NCBI GenBank assembly: GCA_903875465.1 | Contig: CAIQWB010000100.1 | Span: forward strand, 1 to 64,000 | Source of the DNA: an uncultured Verrucomicrobia subdivision 3 bacterium | GTDB taxonomy: Bacteria; Verrucomicrobiota; Verrucomicrobiia; Limisphaerales; UBA11358 | DNA: 64,000 bases | Direction: 5' to 3' | Part shown: piece by piece, positions 1-64,000 of the stretch | Layout: each line of letters begins with the position of its first letter | Numbering within the stretch: position 1 is the stretch's first letter | Notes under the pieces: generated by a model | The model's input: only the letters and a program-made list of their open reading frames with translations | Database searches by the model: none | What the model was told of the DNA's origin: nothing | Position numbers and translations under genes: made by a program

Positions 1-1410
1 ATGAAAAAAATCTTTCTTTCCATCGGCCTGATGCTCGGCGTTGCAACTGCATTTGCCACCACCCAAACCAAAACCACGCAAGATAAACCGTGGCGAGTAT
101 ATTTGTTGTCCGACGTGCAAAACAAAACTGGCACCACGCACTATAAAGACGAGGTTTATGAAAACGCCTGGGGAAACTTTGAGGCGGATGATGATGACGG
201 CACTTCCGAAAACCAGACGTGGGTGAACTACAACCATTTTTGGCTTGATGGCATCGGTGGAGTTGGCGGCGAATATAACAACTGGCAGAATGATTATTGG
301 GATTATCAGGGCAACCACTACGGCAGCGCGGGCGGCATGACCGGCAACATTACTTGGGACGAGATTGGTTACGGCGAGGAAATCGGCTTGAACAACGACG
401 GCACGACTATAACCGGCTTCACCAATTCCAGCACGGTTTGGGGCAGGATTGGCAACGAACATTGCAATGTCAGCGATCCGGTAAATCAGACTTGGGACAA
501 TGATTATTCGGCTTGGGACGATGACAATGACAGAGGCAGTCAGCATGACACCTACACGCGGACGGCAGACACGGTTTGGCACGTCCAAACCGGCGGCAAA
601 TCCATTCCGGGCCGGCAAAGCCTTTGGCAGTTCAGTGGTTCGGCCTCGGAGATACTTGATAAGCGAGCGGTGCCGCAGTTCTATGGCGCAAATATGCGGG
701 AAATCACCAACAAGACGCAGATTGCGCTTGGCAGTCTTGGCAACTTGAAAGCGGACGGCAACTTGTGGCTTACCTTGCCGGACGATGTGGAGAAGGACAT
801 AACGCCGACCGTGGCCGGAAAAGATTTTTTCACGTTTAGCGTTGGTGGTCAAAAATACCTATCCCATTATGAGGTATTCGTTCGCCAACCATATCCAAAT
901 TATCCGAACGATGTCACATGGTATGGCCCCTATGGACCACCACTTGGTTGGCCTGTGTATAACTTAGGCGCGACCGATGCGGGGCACGCATGGTGGAAAA
1001 TTAGCACGGAAGCTCCGATGGATATAGTTAATCAATATACCACGACCAACTGCTCCAGATGGATAAATGCGGAAGCTGGCTATGGACCCCGTGATGGGGA
1101 AGCCTCGATTGACTGGTGGAGTTTTTTTCTTCTCCAAGGCTTAAACAAACAAGGCCCCGGTAAGGTTTATGGAGGAAGCACCGGCGTTACAGTCCACAAA
1201 ACTTACGTGATAGGTTTTCAGGGCAAAGGTGCTATTGATGGAGTCAATCACGTTGAAAATTTGTCTAATATTCCTGGGACATGGGATACAGGTTATCATA
1301 ACTGTGTTCACGAAGTTGTCATCACAGGTAAGACAACTGGTGTTCAACTCCCACTTTCAGACACAACCCCTGAAGGGTTTGGCTTTAATCTACCGCCTGA
1401 TTCCAATTAG
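1..1410 (+). CDS. Secreted protein of unknown function
   Basis: The 469-residue product begins with a clear Sec signal peptide: MKK, a hydrophobic stretch at about residues 4-18, and an AFA/TT cleavage site near residue 19. The ATG is the first base of the window, so a longer N-terminus cannot be excluded, but the signal peptide argues that this is the true start. The mature part is rich in Asn, Asp, Gly and Trp (for example NNWQNDYWDYQGNHYG) and has no motif that I recognise. Such composition is common in extracellular beta-rich proteins. The stop is 6 bases before the next gene, which also encodes a secreted product, so the two are probably co-transcribed. Function is unknown. Confidence 0.75.
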   Translation: MKKIFLSIGLMLGVATAFATTQTKTTQDKPWRVYLLSDVQNKTGTTHYKDEVYENAWGNFEADDDDGTSENQTWVNYNHFWLDGIGGVGGEYNNWQNDYWDYQGNHYGSAGGMTGNITWDEIGYGEEIGLNNDGTTITGFTNSSTVWGRIGNEHCNVSDPVNQTWDNDYSAWDDDNDRGSQHDTYTRTADTVWHVQTGGKSIPGRQSLWQFSGSASEILDKRAVPQFYGANMREITNKTQIALGSLGNLKADGNLWLTLPDDVEKDITPTVAGKDFFTFSVGGQKYLSHYEVFVRQPYPNYPNDVTWYGPYGPPLGWPVYNLGATDAGHAWWKISTEAPMDIVNQYTTTNCSRWINAEAGYGPRDGEASIDWWSFFLLQGLNKQGPGKVYGGSTGVTVHKTYVIGFQGKGAIDGVNHVENLSNIPGTWDTGYHNCVHEVVITGKTTGVQLPLSDTTPEGFGFNLPPDSN

Positions 1411-1416
1411 AAAATT

Positions 1417-2166
1417 ATGAAATTAATTATTTTCTGGATGGCCTTTTTGATGTCTTGTGTCACGCCTTTGTTTAGTCAGCCAGCGCACGCGGAACGACTG
1501 TTCGTCCCCTTTATGAACAAAGAGAGCCAAAGCAATGTGATAGTCTCTGTCTCCGATTTTGGATCGGGACAAACTTGTCCCGACCAATTTACAAACTCGT
1601 TATCAAACACGAATCTGTTTTCATTGGAAACGCAAGAGGAAGTCCGATCTGCATTTTCCAAATATAAATTAGTCACTCCAACCCGTGGCCCATCAGGAAC
1701 TATATTGGTTGATTCGTTTAAGACAAATTATCAGTTCAAAATCTACAATAAGGTCGTGAATAGCGAAGAGATAATTTCTATTTTTCAATACACTAATCGC
1801 GATGGGCGAGAGTTGATCAAATATGGCAGCGGGCTTTGGGCTGAATATAGAAACGCTTCAAATGATGGATATAACGTTTCTTTTAATCGCACTGGGGTCG
1901 GAACCCAACTTGGATTTGGAGAAGTCAAAAATAATAAGCCCAGTGGAGTATTTGTGAGGTTTGAAGATATGCACCCACAGGGAATAAGTTGGAGTCCTAA
2001 GGATGCAGATTTTATTGATAGCCGACTTTCCGAGTATCGGCAATACACCAACGGCTTTGTTTTAGGGAAATTTCTAATGTGGAACGTGAATAATGGGAAT
2101 CTTCTGATTAAGGCCGAATACACTGCTCCATACGATTGGAACAAAAATCTTCTTCAGCCGAAATGA
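1417..2166 (+). CDS. Secreted protein of unknown function, partner of the preceding gene
   Basis: The 249-residue product has an N-terminal signal peptide (hydrophobic residues about 3-18, then QPAHA) and no later membrane segment. No known domain is recognised. It follows the preceding secreted protein gene by 6 bases, so an operon is likely. The coding DNA is visibly more AT-rich than the housekeeping genes further on (for example, the stretch around 1741-1800), which may point to lateral acquisition or relaxed selection. Function is unknown. Confidence 0.72.
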   Translation: MKLIIFWMAFLMSCVTPLFSQPAHAERLFVPFMNKESQSNVIVSVSDFGSGQTCPDQFTNSLSNTNLFSLETQEEVRSAFSKYKLVTPTRGPSGTILVDSFKTNYQFKIYNKVVNSEEIISIFQYTNRDGRELIKYGSGLWAEYRNASNDGYNVSFNRTGVGTQLGFGEVKNNKPSGVFVRFEDMHPQGISWSPKDADFIDSRLSEYRQYTNGFVLGKFLMWNVNNGNLLIKAEYTAPYDWNKNLLQPK

Positions 2167-2168
2167 CA

Positions 2169-2462
2169 TTATGGCTTGCTCTTGCGGTGTAATTGAAAAA
2201 GTCGAACCTTTGAAAGAATTAAGCTGATTAAGACGCTCAAACAACATATTGCGAATCCAAATAGTCCTAGCATCGTTACTATGAAGCAAAGAACGGCTGC
2301 TAAATCGTAATTGTTGATTTTGTTTGTGTTTAAGTGTGATTCGTGTTCAAAAAACTTGATCCCGACTAAGCCGAGACCGGCTAATATAGCCAAAAATATA
2401 ATTGGCTTCCGCAACTTTTTTGCGACTGTTTGTTTGGCTTTGTCCATTTTGTCCAATTTCAT
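2169..2462 (-). CDS. Small two-helix membrane protein, hypothetical
   Basis: This is a 97-residue ORF with a basic N-terminus followed by two hydrophobic segments at about residues 19-38 and 51-84, the second long enough for one or two helices, and a basic C-terminal tail. It is convergent with the preceding gene, with 2 bases between the stops. No family is recognised. The amphipathic Lys-rich start and well-formed hydrophobic segments make it more plausible than a random ORF, but support is only compositional. Confidence 0.5.
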   Translation of the reverse strand: MKLDKMDKAKQTVAKKLRKPIIFLAILAGLGLVGIKFFEHESHLNTNKINNYDLAAVLCFIVTMLGLFGFAICCLSVLISLILSKVRLFQLHRKSKP

Positions 2463-2613
2463 TTTCGGGCATTAGCATGTCAAGAGTCTGATTCAAATTC
2501 TGCTTGCGACTTTCGAAATGATTCGTCATGCCGCCCACCGGAGCTTTAAGCTGTTCGCATCATGGCGACCAAAGAATCATGCACGTCCGGCGATCCGGTG
2601 GCGTTTCTCCGGC

Positions 2614-2640
2614 AAGTGTCAGTCCTCACTATTGACACTT
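2614..2640. repeat. Perfect inverted repeat upstream of the REP-type transposase
   Basis: AAGTGTCA, an 11-base spacer, then TGACACTT form a perfect 8-bp-arm hairpin ending 26 bases before the likely start codon of the transposase. REP-associated tyrosine transposases (RAYTs) recognise hairpins next to their own genes, so this is a candidate recognition element. That role is inferred from position only. Confidence 0.6.
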
Positions 2641-2666
2641 TTGGTGATTGCTGTCAAGGTTGGGCC

Positions 2667-3587
2667 ATGCCACGGGCGTTGCGAATAGAATATGCGGGGG
2701 CGATTTATCATGTGATGAATCGCGGGAACCAGCGGCAGGACATCTTTCGGGATGCGGCCGACCGGCAGCGGTTTTTAGCGGCCCTGGGAGAGGTGTGCGG
2801 CAAGACAGGGTGGCAGCTTCACGCCTACTGCTTGATGCGCAATCATTTTCACCTGGTGGTGGAAACGCCGTCGGCGAATCTCGTCAGCGGCATGAAATGG
2901 CTTCTGGGGGTTTACACCAAGCGCTTCAATATCCGCCACAAAACCTGCGGACACCTGTTTGCCGGCCGGTACCAGGCTTTGGTGGTGGATGGCAGCGGGA
3001 ACGGGTATTTGCGCACCGTCTGCGATTATGTCCACCTCAATCCCGTGCGGGCGAAGCTCCTCAAACGCGCCGCCCCGTTGGAGGCTTTCGTGTGGAGCAG
3101 TTACGGGGACTATCTCAAACCGGCCTCCCAGCGCCCCGGCTGGTTGCGCACGGACCGGTTGCTGGGCGAACAGGGCATTCCCAAGGACAGCCCGGCCGGT
3201 CGCCGGGCATTTGGGCGGCAAATGGAGGAGCGCCGCTGGCAGGAGACCGCTGCGGACTATGACCAGTTGCGGCGCGGCTGGTGCCTGGGCGATGCGGAAT
3301 TCCGCCGGGAGCTGCTGGCGCGCGCCCAACCCGCCGGCGCCAGCCACTACGGCGGCGCACGGCGGGAGCGGGACGAAGAAAAAGCGCGCCGCCTGGTGGC
3401 GGACCACTTGCAGCGCCTTGGCTGGAAAGCCGCCGAACTCGCGAAACGGCGCAAGGGCGACCCCGCCAAGGTCGCCTTGGCCCGGCAATTGCGCGCCCAA
3501 ACCACGATGACCTTGAAATGGATTGCCCAGGAACTGTCCATGGGCAGTTGGACCTATGTTTCCAATCTCCTTGGCCAGCCAGCGTAA
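2667..3587 (+). CDS. REP-associated tyrosine transposase (IS200-like Y1 family)
   Basis: The protein is a single-strand DNA transposase of the HUH/Y1 family. I chose the ATG at 2667 (MPRALRIEY...) because homologues start with this block, while the open frame extends 35 codons upstream through the inverted repeat. The start block leads to YHVMNRG, then the HUH metal-binding motif in NHFHLVVETP, and a tyrosine-bearing helix region with CDYVHLNPVRAKL typical of RAYTs. At 306 residues it is longer than IS200 TnpA (about 150), because of a C-terminal extension of about 130 residues that looks like a DNA-binding helical tail, as in other RAYTs of this kind. No partner tnpB or second copy is visible, so this is probably a domesticated or solitary element. 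Confidence 0.88.
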   Translation: MPRALRIEYAGAIYHVMNRGNQRQDIFRDAADRQRFLAALGEVCGKTGWQLHAYCLMRNHFHLVVETPSANLVSGMKWLLGVYTKRFNIRHKTCGHLFAGRYQALVVDGSGNGYLRTVCDYVHLNPVRAKLLKRAAPLEAFVWSSYGDYLKPASQRPGWLRTDRLLGEQGIPKDSPAGRRAFGRQMEERRWQETAADYDQLRRGWCLGDAEFRRELLARAQPAGASHYGGARRERDEEKARRLVADHLQRLGWKAAELAKRRKGDPAKVALARQLRAQTTMTLKWIAQELSMGSWTYVSNLLGQPA

Positions 3588-4261
3588 AGGGTGGCGAACC
3601 CGCCCGGGCAAAGTCCGGAATTAATTTGGCGGGGAACTTTGAGATGAAATGTGGCCTTTTACCACCTCGTCCGCCGCGCTGATTTGCTCCCGAGATTTGT
3701 TGTTATTTAATCCACTAATACGATCCATTAGCGGATTAAATAAAAACGCGGCTGTCGCCGCTATGCGACCTGGTATCCCGTGCGCTTTTTTGGCCATAAC
3801 CGCCCCCCTGGGAGGCTGGTTTGCCCCTGAAACGCTGGCAGCCCTGCCGGCAAATCATTCCAAAGCGGCCCATTTTATGATCTTTGCTGCTATTTAATGA
3901 TTTTGCGCTTGGCCAGTTGCAAAACCAAGTCGACCACGTTCCGATTCGGTCCGGCCAAAGCTGGGCAGGCGACCCCCAAACGGCCAAACGGCCCGGCTAG
4001 CGCAATCCCTCCCAGCCGAACAAAGCCAGCGGTTTACCCAGGCGATGATAGCGTGCCAATGCCGAGGTCAGTAGGCTCACGCTGTCGCAGCGGGTGGCAA
4101 CGTTTGGCCGGCTTTTGGCCGAATGTCCATGCCAAGGCCATTCGATTTTATCCACTTGGCATCGGCTTTGGGGGGAGGATTGGAGGTTGCGGCCAATTTG
4201 GCCCTGCAATTAGCTTGCCAAACCTTCCATCTCCTTTAAATTGGGCGACCACTTTTTAATT
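3588..4261. other. Gene-free stretch between transposase and yajC
   Basis: I find no convincing gene in these roughly 670 bases. The listed ORFs on both strands have unconstrained composition and no start signal. The stretch contains one long palindrome (listed separately), a short direct repeat CCAAACGG near 3980, and many GGCC-rich words. I looked for SRP RNA, RNase P RNA and tmRNA hallmarks and saw none. Confidence 0.6.
3705..3741. repeat. Long imperfect palindrome followed by an A-run
   Basis: ATTTAATCC-A-CTAAT, a 7-base loop, then ATTAG-C-GGATTAAAT form a 15-bp stem with one A/C mismatch. AAAAA follows shortly after. It is much more AT-rich than its surroundings. It could be a transposon end, an operator, or, read on the minus strand, a structure preceded by a T-run. 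No gene adjoins it directly. Confidence 0.6.
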
Positions 4262-4609
4262 ATGGACATGAATTGTTTGGCAGAGATTTTGGCGATGGCC
4301 CCGGCTCCCGCCGCCAATGGCGGGGCGGCCGCCCCGCCCGCGTACATGCAGTTGCTCCCGATGGTTCTCATCGTGGTCGTTTTCTATTTTATCCTGATCC
4401 GTCCCCAGCAGAAAAAGGCCAAACAACAGGCGGAATTGCTCAAAGGTCTTAAATCCGGTGACAAAGTGGGCACGGCCAGTGGCATTATTGGCGTGGTTAT
4501 TTCCGTCAAGGACAGCACGGTGACCCTGCGTTCTGGCGATTCCAAACTGGAAATCTCCAAGATTTCCGTAACCGACATCATTTCCACGGATAGTTCCTCC
4601 GCTTCCTAA
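4262..4609 (+). CDS. yajC: Preprotein translocase accessory subunit YajC
   Basis: YajC is the small single-pass partner of SecDF in the Sec translocon. The 115-residue product has an Ala/Pro-rich N-terminus, one membrane helix at about residues 31-47 (LLPMVLIVVVFYFILI) and the family signature RPQQKKAKQQ right after it, then the GDKVGTASGIIG block of the cytoplasmic domain. The track starts it at a TTG at 4241. I prefer the ATG at 4262, though another ATG lies at 4268 and none has a strong Shine-Dalgarno. The gene sits 9 bases before secDF, the classic order. Confidence 0.93.
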   Translation: MDMNCLAEILAMAPAPAANGGAAAPPAYMQLLPMVLIVVVFYFILIRPQQKKAKQQAELLKGLKSGDKVGTASGIIGVVISVKDSTVTLRSGDSKLEISKISVTDIISTDSSSAS

Positions 4610-4618
4610 GTTTTAGCC

Positions 4619-7144
4619 ATGAACAAAAATAATAATCTGGGCCGTTTCCTCCTCGTCCTTGCCATCGTTTTCTGGGCACTGATCCAAATTTACCCGCCGA
4701 CCAGCCGGGATTTGGTGCAGCAATTCATCGACCGGGTTGATCCCGCCGCACACGATGCCACGTTTGACGCCATCGTCGCCCGGGCCAAGTCCCTCCAAAC
4801 TGCCCGGCCCGACCGCGCGTTTGCGAACCTCTCGGAAGCCATTGGTACCAACGACATTGGTAAATACTTTCCCTTCGTTCAATCCAAGGGGCAGCTTTAT
4901 CCCACCACCTTCATCTTGAACCAATTGCAGCGCGACGCTTCCGGCAAAATCAAACTGGGCTTGGATTTGCAGGGTGGCACATCCTTTCTCGTGGAAATGG
5001 ACACCAACAAATTGTCCAACCCCAATGAGGCCGGCAGCGCGATTTCCCAAGCCGTCGAAGTGCTGCGCAAACGTGTGGACGCTTTCGGCGTGGCTGAGCC
5101 CGTCATTCAACCGGCTGGCGGCAACCAGATTTTGATTCAATTGCCGGGCTTGTCCCAGGCCGTTAAAGAAAGTGCCAAACAACAAATTCAAAAAGCGGCT
5201 TACCTGGAATTCCGCTTGGTCAAGGAAGACAGCGATGAAATTTTGCGCAACGGCGAACCCGTGCCGCCCGGCTATGAAAAACTGCGTCGCGTGGACGTGG
5301 CCCAGCCGGGTGCCGAACCCCGCATTACCGAGGTAATTGTCAGCAAACGCCCGGAAAACAAACTGGCGGGTGACATTGTCAAAAGCTCAATGGTCGTTCG
5401 CGGCAACCTGGGCCAGCCGGAAATCGCTTTCACTCTGAATGACGATGCGGCCAAACGTTTTGCCACCACCACCCGGGAAAATGTCAACCGCCGCCTGGCC
5501 ATCATTCTGGACAGTGAATTGTACTCCGCGCCCAACATCAACTCCCCCATTGAGACCGGAAGCGGTAGCATCTCCGGTTCTTTCACCATTCAAGAAGCCC
5601 AGGAACTGGCCAACGTGCTGCAAAACCCGTTGCGGGCTCCGCTCAAAATCCGCTCCTCTGAAGATGTGGATCCCACGATGGGCAAGGACGCCATTCGCAG
5701 CGGTATTTCCGCCGCGATTTATGCGGTGATTTTTGTATCCGTGTTCATGCTCGTCTATTATTGGGTGGCTGGTGTTTCGGCCAACATCGCCCTGGTGACG
5801 AACATTATCATCCTGATGGGCGTCATGTGTTCCGTGGGCACCACGCTGACCTTGCCGGGTATTGCCGGTATTGTGCTCACCATCGGTATGGCGGTCGATG
5901 CCAACGTCCTGATTTATGAACGCTTGCGTGAGGAATTGGCCAAGGGCAAATCGTTGCGCGGAGCCATCGATGCCGGTTATGCCCGGGCTTTTGGCACCAT
6001 CTTTGATTCGCACGTTACCACCTTGATCTCCTCTGTGATTCTCATTTTTATGGGAACGGGCGAAATTAAAGGCTTCGGCGTGACCCTTACGATTGGTGTG
6101 GCCGCCAGCTTATTTACCGCTTTGGTGGTGACCCGCTTGATCTTTAACTTCATGCTGGACCGCAATATTTTGACATCCCTCCCGATGATGCATTTGATCA
6201 AGAGTTCCAAGATTGATTTCATGGCCATCGCCAAGCCGGTTTTCATTCTTTCTTGGACTTTTGGCATCGTGGCCATCCTTTACGGTGGTATTTTCCGTGG
6301 GGAAAAACTGTTCGGGGTCGACTTTTTGGGTGGTGACAGCACAACGTTTAGTTACACCCAAAAATTGGACGTTGAGCAAATCCGTGGAGCGGTCACCGCT
6401 GCCGGTGAGAAAGATTGCCAAATCCAGTACCAAAAGGACTTGGGTGCCAGCACGGAAAACTTGCGCGTTACCTCCTCGACGGGTTCTTCCGCGCGGGTGG
6501 TACAGGCCCTGACCAGCGCCTTTCCCAAGGCTCAATTCAAAGCCATTGGCCAGCTGGAAGTGGGGGCCACTGTCGGCAAGGAAATTCAGCGTTCGGCGCT
6601 CATTGCCTGTTTGCTGTCCCTGTTCGGTATTTTGCTCTATGTTTCGCTTCGTTATGAATTCTCCTTCGCTGTGGCGGCGGTGATTGCTGTTATCCACGAC
6701 GTGCTGCTGGCGATTGGTTGTTATTGTGTAGCCAATGCCATCTCCGGCCGGGAATTCAATGCCACCGTCGTGGCGGCCGTTTTGACCATCATCGGTTTCT
6801 CGATCAATGACAAAATCGTGATCTTCGACCGGATTCGCGAGGATTTGAAGCTGGGCGAACGCGGCACCTTCAAGGAAATTATTAACAAAGCCCTGAACCA
6901 GACCCTGAGCCGTACGATTATTACCAGCGGCACGGTGTTTCTGGCCACCCTCTCCCTTTACATTTTCGGCGGCGGGGTAATCAATGACTTCGCATTCACC
7001 TTTCTGGTGGGGATTGTCACCGGCACTTATTCCTCCATTTACATCGCCAGCGCGATAGTCTTGTGGTGGCACAAGGGCCAGCGTCCCGACCTTGGGGCTT
7101 CGCAGGTGGGGGTTCAGGCCAATCCTGGCCGCCCGGTCGTGTAA
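4619..7144 (+). CDS. secDF: Protein translocase SecD-SecF fusion
   Basis: This is an inner-membrane RND-type motor that uses the proton gradient to assist late steps of Sec export. SecD and SecF are fused into 841 residues. The SecD half shows a first helix near residue 10, LGLDLQGGTSF at about 113, and GMAVDANVLIYERLREE at about 423 in helix 4. The SecF half starts with a helix at about 545, then GVDFLGGD at about 567 and GFSINDKIVIFDRIRE at about 726. Fused SecDF is known from several phyla. It is followed 9 bases later by the terC-like gene, within the run yajC-secDF-terC-recJ. Confidence 0.95.
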   Translation: MNKNNNLGRFLLVLAIVFWALIQIYPPTSRDLVQQFIDRVDPAAHDATFDAIVARAKSLQTARPDRAFANLSEAIGTNDIGKYFPFVQSKGQLYPTTFILNQLQRDASGKIKLGLDLQGGTSFLVEMDTNKLSNPNEAGSAISQAVEVLRKRVDAFGVAEPVIQPAGGNQILIQLPGLSQAVKESAKQQIQKAAYLEFRLVKEDSDEILRNGEPVPPGYEKLRRVDVAQPGAEPRITEVIVSKRPENKLAGDIVKSSMVVRGNLGQPEIAFTLNDDAAKRFATTTRENVNRRLAIILDSELYSAPNINSPIETGSGSISGSFTIQEAQELANVLQNPLRAPLKIRSSEDVDPTMGKDAIRSGISAAIYAVIFVSVFMLVYYWVAGVSANIALVTNIIILMGVMCSVGTTLTLPGIAGIVLTIGMAVDANVLIYERLREELAKGKSLRGAIDAGYARAFGTIFDSHVTTLISSVILIFMGTGEIKGFGVTLTIGVAASLFTALVVTRLIFNFMLDRNILTSLPMMHLIKSSKIDFMAIAKPVFILSWTFGIVAILYGGIFRGEKLFGVDFLGGDSTTFSYTQKLDVEQIRGAVTAAGEKDCQIQYQKDLGASTENLRVTSSTGSSARVVQALTSAFPKAQFKAIGQLEVGATVGKEIQRSALIACLLSLFGILLYVSLRYEFSFAVAAVIAVIHDVLLAIGCYCVANAISGREFNATVVAAVLTIIGFSINDKIVIFDRIREDLKLGERGTFKEIINKALNQTLSRTIITSGTVFLATLSLYIFGGGVINDFAFTFLVGIVTGTYSSIYIASAIVLWWHKGQRPDLGASQVGVQANPGRPVV

Positions 7145-7153
7145 CTTGGCCAA

Positions 7154-8110
7154 ATGATTGAAATCACCCCATGGCATTGGGCCGGTTTCGTCGTCTGCGT
7201 CCTATTTTTTATTGCGCTGGATCTCGGGGCTTTTAGTCGTCAACCCGGTCCTCGCAGTTTTGTTCAAGCCCTGGCGTGGAGCACCTTATGGTTGTTGCTG
7301 GCTTTCCTTTTCGCCTTGGCCCTGAACCACTGGCGAGGACGGGGGGAGGCCACCCAGTTCGTCACCGGCTATTTGATTGAGTTGTCGCTGTCGATGGACA
7401 ACATATTGGTCATTGCCCTGATTTTTGCCGCATTCAAAGTACCCCTGGCCTTGCAATCACCGGCGCTCATTTGGGGTATCTTCGGTGCCCTGACCATGCG
7501 CGGTATAATGATCGGAGTGGGTGCCGAGTTAATCGAACATTTTAGCTGGGTACTATATATATTTGGGATATTTCTCGTTTTTACCGGGGTTAAGATGGCT
7601 TTCTCCCGGGCAGCGGAGGTCAAACCGGAAAAGCATTTCCTCGTCCGTTGGGTGCGCAAATTTTATCCGGTTTCCGACCATTTTGAAGGCACCCGTTTTC
7701 TGACGTGGGTAAATCAGCAGCGGGCATTGACCCCCCTGGCGCTGGTGGTGTTGCTGGTGGAAAGCAGTGATCTGATCTTTGCCTTGGATTCGGTGCCCGC
7801 TGTTTTCTCTGTTACCAGGGATGCCTTTATCGTCTTTACCTCCAATGTTTTCGCCATTCTGGGTCTGCGCTCCTTGTATTTCATGCTGGCCGGGGCGCTG
7901 GACTATTTTCGTTATCTCAAATTCGGCTTGTCGCTGGTGCTGATTTTCGTGGGCGTTAAAATGCTGTTGGAACCGCACGGGCGGGAAGCACAATGGTTTC
8001 AGTGCTCGATTTCCAACGCAACTTCACTGCTGGTCATTGCCACGATTTTAGGGCTGGCCATGACCTGCTCGGTGGTCAGCACCCGGCGGGAAAGAATGCG
8101 GGCCCGATGA
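7154..8110 (+). CDS. TerC/Alx family integral membrane protein
   Basis: This is a polytopic membrane protein of 318 residues in the TerC family, whose members are linked to metal-ion export (manganese for E. coli Alx and MntP-independent routes) and tellurite resistance. The two family motifs are present: SLSMDNILVIALIF at about residue 77, and the repeat-related VESSDLIFALDSVPAVFSVTRD at about residue 200, each with the conserved acidic residues in a helix. Around eight hydrophobic segments are visible. The stop codon overlaps the recJ start (ATGA), so the two are translationally coupled. The exact substrate cannot be told. Confidence 0.9.
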   Translation: MIEITPWHWAGFVVCVLFFIALDLGAFSRQPGPRSFVQALAWSTLWLLLAFLFALALNHWRGRGEATQFVTGYLIELSLSMDNILVIALIFAAFKVPLALQSPALIWGIFGALTMRGIMIGVGAELIEHFSWVLYIFGIFLVFTGVKMAFSRAAEVKPEKHFLVRWVRKFYPVSDHFEGTRFLTWVNQQRALTPLALVVLLVESSDLIFALDSVPAVFSVTRDAFIVFTSNVFAILGLRSLYFMLAGALDYFRYLKFGLSLVLIFVGVKMLLEPHGREAQWFQCSISNATSLLVIATILGLAMTCSVVSTRRERMRAR

Positions 8111-9843
8111 AATTTCGCTGGTCAATCGCCCCGGCACAGCCATTGCTGGCCAGCCAAATGGCGTTGGCGCACCATATCAGTCCCCTGCTGGCGCAGTGCC
8201 TCCTCAACCGGGGGTTGAGCGGGGAGGAGACCGTGGATAATTTTCTAAGCCCCAAGTTGAAGCATTTGGCCGACCCGTTTCTCCTGCCCAACATGGCTGC
8301 CGCAGTGGAACGTCTGCTGACCGCCCGGGAGGCCAGTGATGCGGTGGTTGTATTTGGTGATTACGACGTGGATGGCGTGACGTCCACGGCCTTGCTGGTG
8401 GAAGTATTGCGCGCACTTGGATGGATGGTGGAAGCCTATTTGCCGCATCGATTGGAAGAAGGTTATGGGCTTAGCCGGGATGGGGCGGAGAATTGCCTGG
8501 CCAAATATCCCGCCAAATTGCTGCTAGCGGTGGATTGCGGTTCGACTGCCACGGAAACCATTGCCTGGCTGCGCACCCGTAATGTGGACGTGATTGTGCT
8601 GGATCATCATCAAGTTTCCTCGCCCGCGCCCGCAGCCGTGGCCTTGGTGAATCCCCAACTGGCCGGCGAAACAGAGGTTTCCTTTCGCGACCTTTGTTCC
8701 GTTGGGCTGGCCTTTAAACTGGCGCATGCACTGCTCAAGCGGGGAAGGGATTTGGGACTGCCGGGCATGGCCGATTTTGATCTGCGTCCGTTGCTGGATT
8801 TAGTGGCGCTGGGAACCATTGCCGATGTGGTTTCCCTTACCGGGGAAAACCGGATTCTGGTCACCGCCGGATTGGAACGGCTAAGCACCACGACCCGTGC
8901 CGGGTTAGTGGCACTGAAGCGGGTCGCCCAATCACCTGACAAACTCAATACCATGGACGTGGGCTACCAATTAGCCCCCCGGCTCAACGCTTCGGGCCGG
9001 TTGGAAAACGCGTTGGAATCATTGCAATTGGTACTGGCACGCACGCTTGCCGAGGCAGATCCACTGGCGCGCAATTTGGATTACCATAATCAGGAGCGCC
9101 AAAAGATCGAACGTAGCATTACCACCCGCGTCATTGGCGCGGTGAAGGCGCGATTTAATCCGGATACTGATTATGTAATTGTTGAGGGACAGTTGCTCTG
9201 GCACATCGGAGTGGTGGGCATTGTGGCTTCGCGGGTACTTCAGCAATTTTACCGCCCCACTTTTATTCTGGGGGGGGAGGGCAATTATTGGCGCGGATCG
9301 GGCCGCAGCATTGCTGGTTTCGACCTGGCCGCCGCCTTGCGCGAATGTGATGATTTGTTGGTGCGGCACGGGGGGCATGCAATGGCTGCGGGGGTGACCA
9401 TCCAGCCGCAGAATGTGGAGACATTCCGGAAGCGGCTCAATGACATTGCCCGGCGAACCTTGAAACCAGCGGATTTACGGCCCCAACTGGTACTGGATGC
9501 GGAAGTTGCCTTACGGGATTTGACGCTGGATTTATTGGCCGATTTGGACCGGATCCGGCCGACTGGGCAGGGGAATCCGCCTTTGCAATTCTGGTCCCGG
9601 CAACTGGTTAATTCACGGCCTGGTCAACGCATGGGCGCAGAAAAGCAACATGTTAAGTTATGGGTGACGGATGGCCGGGTCAGCCTGGAGGCAGTGTGGT
9701 GGGGAGGCGGTGATAAAGCCCAGCCGGAGGGCAAGTTTGACCTCGCCTTCGCTCCGCAGGTCAATGAATTTGGCGGCCGCCGCACCGTGCAATTAAAAGT
9801 CCTCGACTGGCGCCCATCCACCGGACCGGATGGGTTACAATAA
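8107..9843 (+). CDS. recJ: Single-stranded-DNA-specific exonuclease RecJ
   Basis: RecJ is a 5'-3' single-strand DNA exonuclease acting in recombination and mismatch or base-excision repair in the cytoplasm. I set the start at the ATG at 8107, which overlaps the terC stop and gives 578 residues, the usual length. The upstream extension in the track lies inside terC. The DHH domain shows GDYDVDGVTSTALL at about residue 81 and LDHHQV at about 165. The DHHA1 part has GRSIAGFDLAAAL...GGHAMAAG at about 398-430. A C-terminal OB-like part follows. The 3' end overlaps the convergent DUF202-like gene by 9 bases. Confidence 0.94.
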   Translation: MKFRWSIAPAQPLLASQMALAHHISPLLAQCLLNRGLSGEETVDNFLSPKLKHLADPFLLPNMAAAVERLLTAREASDAVVVFGDYDVDGVTSTALLVEVLRALGWMVEAYLPHRLEEGYGLSRDGAENCLAKYPAKLLLAVDCGSTATETIAWLRTRNVDVIVLDHHQVSSPAPAAVALVNPQLAGETEVSFRDLCSVGLAFKLAHALLKRGRDLGLPGMADFDLRPLLDLVALGTIADVVSLTGENRILVTAGLERLSTTTRAGLVALKRVAQSPDKLNTMDVGYQLAPRLNASGRLENALESLQLVLARTLAEADPLARNLDYHNQERQKIERSITTRVIGAVKARFNPDTDYVIVEGQLLWHIGVVGIVASRVLQQFYRPTFILGGEGNYWRGSGRSIAGFDLAAALRECDDLLVRHGGHAMAAGVTIQPQNVETFRKRLNDIARRTLKPADLRPQLVLDAEVALRDLTLDLLADLDRIRPTGQGNPPLQFWSRQLVNSRPGQRMGAEKQHVKLWVTDGRVSLEAVWWGGGDKAQPEGKFDLAFAPQVNEFGGRRTVQLKVLDWRPSTGPDGLQ

Positions 9844-10179
9844 CTTGGCGAGGCGGCTGTATTGCTGCTTGTACTCGTCCAGCATATGGTCGTAATGACG
9901 GATGCGGCGCAGGGCACGCACGATCAAATAAACGGCGAGGATCACCAACCCCAGGTTGATCAACAGCACGATAATGATCAACCCCATGACCTCACTGACA
10001 TGGTAATTTTTGGAAGTGGCAATGAGGACACTCAGCACCGAGAGGGGAAAGGCAAAGATGGCAATGCCGAGCCGCAACGCGGAGAGGGAGGTGCGTTTCT
10101 CTGCCAGCAGCAATTGCACTTCGGCCAGAATTTCGGAATCTAAATCCTTGTCCGTAACCGCCGGGGATTCGTCACTCAT
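9835..10179 (-). CDS. DUF202-like small membrane protein
   Basis: This is a 114-residue protein with a soluble N-terminus and two membrane helices at about residues 37-54 and 63-87. The block LLLAEKRTSLSALRLGIAIF resembles the conserved ERT-x-LAW-x-R segment at the first helix of DUF202/YidH proteins, whose role is unknown. It overlaps the stop of hisH by the ATGA arrangement and is probably translated with it, although a functional link to histidine synthesis is not evident. Confidence 0.65.
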   Translation of the reverse strand: MSDESPAVTDKDLDSEILAEVQLLLAEKRTSLSALRLGIAIFAFPLSVLSVLIATSKNYHVSEVMGLIIIVLLINLGLVILAVYLIVRALRRIRHYDHMLDEYKQQYSRLAKLL

Positions 10180-10796
10180 GGCCGGGTCAATTTCACAAAG
10201 TTATTTAATATTTGCAGCCCGACTTTTTGACTCTTCTCCGGGTGAAACTGGGTCGCAAACACATTGTCGCGCCAGACGGAAGAGGCGAAGGTGACGCCGT
10301 AATCAGTTTGGGTGGCCACAATGGATGGGTCGGCTGGCTGGGGGTAAAAGCTGTGGACGAAATAGACATAGCTTCCCGGTGCCACACCCTGATAGAGCGG
10401 GCAGTCGGGGCGCGTGATGGTGAGTTGATTCCAGCCGATTTGGGGGATTTTCAATCCCGGTGATTCGGTGAAGCGAACCACCCGGCCGCCAAACAGGCCC
10501 AGGCCGGAGGCGCAACTGTTGAATTCCTCGCTGCGATCGAACAGGGCTTGGTACCCCACGCAAATGCCGAGAAAGGGCCGGCCGGATTGGGTGAAGGCCC
10601 GGGCGGCTTCCAGCAATTCCTGCTTGCGCAGGGCATTAATGCAATCGTCGAAGGCCCCCACTCCGGGCAGGACGAGTCCATGGGCGTCGCCGATTTCCCC
10701 GGGATGCTGGACCAGGCGGACGGTGGCACCCACTTTGAGCAGTGCCCGGTGGACACTGCGCAAATTGCCGGAGCCATAATCTAGCAGAGCGATCAT
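10176..10796 (-). CDS. hisH: Imidazole glycerol phosphate synthase, glutaminase subunit HisH
   Basis: HisH is a class I glutamine amidotransferase that supplies ammonia to HisF in histidine biosynthesis. The 206-residue product has the full family pattern: DYGSGNLRSV at the N-terminus, LPGVGAF, the nucleophile Cys79 in GICVGYQ (usually GICLGMQ), YFVHSFY, and the His185/Glu187 pair in QFHPEKS. No other his genes lie in the window, so hisF must be elsewhere. The downstream DUF202-like gene overlaps its stop. Confidence 0.95.
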   Translation of the reverse strand: MIALLDYGSGNLRSVHRALLKVGATVRLVQHPGEIGDAHGLVLPGVGAFDDCINALRKQELLEAARAFTQSGRPFLGICVGYQALFDRSEEFNSCASGLGLFGGRVVRFTESPGLKIPQIGWNQLTITRPDCPLYQGVAPGSYVYFVHSFYPQPADPSIVATQTDYGVTFASSVWRDNVFATQFHPEKSQKVGLQILNNFVKLTRP

Positions 10797-10961
10797 GGCC
10801 GATACTTTAACCCAAGGAGTTCCGGGAAGAAATGGTAGAATTGTCCAAGGCTGGAGAAATCATTTTGCGGGGAAATCGGCAAAATCATTAAATAGCGATA
10901 AATTTCATTAAACAGGCCTGTTTTGATGGTTTTCCGGATTTTAAGGGCCCCAACGCCGGGG

Positions 10962-11324
10962 TTAGCGGGGGGAAGGACGGCGTTTTTTGGCGGGTTTGCG
11001 CGGGGTGGTGGCGGCCACCTGGAGGGCAAGACGGGCCCATTCGGTGAGTTCGGGGGGCGTTTCCAGGACATCGGGTGGCACTTCGTAATAGCCCATGGTC
11101 TGGGTTTTGCCCTGGGCTTGGTAGGTGAAGGGGCCCATGCCGCAGGCTTCGTAGGCGGGACGGGTGGCTTCGCTGACTTTGAAAAACAGGCGGCCCTCGT
11201 CCAGGATGCCAAAGAAATGGTCACCTTGATAGAGGCCGTGCGCGCCAAACATGGCCCGGGCACGGAGGCCGCGCAGGGCGGAGAGTTGGTCCAGGACGAA
11301 GGCTTTGAACGAGTCTTCGGGCAT
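10962..11324 (-). CDS. TfoX N-terminal domain protein
   Basis: This is a 120-residue protein with the TfoX-N fold signature: a short N-terminal helix, RARAMFGAHGLYQGDHFFGILDEGRLFFKV, then the YEACGMGPFTY block. The C-terminus is a basic tail (PRKPAKKRRPSPR). TfoX/Sxy proteins regulate competence in Gammaproteobacteria, but stand-alone N-terminal domains are widespread and uncharacterised. It starts directly after the glnS stop with no spacing, so it is in an operon with glnS. Confidence 0.83.
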   Translation of the reverse strand: MPEDSFKAFVLDQLSALRGLRARAMFGAHGLYQGDHFFGILDEGRLFFKVSEATRPAYEACGMGPFTYQAQGKTQTMGYYEVPPDVLETPPELTEWARLALQVAATTPRKPAKKRRPSPR

Positions 11325-13127
11325 TCAGGATTTCGGCGGCTCTTTGGCCCAATTATCCTTCAGGGTGATGGTGCGGTTGAACACCAGCTTCCCGGGCGCA
11401 CTGTCCTGGTCCAGGGCAAAGTAGGCGAGGCGTTCGAACTGGTAGCGGCATTCGGGGGTGGCACCGGCCAGGGAGCGTTCGCACTGGGCGGTGATGACTT
11501 CCTTGGAATGGGGGTTTAAGTGGGTTTTGAAGTCGCCGTCGGCATCGGGCTCGGGGACGGTGAAGAGGCGGTCATAGAGGCGGACTTCGGCGGGCACGGC
11601 GTGGGCGGCGCTCACCCAGTGGATGGTGCCTTTGACCTTGCGGCCGGCGGTGGCCCCACCGGTTTTGCTGTCGAGGTCGGCGGTGCAACGGAGTTCGATG
11701 ACATTGCCCGCAGCGTCCTTGACGAGTTCCTCGCACTTGATGATGTAGGCGTATTTGAGGCGCACTTCGCCTCCGGGTTTGAGGCGGAAGAATTTGGGCG
11801 GGGGCACTTCTTTGAAGTCGTCCTGCTCAATGTACAGTTCGCGGCTGAAGGGCACGGGGCGGGTGCCGGTTTCCGGGGCCTCGGGGTTGTTGGTGGCGTT
11901 CAGTTCCTCGACCTGGCCTTCAGGATAATTCGTGATAACGATTTTTAGCGGGCGCAGGACGGCGAGGCGGCGGAAGGCGCGCTTATTCAGGTCTTCGCGG
12001 ATGGCGTGCTCCAGCACGGCGACATCGGTGATGCCGTTGTATTTGGTGATGCCAATGTTGTAGGCGAAGGCGCGGAGGGCCTCGGGGGTGACGCCCCGGC
12101 GGCGGAGGCCGCTGATGGTGGGCATGCGGGGATCATCCCAGCCGGTCACCAGGCCCTCCTGCACGAGTTGCATGAGCTTGCGCTTGCTCATGATGGTGTA
12201 GCCGAGGCTGAGTCGGGCAAATTCGTATTGATGGGGCAGGGGGCGCGGCAGGTTGAGGCTGGTCAGAATCCAGTCGTACAACGGGCGGTGCACCTCAAAT
12301 TCCAGGGTGCAAATGCTGTGGGTGATGCCCTCCAGGTAATCACTCAGGCAATGCGCAAAATCGTACATGGGATATATACACCAAGCGCTGCCGGTGTGAT
12401 GGTGTTCGGCATGGCGGATGCGGTAGATCAGGGGGTCGCGCAGCCAGATATTGGGGGAGGCGACGTCGATCTTGGCGCGCAGGGTGCGGGTGCCGTCGGG
12501 GAATTCGCCGGCGCGCATGCGGGCGAAGAGGTCCAGGTTTTCGGCGACGCTCCGGTGGCGGAAGGGGCTTTCCTTGGCGTGGCGGCGGTATTCGTCGGTT
12601 TCCTCGGGGGTCAAATCACAGACAAAGGCCCTGCCTAGTTTGATTAATTCCACGGCGTAGCCATAAATCTCGGCGAAATAATCCGAGGCGTAAAAGGGCT
12701 CGAGCGTGGCGGGCGGGGAGAGCCGGGGCACGGCGGCGGGGATAAAATGATCCGCCTGGCCATGGCTGGTGAGGGCGGCGGGGACGGTGCCTTTGGCTTT
12801 GTAACCGAGCCGGTCATCGGCCCAGTTGCCGATAAGCCAGTTGACATCCGCCTGGATGGATTCGACGTACTCGACGTCCTCCTTGGTGGGGTTGGTGTCA
12901 TCCATGCGGAGGTTGCAGATGCCGCCAAATTCGCGGGCGATGCCGAAATTGAGGCAGATGCTCTTGGCATGACCGATATGAAGGTAACCGTTGGGTTCGG
13001 GGGGGAAACGGGTATGAATCTGCGGATATTTATTTTCCGTCACGTGACCGGCGACGATGTCGCGAATAAAGTCGGAGGGGCGGATTTCCGCCGGGGCGGT
13101 CGCTGCTGCTGTAGTTTCCAAACTCAT
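11325..13127 (-). CDS. glnS: Glutaminyl-tRNA synthetase
   Basis: This class I synthetase charges tRNA-Gln with glutamine. The 600-residue product has [16 protein letters not shown] with the HIGH motif at residues 50-53, LRMDDTNP, the KMSKS-type loop in TIMSKRKL, and the C-terminal anticodon-binding beta-barrels ([19 protein letters not shown]). It is about 45 residues longer than the E. coli enzyme. The extra length includes an insertion near residues 107-145 after the tRNA-acceptor region ([20 protein letters not shown]) that is rich in Pro and Ala. The start at 13127 is supported by the normal distance to HIGH. The tfoX-like gene follows immediately. Confidence 0.95.
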
Positions 13128-13413
13128 AAATTTGAATCAGCTTAACAAAGGTGGGGGCGAATGTCCAACGGACAGGCGCAGCGTTTATGGCTAGATGGCT
13201 GTAGAATTGCCGTTTAAAAACTGGAAAATGCCGGGGATACCGGCTATTGGGGCGCAATTGATGGGTTTAGGGGCTCGGCCGGTTAGCCACCCGCACCCTA
13301 GTTTACCCGCTGGTGAGCCAGCCACCAGATGCAGCCGGGTTTAATGGCCACATTTGAAAGTATTTTTAAAAAATCCCGGGCTATCCATTGCATGGTTGAA
13401 TTAAACTATTGGC

Positions 13414-13692
13414 ATGGATGAACCTGTGCGACTGCCGGTGGATGGGGTGCTGGATCTGCACATCTTCCGGCCGCGGGACATTCCGGACTTGGTGCCGGAA
13501 TACCTGGCCGAATGCCTGGCCAGGGGCATTGGGGAGGTGCGCCTCATTCACGGCAAGGGCCAGGGCAACTTGCGGCGGACCGTGCACGCGATTTTGGCGA
13601 AACATCCGGCGGTGATGGCTTATACCCTGGACCATCCGCAATACGGGGGCTGGGGGGCGACGCTGGTGCGCTTGCGGAAGCCAGCGCCGTAA
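13414..13692 (+). CDS. Small Smr domain protein
   Basis: This is a 92-residue protein consisting almost only of an Smr domain, found in MutS2 and stand-alone proteins that act as nucleases or bind nucleic acid. The characteristic LDLHIF block lies at about residue 13 and the IHGKGQGNLRRTVHAIL motif at about residue 44, with conserved His and Gly-x-Gly. It is a lone gene on the plus strand, with 286 bases of featureless DNA separating it from glnS and a repeat-bearing region behind it. Confidence 0.9.
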   Translation: MDEPVRLPVDGVLDLHIFRPRDIPDLVPEYLAECLARGIGEVRLIHGKGQGNLRRTVHAILAKHPAVMAYTLDHPQYGGWGATLVRLRKPAP

Positions 13693-13714
13693 CTGGGGGG
13701 GAGAAATGAACGGG

Positions 13715-13770
13715 AAACTGCAAACTCCAAAATTCAAACTTCAGGGAAATTTCAAATATTAAATATCCAG
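13715..13770. repeat. AAACTCCAA-type degenerate repeat, copy 1
   Basis: A run of short, related words (AAACTGC, AAACTCC, AAAATTC, AAACTTCAGGGA, AAATTTC, AAATATCC) forms an imperfect tandem array. A second tract with the same AAACTCCAAA start and CAGRGGA-like end lies at 33094. It is most simply a dispersed intergenic repeat of this genome. Confidence 0.5.
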
Positions 13771-13969
13771 CCCACGGAACTTTCCGGGTAGCCAACGCTG
13801 ATGGGCATTCTTTCAGGGTTCGGGGCCGGGGGCAAAGACCGGGAGGTCGAAACTTTCCGCTTTTGCTCCGAGCTTGGGTTAACAGGTCCGCCTTGGCTCG
13901 GTGCGGCGGCGGACAGGCACTATGCTTTCATCCCGAATTCCGAAGTGGAGGAGAACGCCCGTCCCGGGG

Positions 13970-13990
13970 GGCGCGGGAGGCACCCGCGCC
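13970..13990. repeat. GC-rich hairpin
   Basis: GGCGCGGG, a 5-base loop, then CCCGCGCC form a perfect 8-bp stem in non-coding DNA. No T-run follows, so a simple terminator is unlikely. It may be a REP-like element. Confidence 0.5.
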
Positions 13991-14050
13991 GCCAGCCATT
14001 TGGTCGCGCGACGGTACGCGCAGGCAGCGGGCGATTTAGTGCGTCTGAGG

Positions 14051-14072
14051 TTTTCCGCGAGGGCGCGGAAAA
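14051..14072. repeat. Perfect hairpin with T/A outer stem
   Basis: TTTTCCGCG, loop AGGG, then CGCGGAAAA form a perfect 9-bp stem. In the minus direction it lies 64 bases beyond the stop of the DUF4178-type gene and ends in TTTT, so it could serve as that gene's terminator. It may equally be part of the hairpin cluster. Confidence 0.5.
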
Positions 14073-14135
14073 CGGCGCCCGGGGCGGGCGCGCTCCCGGT
14101 TCTGGTGCGGAGTTCGGGCTTAGCCGAGTGGGGAA

Positions 14136-15338
14136 TCATTTCGCCGGCGTGGCGGGGGCAAAAGCGGCCAGGACGCTGCGGGAGGACAGGCTGCGGCCCC
14201 GCCAGAAGTGGATGCCGCTGGCATTCCAATTGGCCACTAAAATGCTGCCTTCATGGGTTCCGGAAAAACCGTAAAACGTTTCGCCCGGGGATACTTCCGG
14301 CGCGCCGACAAATTCAGCAGACTGGACATGGACGCTAAATAATTCCTCCACGGGCACCACCAGACCGGCGACGTCCACGATTTCGCCCAGGCGGCGGCGG
14401 GCGGCTTGATAGGGGGTGAGGGCATCCAGCGGATGCATGGGGGTGAACAACACCCAGTCGGGATCGTGCGGGTGAAAGTTCATGATCAAAACCGCTTCCT
14501 GGTTCTGGTCGTCGCGCAGGTAATACTCGTGCTGTTCCAGTTGCCAGTTCACCTCGGACAGTTGCAGCAGGGCATGGCCGGTGAGGCGATAGTTCACCGA
14601 GGCCACACGGCCCGTGGCCCCCAAGGACAAGGGGGAGGCCGGGGCGGTGATCCGGGTAATACCAGGGCCGGACCCAGTCCGCATAAAAATGAACTTGCAC
14701 AGGAACAACCCGGCAATTAAGACCAAGATGGCCAGCAATACTTTGGTCACCATTGCCGACCCCGAAAACCCCTCGTTTTCCCGGGTATCGAAACGGCTCA
14801 AGCCGCCCGGGGGCACGCCGGGGAGGTCGGGGGCATCCAGATGAAAGGCGGCACGGACCTCGCGATTGGAAATGGTGCGGCCCCGGTAATATTCCACCTC
14901 ATCGCCGGTCCAACTGACGACGATCATGTCATCACCGTGCTGGGCGTTAAAATACCGGGCGGTGGCGTCCACATGCTCGCCTTCGGCGGGCTGGCCTTCG
15001 ATAAAATAAATGCGGGAGGTTTCCACGAGGGAAACCCGGACATCCGTCCCCTCCAGATTCAGTTGGTCGCCGACTTCCTGGGTGGCGGCGTCCTCGGCGG
15101 TGAGGGGATATTGTGGTTGAAACTGGGTGAACCAACGCCATTCCGCGCCACGTTCGGTGCGTTCAAAGACGAGCGTGGCGGTGTCGCCGGTGTCGCTTTG
15201 CAGGTTGAACTCGTGCCAGTAATAAGTTTCCCCATGCTCGACCACCCCCAGTACCACCCGGCCGAGCACCTGCCAGGTGAGGCCGGCGTAGGTGGCGGAC
15301 TGGCCAACGTGAATATACGTGGGATTCTTGAAGTTCAT
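14136..15338 (-). CDS. DUF4178-type membrane protein with duplicated domain
   Basis: The 400-residue product has two related soluble domains flanking one membrane helix at about residues 197-219. The N-terminal domain carries the DUF4178-like pattern (a beta-rich block with ETYYWHEFNL and FIEGQPAEG). The ends of the two halves match each other: VVSWTGDEVEYYRGRTIS near residue 141 and ANWNASGIHFWRGRSLS near 373, which shows an internal duplication. DUF4178 proteins are repeatedly encoded next to glutathionylspermidine-synthase-like ATP-grasp ligases. That is the case here, with an ATGA overlap with the upstream ligase gene. The role in the complex is unknown. Confidence 0.72.
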   Translation of the reverse strand: MNFKNPTYIHVGQSATYAGLTWQVLGRVVLGVVEHGETYYWHEFNLQSDTGDTATLVFERTERGAEWRWFTQFQPQYPLTAEDAATQEVGDQLNLEGTDVRVSLVETSRIYFIEGQPAEGEHVDATARYFNAQHGDDMIVVSWTGDEVEYYRGRTISNREVRAAFHLDAPDLPGVPPGGLSRFDTRENEGFSGSAMVTKVLLAILVLIAGLFLCKFIFMRTGSGPGITRITAPASPLSLGATGRVASVNYRLTGHALLQLSEVNWQLEQHEYYLRDDQNQEAVLIMNFHPHDPDWVLFTPMHPLDALTPYQAARRRLGEIVDVAGLVVPVEELFSVHVQSAEFVGAPEVSPGETFYGFSGTHEGSILVANWNASGIHFWRGRSLSSRSVLAAFAPATPAK

Positions 15339-16462
15339 GGGGCGGGAAAATAATGGGGGACGAAGCGGCTCAAGTTGCCGGTGATGCGGCGGGTGTCCTC
15401 GCGAATGCCCAGGCCGGCGGCCTCATGGTCCACGACCCAGACGCCAAAGACGGGGTGCTGGCCGGCGAACACAGGGCTCCGGCCAATGGCCTGGTAGATA
15501 AATCCCTCAGCACCGTACGGCCCGGGGTTTTCCTCGACCACCTGATGATTTTCCACCCAGCGGACGTTGCTGCCCTCGCGGCTTAACCGGGGTTTGCGGA
15601 TGTAATCACGGCCCAGCGGTTCAGGCGTGTCAAAGGCCGGGAGGAGATTGGGGTGGTCGGGAAAAAGTTCCCATAAAATGGGGAGCAGGCCCTTGCTATT
15701 AACTAGCATTTTCCAGGCGGGTTCGATCAAGCGAAGATTCTCCGGCCGCACATGGGCACCGAAGGGTTCTGCCCACAGCCATTCCCAGGGGTACAATTTG
15801 AAGGCATGCGTGATGGGCTGGCAGTCCAAATCCACAAACTGCTGGCGGGGCGCATCCCAGCCGATTTCCTGGATCGCCAGTGAATGGGTGAGGGCACCGG
15901 CTTGTTCGCAGGTGTCGCGGAGGTATAGCAGGGTCATTTCATCCTCGGCATGTTCGCTGACGGTGGTGAAATAAATGGTCTGGCCCGACCAGCGCTGCCA
16001 GGCGGTGATCAGCCGTTCGTGCAGGGAATTGAATTGATCGGCGGTGGGATGGAGGTCTTGCAACCAAAACCATTGCGCCACGGCGGCCTCCACCAGGGCG
16101 GTGGGGGTGTCGGCATTGTATTCGAGCAGTTTGGGCGGCGTGAGCGTGTCGTAGCTAAGGTCGAACCGGCCGTAGAGGCTGAAATCATCCCGTTCCCAGG
16201 AGGCGAGGATGGTGGGGATGGCGATTTCGGGAATGCCCAGGCGTGACCACCAATGGTTTTTGATGACCGCCTCGGCGGCGTCGATGCAGAGAAAGTGCAG
16301 GGTGTTGGCGGCGGATTCAAGATCGGCCACCTCGGCAGCCGTCAATTCATAACAGGCCGACTCATCCCAGTAGGGCCCCTGAGCATGGGAATGGTACGTA
16401 AGCCCGATCGCCTCCAAGCGAGCTGGCCAATCGGGGCGGGGCTGGCTGGGGTGACGTTTCAT
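15335..16462 (-). CDS. Glutathionylspermidine synthase-like ATP-grasp amide ligase
   Basis: This is an ATP-grasp ligase of the GSP_synth family (YgiC/YjfC type), 375 residues, predicted to form an amide or peptide bond with ATP. The family blocks are present: YHSHAQGPYWDESACYEL near residue 23, LLEYNADTPTALVEAA near 132, and RKPRLSREGSNVRW near 303 (substrate and ATP binding). It lacks the N-terminal amidase domain of bifunctional E. coli Gss. Both ends overlap neighbours by ATGA: the lipoprotein upstream and the DUF4178-type protein downstream. The real substrate is probably not glutathione; a peptide or polyamine is possible. Confidence 0.88.
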   Translation of the reverse strand: MKRHPSQPRPDWPARLEAIGLTYHSHAQGPYWDESACYELTAAEVADLESAANTLHFLCIDAAEAVIKNHWWSRLGIPEIAIPTILASWERDDFSLYGRFDLSYDTLTPPKLLEYNADTPTALVEAAVAQWFWLQDLHPTADQFNSLHERLITAWQRWSGQTIYFTTVSEHAEDEMTLLYLRDTCEQAGALTHSLAIQEIGWDAPRQQFVDLDCQPITHAFKLYPWEWLWAEPFGAHVRPENLRLIEPAWKMLVNSKGLLPILWELFPDHPNLLPAFDTPEPLGRDYIRKPRLSREGSNVRWVENHQVVEENPGPYGAEGFIYQAIGRSPVFAGQHPVFGVWVVDHEAAGLGIREDTRRITGNLSRFVPHYFPAP

Positions 16463-16866
16463 CCGGAGAAGCCGCTCCAGCCATGGTAACCGCCCCCGCC
16501 GCCATAGTATCCGCCGCCCCCGCCGTACCCGGAACTCCCAAACCCGCCGCGGGAGACATCGGTGCGCATGGTCTGGGCGAACGAGGCCGCCTCGGCCGTG
16601 GGTGCGGAGATGTTGGTGATGCTTTCAAAAGGGCGGACACCCCATTCGCCGCCGTAGAAAAACTTTTGATTGATGGGGTCGAAATGGTTATAGGGCAGGG
16701 AATACCAGTTGCGAAACGGGGCATGGTAATAGCCCACACCCGGGACGTAAAAGTTATTGGTATATACGTTATCCGCCGTGATGCCTGGCTTGTGGCCGCA
16801 GCCGGCCAGCGCCCCGGCCGACAAGCCACCCATCAGGATCAGGCGGATATGATGGCTGCGTTTCAC
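16459..16866 (-). CDS. Lipoprotein with Gly/Tyr-rich tail, DUF1190-like end
   Basis: This is a 135-residue lipoprotein. The N-terminus has a basic region, a hydrophobic core and the lipobox LAGC with Cys22 or 23 as the acylation site. The middle is polar and aromatic (FYVPGVGYYHAPFRNWY). The tail is SRGGFGSSGYGGGGGYYG followed by more Gly/Tyr. From memory, E. coli YgiB, a DUF1190 lipoprotein encoded beside the ligase YgiC, also carries an RGGFG segment near its C-terminus. The gene overlaps the ligase gene by ATGA and is the first gene of the cassette. The tail is a candidate substrate of the ligase, which is inference. Confidence 0.72.
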   Translation of the reverse strand: MKRSHHIRLILMGGLSAGALAGCGHKPGITADNVYTNNFYVPGVGYYHAPFRNWYSLPYNHFDPINQKFFYGGEWGVRPFESITNISAPTAEAASFAQTMRTDVSRGGFGSSGYGGGGGYYGGGGGYHGWSGFSG

Positions 16867-17007
16867 GGTCAGTGGCGCGGGTGCAGGGGTTGCGAATTTA
16901 AGATATTACAGCCACTTTAAGGGCCGCCACCCGCCGGTGACAATTCCAAAAGCCGGGTCTTTTTATACCATTTATACCAGTTTGACCGGTCCACCCACCC
17001 GACCCGT

Positions 17008-17514
17008 TCAAACCGTCAGGTTTTTATTCCGCGCGCGGGATTCCTCCTGCAGCCGGATTTTGAAAGCCGCCAGCGCGGTTTGCAAGGCGGGATCGGCCCC
17101 GGCCAGGATTTGCACCGCCAGGAGACCGGCATTGCGGGCGGCATTGATGCCGACAGTGGCGACGGGCACGCCCGGGGGCATTTGGACGATGGAAAGCAGG
17201 GAATCGAGGCCATCCAGCGACTTGCCTTGAATGGGCACGCCGATGACGGGCAGGATGGTGAAGGCGGCGGTGACACCCGGCAGATGGGCGGCGCCGCCGG
17301 CCCCGGCGATGATAAGGCGCAAGCCGCGGGTGCGCGCGCTGGAAACGTAGGTTTCCAACCCGTGCGGATCGCGATGAGCGGAAATGACCCGGGCCTCGCT
17401 GGCCAGGCCGAATTCCTTGAGGGCATCCGCGGCCAGGCGCATCACGGGCCAATCCGAATCGCTACCCATTAAAATTCCCACCACTGGATTGGTCCCATGC
17501 GCATCGGTTGTCAT
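17008..17514 (-). CDS. purE: N5-carboxyaminoimidazole ribonucleotide mutase PurE
   Basis: PurE converts N5-CAIR to CAIR in purine biosynthesis. I use the ATG at 17514 (168 residues); the track extends 8 codons to a GTG at 17538. The active-site blocks are [13 protein letters not shown] near residue 12, SAHRDP near 46 (most PurE have SAHRTP) and [10 protein letters not shown] near 71. The usual tetramer-forming helices follow. No purK lies next to it, so the class I partner must be elsewhere, or the enzyme works alone. Confidence 0.93.
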
Positions 17515-17754
17515 GAGAACATTTGAACAAATAAGCACCCTGGTTTACAAGTCGCAATTAAGGCGGAGCTGCAGAGGTGCTTGAGAGCCCCAATAAAGGG
17601 GAAATGAATGTGGAAAGCGCATTTAACCCAGATAGAAAGGGCGGCACAACTATTTGTTGCCGGTATATCGACGACTTTTCGCAAATTTGCGTGGACCGGG
17701 GCTGGTGCAGGAATTTTTGTAACTTACGGCCGGGCGGAAAGCGTCTCAGCAGAT

Positions 17755-19077
17755 ATGTCACACGTGCCCCTGGTTACTCGCCGTCGTTTTTTGAAGGCCG
17801 CCCTGCTGGCCGGAACTGGTCCCTTCATTTTGCCGGGTCGTCTCTGGTCGGCGGACACGCCGGCGAACAGCCGGATCAATATCGGGTGCATTGGCATAGG
17901 GAAGCAAGGCAATGGCCTGATGCACGCGCTCCTGCCGCGCAAAGAGGTGCGGGTGGTGGCGGTGAGTGACGTGGACAGCCGACGCCGGGGCATGGCGAAA
18001 GCGGCGGTGGACAAAGCTTATGCGGGAAATACCGGGGCGGGTGGTCCGGGGTGTGTCGACTATGCGGATTTTCAGGAGTTACTGGCGCGACCGGACATTG
18101 ACGCAGTGGTGATTGCGACGCCGGATCACTGGCATGCGTTGATCGCCATTGCGGCGGCGAAGGCGGGCAAGGATATCTACTGTGAAAAGCCCATGGCGCA
18201 TACCATCTTGGAAGGGCGGGCCATGGTGGCGGCCACGCGGGCGAATCACCGGATTTTCCAAGTGGGCAGCATGCAACGTTCGATGGGGGAATTCCGGGCG
18301 GCCTGCGAATTGATTCGCAACGGCGTCATTGGCACCGTCACGCGCGTGGATGCAGCGGTCAGCGGCCCGCCGATCCCATGTGACCTGCCGGAAGAAACCC
18401 TGGAGCCCGGGTTGGATTGGGACCGCTGGCTGGGACCGGCACCACTGCGGCCCTATAATGCCATTCTCAGTCCGCGCGGCATGCCAGCGGGGTATCCCCA
18501 ATGGCGTCACTATCGGGAATACGGGGGCGGCGGGGTGTGTGACTGGGGGGCGCATCATTTTGACATTGTTCAATGGGCGTTCGGGTATGACACGAGCGGT
18601 CCGGTGGAATTTCTGCCGGGGGAAAATGATGCCGCAGGTCATGGGGTGCACTGGCGTTATCCAAACGGAGCGGTGGTGACGCACCAGGCCGGCAATGGCA
18701 TCACCTTTTATGGGTCGCTGGGGAAAATTTACGTCAACCGGGGAAAATTTCAGTTCTGGCTGGGAGAGCAACTCAAGGCCGAGCAAATGGATGATTATGG
18801 CGCGCTGCTGAAGGAATATTTGCCGGCCAATGCCGTGCGGCTATATCGCAGCACCAATCAAATCAGCAACTGGCTCAGTTGCCTGAAATCCCGGGCGCTG
18901 CCGGTCTGCGATGTGGAAACCGGTCATCGGTCGGCCACGGTGTGCAATTTGGTGAATCTGGTTTATTTCCACGGCCGGCCCATCCAATGGAACCCGGGGC
19001 AGGAACAGTTTGTGGACCATTCCGGCGAGGACGCCTGGTTGACGCGGGAATACCGGGCGCCTTGGAAACTGGCTTGA
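17755..19077 (+). CDS. Tat-exported Gfo/Idh/MocA family oxidoreductase
   Basis: This is a NAD(P)-dependent sugar or polyol dehydrogenase-like protein, predicted to be exported. I start at the ATG at 17755, because it places the twin-arginine signal VTRRRFLKAALLAGTG at the N-terminus; the track frame begins 49 codons earlier. The product has 440 residues. The Rossmann part shows INIGCIGIGKQGNG, the catalytic Lys block is YCEKPMAHT near residue 144, and the C-terminal sheet follows. It ends with EYRAPWKL, almost the same as the end of the second such protein at 48575. The substrate is unknown. Confidence 0.88.
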   Translation: MSHVPLVTRRRFLKAALLAGTGPFILPGRLWSADTPANSRINIGCIGIGKQGNGLMHALLPRKEVRVVAVSDVDSRRRGMAKAAVDKAYAGNTGAGGPGCVDYADFQELLARPDIDAVVIATPDHWHALIAIAAAKAGKDIYCEKPMAHTILEGRAMVAATRANHRIFQVGSMQRSMGEFRAACELIRNGVIGTVTRVDAAVSGPPIPCDLPEETLEPGLDWDRWLGPAPLRPYNAILSPRGMPAGYPQWRHYREYGGGGVCDWGAHHFDIVQWAFGYDTSGPVEFLPGENDAAGHGVHWRYPNGAVVTHQAGNGITFYGSLGKIYVNRGKFQFWLGEQLKAEQMDDYGALLKEYLPANAVRLYRSTNQISNWLSCLKSRALPVCDVETGHRSATVCNLVNLVYFHGRPIQWNPGQEQFVDHSGEDAWLTREYRAPWKLA

Positions 19078-19086
19078 GATTTTAAC

Positions 19087-20025
19087 TCAACGGCCAGCGA
19101 GATCTTGAATATTTTCCCACTGGCTCATGCCAGCACTCCAATAAAGGGTGCTGGCACTGAGTTCATTTTGGGCCAGGCGATATTGGATCTCGGCGAGCGT
19201 GAAGGGGCCGGTTTGGATTCCATCCGAGTGGAGATAAATGGTCGGTATTTCCAGGGCAGTGGGCGCGGGGCGGGCGGCGGTGGCCGCGGCGGCAATCTCG
19301 GCGGGTGACAAAATTTCCGCGCCAGGTGTTGCCTCCGGCCGGGGCGGTTTGTTGATACGAAATAACAACACCAGGGCCATGCCGGCGAGCATGCCGCCCA
19401 CGTGTGCTCCGAAAGCCACGCCACCCCCGGCCAGGCGAGGATACAGCAGGTCGATGATCATGCGGAACAAATCCTCTAAAAACCAAAAGCCAATGGCCAT
19501 CCACGCGGGGATTTCCCATTCGCCGTAATCGGCGGAGCCCAGGAAAAGGTAAACATATTTAAAAGTAATGTCGGCGTTGGCACGCAGGCATAAATACATG
19601 CCCAGGCATGCGCTGATGGCCCCGGACGCTCCGCCCAAAGCTTCGGGGGAGGCAAAATGGCCGGGCAGCGTGGCGATAAAAACCAGTTCGGCCAGGAACC
19701 CGCCGACCAGATAAAAGACTAGAAAGCGCCACCGTCCGATGAGGTCTTCCGCACAGCAGCCAAAGAGGAACAAATAAATCAGGTTGCCGAACAAGTGCCA
19801 AAAATTCGCATGCACAAACATGGAGGTCACCCAGGCGTACCAAGGGGAGGTGGCTGGGATGAGCCAGAGGTGTTCACGAATCCAGGCATCGCTTTGCCCC
19901 TGGGTCGTCATCGCAAAATAAAGCGACAACAAATAGACCAGCGTGTTGAGGCCAAGGAGCGTGAAGGTGACCACCGGCAGCCTTTCGGTGCGGTAATTCA
20001 TGCCGACTGGAAAAATTAAAAACAC
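19087..20025 (-). CDS. Rhomboid family intramembrane serine protease with C-terminal GYF-like domain
   Basis: This is a rhomboid protease of 312 residues. WHLFGN lies near residue 76, the nucleophile Ser134 in GGASGAISA and the catalytic His208 in GAHVGGMLAG, with six or seven helices between residues 17 and 222. After a Pro/Ala linker, residues about 263-312 form a GYF_2/DUF4339-like domain (LHSDGIQTGPFTLAEIQ and LYWSAGMSQWENI), a module that binds peptides or sits at the cytosolic face of membrane proteins. The start could also be the ATG at 20001. It is convergent with the upstream dehydrogenase gene. Confidence 0.9.
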   Translation of the reverse strand: MFLIFPVGMNYRTERLPVVTFTLLGLNTLVYLLSLYFAMTTQGQSDAWIREHLWLIPATSPWYAWVTSMFVHANFWHLFGNLIYLFLFGCCAEDLIGRWRFLVFYLVGGFLAELVFIATLPGHFASPEALGGASGAISACLGMYLCLRANADITFKYVYLFLGSADYGEWEIPAWMAIGFWFLEDLFRMIIDLLYPRLAGGGVAFGAHVGGMLAGMALVLLFRINKPPRPEATPGAEILSPAEIAAAATAARPAPTALEIPTIYLHSDGIQTGPFTLAEIQYRLAQNELSASTLYWSAGMSQWENIQDLAGR

Positions 20026-20161
20026 AGGCTAAGCGACTGGGCTTATTCAAGCGGAAATTTAACGTCCGTCAAGACTATGCCGGTTCATTTACCAGCCCAT
20101 TCACCACTTGAAGAAAGTGGTGGTTCGGTTTAGGCTGCCAATGAATCACCCATGCCATGCC

Positions 20162-21229
20162 ATGAACTTATTTTCCATACTGCCCCAAAACCGTCTGAAT
20201 CCAGGCGGCTGGCTGGTCGTGGCCGGCCTGCTGGCCTCCATGACGGGGGTGGCCCAGCACGTGCGGCCGGTTTACACGCCGTTGAACATCAATCACCCGA
20301 ACGGTTTGATCCCGCTGCTGCCGGTGGCCCCGGCGATATTGCCAGGCCAAGGTTTGGCCGAACATGATTTCTTTTATGCCGGTGAGGCCAAACAGGAACG
20401 AATGTTCCTGGTGCGGGCGGGCAAGATGGTTTGGTCCTACGAGCACCCTGCGGCCGGGGAAATCAGCGACGCAATCCGGTTGGCCGATGGCAAGATTCTC
20501 TTCGCGCATCAGCACGGGGTGACGGAGATTAATGCCGACAAACAAGTGCTGTGGAATTTTGAGGCCCCCACCAACACGGAGATTCACACGGTGCAGCCGA
20601 TCGGTCCAGACCGGGTGCTATTCATCGAAAATGGCAATCCGCCGCGGGTGCTGGTTATTAATAAAGTTACTGGCACCACCGAAAAACAATTCGTTCTACC
20701 CGTGGGTAATGCCAGGAGCACGCATGGCCAGTTCCGGCATGCGCGCCTGACAGACAAGGGCACCCTGCTGGTCGCGCACATGGACTTGGGAAAAGTTTGT
20801 GAATATGACAGTAATGGCCAGGTGCTTTGGTCGGTGACAGTGCCCGGGCCCTGGTCAGCCACACCGCTTAAAAACGGGAACATCCTGGTCTGCACTAGTA
20901 AAAAGTCGGTGCTGGAAATCAATCGCCAGGGCGATACAGTCTGGCAATTTACCACTGCTGACGCGCCGGCTTATGAATTGAACTCCCCGCAAACGGCCTC
21001 CCGCCTGGCCAACGGCAACACGATCATTAATAATTGGTTCAATCAATGGTCCAGCCGGCTGGATCTCGGCAATGCCCCGGTGCAGGCCATCGAAGTGACG
21101 CCGGCTAAAAAGGTGGTCTGGGCCTTGCGGTCCTGGACGCCGCCGACGAACCTGGGTCCTTCCACAACCATCCAGCTCTTGGACGAGCCGATGAGACCAG
21201 AGGACTTTAAATTCGGCGAATTCCACTGA
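20162..21229 (+). CDS. Secreted beta-propeller protein (PQQ/arylsulfotransferase-like repeats)
   Basis: The track begins at 20108, but the ATG at 20162 gives a normal Sec signal peptide (hydrophobic WLVVAGLLASMTGVAQ). The 355-residue protein has six or so related blade motifs of the type V-L-x-I-N-x-x-G/T...W-x-F/V, for example GVTEINADKQVLWNFEAP, GKVCEYDSNGQVLWSVTVP and SVLEINRQGDTVWQFTT. These resemble the propeller of arylsulfotransferase or PQQ-repeat proteins. No catalytic or cofactor residues can be assigned, so the role is open: carbohydrate or surface binding is possible. Confidence 0.75.
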   Translation: MNLFSILPQNRLNPGGWLVVAGLLASMTGVAQHVRPVYTPLNINHPNGLIPLLPVAPAILPGQGLAEHDFFYAGEAKQERMFLVRAGKMVWSYEHPAAGEISDAIRLADGKILFAHQHGVTEINADKQVLWNFEAPTNTEIHTVQPIGPDRVLFIENGNPPRVLVINKVTGTTEKQFVLPVGNARSTHGQFRHARLTDKGTLLVAHMDLGKVCEYDSNGQVLWSVTVPGPWSATPLKNGNILVCTSKKSVLEINRQGDTVWQFTTADAPAYELNSPQTASRLANGNTIINNWFNQWSSRLDLGNAPVQAIEVTPAKKVVWALRSWTPPTNLGPSTTIQLLDEPMRPEDFKFGEFH

Positions 21230-21248
21230 ACCGTACGGACATGGGACG

Positions 21249-22736
21249 CTAGATTTTTACTTCCCGGAGTGACGTTTTTAAAATTTTGCCGGTGGCGTTG
21301 CGCGGGAGAGCGGGCAGAAAGACCACGCGCCGGGGGACTTTGTAGTCGGCGATCTTGCCCCGGATAAACTGGATCAATTCGCGCTCCAGCAAGGTCACAC
21401 CTTCGGCGGGGGACACAAAGGCCAGCGGTTGTTCCCCCCGGCGCGGATCCGCCACGCCAATGACGGCGGCTTCCCTGACGCCGGGATATTGGTAAATCAC
21501 CTCTTCAATTTCCCGGGGGTAGACGTTATTGCCATTCACCAGGAGCATGTCTTTCTTGCGGTCGGTGATGAAAAAGTAGCCGTCGGCATCGCGGTAGCCC
21601 AAGTCGCCGGTTAACAACCAGCCCTGGCGGAACACTTTGGCCGTTTCGGCGGGTTGGTTCCAGTAACCGAGCATGACGTTGCCACCGCGCACGCATAATT
21701 CTCCCACCGCACCGGGTGGTAACATCTGGCCGGCATCGTCTTGCACGGTCAATTCCACATGGGCGATGGGGATGCCAATGGAACCGGCCTTGCGCGTGCC
21801 GCGCAGGGGGTTCTTGGCCACGACGGGGCTGGCTTCACTCAAGCCGTAGCCTTCAATCAGGGGTAAATGGTATTTCGCCTCAAAATCATTCAGCACCTGC
21901 AAGGGCAGGGGGGCGGAACCACTGATACACAGGCGGAAGGGCAGGGTGAGCGGCACGGGGGAACTGGCGAGCGCCCGATAGAGCGGGGGGATAGCCGGCA
22001 GGATGGTGGCCTGGCGGAGGCATAGTTCCTGGAGGATCAGCTTCGTCTGGCCGAGGGACTTGACCAAGACAACGGTGCCGCCCACCAGCAAGGGCAGCAG
22101 CACCCCCACGGTGAGCATGTAACTGTGAAATAGAGGCAGCAAAACCGCCATGCGGTCCCGGTCCACGGTCTCGAGGACGATCCGACAGCTATCCACATTG
22201 TGCAGGAGGTTGCCATGGGAAAGCATGGCACCCTTGGGGCGACCGGTGGTGCCGGAGGTATAAATAATGACGGCCAAATCCGCCTCGTCCCGGGCAGTGG
22301 TGGCCAAAGGGAAACCTGGGGGTGGGGAGGCGGCGGTGGTGGCGAAGGTTTCCACCGAGAAACATTTGAGGCCGGGCCGGGCCGCCATCAGGGTGGGGGC
22401 TTGGGACAGAAGGTCCGCTTCGGAAATGAGCACGTCAATGCCGGCATCGGCCAGGATATAATTGACCTCGTCTGGCTTGAGAAAATTATTGAAGGGTACC
22501 AATACGGCGCCGGCCCCGAGGATGCCAAAGACGGCGGTGATGAATTCTGGACGATTTTTGAGCCAGAGGCCCACGCGATCGCCCGGCTTTACGCCCCAAT
22601 CGGCCGTCAATTGCCCCGCTACGGTGCTGGCCCGGGCGAGGAGATCCGCATAGGTCCATTCGCTTTCCCCGTAAAACAGGGCGACTTTTTCCGGGCGCTG
22701 GGTGGCGGAATGGGCAAAGGCGGCGGCAAGGTTCAT
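21249..22736 (-). CDS. Long-chain fatty acid--CoA ligase (AMP-forming)
   Basis: This is an adenylate-forming enzyme of the ANL superfamily that activates a carboxylic acid, probably a fatty acid, to its CoA thioester. I start at the ATG at 22736 (495 residues); the track extension of 94 codons has no family similarity. Motifs: IIYTSGTTGRPKGAMLSHGN (P-loop, near residue 160), EGYGLSEASPVV, the TGDLGYRDADGYF hinge region and NVYPREIEEV, with the catalytic Lys in ATGKILK near the end. It is divergent from rnd. Confidence 0.92.
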   Translation of the reverse strand: MNLAAAFAHSATQRPEKVALFYGESEWTYADLLARASTVAGQLTADWGVKPGDRVGLWLKNRPEFITAVFGILGAGAVLVPFNNFLKPDEVNYILADAGIDVLISEADLLSQAPTLMAARPGLKCFSVETFATTAASPPPGFPLATTARDEADLAVIIYTSGTTGRPKGAMLSHGNLLHNVDSCRIVLETVDRDRMAVLLPLFHSYMLTVGVLLPLLVGGTVVLVKSLGQTKLILQELCLRQATILPAIPPLYRALASSPVPLTLPFRLCISGSAPLPLQVLNDFEAKYHLPLIEGYGLSEASPVVAKNPLRGTRKAGSIGIPIAHVELTVQDDAGQMLPPGAVGELCVRGGNVMLGYWNQPAETAKVFRQGWLLTGDLGYRDADGYFFITDRKKDMLLVNGNNVYPREIEEVIYQYPGVREAAVIGVADPRRGEQPLAFVSPAEGVTLLERELIQFIRGKIADYKVPRRVVFLPALPRNATGKILKTSLREVKI

Positions 22737-22824
22737 GGCAAAACTGTAAATAATCGCCGGGCGGGCTGGCAAAGAATTTTCCAAAAACTTTGTGCCGGAG
22801 TCAGTTATTGAGTAGATTCGGCGG

Positions 22825-23898
22825 GTGATTGACACTGATTCCAAGCTTTCCGCATACCTGCCGGTGCTGACTGCCGCCGACTGGCTGGCGGTGGACACTG
22901 AAGCTGACAGCTTGCATGCGTATCCGGAGAAAGTGTGTCTCATCCAGATCAGCACGGCGGCGGGGGATGAATTGATTGACCCGCTGGCCCGGATGGACCT
23001 CACGCCCTTGTTTGCCATTTTCCAGTCGCGTGAATTAATTTTGCATGCGGCCGATTATGATTTGCGCCTGCTCCGCAAGCATCATGCTTTCGTGCCTAGT
23101 GCCATTTTCGACACCATGCTCGCGGCGCGGTTGCTGGGCGAGCGGCAATTTGGCTTGAGCGCCCTGGTGGAGAAGTTTCTGGGCATCAAGCTGGACAAAG
23201 GTTCACAGAAAGCCGACTGGGCGCAGCGGCCGCTGACGGAGCGCATGGAAATTTACGCCCGCAATGACACGCATCATCTCAAGGCCATTGCGGACAAACT
23301 GAGGTCCGAACTGGAACTCAAGGGCCGCCTGACCTGGCACCAGGAAGCGTGCGCCCAATTGATTGCTGAGTGCGCGCAGCCGCCGGTCGTTGATGCAGAC
23401 GCGGTCTGGCGGATCAAGGGCAGCTACGGGCTGGATCGCCGGGGACTGGCGGTGCTACGGGCCTTGTGGCACTGGCGGGAAGCCGAGGCGATGGCCCTTT
23501 GCCGGCCGCCATTTTTTATCTTGAACCATGAACGCATGGTGGGCATTGCCGCCGCCGCCGCGGCCGAGCAACCGGTGGATCCGCTGATCCCGCCGCGCAT
23601 GAATCCGCGCCGTCAGGATGGAATTGTCGCCGCCGTGCGGTCGGGGCTGGCCGTGCCGGCGGCGGAGTTGCCGGTCATTATTCGCCAGCGCTTTAACCGT
23701 CCGTCCGAGGCAGAATTCCGGCGGTTCCGGGAACTGGAGAAAATCCGGGACCGGCGGGCTTTGGAATTGGGGCTGGATCCCACACTGATTGCGAGCCGGT
23801 CCACCCTGGGCGACCTGGCCCGGGATTGGGACGAGAACGTGGTGCATTTGATGAACTGGCAGCGGGAATTGTTGAAGGACCGGGGCGACGGGCAGTGA
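22825..23898 (+). CDS. rnd: Ribonuclease D
   Basis: This is a 3'-5' exoribonuclease of the DEDDy class that trims tRNA and other small RNA 3' ends. It starts at a GTG at 22825 and gives 357 residues. ExoI is VDTEADSLHAYPEKVCLIQIS, ExoII is HAADYDLRLLRKHH near residue 72, and ExoIII is YARNDTHHL near 148. The C-terminal half contains an HRDC-like region (WRIKGSYGLDRRGLAVLRALWHWRE). It is divergent from the acyl-CoA ligase with 88 bases between the starts. Confidence 0.92.
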   Translation: MIDTDSKLSAYLPVLTAADWLAVDTEADSLHAYPEKVCLIQISTAAGDELIDPLARMDLTPLFAIFQSRELILHAADYDLRLLRKHHAFVPSAIFDTMLAARLLGERQFGLSALVEKFLGIKLDKGSQKADWAQRPLTERMEIYARNDTHHLKAIADKLRSELELKGRLTWHQEACAQLIAECAQPPVVDADAVWRIKGSYGLDRRGLAVLRALWHWREAEAMALCRPPFFILNHERMVGIAAAAAAEQPVDPLIPPRMNPRRQDGIVAAVRSGLAVPAAELPVIIRQRFNRPSEAEFRRFRELEKIRDRRALELGLDPTLIASRSTLGDLARDWDENVVHLMNWQRELLKDRGDGQ

Positions 23899-24050
23899 AC
23901 CCTGCCGGATTTTTCCATGCGTCATCGGCATCTTATTCTCCCCCAGCGGTTTAAGGATTGACCAGGGACTTTAGCCCGCTATGCTGGCGCCAGCACAATC
24001 CCAACTCTTGCACCGCCCGGGCAGTGGGGCAAGCACTGGGTAATCAATGC

Positions 24051-24590
24051 ATGCATGTGAATTCCAAAGTGTTCTGGTTGTTTGGTCGTTCGGGGGCGGG
24101 CAAAACCACCCTGGCCGTGCGGCTGCGGGATGGCTTGCGCGAACGGCAACTCCCGGTGGTGTACCTGGATGGAGATGAGATGCGCGCCACCTTGTGTTCG
24201 GACCTGGGTTTCCATTCGGCGGCGCGGCTGGAAAATCACCGGCGGATTGCCGAAATGGCGCGGTTGCTGGCCAGCCAACAGATTAATGTGGTCGTCTCCA
24301 CCATGGCCCCGGAATATCCCCATCGGGATGTAGTCGCCCAGATTGCGGGTGAGCGGCTGGTATGGTTTTTCATTGATGCGCCGCTGGCGGTCTGCATGGC
24401 GCGCGACCCCAAAGGCATTTATAAACGGGCGCAAGCGGGGCAACTCGCCCAGTTGATTGATTATCCTTTCGGCGAACCGCGACCCCAGGAGGGGGGCAAC
24501 CGCATTAATACCCAGGCGCACAATGTAAACGATTGCTATCAGAAAATTCTTGGGGTGGCCCTGGCGCAACTGGCGGTTTCGGGCAGGTGA
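24051..24590 (+). CDS. cysC: Adenylylsulfate kinase
   Basis: CysC phosphorylates adenosine 5'-phosphosulfate to PAPS in sulfate activation. I use the ATG at 24051 (179 residues), which places the P-loop GRSGAGKTT at residues 12-20 as expected. The track frame starts 31 codons earlier. Family residues: YLDGDEMR, the FHSAARLENHRRIAEMA block, and MARDPKGIYKRAQAGQ, which corresponds to the ARDPKGLYKKARAG block. The P-loop reads GRSGAGKTT instead of the common GLSGAGKST. No cysD/N is nearby, so a role in sugar or lipid sulfation is possible. Confidence 0.86.
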   Translation: MHVNSKVFWLFGRSGAGKTTLAVRLRDGLRERQLPVVYLDGDEMRATLCSDLGFHSAARLENHRRIAEMARLLASQQINVVVSTMAPEYPHRDVVAQIAGERLVWFFIDAPLAVCMARDPKGIYKRAQAGQLAQLIDYPFGEPRPQEGGNRINTQAHNVNDCYQKILGVALAQLAVSGR

Positions 24591-24668
24591 AGCGTCCGGG
24601 CGAGTGACTGGGCCAGATGATTATTTAATTTAATATTGAAGGATCCCGGTGGGCTGTGCTAATAATAA

Positions 24669-25436
24669 ATGGAGATGCCTTTAACCACAGGCTATGCCAG
24701 TCGTTTTCAAGCGCCGGAAGCGGTCGCTGCCTACGAAATGCAGGAATATGGACCTGACTCCTATGCCTCCCGCATGTGGGAGCTGCAGCAACCCCGGCTG
24801 GCAGCCCTTCTCCAGCAGCAGCAAACCACGGTGGGCCGGCCCCTGACCCTGCTGGATTTCGCATGCGGCACCGGCCGGGTGCTGGCGGCAGTGGGGCCAC
24901 TGGTCGCGCGGGCGGAAGGTTTGGACATTTCGCCCGAAATGGTCGCCGTGGCGAAAAGTAAATGCCCCCGGGCCCACTTGCGGGTGGCCGACATTTTGCA
25001 AACCGAGACGTTGCCGGCCAATACATACGATGTGATCACCGCCTTTCGTTTTTTGCTGAATGTGGAACCATCGGTCCGGCGCGCGGTCCTCGCGCGGTTG
25101 CGGGAGTCCATTCGGCAGCCTGACGGGGTCTTGCTAGTGAACGTGCATGGAAATTCTCATTCGCTCCGGCATCCGGCCCTGGTGTGGCGCCGCTGGCGGG
25201 AACGCGCCCAGCCGACGGGGGCGATGCTCAATGAAATGTCCGCAGGAGAGACACGCGCCTTGTTGCGCGACACTGGCTTTGAAGTCCGCCAGGAGTTTGG
25301 GTTTGGCCTGTTGCCCCCGACTTTGTACCGAACGCCCCTGCGCGGTCTGACCAGGGCGTTGGATAAAACCCTGGCCGAGCGCGGATTGCTCCGCGAGTGG
25401 AGCATCGATTTGCTATTTGTCTGCCGGCCGGCTTAG
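24669..25436 (+). CDS. Class I SAM-dependent methyltransferase
   Basis: The 255-residue protein has methyltransferase motif I LLDFACGTGRVL near residue 60, motif II GLDISPEMVAVA, VADILQTETLP, and motif IV with the ITAFRFLLNVEP helix. The substrate is not evident. The 3' end overlaps the possible early start of the next frame and lies 28 bases before its ATG at 25465. It therefore belongs to a run with the kinase-membrane fusion and the PAP2-glycosyltransferase gene, which suggests envelope or glycan-lipid modification. Confidence 0.85.
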   Translation: MEMPLTTGYASRFQAPEAVAAYEMQEYGPDSYASRMWELQQPRLAALLQQQQTTVGRPLTLLDFACGTGRVLAAVGPLVARAEGLDISPEMVAVAKSKCPRAHLRVADILQTETLPANTYDVITAFRFLLNVEPSVRRAVLARLRESIRQPDGVLLVNVHGNSHSLRHPALVWRRWRERAQPTGAMLNEMSAGETRALLRDTGFEVRQEFGFGLLPPTLYRTPLRGLTRALDKTLAERGLLREWSIDLLFVCRPA

Positions 25437-25464
25437 TCTCCGGCGGGGCAGTTTGCTGGAAATT

Positions 25465-27429
25465 ATGTCAAGCAAGGTAACGCCAGCCATAACGGCCCTG
25501 TTCTCAGGGCCGGAGCCCGTCCGTACGCCCGTGATTTTTTCCTGGCGGCTGGTGCGCCGCCGGGGCCGGCCATTTTTATTGCTGCCGGGGAATTCGCGCC
25601 GGGCGGCCCACGATCTGGAATTATACCTGGCGCAACGGCCGCTGGCGAAACTCTGTCGCTCACTGATTCCCGTGATCCTCAGCACGCCGGCAGCCAGGAT
25701 CTTCGAGCCGGTCTCCATCGCTGCTGATGCGGATGCCAACTGGATGCGCTTCCTCACCCGGCAGGCGGGTTTGGAGGATGGCGCCCTCGCCACCCCGGTC
25801 ATCAAATTTGGGGGCGTGGCCGGCAAAACGTCGCGGCTGATTTTATTGCTCCACGATGCGGGTGGGCACCCCATTCGCGTGGTCAAGGCAGGGCTGGACC
25901 CGGCCGGGCGGGCGCTGACCACCCGGGAGGCCGACCTGCTTTCCCGCCTGCCGGCGGGAGTGATTGGTTGCACCGGGATTAGCGGCCGCTTCAGTTCGGA
26001 AACAGTAAGCGCGTTTGCCACCACTTATTTTCCCGGGGCCAGTCTCGACAATGATGTGGGGATTGAAAAATTGTTCCGCTGCTGGCTAAATGAACTTCCC
26101 CTGGTGTCGTTGGAAAGCCTGGCCAGCTGGCACGAATTGGAATCCATGGCGCATGCAGCCGACATTCCGGAGTGGGCATGGTTGCGGGATGCGCTGGCGG
26201 GCCAAAAAGTGCGAACGACCTTGTTTCACGGGGATTTCACCCCTTGGAATGTGCGCATGGAGAATTTGGAAACGATCCAGGCTTTTGATTGGGAGCGGGG
26301 GCACCTTCACGGTATTCCCGCCTGGGACTGGTTTCATTTTATTGTCCAGACTTCCATTCTGGTCAAACGCCATTCGCGGGAGCGCATTGCGGCTGAATTG
26401 GAGCAGCTATTTCAATCTCCGCGGTTTCAAAACTATGCGGCGGAGGCCGGGATTAGCCACTGTTTTGAACCGCTGCTCCTGGCTTATTTACTACACCAAC
26501 GGCTGGTAGTGCAACCGGAGGAGGGGCGGGAACGCACGCGCCGGCTGTTTCAATTACTGTGGCAGCAATGGCGGATGAAGCAGGTGGTTGGCGAGCTTCC
26601 GGTGCGGCCGGCGGCCCGGGCCCGACGGTCGCCAACGGAGCAATTGAAATCGGCCGGCCGGAAGTTCGCCAATCTCCTCTGGGAACCCAGCTTGTCGCCC
26701 GAATGGCATCCGCCGTTACTCCAGCAATGTGGCCGCCACTGGCGGGGCATGCTGGCGGCCTTGCTGTGGATTGGCGGGGTGGCAGCCATCCATTATTTCG
26801 TCAAACCCCATATCATGCTGGCCCCGTTTTATCTGGCTCCCTGCATATGGCTGGCCTTGGTGGCGGGTCGTCCGCCCGCCCTGTTGGTGGCCATCGTGGC
26901 AGGGCTGGCCGGACCCGAGATGCAATACTTCAAGGAGCCCGGAGTGATGGGCTGGCCAACGCTCATCTGGAACGTGGTCATGCGGATATTGGTTTTCCAA
27001 TTTGTGGTGGTGCTCTTGCACCATGCCCGGCAAACGCATTTATACCGGCCGCCCCCGTCGCGGGGGGCTCCGCCTGGCGGGCGGTTGTTGGCAGACAACT
27101 GGCTGGTCGTGCTGGTGATGCTGGTTTATCTGGGCCTGCTGGCACTGCTTAATATCTGGGTGAGCCCGCATGGCAACTTTATTCTTTTTTATTTGGTGCC
27201 CGGGGTTCTCGTTGCCCTAGTCACCGACGTACGCTGGGGCACGGTGGCGGCCGTGCTCGCGGCGGCGGCGGCGGCGCTGGCCCAGCATTTTGGGGATCCC
27301 GGCGATTACACCTGGCCCGCAACCGGTTGGAATGGGCTGATGCGGCTGGCGATCTTTGAAACCACCGTGCTGCTGGTCCGGCGGGTGCACCAGGAAAACA
27401 TTCTGTTCAGTGATCTTAAAGTGGATTGA
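25465..27429 (+). CDS. APH-like phosphotransferase fused to duplicated DUF4118-like membrane module
   Basis: I start at the ATG at 25465 (654 residues); the track uses a TTG at 25417. Residues about 100-400 are a protein-kinase-like phosphotransferase: LFHGDFTPWNVRM near 254 is the catalytic loop (HGD) and AFDWERG near 273 is the metal-binding Asp. Residues 428-520 and 545-640 are two copies of one membrane module, each with a FYLxPxxxxALV core and ending WN-x-x-MR-x-x-x-F/I. This module resembles the DUF4118/MASE-type sensor part of histidine kinases, but no such kinase follows. The nucleotide-binding lobe at the N-terminus is only weakly recognisable. The next gene overlaps or closely follows. 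Confidence 0.68.
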   Translation: MSSKVTPAITALFSGPEPVRTPVIFSWRLVRRRGRPFLLLPGNSRRAAHDLELYLAQRPLAKLCRSLIPVILSTPAARIFEPVSIAADADANWMRFLTRQAGLEDGALATPVIKFGGVAGKTSRLILLLHDAGGHPIRVVKAGLDPAGRALTTREADLLSRLPAGVIGCTGISGRFSSETVSAFATTYFPGASLDNDVGIEKLFRCWLNELPLVSLESLASWHELESMAHAADIPEWAWLRDALAGQKVRTTLFHGDFTPWNVRMENLETIQAFDWERGHLHGIPAWDWFHFIVQTSILVKRHSRERIAAELEQLFQSPRFQNYAAEAGISHCFEPLLLAYLLHQRLVVQPEEGRERTRRLFQLLWQQWRMKQVVGELPVRPAARARRSPTEQLKSAGRKFANLLWEPSLSPEWHPPLLQQCGRHWRGMLAALLWIGGVAAIHYFVKPHIMLAPFYLAPCIWLALVAGRPPALLVAIVAGLAGPEMQYFKEPGVMGWPTLIWNVVMRILVFQFVVVLLHHARQTHLYRPPPSRGAPPGGRLLADNWLVVLVMLVYLGLLALLNIWVSPHGNFILFYLVPGVLVALVTDVRWGTVAAVLAAAAAALAQHFGDPGDYTWPATGWNGLMRLAIFETTVLLVRRVHQENILFSDLKVD

Positions 27430-27521
27430 AGCCACAGGGCGGCTGGTGGGCGGCTCTTGACTGGCCGGCGACCGGCGTATTTAAGTTTTTCAACCCCATT
27501 ATTTCCGCTATACTTGCGGGA

Positions 27522-29726
27522 ATGCATTGGTTGCAAACAATTGACACCGGTCTGTTCCATTTCATCAACCGCTCGCTGGGCAATCCGGTCTTTGACTGGC
27601 TGATGCCGGTTTTGAGCGGCAGCGGGGTGCCGTGGTTCATTCCCCTAGCGGTGGCCGGGGTGGTGGGAACCCTGTTCTATGGGACGACCCGCGCCCGCCT
27701 GTGCGCGCTCCTGATTTTTTTGGTGGTGGCCATTGGGGACCCGCTGATCATCAATACGATCAAGCACGCCATTGCCCGGCCACGCCCTTGCCTGGCTTTG
27801 TCCGAAGTGGTCAGCCGGCTGGGTTGCACGGAGAGTGGTTCCATGCCTTCGGCGCATGCCGCCAATTGGTTTGCGATCACCACCGTCCTGTTTTTATTTT
27901 ACCGGCGAAGCTGGCGTTTCATGCTGCCCATGGCGGTGGGCGTGGCCTTCTCCCGGGTGTATTGTGGTGTGCATTATCCCAGTGATGTGCTGGCGGGTGC
28001 CCTGATTGGGGCGGCCTATGCGTTGACTCTGGCCTGGGGATTTGAGTGGGTTTGGCAGACGGCGGGGCGCCGTTGGTTTCCGGCCTGGCATTCGGCCATG
28101 CCCTCATTACTCCAACCGCCGGCCAAAGCCACGGCATCAGCCGGTCCGCCGGCCGGGGTTGAATGGTTGCGCCTGAGCTATGTGGTGATCCTGGCCTTGC
28201 TGGGGCTGCGCTGGGTTTACCTGGCTTCCGGGCTGATTGGATTGAGCGAGGATGAGGCGTACCAATGGCTTTGGTCCAAGCATCTCGCCTTGTCTTATTA
28301 CTCGAAACCTCCCGGCATCGCGTGGCTGCAATTTTTGGGCACCTCGCTTTGGGGGGACACCGCCTTGGGCGTGCGTTTTTTTGCGCCGTTAATCGCGGCG
28401 GTCATGGGGGTGCTGTTGACGCGGTTTATGGCGCGCGAAGTGGGGCCGCAACCGGCGTTTTGGCTGCTGCTGATCGTGACCGCCACCCCGCTGCTGGATG
28501 TGGGGGCGGTCTTGCTGACCATCGACCCGCCCCTGGTGTTGTGCTGGACGGTCGCCATGATCGTCGGCTGGCGGGCGGTGCAGCCGGACGGACGGACCGG
28601 GCATTGGCTGTTGACGGGGCTGGCCCTGGGCCTGGGCTTTCTCTTCAAATACACGGCCATGCTGCAAATCATTTGCTGGGCCATCTTTTTTGGGTTGTCA
28701 CCGGCGGCCCGGAAGCACCTGGCCCGTCCCGGTCCCTGGCTGGCGCTGGGAATTTTCCTGCTTTGCACATCGCCGGTGGTGATCTGGAACGCCCAGCATG
28801 GGTGGATTACGGTGCACCATGTGGCGGGTGACGCGGGCTTGCATTCGGCCTGGCATCCCACCCTGAATTATTTTTGGGACTTCTCCGGAGCGGAATTGTT
28901 GCTCTTGAATCCTTGCTTCTTGATTGGCGCGCTGTGGGTGGCGGTGGTCTTTTGGAAGCGCCAGCCCCGCAAACCGCTTTATGTCTTTTTATTTTGCATG
29001 GGCACGCCGGTATTTGTGGGGCACTGGTTGTATTCCTTTCACTCCCGGGTGCTGCCCAACTGGATTGCGGTGAGTGTGCTGCCCATGTTTTGCCTGCTGG
29101 TGGCGTATGCCAGCGAGCATCGTCAACGGCTGCGTCCCTTTCTGGCCGTTGGCCTGGTTTTTGGCCTGGTGATCGCCGCTTTTGTGCATGATGGCGACCT
29201 GATCGGCAAGCTCAATGGCACCCTGCCGGCCGAAATAGATCCCTCGCACCGGGTGCGTGCCTGGAAGGAAACCGCCCAAGTGGTGGAAAATGCCCGGTTG
29301 AAACTGGCGGCCACCGGCGAACCGGCATTTATTATCGCCAGCCATTATGGCCTGACGGGCTTGCTGTCATTTTATTCACCGACCGCCAGGGCAGCGGTGA
29401 AAACCCAGCCCTTGGTTTACTGTGCGGATTCGGCAGAGCCGATCAACCAGTTTTATTTCTGGCCGGACTACGATTACCGGACGCAGCGGCGCGGCCAAAA
29501 TGCCATTTATGCGGCGCTGATTAATGCGAATCCCTATGAATCCGATTGGTTCTGGCATTGGCTGAAGCGGGAACCCGTCAAGCGCCTGCCGCCCAAGCCG
29601 GAACCACTGGATCCCCGGATTGCCTCCGAGTTTGTCTCGGTCACCGATTTGGGGGAACAGGATGTCGTGATGGATGACCGGGTCTTTCACCGGGTGCATC
29701 TTTGGGCGTGCCACCAATTACGCTAA
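27522..29726 (+). CDS. PAP2 phosphatase fused to a GT-C (ArnT/PMT-like) glycosyltransferase
   Basis: I choose the ATG at 27522 (734 residues), with a GCGGGA sequence just ahead of it; the track starts at a TTG at 27426 inside the previous gene. The N-terminal part is a membrane lipid phosphatase: KHAIARPRP, then SMPSAHAAN, then SRVYCGVHYPSD, the three catalytic motifs of the PAP2 family. From about residue 215 a GT39/GT83-type glycosyltransferase follows: GLSEDEAYQWLWSKHLALSYYSKPPG with the catalytic Asp/Glu pair in the first loop, then about ten helices. The fusion suggests that one protein both uses a polyprenyl-phosphate sugar donor and recycles its lipid phosphate. Confidence 0.86.
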   Translation: MHWLQTIDTGLFHFINRSLGNPVFDWLMPVLSGSGVPWFIPLAVAGVVGTLFYGTTRARLCALLIFLVVAIGDPLIINTIKHAIARPRPCLALSEVVSRLGCTESGSMPSAHAANWFAITTVLFLFYRRSWRFMLPMAVGVAFSRVYCGVHYPSDVLAGALIGAAYALTLAWGFEWVWQTAGRRWFPAWHSAMPSLLQPPAKATASAGPPAGVEWLRLSYVVILALLGLRWVYLASGLIGLSEDEAYQWLWSKHLALSYYSKPPGIAWLQFLGTSLWGDTALGVRFFAPLIAAVMGVLLTRFMAREVGPQPAFWLLLIVTATPLLDVGAVLLTIDPPLVLCWTVAMIVGWRAVQPDGRTGHWLLTGLALGLGFLFKYTAMLQIICWAIFFGLSPAARKHLARPGPWLALGIFLLCTSPVVIWNAQHGWITVHHVAGDAGLHSAWHPTLNYFWDFSGAELLLLNPCFLIGALWVAVVFWKRQPRKPLYVFLFCMGTPVFVGHWLYSFHSRVLPNWIAVSVLPMFCLLVAYASEHRQRLRPFLAVGLVFGLVIAAFVHDGDLIGKLNGTLPAEIDPSHRVRAWKETAQVVENARLKLAATGEPAFIIASHYGLTGLLSFYSPTARAAVKTQPLVYCADSAEPINQFYFWPDYDYRTQRRGQNAIYAALINANPYESDWFWHWLKREPVKRLPPKPEPLDPRIASEFVSVTDLGEQDVVMDDRVFHRVHLWACHQLR

Positions 29727-29744
29727 GCCTGACCTCCGCTGGCC

Positions 29745-30605
29745 ATGAGTGAAATCATCCTGCCCGTCCAGAATTACGATCTCGCCGGGACTTTGGATTC
29801 CGGCCAGGCCTTCCGCTGGTCGCGCCCCGGCCCGGGCTGGACGGGGATTATTGGGGGCCGGGTAGTGCGGTTGGCAGCAGTGGCAGCGGGGATTCGGGCG
29901 GAGACAGTGGATGGGGTCACCGACTGGTCCTGGCTCACCACCTATTTGCAAACCGACGTGGATTTGGCGGCGATCCTCCAGACCTTTCCGAAGGATGCGC
30001 CCATGCAGGCCGCAGTGGCCGCCAGTCCGGGCTTGCGCCTGTTGCGCCAGGACCCATGGGAATGCCTGGCCTCGTTCATGTTGTCGTCCACCAAGCAGAT
30101 CGTGCAAATCCGCCAGATTATTGCATTGCTGTGCGAGCGGCATGGGGCGCGGATTGATGACCCCGGCGATCCGCCGGCCTTCGCCTTTCCCACCCCCGCG
30201 CAAATCGCCGGGCTCAGCGAAGACCAGTTGCGTGCCTGCAAAATGGGGTTTCGCGCGCCGAATGTGCTGGCCGCCGCGCGGCGGATCGACACTGGTGAAT
30301 TTGATTTGGCCCGCGTTAGCACCCTGCCGCACGCCGAAGCCCGCGCGGAATTAATGAAACTGGCCGGGGTGGGCGGTAAAATCGCAGATTGCGTGCTGCT
30401 CTTTGCCTTTGGCTTCAACGCCGCGTTTCCCGTGGATGTGTGGATCAAAAAGGCCCTCCAGGAATTATATTTCCCGCGCCGGCGCGCCTCGGAAAAACGG
30501 CTGCAACACTTTGCCGCCACGCATTTTGGAAGCCATGGGGGCTATGCCCAGCAGTATTTGTTTCATTATATGCGGACGAAAAAAACGGCGCGGGGCAGGG
30601 GATAA
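29745..30605 (+). CDS. 8-oxoguanine DNA glycosylase/lyase (OGG1 type)
   Basis: This is a bifunctional base-excision-repair enzyme of the HhH-GPD superfamily, 286 residues. The N-terminal OGG_N-like part contains DSGQAFRW near residue 18. The helix-hairpin-helix GVGGKIADCVLLF carries the Schiff-base Lys212, and the catalytic Asp231 is in FPVDVWIKK. It follows the PAP2-glycosyltransferase gene by 18 bases on the same strand, though the functions are unrelated. It is convergent with a PAP2 gene. Confidence 0.93.
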   Translation: MSEIILPVQNYDLAGTLDSGQAFRWSRPGPGWTGIIGGRVVRLAAVAAGIRAETVDGVTDWSWLTTYLQTDVDLAAILQTFPKDAPMQAAVAASPGLRLLRQDPWECLASFMLSSTKQIVQIRQIIALLCERHGARIDDPGDPPAFAFPTPAQIAGLSEDQLRACKMGFRAPNVLAAARRIDTGEFDLARVSTLPHAEARAELMKLAGVGGKIADCVLLFAFGFNAAFPVDVWIKKALQELYFPRRRASEKRLQHFAATHFGSHGGYAQQYLFHYMRTKKTARGRG

Positions 30606-30616
30606 CGGCCCGGGAT

Positions 30617-31279
30617 TCAAGCCGGGGGCAGGCCGGCCTTGCGCCAGAGGGCAGCGACCGCTGGTTCCAAACGGTTCACCATCCAGGGACCCACGATAAA
30701 TCCCCAAACCAGGGAAGCCGTCACATCCGAAAAATGGTGGCACCCCAAGGCCATGCGTGACCAGGCCACGGCCACCCCGGCCAGTAAAAAGCCGGTGCCC
30801 CAGGAGCGGCGGCGAAACCAAGCCGCCCCGGCCAGACCGGCCCAAGTGGCCGTGTGGCCCGATGGGAAGGAGCCGAAATCGTATTTGCCAATGATCCACT
30901 TTCCCTGGTAGCGCGGACCGTAAAATCCCTGGGGGGCTGGGGCGGTTGGACGCGTCCGGCCGGTGGTGGAACGAATCAGAGTGGAAGCCAGCCCGGTGAG
31001 CAAGCCGGCGACTAAAATGAGCAGTAACAAATGGCCGGTGGCGGATTTTCGTCCCACCGAAAGAGCCACCACGACGGCCAGCCCCGCGACTAATATGGGC
31101 GGCCAGTCGCCGTATTTGCTGAGGCCGCGCGCGACTTCCCAAGCCGGCCCATGCACGGGCAGGTAAAATGCGCCGGACACGGTGTCGTCCAAGGCAAAGG
31201 CGGCGACGATGGCCACCAGTCCGATGGCCAACCAGATCCATTGGCGCCCGGAAGGCGGCCATGCTGCGTTCGCTGACAT
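30617..31279 (-). CDS. PAP2 family phosphatase
   Basis: This is a membrane phosphatase of the PAP2/undecaprenyl-pyrophosphatase type, 220 residues from the ATG at 31279 (the track adds 14 codons). The three motifs are STTGRTRP near residue 106, SFPSGHTATW near 135 and SRMALGCHHFSD near 174. Five or six helices are visible. It probably dephosphorylates a lipid carrier, but the substrate is not fixed. It is the second PAP2 protein in this part of the window. Confidence 0.88.
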   Translation of the reverse strand: MSANAAWPPSGRQWIWLAIGLVAIVAAFALDDTVSGAFYLPVHGPAWEVARGLSKYGDWPPILVAGLAVVVALSVGRKSATGHLLLLILVAGLLTGLASTLIRSTTGRTRPTAPAPQGFYGPRYQGKWIIGKYDFGSFPSGHTATWAGLAGAAWFRRRSWGTGFLLAGVAVAWSRMALGCHHFSDVTASLVWGFIVGPWMVNRLEPAVAALWRKAGLPPA

Positions 31280-31304
31280 TGCGGGCAAGTTTAAAAGGAA
31301 TTGC

Positions 31305-31332
31305 CCCCAAACCAAATACAATTTGGTTGGGG
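31305..31332. terminator. Hairpin downstream of the cyclic-nucleotide-binding gene
   Basis: CCCCAA(A)CCAAAT, a 3-base loop and ATTTGGTTGGGG form a 12-bp stem with one bulged A between the stop of the minus-strand cyclic-nucleotide-binding gene and the start of the PAP2 gene. No T-run follows, so termination is only a suggestion. Confidence 0.45.
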
Positions 31333-31368
31333 AGCGGTCGCCCGGGCGACCTGGGGTTGGTCAGAGAA

Positions 31369-31830
31369 CTACTTTTTCTTTCGCTGCAACAATTGCAGCC
31401 GGGTGGCTTGCAGGCGTTTGATCACGACCTTGGAAACGCGCTTCATCACCTCAAAACCCAGGCGCGGGTCGGTCTCACATTGCTTGCGCAGGGTGGCGGC
31501 AAAGAAAATGATGGCGGTGGTTGGTTTTACCGCGCGCGCGTCGAAATTCCACTTGTACGGCGGGAACAGCCAGGACCAGCCGATGACATCCCCTGCTTTG
31601 ATCGTTTGAATCAAGCTGGCTGGCGCCCCCTTTTTGCCGGCCGTTGATTCGAGGGCCACTTCGCCTTTTAAGATGACATAAAACCGGTTGGCGGCCAGGC
31701 CCTCGGTAAAAATCATTTTGCCCGCCGGAAATTCCACTTCCATGGCATTGTTGGAGAGCATTTCGAGCTGGGGCTTGGACAAGCCTTTGAGAAAGGGTTG
31801 CGCCGCCAGCACTGTCGAATCAATTTTCAT
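31369..31830 (-). CDS. Stand-alone cyclic nucleotide-binding domain protein
   Basis: The 153-residue protein is a single CAP_ED/cNMP-binding beta-barrel without the DNA-binding helix-turn-helix of Crp proteins. FPAGKMIFTEGLAANRFYVILKGEV forms the barrel start. The stretch VIGWSWLFPPYKW near residue 91 stands where the phosphate-binding cassette usually is and is known from similar stand-alone proteins. The tail is basic (QLLQRKKK). Upstream of the ATG, AAAGG provides a plausible ribosome-binding site. It may be a signal-binding subunit; the partner is not known. Confidence 0.86.
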   Translation of the reverse strand: MKIDSTVLAAQPFLKGLSKPQLEMLSNNAMEVEFPAGKMIFTEGLAANRFYVILKGEVALESTAGKKGAPASLIQTIKAGDVIGWSWLFPPYKWNFDARAVKPTTAIIFFAATLRKQCETDPRLGFEVMKRVSKVVIKRLQATRLQLLQRKKK

Positions 31831-32062
31831 AATGATAACCTTTCTTTCGTGTCTGAATCATTAATGACGCAGACCACGGCACACTACGGCGGGGGACCGG
31901 GGTTGGCTCTACTTAATTTAAGGATTGTTCTCCCTATCTTGGCATTCATCCCCCTGGACTTTATGTCCTCAATTTACGGGACGCGCGCGGGCACTCCGCG
32001 ACGCATAAAAGTCTTGCCACCTGCAGCCATTAGGAGGAAGGTCATGGCACATCCAAATTCCC

Positions 32063-33007
32063 ATGAGCGACCATGCTAATTCCGCCACCAGCAACGCCTT
32101 TTCCCGCCGGCATTTCCTTGCCCTCGCGAGCACCGTACCCGCAGCCCTCCTGGCAACCCCTTCCGTAACCACTGCCTTTGGCCAGACCGCAGCGCCGGGC
32201 GGGCCGGCGGGCAAACGAGCGAAATACCCCATCGGCCTGGAATTGTACTCCGTGCGGGATGAACTAGGCCGGGATTTGCCGAAAACCCTGCGCCAGGTGG
32301 CCGGCATGGGCTATGAAGTGGTGGAGTTTTACGCCCCTTATTACGATTGGAGCCTGCCACGGGCGAAGGAGATCCGGGCTTTGCTGGATGACCTCGGCCT
32401 GCGCTGCTATTCGACGCATAATCATATCGAGGCCTTTACCCCCGGGACGGGCATGGGCAAGGCGATTGAACTCAATCAGATCCTGGGCACCCGCATCATC
32501 GTGATGGCCAGTGCTCCGGGAACTGTGGCCGGGCTGGATGGCTGGAAAAGGCTGGCTGAAGAATTGAGCCAGGCCGCCGCATACTTGCAACCCCATGGCC
32601 TCGCGGCAGGCTTTCACAATCACAATCCGGAATGGGCGCTGCTGGACGGCAACCTCCGCGTCATGGATGTGCTGGCCGCCAATACCCCGAAGGAATTCGT
32701 CCTGCAACTCGACGTGGGCACCTGTGTGGCCGCCGGCGCGGATCCGGTGGCCTGGATCAAGGCCAATCCCGGACGCATCCGGTGCCTCCACCTGAAAGAC
32801 TGGGCTCCCGGGACTGCGGCCGAGGAAAAAGCGTACCGGGTGATTTTTGGCGAGGGCGTTGCGCCGTGGCGGCAAATCGTGGCCGCAGCGGAAGCGACCG
32901 GGGGGGTGGAGTACTATCTGCTGGAACAAGAAGGCAGCCGGTATCCGGAATTCGACACCGCGCGCCGCTGCCTGGAAGCTTGGAAAGCCTTTCGCCAAAA
33001 CGGCTGA
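32063..33007 (+). CDS. Tat-exported sugar phosphate isomerase/epimerase family protein
   Basis: This is a TIM-barrel protein of the AP-endonuclease-2/xylose-isomerase-like superfamily, 314 residues. The N-terminus carries a twin-arginine signal (FSRRHFLALAS). In the barrel, GLELYSVRDEL opens the first strand, and later blocks CYSTHNH, AGFHNHNPEW, LQLDVGT and CLHLKDW supply the His/Glu/Asp metal ligands. The final YYLLEQEG closes the sheet. Such proteins are often exported in Verrucomicrobiota and Planctomycetota together with Gfo/Idh dehydrogenases. The substrate is unknown. The start at 32063 is chosen because it begins directly before the Tat motif. Confidence 0.88.
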   Translation: MSDHANSATSNAFSRRHFLALASTVPAALLATPSVTTAFGQTAAPGGPAGKRAKYPIGLELYSVRDELGRDLPKTLRQVAGMGYEVVEFYAPYYDWSLPRAKEIRALLDDLGLRCYSTHNHIEAFTPGTGMGKAIELNQILGTRIIVMASAPGTVAGLDGWKRLAEELSQAAAYLQPHGLAAGFHNHNPEWALLDGNLRVMDVLAANTPKEFVLQLDVGTCVAAGADPVAWIKANPGRIRCLHLKDWAPGTAAEEKAYRVIFGEGVAPWRQIVAAAEATGGVEYYLLEQEGSRYPEFDTARRCLEAWKAFRQNG

Positions 33008-33093
33008 GCCCGGGAGGACAGGGTGTCGGCTAATCATTGCGAAGGATGACTCGTTACCGGTAGCGATTACCGTTGCAAAGGAGCGCCGGGTAT

Positions 33094-33152
33094 AAACTCC
33101 AAATTCCAAGCCCCAAGCTCCAGAGGACATCCAAGCACCAAACTTCAAGGAG
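33094..33152. repeat. AAACTCCAA-type degenerate repeat, copy 2
   Basis: An imperfect series of 7-8 base words (AAACTCC, AAATTCC, AAGCCCC, AAGCTCCAGAGGA, ATCC, AAGCACC, AAACTTC, AAGGAGC) lies between two genes. It shares its opening and style with the tract at 13715. Both are in non-coding gaps. Confidence 0.5.
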
Positions 33153-33234
33153 CACTTGCACTCACCCCCGGCTCGACAACTCCCCCCAAGCCAGGAACTG
33201 CTCTGAAATTTGCCCGTTGAAGTTTTTGCCCCGC

Positions 33235-36200
33235 CTACTCCGCAAACAAGAACCGTAAATCATCCAGCGTCAAACTTTGCGCAAAGCGTTCCTCGCCGAA
33301 CACATCATCGGCCAGCGCGGCCTTTTGCTTTTGCAACGCCCGGATCTTTTGCTCGATGCTGTCTTTCATCACCAGCCGGTACGCCATGACCTTGCTGGTC
33401 TGGCCGATGCGGTGGGTGCGGTCGATCGCCTGGTTCTCCACCGCCGGATTCCACCACGGATCAAACAGGACCACATAGGAGGCCGCCGTGAGGTTCAACC
33501 CAAAGCCCCCGGCCTTGAGCGAGATTAAAAATACCGCGCCGCCGGCGGTGGCCTGGAATTCGCGCACCAGATCACCGCGATTTTCCGTGTCGCCGGCGAG
33601 AAAAAACTGCTGCCAGCCGCGCCGGGTGACCATTTCGCTGAGGAGATCGAGCATGGTGACAAACTGCGAAAACACCAGCACCTTGTGGCCTTCCTCCATG
33701 AGGGGTTCCAGCATTTCCTCGAGGGCGACGAGCTTGGCGCTTTCCTCCGTGCGCAAGTTTTCATCCACGAGGGCCGGGTGACAGCAAATTTGCCGCAAAC
33801 GGAGCAGGGAAGTAAGAATATTGAACCGTTCGGTGTTGAGTTGTTTGTTGGTCTTGAGGCCCAGAATGAACTGCCGGGCGCGCTTGAGTTCAGCCCGGTA
33901 CAAGGTCGCCTGCTTGCCTTCCATTTCGCAGAGCAGGTCTTCCTCGGCACGATCGGGCAAATCTTTCGCCACCTGGCTTTTGGTGCGGCGCAGCAAAAAG
34001 GGGCGGACCCGGGCGGCGAGCCGGCGGCGGGCCAGGGGATCATCCTGGGCATTGAACCGCTTGAGGAAATGGGCGCGATTGCCGAGTGCGCCGGGCATGG
34101 CAAAGGCCATGATGCTCCACAAATCCAAAAGCCGGTTTTCAATGGGCGTGCCGGTCAACGCGAGGCGGTGCTCGGCCGTGAGCGCCCGGGCGGCCGCAGC
34201 GGTTTGGGAATCTGGATTTTTGATACACTGCGCCTCGTCCAAAATCACGGTCTGCCATTTTACCCGTCCAATGGCCGGGGAGAGCGACCGGAGCTGGGCA
34301 TAGTTCAGCACAATGAGTCCGGCTTTTTCGCGCTCGGCGGTCAGGGCTTCGGCGGTTTCCCCGCGCCAGACGTGGACGAGCAAATCCGGATAAAACCGTT
34401 CGGCTTCGCTCCGCCAATTGTCGGTGACCGATTTGGGGCAGACCACCAGGCTGGGCGGCAAGGGCAGGGTGGCTCCGGCGGCAACGGCTTCCTGCTGGAG
34501 CCAGGCCAGCCACGTGAGGGTCTGCAACGTTTTACCGAGGCCCATGTCATCCGCCAGCACCCCGCCAAAATGATTGGCCGTGAGGTAGGCCAGGTAATGG
34601 AACCCCTCGGTCTGATAGGGCCGCAATTCGGCCCGGATGGCGGCCGGCATGGCGGGGGTGACGCGGGTCTTCAATTCCGCCACACGGCGCTGGATCTGCT
34701 CCACATGTTCCGCGGGAAGAAATTTTTTGGCACTGGCATCCGCGAGCTGGAGGGCGTGGAAACGTTGGGGTTCGGCGCTGAAATCATGGGCATGCAGGCC
34801 GAGCCGGGCCAGTTGTTCGTCATCCTCCTTCGTCAAATTAAAATCCAGCCGCCGCCAGCCTTTTTTGCCCAGACGGACAAAACCACCGCGCGCGTTGAGC
34901 AATAATTTTAGCTCCTCGGGCGTCAGCGTGGCATCGCCGACATTCAGCACTACTTTGAGATCGAACCAGTCCATGCCGGACTCGGCGACATCCAGGGACA
35001 CGGTGCCACTCACCGCGCCATCGCGGAGGGAGGCCAGTTCAGGATCCAATTCCAGCTCGATTTCCGGCGGCAGGGACGCCAGCCAGGGGGCGAAAATCTC
35101 CGGCATTTTTTTGGTGAGCCGCAGCCGCCATTCGGGGGGATACCCTTCCCATTTGGGCGAGAGCGCATCCAGCACCCGGGGGAAATGCCGCTGCGTGGAG
35201 CGATCCAACGTTTCAATCACGTCGTTAGCGGCCGGGCGGATCTTTTTATCGGACCGGCTGGGTTTCCCCTGCCAGCCGTGCGGGGTAAAATCTTCGGCCA
35301 CCTGCCCGGGTGCCCGGGCCGTCACTGTGATAGCGATGTCCTCGGTTTGACTGCCGGGGTAAATGGGTTTGAGGATGCAGGACATGATCACTTTTACGGG
35401 GACCAAGCGCACGCGGCTGGCCAGTGATTCGGGCAGGGGAATGCCGGAAGCCTGCAAGAAGTTCAGGCCATGCGAAGTTTCCAACGCCGGAGCGGGAATC
35501 CGTTTATGCCAGTGGCCATCCAGCGCCTCCGCGGACGGACCGGAATACAGGCCCCGCTCGGTCAGGTACAGGGTGGGGCGGCCGGGAAAGACACTGAGAA
35601 TCTGCGGCGGCGGGGTGCCATTCGCCGTCACCAGAGAAAGCTCGTAATCCCCGGCGGTTTCGCCGGGTGGAAGCAGTTGCATTCGCAGGGGCTCGGGGAT
35701 CCGCGCCAGCGGCAGACCATCCGGCGTGACCACGCGATCCGGGGCCAGGGGCATCCGGAACAACCGGTTGAGGGCGGGGCGGGAGGAGGCGTGATCATAT
35801 TTGAAATGCCACCAGCTTTCGTAACTCCAGGGTTTAAAGAGCGCACTCCACAACGGCAATGAATCCTGGGTCAGCCGCAGGTCGCCGTGATCGAACTGGC
35901 TGGCCAGGGTTTTGGCCTGGCTTTGCTTCAATTCCACAAATTTCAAGTCCGGCCCTTGCCGCCATTCCAAGCGCGCCTCGGTGGCGGATATCATGAGCCG
36001 TAAATCGAGGGTCATGCCCTCGGAATTTGCTGACGCCGGCCCGTTAAATGAACCAAACCATTCCTGCCAGTGGGCAATCTCCCGTTGCCGGTCCCGCTCG
36101 TCCATGGCAGCCTGAATCAGGCTTAAATCCGTAATTCCCTCCAAATAACGCGGGATACCCACCGCGCGCCGCCGAAACTCCCAGGCGAGGTGCAGCCAGA

Positions 36201-36783
36201 AATAAAAATCATCTTTCGGATAATCCGTCCAGAGATCCAGGGCCGCCCAACTGTAGGCCCAGCCCCGGCCCGGCAGCAGGGTCGCGAGCGCGTTTTCGGT
36301 GAGGTTTCGGTCGCCAGCTTGCGCATAGAGCGCCTGGACCTGGCGAATAAACGCCGCTTCTGGGGCCAATAATTCGCGCCCCAGTTTTTCCACCAAGCGG
36401 CGGTAAAGTGGTGAGGCGGGTGGTTGTGGCACCCGGCTGACGGGGCGTGGTCCCCGGGCTTTGCCGGCTAATTCCCCCGGGATGAAGGCGGCGCCCGTGC
36501 TGACCAGGTGTTGCAGTTGTAACAAGGCGGCCACCGCGTGCTGGCAATCCAATTTTATCGGACAGGAGCATTCGGTGGCCCAATCACCATCGGAATATTC
36601 CAGGGAAACATGATAAATGGCCTCGCCTTGAACGACGGCGGTGAAGAGGTGGTCCGGTTCGAGGCTGGCCACTTCCAGCACCTGGCCTTTGGAAAATAAA
36701 TCGCGACCCCGCCGGCGCGTCTTGGTGTCCGTTTGTGTCAGGAAGTTATGGATGCCATCCAATTGCTCAACGCCCAATTTCAT
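33235..36783 (-). CDS. SNF2 family DNA-dependent ATPase/helicase with SWIM zinc finger
   Basis: This is a large Swi2/Snf2 translocase. From the ATG at 36783 it has 1182 residues; the track starts 27 codons earlier, which would overlap the divergent GH32 gene. The SWIM finger ATECSCPIKLDCQHAVAA is near residue 75. A long middle region follows. The motor has LADDMGLGKTLQT (Walker A), VILDEAQCIKN (DExx), ALTGTPIENR, VLVFSQFVTMLD and THRIGQTSKVMAYRL. These proteins remodel protein-DNA complexes, for example RapA or repair factors; the exact target is not known. A gene-free gap of 227 bases separates it from the isomerase gene downstream. Confidence 0.92.
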   Translation of the reverse strand: MKLGVEQLDGIHNFLTQTDTKTRRRGRDLFSKGQVLEVASLEPDHLFTAVVQGEAIYHVSLEYSDGDWATECSCPIKLDCQHAVAALLQLQHLVSTGAAFIPGELAGKARGPRPVSRVPQPPASPLYRRLVEKLGRELLAPEAAFIRQVQALYAQAGDRNLTENALATLLPGRGWAYSWAALDLWTDYPKDDFYFWLHLAWEFRRRAVGIPRYLEGITDLSLIQAAMDERDRQREIAHWQEWFGSFNGPASANSEGMTLDLRLMISATEARLEWRQGPDLKFVELKQSQAKTLASQFDHGDLRLTQDSLPLWSALFKPWSYESWWHFKYDHASSRPALNRLFRMPLAPDRVVTPDGLPLARIPEPLRMQLLPPGETAGDYELSLVTANGTPPPQILSVFPGRPTLYLTERGLYSGPSAEALDGHWHKRIPAPALETSHGLNFLQASGIPLPESLASRVRLVPVKVIMSCILKPIYPGSQTEDIAITVTARAPGQVAEDFTPHGWQGKPSRSDKKIRPAANDVIETLDRSTQRHFPRVLDALSPKWEGYPPEWRLRLTKKMPEIFAPWLASLPPEIELELDPELASLRDGAVSGTVSLDVAESGMDWFDLKVVLNVGDATLTPEELKLLLNARGGFVRLGKKGWRRLDFNLTKEDDEQLARLGLHAHDFSAEPQRFHALQLADASAKKFLPAEHVEQIQRRVAELKTRVTPAMPAAIRAELRPYQTEGFHYLAYLTANHFGGVLADDMGLGKTLQTLTWLAWLQQEAVAAGATLPLPPSLVVCPKSVTDNWRSEAERFYPDLLVHVWRGETAEALTAEREKAGLIVLNYAQLRSLSPAIGRVKWQTVILDEAQCIKNPDSQTAAAARALTAEHRLALTGTPIENRLLDLWSIMAFAMPGALGNRAHFLKRFNAQDDPLARRRLAARVRPFLLRRTKSQVAKDLPDRAEEDLLCEMEGKQATLYRAELKRARQFILGLKTNKQLNTERFNILTSLLRLRQICCHPALVDENLRTEESAKLVALEEMLEPLMEEGHKVLVFSQFVTMLDLLSEMVTRRGWQQFFLAGDTENRGDLVREFQATAGGAVFLISLKAGGFGLNLTAASYVVLFDPWWNPAVENQAIDRTHRIGQTSKVMAYRLVMKDSIEQKIRALQKQKAALADDVFGEERFAQSLTLDDLRFLFAE

Positions 36784-36857
36784 TTCCAGCCAAATATGCG
36801 GGAAAATTACTGGCAAAACAAGCTGTGCTTGGGGTTCGATCCGGCTAACTTCGCGGC

Positions 36858-38807
36858 ATGTCATCGCCCAACCTTCTGGAACAGTGCCCGCCGCCGGCTC
36901 CTAGTCGCAGGTCAATTCGCTGCCGGAAGGTCATTCGTTCCATCGGCAGTTGGGGTGGGCTGAGTCTGCTGGCCTTGACGGTCGGTTCGGGTTTTTCAGC
37001 AAATAACCCAACCCAGGATTTAAATATTGGGCGGTTGGGCGAAAACAGTTTTGGAGACTGGATCGCAACTGGCACGGCGTTTGGTCCCAGCCCGGTGGAC
37101 CCCGGGCAGGCGGCCAAGTGGGGCATTGAGAATGCGGTGGGGCCGGCGGTGATCACCAGCACAGGGCGGGGGGACGGGCCCACCGGCACACTGACCTCGC
37201 CGGAATTTAAAATCAAACGGAAGTACCTTGCCTTTCGCATTGCCGGTGGTGACCAGGAGCATGACCTCGGGGTAAACCTGATCATCAATGGCCAGGTGAC
37301 GCGGAGTGCCACGGGGTGGCGCAGTGACCGGCTGGCGCCCAGCAGTTGGGACGTCAGTGCGTGGGCGGGCCAAAAGGCCCGGGTGCAGATCGTGGACCAG
37401 GCGGGCGGCGACTGGGGGCATATTGACGCGGACCAATTGAGGCAGACGGACCATCCCGAGCGGCTGCCGGAAACGGCTGGGGCGCTGTATCAGGAGTCCT
37501 TGCGCCCGCAATTTCATTTCACTGCCCGGCAATGGACCGTGAACCGGCTCAACCCGGGCAGGCAGCAGGAAGGCTGGGTGAATGACCTGAATGGTTTGAT
37601 ATATTACGATGGCGAGTATCATCTCTTTGCCCAGCGCTGGGCCAAATGCTGGATCCATGCGGTCAGCCGGGATTTGATCCATTGGACGGAGCTGGCCCCG
37701 GCATTTTGGGAGGAGCAGCCAGGCAGTGGGGTGCAATCCGGCACCTGCGTGGTGGATTATCATAACACTTCAGGCCTGTCGCCCGATCCGGCCACCCCGC
37801 CCCTGATCGCCTTTTTCCCGCGCTGGGACAACCGGCAGCAGTGTCTAGCGTACAGTCTGGATCATGGGCGCACGTGGCAGTTTTACGCGAAGAATCCCAT
37901 TTTGGAGCATCCGGAACGCGATCCCAAGGTGTTTTGGTACGCCCCCGGTCAACAGTGGGTGATGATGTTGTATGGGGACAGCCAATACCACATCCTGACT
38001 TCAACTAACCTGCTAAACTGGCAGGACACGCATCATCCGATCAAGGATAGCTATGAATGTCCGGACTTTTTTGAACTGCCGGTGGATGGCGACCGCCAGC
38101 AGATGAAATGGGTGCTGATTCAGGGCAATGGCAATTACTCGGCGGGCACCTTTGATGGCCATGAGTTTAAGGAGGAAACCGGCTGCCGTGCCTGCGACGT
38201 GGGACCCAATTTCTATGCCACCGAAACTTGGGCCAATACGGAGACGGGTGATGGCCGGCGGATTCAAACTGCCTGGATGCGTGGCTCGGACTTCCCGAAC
38301 ATGCCGTTTAACCAGCAAATTAGTTTTCCCTGCGAACTGACGTTGCACCGCACGTCCGAAGGACTCCGGTTGTTTCGCCAGCCCATCCGCGAGCTGGTCG
38401 GCTTGCATAATGGGCAGGACGTGTGGACGAATCGCACATTGCGGGCCAATGCAGTGCTGCCCTTGGAGCCGGCGGGACGATTGTTTCATATCAAACTGGA
38501 CGCCACGATTCCCGATGGGGCGCGGCTGACTTTCAACCTGCGGGGCGTAAAGGTGGAGTTAACCCGCAAAACGGTGGCTTGCGGCACCCATCCCGTGCCG
38601 GTGCAAACGCAAATCCGCCAGGTGGAACTGTTGCTGGATCGTGGTTCCATCGAAGTATTTGCCAATCAGGGGGAGGTTTCGCTGACGCGGTATGTGCTGC
38701 CGTTGGAAGATGGGCTTTCCGTCCAAGCGGAGGGCGGGGATATTCATTTGCAAGCCCTGAGGGTATATCCGCTCAACTCAGCGTGGGGGCCGGCCAGGAA
38801 AGATTAA
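36858..38807 (+). CDS. Secreted GH32 fructan hydrolase (levanase/inulinase/invertase-like)
   Basis: This is a beta-fructosidase of glycoside hydrolase family 32 with 649 residues. The first 48 residues are a long N-terminal export signal with a hydrophobic core at 32-44. Residues about 55-190 match the DUF4980 domain that precedes GH32 in many secreted enzymes. The five-bladed propeller begins with EGWVNDLNG (nucleophile Asp243; usual WMNDPNG), has RDPKVFW, and YECPDFF (acid/base Glu400). A C-terminal beta-sandwich ends the protein. It hydrolyses levan, inulin or sucrose; the exact preference is not clear. It is divergent from the SNF2 gene. Confidence 0.92.
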   Translation: MSSPNLLEQCPPPAPSRRSIRCRKVIRSIGSWGGLSLLALTVGSGFSANNPTQDLNIGRLGENSFGDWIATGTAFGPSPVDPGQAAKWGIENAVGPAVITSTGRGDGPTGTLTSPEFKIKRKYLAFRIAGGDQEHDLGVNLIINGQVTRSATGWRSDRLAPSSWDVSAWAGQKARVQIVDQAGGDWGHIDADQLRQTDHPERLPETAGALYQESLRPQFHFTARQWTVNRLNPGRQQEGWVNDLNGLIYYDGEYHLFAQRWAKCWIHAVSRDLIHWTELAPAFWEEQPGSGVQSGTCVVDYHNTSGLSPDPATPPLIAFFPRWDNRQQCLAYSLDHGRTWQFYAKNPILEHPERDPKVFWYAPGQQWVMMLYGDSQYHILTSTNLLNWQDTHHPIKDSYECPDFFELPVDGDRQQMKWVLIQGNGNYSAGTFDGHEFKEETGCRACDVGPNFYATETWANTETGDGRRIQTAWMRGSDFPNMPFNQQISFPCELTLHRTSEGLRLFRQPIRELVGLHNGQDVWTNRTLRANAVLPLEPAGRLFHIKLDATIPDGARLTFNLRGVKVELTRKTVACGTHPVPVQTQIRQVELLLDRGSIEVFANQGEVSLTRYVLPLEDGLSVQAEGGDIHLQALRVYPLNSAWGPARKD

Positions 38808-38925
38808 GGCTGCGCACGCCAGGTGGACGCTGGCATTAGGGCCGCGGATGGGGTTTGTGGGAAAAGCAAATTGGACTGACTGCCGGGCCGGAGAACGCGT
38901 TGGGGATTTGCAAGGGAAAGTTAAG

Positions 38926-39018
38926 TGGCGGAGAGAGGGGGATTCGAACCCCCGATACGGCTTTTGACCGTATACCGGTTTAGCAAACCAGCGCCTTCAG
39001 CCACTCGGCCATCTCTCC
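38926..39018 (-). tRNA. tRNA-Ser (anticodon GCT)
   Basis: Read on the minus strand, the acceptor stem GGAGAGA pairs with TCTCTCC. The D arm is TGGCCGAGTGGCTGAAGGCG. The anticodon loop contains GCT in GGTTTGCTAAACC, a long class II variable arm pairs TACGG with CCGTA, and the T arm GGGGGTTCGAATCCCCC precedes discriminator G and an encoded CCA. The long variable arm confirms serine. It reads AGC/AGU codons. Confidence 0.96.
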
Positions 39019-39289
39019 AGCCCTGCCATCTTCAAGGAGTTGAATATTTTATTATCCAAAATTTTCCAACAAATATTAAATTTGCCAGAAATGCCTGCCA
39101 ATGAAAACGACCTGCTTAGATTACCCGAAAGTTTGGCACGACGTCAAGCATCGTAAAATCGATTCTCACTGGAATTTCCAGAGCAAGCAGCAAGGTGGGC
39201 AAAAAATTACAGATTTAAAGTTTGGGGTGCACCCCGGTGGATGGTCAAGCGGGGCAGATGGCGCGCTGCTCCCCGGGGCGGTTGGCTTA

Positions 39290-39307
39290 ATATGACATAC
39301 GTCATAT
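39290..39307. promoter_or_regulatory. ATATGAC-N4-GTCATAT palindrome, site 1
   Basis: ATATGAC-ATAC-GTCATAT is a perfect inverted repeat with 7-base arms, followed by GG, 112 bases before the start of the repeat-protein gene. An identical arm pair with the same spacing occurs at 50015, and one-mismatch versions at 61082 and 61910. This dyad size fits a dimeric NarL/LuxR-type regulator. Confidence 0.72.
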
Positions 39308-39360
39308 GGACGCGCGTGATTTCCTCTGGCAACGTGCTTATGAATCCAAACACATTTTAA

Positions 39361-39382
39361 CCCAAGGCCTAACATCCTTGGG
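39361..39382 (+). promoter_or_regulatory. Leader hairpin ahead of the beta-strand-repeat gene
   Basis: CCCAAGG, an 8-base loop, then CCTTGGG form a perfect 7-bp stem 37 bases before the ATG at 39420. It may stabilise the 5' end of the mRNA or influence translation. No T-run follows. Confidence 0.4.
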
Positions 39383-39419
39383 CTGAATAATTGCGTAAAC
39401 CAACAACCTTAATGAGCAA

Positions 39420-42400
39420 ATGATCAGAAAACCCAAAACCTACCCCACCACCATGCTGACTTCGCGCTTGAAGCTTTGGAAAGCGTCCGGAAACAAAACC
39501 AGCCCGGCCAGCAACCGTTTTAAAGGCAAAGAGGCCATCGCATTGATCGCCGGCTTGTTTGCCACCACGACAGTCTTTGGCCAGACAACCCAAATCTGGA
39601 CCGGTGGTAATGGCACTGGCACCGCCATTGGGGCCACCACCAACTGGTTGAGCGGCGCTTCGCCCAATTCCGCCAACGGCGACATTTGTCAATGGGACGG
39701 CACCGTTCCGGGCAATGTGTTTTTAACCTCGGCCTCCGCCAATGGCAGCTTCAACAACGGCACTCCGGGGGTGAGTTTTTATATTGCGGCGGGGCATACG
39801 GGTTCTTGGAACCTTCGGTCGATCGTTGCGGGGGGCTCGGCAAACATCGCCCTAAACGCCACCACGATTGATAGTGGCGCGGGAGCGTATTCGCTGGGGG
39901 ACAACACGGCTAATATTTTGAATATTATTCTGCGCCCTTCCTCGTCGGGGAACCCCATCCCGGTACACACCAATCTGAACAATTCAGCGAACGCGGCCAC
40001 GATCAATCCGAATGTGCGGTATCAAGCCGGCGGCGGGAACCCACATTCCTTGCAGTTTGATGGAACCGGCGATTGGATCGTCAACAACGCCCTGAACAAT
40101 GCCAACGCGGGCAACAATAACAATTTCCTGATAAAACGGGGTTCGGGCAACATGTTTTGGAATGCCAATTCCATTGCTGGTGCGGCAGGGGTCAACGGTA
40201 TTGGCAGCCCGATTGACATTGAGGGGGGAAGATTGGTGCTTACGGCCAGCACCACGGTGCTGAGCACGCAACGGATCACCAATAACGCAACGCTGGAATA
40301 TGGGGCCGCAGGCTCGCAAACACTTTCCGGGCCATTCGATGGTACCGGCCAGTTGGTGGTGAGCGCGGGCACGCTGACATTGTCATCCTCCCAAAGTGAC
40401 TGGACCGGCAACATTCTGCTGACGAACGGCGGCGTGTTGGTGGTCAACGGCACCCAAAACCCCGGTGGCACGGGACCATTGGGGGTGAACAGCACCATTT
40501 CGTTTAATGGGGGCACGCTGCAATTCAGTGTGGCGAACACGTTTGATTATTCGCCGAACTTTAGCACGGCGGCTGGACAGGCGTACTCCATTAATTCTGG
40601 TGGTCAAAATGTCACCTTAACGAATGCGCTGATGAGCAGTGGCGGCTCGCTCACCAAGCTTGGTTCCGGCACGCTCACCCTTACGGGTGCCAACACATAT
40701 GGCGGCACGACCACGGTGGGGGCGGGCAAGTTGATATTGCAGGGCACTGCGGGCACCGGGGCCATCATCGTGGCCAACAGCACGGTCCTGGGGGTGAACC
40801 AAGGCGGCGCACAAATCACGCCGGCCGCGCTGACGGTGGGAACGAGTTCCAGCGGGACGTTGGAATTCAACAACGTGACCAGCACGACGACGCCGGCGAT
40901 TGCGGCGGCCGGGGCCGTCACAGCGGGCGGACCGATTACCGTCAACGTCAACGGCGGTTCGTTCACGATTGGCCAAAGTTATCCGTTATTTTCCTGGGGC
41001 AGCGGTTCCGCCCCGGCAGTCACCTTGGGAACCCTGACCGGCGCGGGCGGCACCCTGGTCACCAACGGCAACACGATCAAACTGAACATTACTTCGCTGG
41101 CCTTTGTCTGGAGCGGGTTGAACAACAGTAATTGGGATCTCACCTCCGCCAATAACTGGAAGGTCAATGGCCTTTCGCAAGTGTTCGCCAATGGCGGCAC
41201 GGCTTTGTTTGACGACACGCTGGCCACGGCCAACACGAATGTGGTCCTCAACGCCACGGTCCTGCCGGCGAGCACCACGGTCAATAGCAGCGCCAAACCT
41301 TATACCATTGCATCAAGTGCGACAGCCTTCATTGGCGGCACCGGCAGCCTGACCAAGAATGGCAGCAGCACGCTGACGCTCTCCGGTGGTGCCAACACCT
41401 ACACGGGGGCCACCGTCATCAGCGGCGGCACCTTAAGCGTGGGCACGCTCGCCAACGGCGGGACGGCCAGCGACATCGGTTCGGCGGGCAGCAGCGCGGC
41501 GAACTTGGTGCTCAATGGCGGCACGTTGCAATTAAACGCCAGCATCGGCACGGCGACCAGCGACCGTCTCTTCACCCTCGGCACCGCCAATGGCGCGATC
41601 GATGATGAATCCAGCAGCTCCCTGACGCTGAACAACAAAGGCGCGATCGTCTTGAGTGGCGCCGGGGCGCGCACCCTCACCCTGACAGGTAACGGCAGTG
41701 ATGAGCTGGATGCGACGATAGGCGACAACGGCGGCGCCACCTCGCTGGCGAAGGGTGGTTCGGGCACCTGGGTTTTGGCCGGCAACAATTCGAACTCCGG
41801 CACGGTGACGATTGCCGCGGGTACTTTACAGGTCGGCAATGGCGGCGCGAGCGGATCAATTGGCAGTGGCAACATTGTTGACAACGGCACGCTGGACTTC
41901 AACACCACCAGCACCCTGACCAACGGCACCATCATTGGCACCGGTGCGGTAACTGTGGATGGCGGTGGCACGATCATTCTGCCTGGCAACAACAATTATT
42001 CGGGCACCACCACCATTAACTGGGGCACCTTGCAGATCGGCAACGGCGGGGCCAGTGGCACCTTGAACAATGGCGCGGCGGTGGTGGACAACGACACGCT
42101 GATTTACAACAGCACTTCCACTTCAAGCCTGAATGGCCAGTTCGGGGCTGGGATTACCGGCAGTGGCAATGTGATTGTGCGCAAAGGCACGTTACAGGCC
42201 ATCGGCAACAACAGCTATGCCGGCTGGACAGAAATCGACCCCGGGGCCACTTTTCAGGCGTGCTCCGGCCCCGTGGGCAAACTCGCCAGTTCGGTGGTAA
42301 CCAACAACGGCACGCTGCTGCTGATCCGGCAGGACAACAATACCTTCATTTACAACGGCGATATCGTCGGTTCCGGCTCGGTCATGAAGGCCTGCAACAA

Positions 42401-43544
42401 CGGCAATAACGGCGATGTGACGCTGCTGGGAAATAACAAGTACACCGGAGGGACTTATATCATCGGTGGCTCGATCATTTTTGGCGACAACAGCACCCCT
42501 GGTGCGGGGGCATTTATCGGCGATGTCTTCCTGACGAACGATTACGCCCACAACCAGTTCGGCGGCGCGCCGAATGATTTTGTGCCCGCCACGCTCGTCT
42601 TTAACCGCCCGGATGACTTCACCTTCCCGGGTAACATTGTCGGGGAAGGCTTTGTGACGATCACCGGCGCTGGCACGGTGACGCTCACTGGCAACAACAC
42701 CTATCACAACCGCGGAACGGGAAATCCAACGACGATCAGTTCGGGAAAACTTCAAATCGGCAACGGCGGCACCAGTGGTTCCATCGGCGATGGGGCGATT
42801 ACCGACAATAGTGAACTTGATTTCAACCTGTCGAGCAGCGTTACCTATACCAATGTCATCAGCGGTGGTGGCATGATCGTGCAACTGGGTTCCGGCACAA
42901 CGACCCTGACCGGGGCGAATACTTATCTCGGATCCACCGTGGTCAGTAACGGCACCTTGGTGGTGGGCGGTCCGGTGGCCGAACAAGGCGACCTGGATGT
43001 GGAAGGCGGCGTCCTCGTTTCCGGCGGGGTTGGGCTGTTGGCCACCAATACCGTGGCCGGCAGTTTAAATATTGATTCCGGATCCGTGCTCATCACCTTA
43101 AATAAATCCGCAGGATCGTCCAATACCACGTTTGTGGTGGGTGGCGCGATTAACGCCACGGGGGGCAGCCTGGTGCTGACCAACTTCGGCCCGGCCTTGG
43201 TGGTGGGCGACAAGTTCACGATCTTCAACCAGCCGGTCACAGGAACGGGATTGACGATCAAGGCCAAGGGCTTCACGGTCAGCAATAACCTGGCCGTGGA
43301 TGGCTCCGTAACCGTGGCCTCAGTAGTGCCGGTCACCAGTCCCAAAATCACGGCCACCGTGGTGGGCGGGGTTTTGAATCTGGCCTGGCCCACGGGATCG
43401 GGCTTGCATCTGCAAGCCCAGACCAATTCACTGGCTGGCGGCCTGAGCAACAACTGGGTCAATGTCTCCGGTGTCACCGATGGCAGTTACTTGGTTACGC
43501 CGAATCCTGGTCAGCCGGCCGTGTTCTACCGGCTGTCCCAGTAA
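39420..43544 (+). CDS. Giant secreted autotransporter-type beta-strand-repeat protein
   Basis: This 1374-residue surface or secreted protein begins with a long signal region (hydrophobic IALIAGLFATTTVFGQ at about residues 40-55); an alternative ATG lies at 39453. Most of the chain consists of passenger-associated-transport-type repeats: LTKLGSGTLTLTGANTYGGTT, LTKNGSSTLTLSGGANTY, LGNNKYTGGTYII, VTLTGNNTYHNRGT and about four more, each with a turn-strand-turn pattern expected to stack into a beta-helix. There is no autotransporter beta-barrel. The last 50 residues (LNLAWPTGSGLHLQAQTNSL...PAVFYRLSQ) match the end of the GH30 protein in this locus. Adhesion or substrate binding is likely but unproven. 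Confidence 0.86.
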   Translation: MIRKPKTYPTTMLTSRLKLWKASGNKTSPASNRFKGKEAIALIAGLFATTTVFGQTTQIWTGGNGTGTAIGATTNWLSGASPNSANGDICQWDGTVPGNVFLTSASANGSFNNGTPGVSFYIAAGHTGSWNLRSIVAGGSANIALNATTIDSGAGAYSLGDNTANILNIILRPSSSGNPIPVHTNLNNSANAATINPNVRYQAGGGNPHSLQFDGTGDWIVNNALNNANAGNNNNFLIKRGSGNMFWNANSIAGAAGVNGIGSPIDIEGGRLVLTASTTVLSTQRITNNATLEYGAAGSQTLSGPFDGTGQLVVSAGTLTLSSSQSDWTGNILLTNGGVLVVNGTQNPGGTGPLGVNSTISFNGGTLQFSVANTFDYSPNFSTAAGQAYSINSGGQNVTLTNALMSSGGSLTKLGSGTLTLTGANTYGGTTTVGAGKLILQGTAGTGAIIVANSTVLGVNQGGAQITPAALTVGTSSSGTLEFNNVTSTTTPAIAAAGAVTAGGPITVNVNGGSFTIGQSYPLFSWGSGSAPAVTLGTLTGAGGTLVTNGNTIKLNITSLAFVWSGLNNSNWDLTSANNWKVNGLSQVFANGGTALFDDTLATANTNVVLNATVLPASTTVNSSAKPYTIASSATAFIGGTGSLTKNGSSTLTLSGGANTYTGATVISGGTLSVGTLANGGTASDIGSAGSSAANLVLNGGTLQLNASIGTATSDRLFTLGTANGAIDDESSSSLTLNNKGAIVLSGAGARTLTLTGNGSDELDATIGDNGGATSLAKGGSGTWVLAGNNSNSGTVTIAAGTLQVGNGGASGSIGSGNIVDNGTLDFNTTSTLTNGTIIGTGAVTVDGGGTIILPGNNNYSGTTTINWGTLQIGNGGASGTLNNGAAVVDNDTLIYNSTSTSSLNGQFGAGITGSGNVIVRKGTLQAIGNNSYAGWTEIDPGATFQACSGPVGKLASSVVTNNGTLLLIRQDNNTFIYNGDIVGSGSVMKACNNGNNGDVTLLGNNKYTGGTYIIGGSIIFGDNSTPGAGAFIGDVFLTNDYAHNQFGGAPNDFVPATLVFNRPDDFTFPGNIVGEGFVTITGAGTVTLTGNNTYHNRGTGNPTTISSGKLQIGNGGTSGSIGDGAITDNSELDFNLSSSVTYTNVISGGGMIVQLGSGTTTLTGANTYLGSTVVSNGTLVVGGPVAEQGDLDVEGGVLVSGGVGLLATNTVAGSLNIDSGSVLITLNKSAGSSNTTFVVGGAINATGGSLVLTNFGPALVVGDKFTIFNQPVTGTGLTIKAKGFTVSNNLAVDGSVTVASVVPVTSPKITATVVGGVLNLAWPTGSGLHLQAQTNSLAGGLSNNWVNVSGVTDGSYLVTPNPGQPAVFYRLSQ

Positions 43545-45587
<2,043 letters not shown>

Positions 45588-45648
45588 ACCATCTGCCCGG
45601 AGATTTGCCGCACTACCGCCGGGCACATTAAAATTATCAAGTTTGATC

Positions 45649-48489
45649 ATGAATAATCCGTTTAAAATGGAGCTTTCGGCATGGGTGCATCCACCCGTCG
45701 TGCGGGCCAATAGTGGTGGTAATTTGCGGAGGGGCAGGGCGGGGCAACGGGGCCTGATTCCGGATTATGCCCATCTGCTGGGATTGGTCATCATGACCTT
45801 GTGGGGGAGCTGTTTTTTGGGGGCAACCATGGTGAGGGCGGAGGACGAGGTTTGTGCGGCCTGTGACCAGCAGGTGAGTGTGAGTGGTGATTTTAAACAT
45901 CGCCAGGACCATTCCGGTATCATCATCCAAGGAACCAACGGCAGTGCGCCGGCATTTCGCGAAGAGATCAACGGCAAGAACTTCACCGTGCGGATCGCGC
46001 ATTTGCCCGCTGGAAAATACCAGGTTACCATTGGCGAAGTAGAAACCCAGGCTGGGTCCATCGGCGAGAGATTATTTGACGTGACCTCCGGGGATGTGGT
46101 GCTGGGTAAAAATTACGATATTATTTCGGCAGCCGGCGGCGCGGGTAAAACGGTTTTTCTGAGTGGGGTGGTGGAACATGACGATGATGCCATTAAAGGA
46201 CCCCTGGCCATTGTCTTCACGGCCAGCAAGGGGCTGGCCAAATTCAACACGATGCAAATCTGCACGGGCAGCGGCCGCCCGATCGTTGATTTCAGTGCGG
46301 CCGAACTAGCCGATGCCTTTTCCACCGCCGCGACCCATGTGCCGGAAATCAAGGATGCGTCCATCTGGCAGGAGGCGAACCGGACTCTGCCAGAGCGTGC
46401 GAAGGACTTGATCCGCCGTTTATCACTGGCGGAAAAAGTGGCGCAGTTACAAAACGGGGCGCCGGGCATTCCCCGCCTGGGGCTGCCCGCCTATAATTAT
46501 TGGAATGAGGCCTTGCATGGGGTGGCCAATAGCGGTGTCGCCACCGTTTTTCCCGAGCCGATCGGAGCGGCGGCTTCGTGGAATCCAGCGTTATTTCATC
46601 AGGAGGGGAGAATTATCGGCATCGAGGGGCGGGCGAAATTCAATGATTATACCCATAAGCACAATGGTGATGCCAAATGGTGGTATGGGCTGACGTTCTG
46701 GACGCCCAATATTAACATTTTTCGCGACCCTCGCTGGGGGCGCGGCCAGGAAACCTACGGGGAGGATCCTTATTTGACGAGTGAGATTGGCATAGAATTT
46801 GTGAAGGGTTTGCAGGGCGACGACCCCAACTACCTGCTGGCCATGGCCTGTGCCAAGCATTATACCGTCCACAGCGGTCCGGAACCGGACCGGCACCGCT
46901 TTGATGCGCACGTATCCGAGCGTGATTTGTATGAGACCTATCTGCCGCAGTTTGAGCGCGTGGTGCGGGAGGCTAAAGTGGCGGGCGTCATGGGGGCTTA
47001 CAACGCGGTGAACGGTGTGCCGTGTTGCGCCAGCGACTTCCTGCTGAATGATCTGCTCCGCCAGCAATGGGGATTTGACGGGTATGTGGTTTCCGATTGC
47101 GACGCCATTCATGACATTTGGGGGCGCCAGCAGCACCGGTATGTGGACACCCCCGAGGCGGCGGCGGCGGCAGCCGTGAAAGCGGGCTGTGACCTTTGTT
47201 GTGGCGGCGATTACAACGCCCTGGTACGGGCCGTCCAGCAAGGTCTGGTCACCGAAAAGGAGATTGACGCCGCCTTGTATCACACCTTGTGGACGCGCTT
47301 CCGCCTGGGCCTGTTTGATCCGGCAGACAAGGTTCCTTATGCAAAATATACCCTCGCGGATAACGACACTGCCGAACACCGGCAGGTGGCTCTGGAGCTG
47401 GCGCGGCAATCGCTGGTGTTGCTCAAGAACGATGGCATCCTGCCCTTGGATCGCACCAAACTCCAACGCATCGCCGTCATCGGGCCAAATGGCAATTCAC
47501 GTTCGATGTTACACGGCAATTACCACGGTTCCGCTTCCCGTGCAGTTTCCATATTGGATGGCATCAGGGAAATGGCCGGGGCGAATGTTGAAGTCACGTT
47601 CGCCTTGGGATGTCCGATCACCACCAACCCGAGCATTGCCCCCTGGAGCCGCCAGGATAATGGGACGACCCGGCCGCTGGCGGAGCTCCGCGCCGAGGCC
47701 TGCCAACAGGCGATGAAGGCAGACTTGATTATTTTTTCGGGCGGTATCACCCCGGCACAGGAGGGGGAGATGTTTGACCGGAATGCGATTGAGCTGCCGT
47801 CCGTGCAGGAAGAACTGGTGCGGGCACTTCAGGCCACCGGCAAGCCGGTTATCATGGTTAATTGCAGTGGTTCAGCCATGGCCCTGCCCTGGGAGGCCGC
47901 GCACCTGCCGGCCATCCTGCAGGCTTGGTATCCGGGCGAGGAAGGCGGGCGGGCGGTGGGCGAAGTACTCTTTGGTGAAACCAACCCCTCGGGACACCTG
48001 CCCGTCACCTTTTACCGGTCGACAAGCGATTTGCCGAGTTTCACGGATTATGGCATGACCAACCGGACTTACCGCTATTATGAGGGCCAGCCATTATACG
48101 CCTTCGGTCACGGGCTGAGTTACACGACTTTCAAATTCAAACAGGGCAGGTTGGCGGCTGGGAAAATCTCGTCCAAGGGAACCGTGCAAGTGACCTTTAC
48201 GGTCCAAAATACCGGCAAGCGCGACGGCGATGAGGTGGCGCAAGTTTATTTTCGACACCGCCATTCTTTAGTGCCCCAGCCAAACCTGGCCCTGTGCGGC
48301 TTCACCCGGGTGGGGTTGAAAGCCGGCGAAGCCAAAGCGGTCACGGTGGAAGTACCCTGCCAGCGCTTGCGCTATTGGGATACGTTGCAAAAACAGTATG
48401 TCGTGGAGGCGGGCGAGTATGAACTCCTCATTGGCGCGGCTGCTGACGACATCCGGTTGAAATTGCCCCTGGTAGTGGCCACCCCATGA
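45649..48489 (+). CDS. Secreted GH3 beta-glycosidase, probable beta-xylosidase
   Basis: This is a glycoside hydrolase family 3 enzyme of 946 residues from the ATG at 45649 (the track extends 42 codons upstream, into the esterase gene). A long signal region (hydrophobic LLGLVIMTLWGSCFLGAT near 50) is followed by a malectin-like domain at about residues 80-190. The catalytic part starts near 270 (NRTLPERAKDLIRRLSLAEKV). The nucleophile is Asp483 in GYVVSDCDAI. The second alpha/beta domain and a C-terminal Fn3-like domain (VTFTVQNTGKRDGDEVAQVYF) follow. The architecture fits bacterial beta-xylosidases. It is 61 bases behind the LuxR-esterase gene on the same strand. Confidence 0.9.
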   Translation: MNNPFKMELSAWVHPPVVRANSGGNLRRGRAGQRGLIPDYAHLLGLVIMTLWGSCFLGATMVRAEDEVCAACDQQVSVSGDFKHRQDHSGIIIQGTNGSAPAFREEINGKNFTVRIAHLPAGKYQVTIGEVETQAGSIGERLFDVTSGDVVLGKNYDIISAAGGAGKTVFLSGVVEHDDDAIKGPLAIVFTASKGLAKFNTMQICTGSGRPIVDFSAAELADAFSTAATHVPEIKDASIWQEANRTLPERAKDLIRRLSLAEKVAQLQNGAPGIPRLGLPAYNYWNEALHGVANSGVATVFPEPIGAAASWNPALFHQEGRIIGIEGRAKFNDYTHKHNGDAKWWYGLTFWTPNINIFRDPRWGRGQETYGEDPYLTSEIGIEFVKGLQGDDPNYLLAMACAKHYTVHSGPEPDRHRFDAHVSERDLYETYLPQFERVVREAKVAGVMGAYNAVNGVPCCASDFLLNDLLRQQWGFDGYVVSDCDAIHDIWGRQQHRYVDTPEAAAAAAVKAGCDLCCGGDYNALVRAVQQGLVTEKEIDAALYHTLWTRFRLGLFDPADKVPYAKYTLADNDTAEHRQVALELARQSLVLLKNDGILPLDRTKLQRIAVIGPNGNSRSMLHGNYHGSASRAVSILDGIREMAGANVEVTFALGCPITTNPSIAPWSRQDNGTTRPLAELRAEACQQAMKADLIIFSGGITPAQEGEMFDRNAIELPSVQEELVRALQATGKPVIMVNCSGSAMALPWEAAHLPAILQAWYPGEEGGRAVGEVLFGETNPSGHLPVTFYRSTSDLPSFTDYGMTNRTYRYYEGQPLYAFGHGLSYTTFKFKQGRLAAGKISSKGTVQVTFTVQNTGKRDGDEVAQVYFRHRHSLVPQPNLALCGFTRVGLKAGEAKAVTVEVPCQRLRYWDTLQKQYVVEAGEYELLIGAAADDIRLKLPLVVATP

Positions 48490-48574
48490 TAACAATTGCC
48501 GTTGCCTGAAGGATGGCAAAGTCACCACGCCATGATTAAGCGCTTAGTTATAACGGTTGGGGAAGGAACTTATA

Positions 48575-49900
48575 TCAAGTCAGTTTCCAGGGTGAGCGGT
48601 AGGCGCGGGAGAGCAATTTGCTGGCGGCGGTGTCGTTAATGATTTCCTCCCGCTCCACATCCCAGCGGAGTTTCCGCCCGGTGAGCATGGAGATCAGGCC
48701 CAGGTGGCCGGGGATGGTGGAATGATGGCCGGTCTCAACCGGGGCGACGGCAGGCTGACGGGACTTGACGCAGTCGAGAAAATTGCGGGCATGCCCGGGG
48801 GATTCGTAGAGCTTCACTTTGCGCAGGTCAGCCGGCAGATTTTTGCGGCCAGTGAATTCCGGTTTGGAGCATTCAAAACCCCACTCAGTCACGGCGAGCC
48901 AGCCATCCGTACCGATCCATTTGGTCCCTTGCTCAATGGCGGGGTCGCCGCCCGCGATGGTCATGTGAATGTCCCCGGGGTATTTCAATTCGATGCGATA
49001 GGTGGTGGCCGTATTGAACACGTCGGTGGTCGGCGGAAAGTCCCCATGCCCCTCAATTTCCAAAGGACCCGAGCGGTCACAGTCCATGCCCCAATGGGCG
49101 ATATCGCAATGATGGCCGATCCAATCCATGAGCATGCCGCCGCCCGTGTTGTAATTCCAGCGCCAGTTCATATGAACGCGGGCTTGAATGTAAGGCTGCA
49201 TCTGGGAGGGCCCAATCCACGTTTCATAATCCAGCTCGGGCGGAGGGGGCTGAATGCTGCGGCTCGGTTCGGTGCCGCCAAACTGGGTAATAAAATCGAG
49301 GTGGCCATCGAGCAGGCCGACCTCGACATTTTTTAGTTTCCCGAGGAGGCCGTTGCGGACGATTTCGGCGGCCCGGCGATAGGAGGCCTGCGAGCGCCGC
49401 CACGACCCGGTTTGCCAGATGATTTTATGCTGTTGTACCGCGCGCACGATGGCCTGCTGTTCGGCGATGGTTTTGGCGAGGGGTTTCTCGCCGTAAACAT
49501 CCTTCTTCTGGCGGGCAGCCTCCGTGGCCACGAGGGCGTGCCAGTGGTCGGGCACGGCAATGATCACGGCATCAATGTCCGGGCGGGCGAGCAATTCACG
49601 GTAATCATGATAGGCCTGGCACCCTTTGTTCTGGTAATGCTGGTTGATGGTGTCCACCGCGTCATTCAAATGCTGCTGGTCCACATCACATGCGGCCACC
49701 AGGCGGCAGTCATTAGCCGCCAGGAAGGCTCTGGTGTCTTCCGGTCCTTGCATGCCCCAACCGATCACGCCCACGGTGATTTGGTTGGACGGGCGGTTCT
49801 GGCCGAAGATGGAACTGGGGAGAATCGCCGGCAGGGCAAGGCCGGCCGCAGCGGTGGAGATAAAATGCCGGCGGCTGAGGGGATTTGCGGTTCGGTTCAT
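48575..49900 (-). CDS. Tat-exported Gfo/Idh/MocA family oxidoreductase (second copy)
   Basis: This is a 441-residue exported dehydrogenase-like protein. The N-terminus is a Tat signal (LSRRHFISTAAAGLALPAIL). ITVGVIGWGMQG opens the Rossmann fold, the catalytic Lys is in VYGEKPLAKT near residue 138, and the C-terminal end AYRSPWKLT resembles the copy at 17755. The substrate is unknown, but its place inside the xylan locus suggests a released sugar or sugar acid. It is convergent with GH3 and divergent from GH30. The palindrome at 50015 lies 114 bases ahead of its start. Confidence 0.88.
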   Translation of the reverse strand: MNRTANPLSRRHFISTAAAGLALPAILPSSIFGQNRPSNQITVGVIGWGMQGPEDTRAFLAANDCRLVAACDVDQQHLNDAVDTINQHYQNKGCQAYHDYRELLARPDIDAVIIAVPDHWHALVATEAARQKKDVYGEKPLAKTIAEQQAIVRAVQQHKIIWQTGSWRRSQASYRRAAEIVRNGLLGKLKNVEVGLLDGHLDFITQFGGTEPSRSIQPPPPELDYETWIGPSQMQPYIQARVHMNWRWNYNTGGGMLMDWIGHHCDIAHWGMDCDRSGPLEIEGHGDFPPTTDVFNTATTYRIELKYPGDIHMTIAGGDPAIEQGTKWIGTDGWLAVTEWGFECSKPEFTGRKNLPADLRKVKLYESPGHARNFLDCVKSRQPAVAPVETGHHSTIPGHLGLISMLTGRKLRWDVEREEIINDTAASKLLSRAYRSPWKLT

Positions 49901-50254
49901 GCAGGGCGTCGGGTGATACTATTTGGCGGCCAGGCTGGCGGGCTGGCCTGGCGGTGGCAATGTGTCATGCGTACGATTAATAAGGGATTATATTAAATAC
50001 TGGGCCGGTGGCCAATATGACAAGGGTCATATGGTGCCCAGTCAATGGTTGAGCCTGCAGCACTTAAATTCCGGTTTGCCTGACTAACTACTGGCTGGCT
50101 CCCGCCCATGGGGGAACTACCTGGCCGTTAACCGTGCCTTTTATATTAAAATGCAAAACAGTGCAATATGATGTTTATCGTATTTCAAAACCTCATGGAC
50201 ATGCATGATAATGCTTTTATGCACCCCCATGTTTTATCCTCATTCGGAGTGGGA
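49901..50254. promoter_or_regulatory. Divergent promoter region between dehydrogenase and GH30 genes
   Basis: These roughly 350 bases hold no gene. The ATATGAC palindrome sits about one third of the way in, and the part nearest GH30 is AT-rich. The two upstream ATGs used by the ORF track for GH30 lie here and lack a signal peptide or ribosome-binding site. Confidence 0.55.
50015..50032. promoter_or_regulatory. ATATGAC-N4-GTCATAT palindrome, site 2
   Basis: ATATGAC-AAGG-GTCATAT is a perfect inverted repeat with the same arms, spacing and trailing GG as the site at 39290. It lies between two divergent genes and could control both the dehydrogenase (114 bases away) and GH30 (222 bases from its likely ATG). 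Confidence 0.75.
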
Positions 50255-53200
50255 ATGCCGATATTGAAGCGGCTTTTGGCCGTGGGAGTATTCCTCGGAC
50301 TGCTGCCGGGAGGACCGCTTTCCAGCCAGGCGGCGACGGTGGCGATTGAAGCCGAATCGGGAGTGCTGGGGGCTAATTGGGTGGTGACCAACAATCCCAG
50401 CCCCAGCAACATTACAGTCACCAATGCGACCACGGGGAACAACCCGGGGAGTACGGCGCGGGTGGCAAGTTATACCATCAACTTTCCGGCTGCTGACGTT
50501 TACAATCTTTATGCCCGCGTGCTGGTTGGCACCGGGGCATTCACCAGTGACAGCCTGTACTATGGAAATGGATTTGGCACGCAGGCAGCAGCGACCGCCA
50601 CCAACTGGATTATGATCAATGGCCTCGCCAGTGCGGGTTTCACCAATACCACGGAGGTGGTGACTGGCGGGGGGGCGGCGGGCATTCTGGCATGGAAATG
50701 GGTGAATCTTTCGCAATATAATCAGAGTGGCAGCGGCAGTTCGACGCCCGTCACCTTCACCGTAGCCCCTGGTCATCTGACGCAGACATTCCAAATTGCC
50801 GGACGTGAGGCCGGGTTGTTTATTGACAAGCTCGTGTTTGGCTCGGCGAATGACACTTTCACGGTGTCGAATCTCGATAATGGCACGGATGGCACCCCGC
50901 CTCCCCCGCCCACAGCCACAATAGATTCAACCAAACTATACCAAACTATTGAGGGTTTGGGTGGCGCAACGGCGTTTTACGCGGGCTGGATCACCGCCCA
51001 TCCTTTTCAACAGGAGATTTATACGAATGCCTTCGCCGGGCTTAATCTTTCCATGCTCAGGCTGGGGGATTGGTACCGTTATCAAACGCCCCTGACCGGT
51101 TTCGATTCAGCGGCCACGCTGATTGTTTCTAATGCCAGCCGGGTGCTGGGGCATCCGGTCCCAGTCTACATGAGTTCGTGGGCGCCGCCGGCATTTTTGA
51201 AGAGTAATGGCCAGGTCGGTAACGGTGGGACGATCGTCTTTACCAACGGGAGCTTTGCTTATACTAATTTCGCTCAATACTGGTTGGATTCAATCAATGC
51301 GTATCGGTCCAATGGGGTCAACCTCACTTGGGCCAGCATCCAAAACGAACCGGACTGGGTGGCGGGCTACGATTCCTGCATTCTGAATCCCAATGAAGGC
51401 GCGGTTAATGGCACAAATTATGCGAGTTATTCCAAGGCGCTGGACGCCGTGGCGCAAAGCCTGGCCAGCCTGCCCGCGCCACCGAAATTACTGGCCCCGG
51501 AACCGGTGCACATCTCCTACGGTGACCTCACGGGTTATGGTGCGACTTTGCACTCCAACAGTTTCTATGGGGTGGCGCACCATCTGTATGGGGATGGCGG
51601 CGCGACCGGCGATTCATTTCTGGCTGCACTCAGCGCCGCCGCCACCATTTTTCCCGGCAAGCCACATTTCATGACCGAGTATGGCGACGTCACGGACATG
51701 ATCGAATGTGCCAATTTAATCCACAACGAATTGGTGGTTGAGCAGGTCAGCGGTTACAACCACTGGAGCCTGGTCTGGCCTGGCACCAATGGCGGGTTGA
51801 TTCAGATCGAGAATCCTTATGCCGCCCAGTCCACCTGGACCAACGCCCCGCCCGGCACGCCAACCCAGTCGCACGGCTGGTGGTATGCCCCCAGTTATTG
51901 GTCCATGAAACACTTTTCTTATTTCGTCCAGCCGGGTTACAAACGGGTGGGTGTCACCGACAATGACAGCAATGTCCGGTCCTCGGCTTACCTGTCGCCG
52001 GACGGCCTCCGCATGGTGGTGGTTTTGATCAATACCAATGCCGCCGTAACCTCAACGATGAATTTTAACTTTGGCACCTTCGGCCCGGTGCAAACCCGGG
52101 TTTATCAAACGGCCAATACGAATTATTATTTCGCATCACTGGGAGCGCTGACGAATGCCCAAACCCTGCCGCCGCGTTCATTGACCACCGTGGTGGCGGA
52201 TAAAGTGGTGGCGGTTGGCGCAGTGTCAAATCCGCTGCCGGCCAGTGGCATGGTAGCGGTGCCATTTAATATGCCAGCCACCTGGACGCCGGGCAGCAAT
52301 GCCTTGCTGCATGCCGTGTATTCGGGGGGCAGTTCCAACGCCGTGGCGCAGGCGACCATGGCAAGTCCGCAGTTCATCGGCCTGCTGGCCACGAACTTGA
52401 TTTACCCGCTATTGTCGGGGGGGACGAACTATTACTGGCGCGTCGATGAAATTGCCGGTGCCAATACCAATACCGGCCCGGTTTGGAACTTTGCCACCGC
52501 ACCGGCGCCATGGTTGCTGCATGATTATGGGTTCAGTGAGACGGGCGGCACCAACACAGCGGATGCCGTGGGCGGTCCGGCCTGGAGCGGTGGTTTGCCC
52601 AATGGCGGCACTTGGGGGAACGGGCAATTAACCCTGTCCGCGAATGCCCAACAATATGTCAGTTTGCCCGCGGGCCTGCTTGGCTCCCTGACCAATTTCA
52701 CGATCCTGGCTTGGACACGGTTGACCTCCATGTCCAATTGGGCGCGGCTATTTGACTTTGGCAACAATTCCACGACGAACATGTATTTGGTGCCCCAGAA
52801 TGGGAGCAATGGGAAAATTCGCTTTGCGATCACGACCAGTGGCTCGGGTGGCGAACAGCAAATCAACGGCACTGCGGCTTTGACCACGGGGACCTGGCAT
52901 CAAGTGGCGGTGGTTTTGAATGCCCGCACGGGCATGCTGTATGTGGACGGCGCTACGGTGGGGACCAACAGCACCATGACCCTGAACCCTTCGCTATTGG
53001 GCACCACCAGTAATAATTATATCGGCAAATCACAGTATGCGGATCCCTATCTCAACGGGGCGGTGGATGAGTTTCGCATCTACAGCCAGGCACTTTCGGC
53101 GGCGGAGGTTGCGGCGACTTACGCGCTGGGTCCCAGTCAAATGTTAAACACTAACAACCCCAGCCTGTCGGCGGCTGCCCAAGCCACCAATTTAACCCTT

Positions 53201-53371
53201 TTCTGGCCGCTCGCCTCCGCTGGATTTACTTTACAATCGAGCACCAACCTCGGATTGGGGAAATGGTTGAATATCACCGCACCAGCACCGCAAATCGTTG
53301 GTGGCCAATGGCAGGCCAGCCTGCCGTTGAACCCCAATAACCCGCCTATTTTTTACCGGCTGGTAAAATAA
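50255..53371 (+). CDS. Secreted multi-domain GH30 hydrolase (xylanase-like)
   Basis: I start at the ATG at 50255, which has GGAG 5 bases ahead and gives a clean signal peptide (MPILKRLLAVGVFLG...SSQAA); the track's 50168 does not. The 1038-residue protein carries a CBM6-like domain at about 28-200 (VAIEAESGVLGANW), a GH30 TIM barrel with QTIEGLGGATAFY, acid/base Glu365 in IQNEPDW and nucleophile Glu475 in MTEYGD, its beta side domain, a Fn3-like linker, a LamG-type lectin domain at about 760-960 (TWHQVAVVLN, GAVDEFRIYSQALSAAEV), and a final 55-residue module ending PPIFYRLVK. GH30 includes glucuronoxylanases and other enzymes; the exact activity is not certain. Confidence 0.9.
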   Translation: MPILKRLLAVGVFLGLLPGGPLSSQAATVAIEAESGVLGANWVVTNNPSPSNITVTNATTGNNPGSTARVASYTINFPAADVYNLYARVLVGTGAFTSDSLYYGNGFGTQAAATATNWIMINGLASAGFTNTTEVVTGGGAAGILAWKWVNLSQYNQSGSGSSTPVTFTVAPGHLTQTFQIAGREAGLFIDKLVFGSANDTFTVSNLDNGTDGTPPPPPTATIDSTKLYQTIEGLGGATAFYAGWITAHPFQQEIYTNAFAGLNLSMLRLGDWYRYQTPLTGFDSAATLIVSNASRVLGHPVPVYMSSWAPPAFLKSNGQVGNGGTIVFTNGSFAYTNFAQYWLDSINAYRSNGVNLTWASIQNEPDWVAGYDSCILNPNEGAVNGTNYASYSKALDAVAQSLASLPAPPKLLAPEPVHISYGDLTGYGATLHSNSFYGVAHHLYGDGGATGDSFLAALSAAATIFPGKPHFMTEYGDVTDMIECANLIHNELVVEQVSGYNHWSLVWPGTNGGLIQIENPYAAQSTWTNAPPGTPTQSHGWWYAPSYWSMKHFSYFVQPGYKRVGVTDNDSNVRSSAYLSPDGLRMVVVLINTNAAVTSTMNFNFGTFGPVQTRVYQTANTNYYFASLGALTNAQTLPPRSLTTVVADKVVAVGAVSNPLPASGMVAVPFNMPATWTPGSNALLHAVYSGGSSNAVAQATMASPQFIGLLATNLIYPLLSGGTNYYWRVDEIAGANTNTGPVWNFATAPAPWLLHDYGFSETGGTNTADAVGGPAWSGGLPNGGTWGNGQLTLSANAQQYVSLPAGLLGSLTNFTILAWTRLTSMSNWARLFDFGNNSTTNMYLVPQNGSNGKIRFAITTSGSGGEQQINGTAALTTGTWHQVAVVLNARTGMLYVDGATVGTNSTMTLNPSLLGTTSNNYIGKSQYADPYLNGAVDEFRIYSQALSAAEVAATYALGPSQMLNTNNPSLSAAAQATNLTLFWPLASAGFTLQSSTNLGLGKWLNITAPAPQIVGGQWQASLPLNPNNPPIFYRLVK

Positions 53372-53378
53372 TTGTGTC

Positions 53379-55526
53379 ATGAATGATTTATCCAACCTAA
53401 TACCTGCCTGCCGGTTTGCCCATGTCCTGCGGCGTCTCGCCGCCTGGTCGCGGCTGGCCGCCACAGCCGGGCTGTGCCTGGCCGCCACGCCGGGCCTGGC
53501 GGCTGGGGCTGGCAATGACGCGGAACATTGTTGGACGGCGGACAATGGCAACGGCACCTATTCCAATCCTCTATTTTATGGTGAATTTGAGGATCCGGAT
53601 GTCATTCGCGTTGGCGATGATTATTACCTCGCGGGCACGACCATGCATATGATGCCGGCAGTGGAAATTCTTCATTCCAAAGATTTGGTGAACTGGGAAC
53701 TGGCCGGTTATTGCACCAGTAAACTGGATTTGGGCCCGGCGTACCGCCTGGAAGGAGGAAACATTTATGGCAACGGCATCTGGGCCCCCTGTATCCGCTA
53801 TCACAATGGCATGTTCTATATTCTCTGCAATGTCAACCGGGCGGGGTTGCAGGTCTTCCGCTCCAAGTCCATTAATGGACCCTGGGAACGGAATCAATTG
53901 CCCAGCCGGCATGACATGTCCGTACTTTTTGACGACGATGGCAAGATCTACCTCATCTCGGGCGGCGGCAGCCCTTATCCGATTGAGGAACTCGCGCCCG
54001 ATCTGCGTTCCTTTGACACGAATGCCCCCCGGCATGCCCTGATCGGTCATATGGGGGAGGGCCATCACCTTTACAAAATCCAGGGCAAATACGTGGATAT
54101 TTCCTGCCAGCCGGGCGGGGCGGTGGACGAGTATGTTGCCGTGGCTGACACTATCGATGGGCCCTGGCGAATTACCAAGATGGTGGCCGGTGAATCGCTG
54201 GGAGTCACCAGCATGGCGCCGGCCAAGGCCAGGGCCAATGACCGGGGTTTGTGGATTCATCAGGGCGGCATGTGCGACACGCCGAGCGGTGAATGGTGGA
54301 GCATCATCATGTCGGACCATGGCAGTGCCGGACGCATGGTCAACTTGGTGCCCATCACTTGGGATGATGGTTTCCCCCTCATCGGCTTGCCCGGCAATTT
54401 ACGCCGTGCGCCGAATACCTGGATCAAGCCCAACACGGGTTGCCGGCCGGAACCGATGCCAGCTTATGTTGCCAGTGACGATTTTGAAGGTGGCCGGATG
54501 AACCCGCACTGGCAATGGAACCACGTGCCCGACGATGCCAAATGGTCCCTCACGGGGCAGCCGGGGGTGCTGCGCCTGCATTCACTGGCCAGCAGCAATT
54601 TATGGACCGCCCGAAACAGCCTCTGCCAGCGCCCCGCCGGGCCGGAATCAATCATGACGGTCGAATTGGCCACAGCCGGCATGAGCGATGGCGATGCGGC
54701 GGGGTTGGGATTATTGAGCACGCCGTATGCCTGGATTGGCGTGGTAAAAACGGCGGACGGCACCACCGTGCAAAAAGTCGAGGGCTTTGGATCCGGACGG
54801 CGTGGCGGCCCGCCGCCAGTGGAGATTCCGGCGGAAATTGGGGCCACTAATCCGCCAACGCACCTGTGGTTCCGGGTGGCGTGTAATTTTGACCGGGATG
54901 AGGCCCGTTTCAGTTGGAGCACCGATGGCCAGACATTCACAGGCTTGGGCAAGCCCTTCACCACCACCTTCCAGTTGACCACTTTTCAGGGGGTGCGGGT
55001 GGCTTTGTTTCATTACAACACCTCCGGCCAGCCCGGCGGCTTTGTGGATTTTGACAACTACTCGGTGGACCAACCCCGCGCGCGCGGCCGCGAGCGGGAA
55101 ATTCCCCTGGGCAAAACCATCACCCTTGCCAGTGGTGCGGACGGGAGTTTTTTGGCCATGGACCCAAACAGCAATGAGCTGGTCAATCTGGCCGCTGACG
55201 CAACCAATCTGGTGGCAGCGAATACCCATTTCAAAGTGGTGGATCTTCGTCTGGGCCGGGTGGCACTGCAGGCGGCCGATGGCCGTTACCTTGCCGCGGA
55301 AGAAGGCCTTGCCCGCCTGAAGGACCTGGGCGGCCAGTCTCCGGGGCCCGCCGAGTCATTCCAGTGGGTCAATCTGCTGCGAGGCGACACCATGCTCATG
55401 GCCCTGGTTAATCATCGTTATCTGGCCACCACGATGAACCATCCGGGACCGGTTGCCGCGAATTTCCCCGGCCCGACCCCGGCCCGCAAGGGCGGCGAAT
55501 GTTTCAAGTGGCAAGTGGTCAAGTAA
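53379..55526 (+). CDS. Secreted GH43 beta-xylosidase/arabinofuranosidase-like enzyme
   Basis: This is a glycoside hydrolase family 43 enzyme of 715 residues with a signal region (hydrophobic LAATAGLCLAATPGLA, about 26-41). The five-bladed propeller begins with YGEFEDPDVIRVGDDYYL (catalytic base Asp72 or 74), continues with DMSVLFDDDGKIYLI and has GHMGEGHHLYKI, whose Glu is the likely acid. Residues about 365-565 form the GH43 C-terminal beta-sandwich (DUF1349-like), and the last 130 residues are a beta-trefoil or fascin-like module (KTITLASGADGSFLAMD). It starts 7 bases after GH30, so the two genes are transcribed together. It probably acts on xylo- or arabinoxylo-oligosaccharides. Confidence 0.9.
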   Translation: MNDLSNLIPACRFAHVLRRLAAWSRLAATAGLCLAATPGLAAGAGNDAEHCWTADNGNGTYSNPLFYGEFEDPDVIRVGDDYYLAGTTMHMMPAVEILHSKDLVNWELAGYCTSKLDLGPAYRLEGGNIYGNGIWAPCIRYHNGMFYILCNVNRAGLQVFRSKSINGPWERNQLPSRHDMSVLFDDDGKIYLISGGGSPYPIEELAPDLRSFDTNAPRHALIGHMGEGHHLYKIQGKYVDISCQPGGAVDEYVAVADTIDGPWRITKMVAGESLGVTSMAPAKARANDRGLWIHQGGMCDTPSGEWWSIIMSDHGSAGRMVNLVPITWDDGFPLIGLPGNLRRAPNTWIKPNTGCRPEPMPAYVASDDFEGGRMNPHWQWNHVPDDAKWSLTGQPGVLRLHSLASSNLWTARNSLCQRPAGPESIMTVELATAGMSDGDAAGLGLLSTPYAWIGVVKTADGTTVQKVEGFGSGRRGGPPPVEIPAEIGATNPPTHLWFRVACNFDRDEARFSWSTDGQTFTGLGKPFTTTFQLTTFQGVRVALFHYNTSGQPGGFVDFDNYSVDQPRARGREREIPLGKTITLASGADGSFLAMDPNSNELVNLAADATNLVAANTHFKVVDLRLGRVALQAADGRYLAAEEGLARLKDLGGQSPGPAESFQWVNLLRGDTMLMALVNHRYLATTMNHPGPVAANFPGPTPARKGGECFKWQVVK

Positions 55527-55593
55527 CATGGAAACTCCGGAACCGAGGATCAAGTGGTTGGTTATTAAAATTACACGGCAAGTATTACAATAA

Positions 55594-56859
55594 ATGAATT
55601 ATACATATATGAAGACACTGACACAAAACTTCCCAGCGTTGCCCCTGGCGGCAGCGGGTTTGCTGCTGACCCTCGGGGCAACCGGCTCGTTTGCGGGCAC
55701 CACCACGCTCAAAGACGCCTACAAAGATCATTTCTATGTGGGGGTGGCCATCAACCGCACGATTGCGACGAGCACGGCGGTTCAGGCCGACAATGTCAAC
55801 CGCAACCTCGACCAAATCAACCAGGACATTGCGGTGGTCACCGAACAATTCAACCAAATCTCCCCGGAGAATGACCTCAAGTGGCAGCTCATCCAGCCCC
55901 GGTCTGGACCGGATGGTTACAACTTTGAACCGGCGGACGCCTATGTTAACTTCGGCGTGGCGCACCAAATGTACATCGTGGGTCATGTGCTGGTCTGGCA
56001 CGGACAGACCCCGAACTGGGTGTTCGAAGGCACTAATCCGCCGCCAGCCATGACGGCCACACCCCCAAACGGGACCAACGCACCGGGCGCGCGGCGCTTT
56101 GGCCGGTCCTTTGGTGGCGGTTTTGGTTACAATGGACCACGGGCGTCGCGCGAAGAATTGTTGCAACGGATGCACGACCACATCGCCACCGTGGTCGGCC
56201 GTTACAAGGGTAAAATCAAGGTCTGGGACGTGGTGAATGAGGCGCTTGCCGATGGGGGCACCAACATTCTGCGGAATTCCCTGTGGGAACAAATCATCGG
56301 ACCGGACTTCATTGCCAAAGCATTTGAGTACGCCCACGAAGCCGATCCTGATGCAATTCTGCGTTACAACGATTATTCCTTGGAAAACACGGCCAAGCGC
56401 CAGAAATTGATAACGCTGATCAAGTCGCTCCAAGCGCAGGGCGTGCCGGTCATGGCGATTGGCTCCCAAACCCATGTCAGTGTTAGCTCGCCCAGTTTTG
56501 CGGAGGAGGACAAAGTGCTGACCGATCTTGAAACGCTGGGTTTGCCCATTCACATTACTGAACTGGATGTCAATGGGGCCCAGGGCGGTCAGCGCAGCAA
56601 CAGTGGCGACGTCGCGGGCAATGCCACGACCACCCAGGGGGGCTTGGTGAATAATGCGGACCAGCGGCTTGCGGCCGCCTATGCGGGTCTTTTTCGGGCC
56701 TTTATAAAACATGAGAAATATGTAAAAGTGGTGACGCTCTGGGGGGTCAACGACGGGGTCTCCTGGCGTGCTCAGGGACGCCCGCTGCTATTCGATGGCA
56801 ATGACCGCCCCAAGCCGGCCTTCGACGCAGTAATCAAGGCTGCCTCCAGCAAACCTTAA
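55594..56859 (+). CDS. Secreted GH10 endo-beta-1,4-xylanase
   Basis: This is a 421-residue xylanase of family 10 that cuts the xylan backbone. The signal peptide covers about residues 1-34; a second ATG at 55609 is equally possible as start. NEAL in WDVVNEAL holds the acid/base Glu216, and HITELDV holds the nucleophile Glu323. NQISPENDLKW and VGHVLVWHGQTPNW are conserved substrate-binding strands. A loop of about 40 residues near 150-190 is inserted after the WHGQTPNW strand and is rich in Pro, Gly, Arg and Phe (RRFGRSFGGGFGYNGP). It sits 67 bases behind GH43 in the same orientation. Confidence 0.94.
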   Translation: MNYTYMKTLTQNFPALPLAAAGLLLTLGATGSFAGTTTLKDAYKDHFYVGVAINRTIATSTAVQADNVNRNLDQINQDIAVVTEQFNQISPENDLKWQLIQPRSGPDGYNFEPADAYVNFGVAHQMYIVGHVLVWHGQTPNWVFEGTNPPPAMTATPPNGTNAPGARRFGRSFGGGFGYNGPRASREELLQRMHDHIATVVGRYKGKIKVWDVVNEALADGGTNILRNSLWEQIIGPDFIAKAFEYAHEADPDAILRYNDYSLENTAKRQKLITLIKSLQAQGVPVMAIGSQTHVSVSSPSFAEEDKVLTDLETLGLPIHITELDVNGAQGGQRSNSGDVAGNATTTQGGLVNNADQRLAAAYAGLFRAFIKHEKYVKVVTLWGVNDGVSWRAQGRPLLFDGNDRPKPAFDAVIKAASSKP

Positions 56860-56875
56860 AACCCGTTTATACAAA

Positions 56876-57733
56876 ATGAAATTTTTTTCTGCCGGATATG
56901 TCCTGGCTGGTTTGCTGTTTTGCAGTCTGCCAGCTTTCTCCCAGGATACCAATCGATACATTTTTCTGTGCTTTGGCCAGTCCAATATGGAGGGCTTTCC
57001 AGGAATTTTAGACGACGACAAAGGGCCGGTTGACGCTCGCTTGCAAGTCTTGGCGGCGGTGGATTTTCCGGGCTTGGGTAGAAAGAAAGGCGAATGGTAC
57101 CCGGCCATCCCCCCCTTGTGCCGCCCTTCTGCCGGCCTGAGTCCCGCCGACTATTTTGGCCGGACACTGGTTTCGAATCTGCCGCCCCACATCAAGGTGG
57201 GCATCATCAATGTTTCCATTGGAGGTTGTAAAATTGAACTGTTTGAAAAAGACACCTTTCCCACTTACGTTGCCACCGCGCCCAAGTGGATGACCAACAC
57301 GATTATGCAGGCCTACGGTGGCAACCCTTATCAACGGCTGGTTGACATGGCCAAACGGGCGCAGAAAGACGGGGTCATCAAAGGGATTTTGCTACATCAA
57401 GGCGAGTCCAATACGAATGACAAACAATGGCCGGCCAAGGTCAAAGGGGTTTACGAAAATTTGCTCAAGGATTTAAACCTCCAAGCCGGGGACGTGCCGC
57501 TGCTGGCGGGCGAACTTTTGAACGCCGACCAGAAAGGGGCCTGTGCCAGCATGAACAAGATTATTGACGCTTTGCCAGAAACCATCCCCACCGCGCGGGT
57601 CATCCCCTCCCGGGGTTGTCCCGGCCGTCCCGACCATCTGCATTTTACCCCGGCTGGCTATCGCGAATTGGGCACGCGCTATGCCGACCAAATGTTGCTG
57701 CTACTGGGCTACAAGCATTCCGAATCCAAGTAA
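56876..57733 (+). CDS. Secreted SASA/CE6-type acetylesterase
   Basis: This is an SGNH-like esterase of 285 residues with a signal peptide (hydrophobic GYVLAGLLFCSLPAFSQ). The block FLCFGQSNMEG carries the catalytic Ser36, HQGESN near residue 180 is the conserved Gln-Gly-Glu block, and DHLHFTPAGYRELG near 250 supplies the Asp/His pair. Family members include sialate O-acetylesterases and CE6 acetylxylan esterases; next to GH10 the latter role is more likely. It follows GH10 by 16 bases and closes the GH30-GH43-GH10-CE6 run. Confidence 0.88.
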   Translation: MKFFSAGYVLAGLLFCSLPAFSQDTNRYIFLCFGQSNMEGFPGILDDDKGPVDARLQVLAAVDFPGLGRKKGEWYPAIPPLCRPSAGLSPADYFGRTLVSNLPPHIKVGIINVSIGGCKIELFEKDTFPTYVATAPKWMTNTIMQAYGGNPYQRLVDMAKRAQKDGVIKGILLHQGESNTNDKQWPAKVKGVYENLLKDLNLQAGDVPLLAGELLNADQKGACASMNKIIDALPETIPTARVIPSRGCPGRPDHLHFTPAGYRELGTRYADQMLLLLGYKHSESK

Positions 57734-57880
57734 CCGGCGTTGAGGCCCGCTTCGCTCGAGTTTCTGGACCTCGACCGGCCCCACATCCACGTTGGGTGGT
57801 GTGAGGATGGCAGCGTCCCCGGTGGCCCGCAAAAGGTTGACCTATGGTGGCATTAAAGTAAAGTTGGGCCATGCACCCTT

Positions 57881-60800
57881 ATGACCAGGTCAGATTTGGA
57901 TTTTAACTTTCCAAGGCTCCTGTTGCTGGTGGCCTTGGGGCTTTTTGTGCAGGGGCTGGGGAATTGGGAAATGCAGGCCCAGCCCATGATTCTGCGGGAA
58001 ACTGCCTCCGGGGTGCCGCCCCTGGTCACCAATGTTTCCCAGTTGTCAGAACTAATCCAGTCGCCATCGCCGATCGTGGCCGAAGTACGCCTGGACGTGC
58101 TGGCCTGCTCAACGAGCCGCCCCGACATCGGCGTGGTGGCGGTCATGGATAATACCGGCTGCGAGATTCTGGAATTGGGGCCGGGAACCAAGGCCATCTC
58201 CCCGGGAGATATTTTGCACCTGGCGAGCCAGCGCTGTTTTTTACGGAAGCGGGAAATGGGGATCGAGGTTACCCGGGTGCCTGAACTGACGATCGATGGC
58301 ACCCATGGTCTTCGGCAGGCTTCAGCGACGGTGCTTCTCGCCGCCGGTATCCATCCATTTCAACTAGACTACTTTAACTATGCGGGGGCCTATAGTTTGC
58401 GGTTAACGTGTCAACTTCCCGATGGAACGTTGGCCCCCGCTGAGAAATTTCTACAGCCGACTGACGGAGCAGGGGGGGCGGATGCGCAACGGCTTTCCGG
58501 GGTGCAGGCAACCTACTACGATGGCGCGTGGTTAAGCATTCCCGACTTTGCCTTGTTGCAGCCGCTTAAATCGGTAGTGGTCACGAACTTGAATCCGGCC
58601 TTGGGAACAGCCAGTGACATGACGGGGATTCGCTATCAAGGATTTTTCGCCGCGCCCGCCGATGGCAATTATGTTTTCAATCTGGCTTCCGATGATGGCA
58701 GTTTGCTGTTTCTAAATGGTTCGTCGATCGCTTTTGAACGAACGGGCCATGCTGCCGTACCGCCACCCATGGCCGACACCTTGCGAGCAGCCTTCACGAA
58801 TCTGGCTGCGGCGAAATGGATGTCGGTCGAAGGCCGGGTGGATTTCATATCCCGGTCCGGCCGGGGATTAAGTTTCGAATTGCGTTCGCCCACCGATTCC
58901 ATTTGGGTAATGGTCGCCGACAGCGGGGAAATTGATTTCCAGCAACTCCTGCATGAGCGAATTCGGGTGACCGGGGTCGGCCGGGCCGTGATAACTTCAA
59001 CTCGAAATCGCATGCTGGGCGAATTAACGGTGGTCAGCGCCAGCGACTTGACCATGCTGGGAAAAGGCGGCGGGCTGCTGGCCGGTTCGGACCCGGTTCA
59101 CCAGCTGGTGGAGGTTGGGCAAATTCAGAGCTTGTCCAAGGATGAAGCCGCGCGGCATTTGCCGGTTAGGATCCAGGGGGTGGTCACCAGTCGTGCGCCT
59201 TTGTCGTTCCGCTACCTGACCATCCAGGATGAAACCCGCGGGATTTTTGTCAGGCAGGCTCCGACCCTCCTATCCCCACCCAATGTGGGGGAGTTTTGCG
59301 AACTGGTTGGATACACGGATGCGGGTGATTTTGCCCCCATTGTGGTGGCGGAGGAGGTGACGGTGCTTGGCCAGGGGCGCCTGCCCGCCCCGGCGCGACC
59401 CACGTGGAATGAATTGATTAACGGTAGCATGGATATTCAATGGGTGGAGTTTCAAGGCCTGGTCACCGGGGTTAAGAGCAACACCCTGGCCCTATTTCTT
59501 CCCGAGGGAAAGCTCAACGTGGAGGTGGGAGCCTATTCAGAGGCACAATTGCGTGCGCTGGCCGGATCGGTCATCCGGTTGCGGGGGGTTTTGTTCGCGG
59601 CTTGGAACACCAACCGCACGGTGGAGCTGGGCCATCTGGTCATGCGCAATGTTACTTTCGGTATTGATGTCATGGCGCCGGCCAACCCGTTCGAGGTTCC
59701 CTTGAAAGGCTGGAGCGAATTATATCAATTCGATTCCCGGGCCACGCCCTTCCAAAGGGTGAAAGTTGCCGGGGTGGTGACTTACGCCGATTTTCACCGG
59801 GTCTTCCTGGCGGACAGCCGGCACGGCATCCGTGTATTAACGGTGGCAGCTGCGGAGGTGGCATTTGGTGACTTGGTGGAGGTGGCAGGCTATCCGGAAA
59901 TTAGTGGTCCTGCCCCACTGCTACGGGAGTCGGTGGTGCGCAAAACCGGCCATTCTCCCGGGCTGGTGCCGCTGGCTTTTGACGGCAATGAAACCCATCA
60001 GGAATCGTTCGATTCCATGCTGGTCAAGATTTCCGCAACCCTGATGGGCATGCATGCGGAACCGGGGGCAAGGGTTTTGGAGATGAATGCGGGCGGCCAC
60101 TTGTTTCTCGCCCGCATACCGGATACTGGTAAAGATGCCTGGTTGCGGGTGGGCAGCCAGCTGGCATTGACCGGGGTTTTGCTGGGCAAAACCACGACCT
60201 CCGGGGCGTCCAGCCAGCCCAGTGGATTCGAGTTGCTCATGAGTTCGCCCGCGCAGGTGGTGTTGCTCTCCCAGCCCTCGTGGTGGACGCCCCAGAGGCT
60301 GCTCATTATCGTTGGCATCCTGCTGGCGATTTTGACACTTTCCGCCGCATGGATTTCCCAATTGCACCGGTTGGTGGAACAGCGCACGCACGAATTGCAA
60401 CAGGAAACGCACGAGCGGGAGATTGCCGAAAGGGAACAGGCTTTGGAAACGGAACGCTCGCGGATCGCCCGGGATTTGCACGATGACCTCGGTTCCAGTC
60501 TCACGGAAATCACGGTGCTGGCCACCAAGGGCCAGCGCGTGGAAGCCAAAGCGGATTTGATGGTCCTGTTGCGCGCGATTTCGGCCAAAGCCAGGGGGTT
60601 GGTCTCGGCCCTGGATATCATCGTTTGGGCGGTGGATCCCAAGGACAATTCCCTGGCCTCCGTGGCGGATTATCTGGGCGATTTTGCCAGTGAATATCTA
60701 TCCCATTCCGTCATCACCTGCCGGTTTGACATCCCGGTTGCCCTGCCAGCCATTGTTCTGGAAGGCCGCTCGCGCCATGGTTTATTGCTGGCCGTCAAAG

Positions 60801-61075
60801 AAACCTTGAATAATATTGAACGTCACGCCCAGTCCACCGAAGTGGAATTTCACATGACTTATGCGGATAATCGCCTGGAAATTATTATTTCGGACAATGG
60901 CAAAGGGTTTGATCTGCACGCCCGGCGGGGCGGCAATGGCTTGAATAATCTTCCGCTGCGCCTTTCCAAACTGGGCGGGGGCTATGCCATCTCTTCAACA
61001 CCCGGACGGGGAACCACGGTGGCCATGACCTTGAATTTGCCCTCCCGGTCCGCCGGGAATGGCGTCCGGTCATGA
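57881..61075 (+). CDS. Hybrid-domain sensor histidine kinase with PA14 domain
   Basis: This sensor kinase has 1064 residues. After a signal or first helix at about 11-25, a PA14 domain lies at about 207-345 (GVQATYYDGAWLSIPDF, DGNYVFNLASDDGSLLFLNG), a fold known for binding carbohydrates. Several OB-like segments of the VxGVVT-x-x-x type follow. One helix at about 806-826 crosses the membrane. A coiled linker leads to HisKA_3 with the phosphorylated His867 in RIARDLHDDLGSSL, and a HATPase_c domain with SDNGKGFD near 1004. The HPK7 type matches the NarL-type regulator encoded 97 bases downstream, with site 3 between them. The ligand is probably a glycan or its fragments, which is inference. 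Confidence 0.9.
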   Translation: MTRSDLDFNFPRLLLLVALGLFVQGLGNWEMQAQPMILRETASGVPPLVTNVSQLSELIQSPSPIVAEVRLDVLACSTSRPDIGVVAVMDNTGCEILELGPGTKAISPGDILHLASQRCFLRKREMGIEVTRVPELTIDGTHGLRQASATVLLAAGIHPFQLDYFNYAGAYSLRLTCQLPDGTLAPAEKFLQPTDGAGGADAQRLSGVQATYYDGAWLSIPDFALLQPLKSVVVTNLNPALGTASDMTGIRYQGFFAAPADGNYVFNLASDDGSLLFLNGSSIAFERTGHAAVPPPMADTLRAAFTNLAAAKWMSVEGRVDFISRSGRGLSFELRSPTDSIWVMVADSGEIDFQQLLHERIRVTGVGRAVITSTRNRMLGELTVVSASDLTMLGKGGGLLAGSDPVHQLVEVGQIQSLSKDEAARHLPVRIQGVVTSRAPLSFRYLTIQDETRGIFVRQAPTLLSPPNVGEFCELVGYTDAGDFAPIVVAEEVTVLGQGRLPAPARPTWNELINGSMDIQWVEFQGLVTGVKSNTLALFLPEGKLNVEVGAYSEAQLRALAGSVIRLRGVLFAAWNTNRTVELGHLVMRNVTFGIDVMAPANPFEVPLKGWSELYQFDSRATPFQRVKVAGVVTYADFHRVFLADSRHGIRVLTVAAAEVAFGDLVEVAGYPEISGPAPLLRESVVRKTGHSPGLVPLAFDGNETHQESFDSMLVKISATLMGMHAEPGARVLEMNAGGHLFLARIPDTGKDAWLRVGSQLALTGVLLGKTTTSGASSQPSGFELLMSSPAQVVLLSQPSWWTPQRLLIIVGILLAILTLSAAWISQLHRLVEQRTHELQQETHEREIAEREQALETERSRIARDLHDDLGSSLTEITVLATKGQRVEAKADLMVLLRAISAKARGLVSALDIIVWAVDPKDNSLASVADYLGDFASEYLSHSVITCRFDIPVALPAIVLEGRSRHGLLLAVKETLNNIERHAQSTEVEFHMTYADNRLEIIISDNGKGFDLHARRGGNGLNNLPLRLSKLGGGYAISSTPGRGTTVAMTLNLPSRSAGNGVRS

Positions 61076-61081
61076 TTCAGG

Positions 61082-61099
61082 GTATGACATTTGGCATAT
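61082..61099. promoter_or_regulatory. ATATGAC-like palindrome, site 3
   Basis: GTATGAC-ATTT-GGCATAT keeps the 6-base TATGAC arm and the N4 spacing; the right arm has one change (GGCATA for GTCATA). It lies 73 bases before the response-regulator start, which suggests autoregulation. Confidence 0.5.
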
Positions 61100-61172
61100 A
61101 CCCGCAAAGGTCTAAAACCCCTAAACTAACTTGTGAACAAAATGGTTAATATGGCCGCAACCTAACCGGATC

Positions 61173-61868
61173 ATGCCTGCCCAAACTTCCCATCCGGAGC
61201 CTGTCTCCACGAGAGTGGCCATCGTGGAGGATAATTTCACCTTGCGGCAATATCTTTCTGAATTGATTGCCAATACGCCGGGGTACCTGTGCGTCTGTGC
61301 TTGTGCCTCTGCGGAGGAAGCCTTCGAGAAAATTCCGGCCCAACACCCGGATGTGGTGCTCATGGATATTAATCTGCCCGGCGAATCCGGCATTGCCTGC
61401 ACGATCCGGCTGCGGGAGAAAATGCCAAAAATTCAGGTGATCATGCTGACGGTTTACAAGGACATCCAGATCATTTTTCAGGCACTCAAGGCCGGTGCCT
61501 GCGGGTATGTGCTCAAGCGGGCGGACGAGAAGAAAATTCTGGAAGCCATTGCTGAAGTCCGGGCGGGCGGTGCCCCCATGACCAGCCAGGTGGCGCGCAT
61601 GGTGGTCCGGTCATTTCTGGAAGAACCTGCCGACCGGCTGCCAACGGAGCAACTGTCGCCCCGGGAGATGGAAATTTTAGCCTTGGTGGCCAAAGGCCGC
61701 TCCAACAAGGAAATCGGCAGTCAGTTAAACATCAGCTTTGGCACTGTGCGCATCCATTTATCGCACATATATGAGAAGCTGCACGTGCGTTGCCGGACGG
61801 AGGCGGCGGCCAAATACTTTTCCTCCCAGTCCCCCGGCCATCGGGAACCGACGCCGATCCCGGCTTGA
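61173..61868 (+). CDS. NarL/FixJ family response regulator
   Basis: This is a 231-residue two-component regulator. The receiver domain has VAIVEDN near residue 15, the phospho-acceptor Asp65 in LMDINLPG, the Thr in MLTVY and the Lys in YVLKRAD. The LuxR-type helix-turn-helix is at about 163-222: LSPREMEILALVAKGRSNKEI and GTVRIHLSHIYEKLHVRCRTEAAA. It follows the histidine kinase, its probable partner, by 97 bases. Its DNA-binding helices resemble those of the LuxR-esterase protein at 43656, so both may recognise the ATATGAC palindrome. Confidence 0.95.
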   Translation: MPAQTSHPEPVSTRVAIVEDNFTLRQYLSELIANTPGYLCVCACASAEEAFEKIPAQHPDVVLMDINLPGESGIACTIRLREKMPKIQVIMLTVYKDIQIIFQALKAGACGYVLKRADEKKILEAIAEVRAGGAPMTSQVARMVVRSFLEEPADRLPTEQLSPREMEILALVAKGRSNKEIGSQLNISFGTVRIHLSHIYEKLHVRCRTEAAAKYFSSQSPGHREPTPIPA

Positions 61869-61909
61869 GGCACCTTCGGAAACCTGCGCTACGGCCGCGA
61901 TCAGGCAGT

Positions 61910-61927
61910 ATCTGACGAATGTCATAT
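61910..61927. promoter_or_regulatory. ATATGAC-like palindrome, site 4
   Basis: ATCTGAC-GAAT-GTCATAT has one mismatch in the left arm and a perfect right arm. It directly adjoins the -35-like TTGGTG and lies 76 bases ahead of the GH51 start. Confidence 0.62.
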
Positions 61928-61955
61928 TGGTGTGCCGAAGGTATTCCCCTATGAT
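61927..61955 (+). promoter_or_regulatory. Sigma-70-like promoter of GH51
   Basis: TTGGTG, a 17-base spacer, then TATGAT resembles a -35/-10 pair with ideal spacing. The palindrome at 61910 overlaps its first base, as expected for activation by a regulator touching RNA polymerase. The GH51 ATG follows 48 bases later. Confidence 0.55.
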
Positions 61956-62003
61956 TATCCGATCCACCGATAAAACACCCGGCCGGTCTTTGCATTGAAC
62001 CTC

Positions 62004-64000
62004 ATGAAAATTCATAAAATTGCCCTTGCCTTGTTCCGATTAACTTTTTCCACCGGGCTGTTATCTTGGGGAATGATCGCTGGCGCGCAATCCGCGTCAC
62101 CCAACCAACCGGTCGTGGCCGGGATTGATGCCGCCAAGACCGGGCCGGCGATTTCCCCCTATGTTTATGGTCAATTTATCGAGCACGCGGGCAGCTTGAT
62201 CTACAGCAGTCTGTGGTGTGAAATGCTGGAGGACCGGAAATTCTACTACGACGTCATGCTAAAACCGCCGGAAGATCCGCGAATCAACCAGCGTGGTGCG
62301 GGTGGTTTTGGCCCGGGGCGCCGCCGTAATGTCGGCCCTGGTCGGTGGAATCCCATCGGCCCGGTGACCTCCGTCTTGATGGATAGCAAAAATCCATTTG
62401 TTGGGGACCACACACCGGCGATCACCCTCGCCGGCTCCGAGCCGCGCGGCATCCGCCAGACCGGCCTGCTATTTACCCAAGGGGTGCGGTATCAGGGGCG
62501 CATTTACCTGGCTGGGGATTCGGGGGCAAAGGTGGCCATCCATCTCGTCTGGGGTACCAATTCTGATATTGTGCGTCAGATTGTGCCGCTCGGAGCCTTG
62601 GGGCTGGATTATAAAAAATTTGATTTTGCCTTCGCGGCAAGTCATTCCGGTCCGGCGCAATTCGAAATTGTGGGCACCGGCACTGGCACCTTCCATGTTG
62701 GCACCGCGTCCCTCATGCCCACGGACAATATTTCAGGTTTCAAACCAGATGCGATTGCCGTGCTCAAAAGTCTGCATTCCGGGGTTTATCGTTTTCCCGG
62801 CGGCAACTTCGTTTCCGCCCATGAATGGCACTATGCCATTGGTGATATTGACAAGCGCCGGCCGGTTTTCGATCCGGTCTGGCGTGCCCTACAACCCAAT
62901 GACATTGGCACGGATGAATTCATGACCCTTTGCCGGTTGCTGGGGGTTGAGCCCTATATTACCGTCAATGCGGGCACTGGCGATGCCTGGTCGGCGGCGG
63001 AATATGTGGAATATTGCAATGGCGGGGTTTCCACTCCCATGGGGCGGCAACGGGCGGATAATGGGCATCCGGAGCCTTATCATGTGAAATTCTGGGGGAT
63101 CGGCAATGAAATGTGGGGTGTTTCCTATCAGTATGGCGCGATGAAACCGAATCAATATGCCTACAAGCACAACCAGTTCGCTGCTGCCATGAAACGGGTG
63201 GACCCGGGCATTACCTTGATCTCTAGCGGGGCCATGCCGGATACCATGACTGGCTCCAAGGAGGCGTTGAATCTGGGCACCAACCTGGTTCCGCCGTACC
63301 TGTCCGCCGGTGACTGGAGCGGGCTATTGTTTTCCAATTGCTTCAATCAATTTGACCTGATGAGCGACCACTATTACAACTATGGGGCCACTCACTTCAG
63401 CCTCACCGAAGGCCGGCAAGTTCCGAATGATCCCAACGAGCCCATCACCGACTGGATGCGGCGACCGGCCAATCACATTCGGCTCAAATACGAAGAATAT
63501 CAGCTCTATGAAAAAATATTCCCGCAACTCGTGGCCCAGCCCAAACCGCTAAATATTGATGAATGGGCCTACAGTGGCACCAGTCATCCCGTTTACCCCG
63601 CTTTCGGGTGGGTGTTCCATGAAATGTTTCGGCACTCGGAGGTTTTTCAGATGGCCGCCTATACGTTCGCCACGTCGTTGCTTTCCCGCGATGAAACCCC
63701 GGTCGCGCTGAATGCCAACGGCCTGGTTTTTAAAATCTATCGCGACCATTTTGGCACCCTGCCGGTGCCGGTGACGGGTAACTCTCCACAACCCAAACCC
63801 ACTGATCCGCCCGGAGGGGAACAGCCGGTCGTCAATGCAGGCAGTGATACGTTCCCGCTGGATGTCGTCGCTGCCTGGTCCGAAGACCACCACCGTCTCA
63901 CGGTTTCCGTGTTGAATCCAACCGATGTGGAACAGTCCTTGAAACTCCAAATAAGGGGCGCTGCCTTATCGGGCACCGGCACTTTGTGGCGGCTGGCCTC
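62004..64000 (+). CDS. Secreted GH51 alpha-L-arabinofuranosidase, 3' end beyond window
   Basis: This gene is absent from the ORF track because it has no stop in the window; translation from the ATG at 62004 is open to the last base (665 codons). A signal peptide (hydrophobic about 7-28) is followed by GPAISPYVYGQFIEH, the family start. GIGNEMWG holds the acid/base Glu369 and NIDEWAY the nucleophile Glu520, with FPGGNFVS and DHYYNYG between. A loop near residue 100 reads RGAGGFGPGRRRNVGPG. The enzyme would release arabinose side chains from arabinoxylan or arabinan. It is behind the two-component genes and has its own promoter-like sequence. Confidence 0.9.
   Translation, partial: MKIHKIALALFRLTFSTGLLSWGMIAGAQSASPNQPVVAGIDAAKTGPAISPYVYGQFIEHAGSLIYSSLWCEMLEDRKFYYDVMLKPPEDPRINQRGAGGFGPGRRRNVGPGRWNPIGPVTSVLMDSKNPFVGDHTPAITLAGSEPRGIRQTGLLFTQGVRYQGRIYLAGDSGAKVAIHLVWGTNSDIVRQIVPLGALGLDYKKFDFAFAASHSGPAQFEIVGTGTGTFHVGTASLMPTDNISGFKPDAIAVLKSLHSGVYRFPGGNFVSAHEWHYAIGDIDKRRPVFDPVWRALQPNDIGTDEFMTLCRLLGVEPYITVNAGTGDAWSAAEYVEYCNGGVSTPMGRQRADNGHPEPYHVKFWGIGNEMWGVSYQYGAMKPNQYAYKHNQFAAAMKRVDPGITLISSGAMPDTMTGSKEALNLGTNLVPPYLSAGDWSGLLFSNCFNQFDLMSDHYYNYGATHFSLTEGRQVPNDPNEPITDWMRRPANHIRLKYEEYQLYEKIFPQLVAQPKPLNIDEWAYSGTSHPVYPAFGWVFHEMFRHSEVFQMAAYTFATSLLSRDETPVALNANGLVFKIYRDHFGTLPVPVTGNSPQPKPTDPPGGEQPVVNAGSDTFPLDVVAAWSEDHHRLTVSVLNPTDVEQSLKLQIRGAALSGTGTLWRLA

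Follow-up and report, generated by a model that had tools for sequence, protein, structure and literature searches.

A conserved RGGFG tail beside YgiC/YjfC-type ATP-grasp ligases marks a candidate polyamine-tagging system in bacteria and phages

The window, a 64,000-nucleotide stretch of an uncultured verrucomicrobial genome (GCA_903875465.1, contig CAIQWB010000100.1), holds on its minus strand three consecutive genes encoding a lipoprotein, a PF03738 ATP-grasp ligase and a DUF4178 membrane protein. A preliminary description had these genes joined by two ATGA overlaps, and both overlaps do read ATGA. Upstream of the cassette lies purE (named from the sequence), and no further gene of the set was found downstream in the window sequence. 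The features are as follows.

16459..16866, minus strand: lipoprotein gene, 135 aa, with signal peptide and lipobox, a small folded domain (residues 31-100) and a disordered tail (sequence, AlphaFold2 prediction)
16798..16866, minus strand: signal peptide MKRSHHIRLILMGGLSAGALAGC with predicted lipid-attachment Cys23 (sequence)
16537..16551, minus strand: RGGFG motif, residues 106-110, proposed ligase docking site (94/107 loci strict, 102/107 with variants)
16462..16536, minus strand: terminal spacer, residues 111-135, ending in Gly-COOH, proposed acceptor end (tail composition)
16459..16462, minus strand: ATGA overlap, lipoprotein/ligase (sequence)
15335..16462, minus strand: ATP-grasp ligase, PF03738 (YgiC/YjfC type), 375 aa (Pfam; closest solved relatives YgiC, 7uk8, and YjfC, 7uk6)
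15335..15338, minus strand: ATGA overlap, ligase/DUF4178 (sequence)
14136..15338, minus strand: membrane protein, 400 aa, two DUF4178 domains flanking one transmembrane helix (Pfam, profile comparison, model)
14844..15338, minus strand: first DUF4178 domain, residues 1-165 (Pfam, E 5.8e-9)
14685..14756, minus strand: predicted transmembrane helix, residues 195-218 (model, low confidence here)
14154..14630, minus strand: second, diverged DUF4178 domain, residues 237-395 (hhalign of halves)

The lipoprotein gene starts with GTG, its product has the lipobox LAGC with Cys23, and its C-terminus consists of SRGGFG plus 25 residues, ending ...DVSRGGFGSSGYGGGGGYYGGGGGYHGWSGFSG. AlphaFold2 predicts a compact domain for residues 31-100 (pLDDT 96-98) and a disordered tail (residues 110-135, pLDDT <50); a structure search with the body gave no match (best E 6.1). 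The preliminary description had likened the end of this protein to that of YgiB-type DUF1190 lipoproteins. The likeness is real for the tail, which in E. coli reads TVTRGGFGES... in YgiB and SRGGYGRSSSARGHWGG in YjfM, and it is confined to the tail: the DUF1190 (PF06693) Pfam model did not match the window lipoprotein, and a weak match in one relative (E 0.013, below cut-off) covered the C-terminal part only. Membership by Pfam is hence not borne out, and the protein is of DUF1190 type only by having a C-terminal R-G-G-[FY]-G tail beside a ligase.

The ligase matches PF03738 over its full length (positions 1-371 of 371, E 5e-140, 467 bits) and scores 303 bits against YgiC and 279 bits against YjfC, versus 95-101 bits against GspSA. 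Its closest named relatives are verrucomicrobial (71-73% identity), one of them on a contig of a same-genus genome. Identity as a glutathionylspermidine synthetase/amidase was rejected, given an NCBIfam equivalog score of 123.5 bits against a cut-off of 882 and no amidase domain in the 375 aa. Across 105 ligases, 66 columns are conserved in at least 97% of sequences, and 37 are identical in E. coli GspS. Residues R316, D318, E330, N332, E391, K498, K533, R538 and R598, which we take to be catalytic or ATP/Mg residues, are conserved and the same as in GspS, whereas S335, S337 and T441, presumably glutathione contacts, differ in the ligases. ATP-grasp ligases activate a carboxylate. Both YgiC and YjfC are reported to be peptide-spermidine ligases in vitro (PMC12568646, which cites Pederick 2023).

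With the ligase as the sole criterion, we gathered 30 loci in related genomes and 80 by scanning 84,980 species genomes; three were dropped as duplicates or near-duplicates (n = 107). At each locus R[GS]GFG was scored in the last 70 residues of the protein encoded immediately upstream of the ligase. The strict motif is present in 94 of the 107 loci, and variants (HGGFG, KGGFG, SGGFG, RTGFG, RGTFG and RGGFT) in 8 further loci, making 102. The preliminary description had named the lack of a conserved tail motif in orthologous cassettes as a refutation of its reading, and the motif is present in most of these loci. Low-complexity Gly/Ser tails (61% S+G) might be thought to give RGGFG by chance, but this explanation is refuted: shuffled tails yielded a mean of 0.33 matches (maximum 3, 2,000 rounds) against the 94 observed, and the same motif search found 0 of 1,011 other same-strand ORFs of the loci. 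By record title, in which names of metagenome bins may be wrong, the loci belong to Verrucomicrobiota, Proteobacteria (alpha, beta, gamma, delta), Planctomycetota, Acidobacteriota, Nitrospirota, Cyanobacteria, Gemmatimonadota, Actinobacteria, Bacteroidota, Sumerlaeota and Hydrogenedentota. The tail rule beside the ligase thus spans about ten bacterial phyla as well as phages, although the loci are not independent events because their sequences are related.

BLAST of the protein bodies, with tails and signal peptides removed, gave 18 clusters; when the ten clusters with at least two members were compared as profiles, a single pair was joined. By these comparisons most bodies appear not to be detectably related, and the tail rule is kept in all but few of the clusters. 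Of the 102 tail proteins, 69 have an N-terminal start KRSxx[VI]xL, against none once shuffled, and 62 were scored as having a lipobox; among 38 others some have a Cys missed by the lipobox rule and some have none. The tail proteins of L036, L037, L038, L041 and L020 have no lipobox Cys, and a lipid anchor is therefore not essential to the pair. At L084 (Phycisphaerales), upstream of 5001, two proteins in tandem (176 and 84 aa) precede one ligase, each with a TSRGGFG tail, and at L045 and L046 the tail domain is fused, upstream of the ligase, to the end of a ~400-aa membrane protein with several hydrophobic segments. Exceptions to the rule are the ligases at L030, L031, L053 and L070, which have no tail protein, the Bacteroidota locus L218, where the lipoprotein beside the ligase lacks GFG, and the distant ligases of Azospirillum and phage PhiW-14. 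The RGGFG of L097 (Nitrospira) may be a chance occurrence: its 103-aa ORF is unusual and has no signal sequence.

The association between lipoprotein tail and ligase, already drawn in the preliminary description, also holds at the level of genomes. In a profile search of 146 related genomes the lipoprotein was found in 28 of 30 with the ligase and in 0 of 116 without it (Fisher p 5e-28, kinship ignored); the two ligase genomes without a match have distant ligases (38% and 52% identity). A motif marking many proteins per genome was rejected for exact RGGFG in the window genome, where none of 85 pattern matches was another exported protein with a C-terminal RGGFG.

Phages transfer the two genes as a pair. 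The ligase is present in 132 records of a phage collection. Of ten phage ligase loci, nine have a lipoprotein with a GFG tail within three genes of the ligase; in these nine, which are genuine phage loci, ligase identity is at least ~33%. Their tails are:

Motura: VRGGFGSTGSSFSAGG
Phosso: GKGGFGGRSGGFGG
OC: SRGGFGARAISVAG
Acj9: SRGGFGGATSSGG
Acj61 and fHyAci03: SRGGFGGAVSSGG
44RR: SKGGFGKSGSFGSSGG
LAh_8: SRGGFGSIGGRSGGGFSSGS
50AhydR13PP: SSGGFGKSGGFGSSGG

The tenth, Delftia phage PhiW-14 (L231 2735-4957), has a ligase of 26% identity and a lipoprotein with a Gly/Ser tail lacking GFG; ligase and tail may be diverging together there. In Achromobacter phage Motura (MN094788, L213 803-3628), a homospermidine synthase (annotated), an RGGFG-tailed lipoprotein and the ligase lie in a row. 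Plasmid loci have RGGFG (Sulfitobacter, SBW25, Klebsiella), RGGWG (Vibrio) or RQGFG (Rhizobium). The L217 and L218 contigs were rejected as phages, their gene content looking bacterial. In T4-like phages (L228 2890-6139, L216 1345-4156, L227, L230, L232) lipoprotein and ligase sit near lysis-inhibition genes, rI in Aeromonas phages and rIIA in Acinetobacter phages, the latter also having an SMR-type QacE transporter near the pair. A role of the phage pair in lysis timing or superinfection exclusion is possible.

These distributions bear on who reads the motif. The tail protein is exported, and a Haemophilus influenzae lipoprotein whose gene shares an operon with such a ligase has been located to the outer membrane, on its periplasmic side and not surface exposed, with no clear phenotype on deletion (PMC13055389). 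RGGFG could accordingly be read by another envelope factor, in sorting, by a protease or in peptidoglycan or LPS binding, and be linked to the ligase via the operon only. This is very improbable in our view, as the lipoprotein is never found without the ligase in the 146 relatives, and in phages the ligase and tail protein travel together with no further gene in common. Because the motif recurs beside the ligase in about ten phyla and in phages, the natural target of the enzyme is probably the RGGFG tail of the neighbouring lipoprotein.

The third gene is less constant. DUF4178 (PF13785) was matched by Pfam in the first domain only (36.7 bits versus a gathering cut-off of 25). Alignment of the two halves by hhalign (13 relatives) gave 99.9% probability (E 2.5e-31) versus 0.1-0.2% for column-shuffled controls, and calling the domain duplicated, as had been done from the sequence, was therefore right. 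The model has two beta-rich domains with a single helix (195-218) between them, and a structure search returned no solved match (best E 0.009, TM 0.12). DUF4178 may plausibly act as a membrane partner, yet it does not belong to the core, because it is seen downstream of the ligase only in relatives of the same order as the window organism. Of 29 ligase-bearing relatives, 26 have DUF350, almost always adjacent to the ligase; in about half of the 80 wider loci it lies within about one kilobase. From the distribution of the two domains, the core is the tail protein plus the ligase, with DUF350 as the usual third part. The window genome and its congener G008 have no DUF350; in G041 it lies elsewhere in the genome and a nucleotidyltransferase-like pair occupies its usual place. 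At L006 (225-1015), a nucleotidyltransferase and a HEPN-like partner (by eye) stand at the DUF350 place upstream of the lipoprotein.

The cassette lacks DUF350, spermidine synthase and PspA, as noted in the preliminary description, and none of the three was found in the whole genome assembly (96% complete); PspA together with DUF350, which defines PspA-associated polyamine operons, is thus not found in the window genome. The same description spoke of a minimal form. The gene set is indeed reduced, and loss is the better term, since 26 of the 29 ligase-bearing relatives keep DUF350. The window cassette is hence a lineage variant of a known operon kind, a reduced, DUF4178-bearing version from which DUF350 was lost.

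Composition after the motif points to the acceptor. The stretch is usually 7-19 residues long (range 7-27, 25 in the window), consists of 61% Ser + Gly, contains no Cys and has Lys in 4 of 102 tails. Asp and Glu make up 1.0% of it versus 5.7% of the preceding 60 residues, and either occurs before the last residue in 6 of the 102. The C-terminal residue is S in 61, G in 29 and E in 8 (98/102), with 90 S+G observed versus 59 expected from the stretch, and 8 Glu versus about 1. In most tails the C-terminus is the sole carboxylate. With so few others after the motif, an enzyme that activates acids would find its substrate at the C-terminus; judged by composition, the shortage of acids and the S, G or E ending make the C-terminal carboxylate the probable acceptor. 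A fixed C-terminal Gly as in glutathione was rejected, Ser being commoner, and so was a graspetide (RiPP) pathway, whose acidic side-chain acceptors in the core are missing from nearly all of these tails. Glu-ending tails (…AGE, …GGE) come from Acidobacteriota and related loci (L073, L077, L078, L080, L081, L086, L089, L108); Glu is nearly absent elsewhere in them, and the acceptor may differ there.

Alternatively, RGGFG could be a tether or sensor holding the ligase at the membrane, while a soluble peptide-polyamine is made from another peptide. Such a role would suit the presence of one lipoprotein per ligase, the use of a small soluble thiol peptide by ATP-grasp relatives (GspSA) and the position of the motif 7-27 residues from the C-terminus, which is compatible with docking only. 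We nevertheless consider it unlikely: tethering needs neither a constrained terminal residue nor an acid-poor end, the GSH-site residues are not conserved in the ligases, and the neighbourhood contains no other conserved peptide gene.

If the tail is the substrate, the amine in the window organism is unlikely to be spermidine, because AdoMet decarboxylase, spermidine synthase and carboxynorspermidine decarboxylase (nspC) were not found in the window genome at the thresholds used. The ligase-bearing relatives likewise have no AdoMet decarboxylase and no above-cut-off match to carboxynorspermidine decarboxylase. Cell-made spermidine is thereby weakened as a candidate, with a homospermidine-type gene present instead. 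This is a PF01916 gene (deoxyhypusine/homospermidine-synthase-like), and we take PF01916 in bacteria usually to mean homospermidine synthase. Because of this gene and the homospermidine synthase of Motura, homospermidine is weakly favoured here. At L091 (3344-4540, an actinobacterial bin), the tail protein is directly preceded by an ornithine/diaminopimelate-type PLP decarboxylase (by eye), another polyamine link. The lack of spermidine-pathway genes in the window genome and its ligase-bearing relatives, and the membrane proteins among the partners, would also suit a tail C-terminus modified by ammonia, an amino acid, another amine or an amino-lipid. Polyamine genes speak against this, namely the homospermidine synthase adjoining the pair in Motura, the PF01916 gene of the window genome and AdoMet decarboxylase or polyamine oxidase in other such operons (PMC11237479); YgiC and YjfC reportedly use spermidine in vitro. 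We regard a non-polyamine product as decidedly unlikely.

Taken together, we lean, with modest confidence, towards a ligase that docks on RGGFG and amidates the lipoprotein C-terminus with a polyamine before export. The enzyme would act in the cytosol as a peptide-polyamine ligase serving a single exported protein. It would bind RGGFG, which lies towards the end of the unfolded lipoprotein tail, and use ATP to activate the C-terminal carboxylate 7-19 residues beyond the motif (25 in the window), which would be joined to a primary amine of the polyamine, likeliest homospermidine here and spermidine in E. coli. Modification would precede Sec export of the tail; lipidation would then anchor the protein with a polycationic end, possibly serving envelope integrity, with DUF350 (usually) or DUF4178 (here) as membrane partners. 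Such a mechanism needs the ligase to act before export, or the tail to remain reachable. More tentatively, the pair could represent a C-terminal tagging system of about ten phyla and phages, in which a dedicated ligase recognises RGGFG and caps exported, unrelated bodies with a polyamine, this being the native role of YgiC/YjfC. The tail motif is a concrete, directly testable candidate for the natural peptide of these enzymes. If true, one enzyme type would serve many unrelated protein bodies, a family of modified envelope proteins with little common sequence would be marked out, and otherwise unannotated phage and plasmid gene pairs would be explained.

The operon type and the in vitro activity are already known; the new and general part, against the literature outside Iyer 2009 and Pederick 2023, is the tail rule. 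A search of that literature found no paper linking RGGFG to DUF1190, YgiB or YjfM, none stating the tail rule and none naming the natural peptide of YgiC/YjfC. The E. coli operons ygiB-ygiC, placed behind tolC and given as the same operon (PMC2731931), and yjfI-J-K-L-M-C have the same ligase family and the same lipoprotein-then-ligase order, and YgiB and YjfM share the R-G-G-[FY]-G tail. Unlike them, the window has a body unrelated to DUF1190, and DUF4178 instead of DUF350, PspA, DUF2170 and DUF2491. The available text of Ravi et al. 2024 describes ligase-DUF1190-DUF350 and, apart, spermidine synthase-DUF4178-DUF350 operons, with PspA, proposes a polyamine link with membrane dynamics and contains no report of a tail motif (PMC11237479). 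The grouping of ligase with lipoprotein and DUF350 is alike, and DUF4178 belongs there to a sister operon type; the window differs in joining ligase and DUF4178 without PspA, whereas in that text they form separate groups with PspA (PMC11237479). GspSA and trypanothione synthetase have fold and catalytic residues in common with the window ligase, which differs from GspSA in score (95-101 bits versus 303 to YgiC), in lacking an amidase domain and at the GSH-site positions. The product chemistry has a precedent, since SUMO ending in ...GG-COOH is joined to spermidine in eukaryotes (PMC12270671), likewise a polyamine amide on the C-terminal Gly carboxylate of a protein, as proposed for the window tail. 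SUMO-spermidine differs in being eukaryotic, reversible and made by E1/E2 enzymes of an unrelated class (PMC12270671), and the tailed lipoproteins, if modified as proposed, would be a prokaryotic counterpart to these recently found conjugates.
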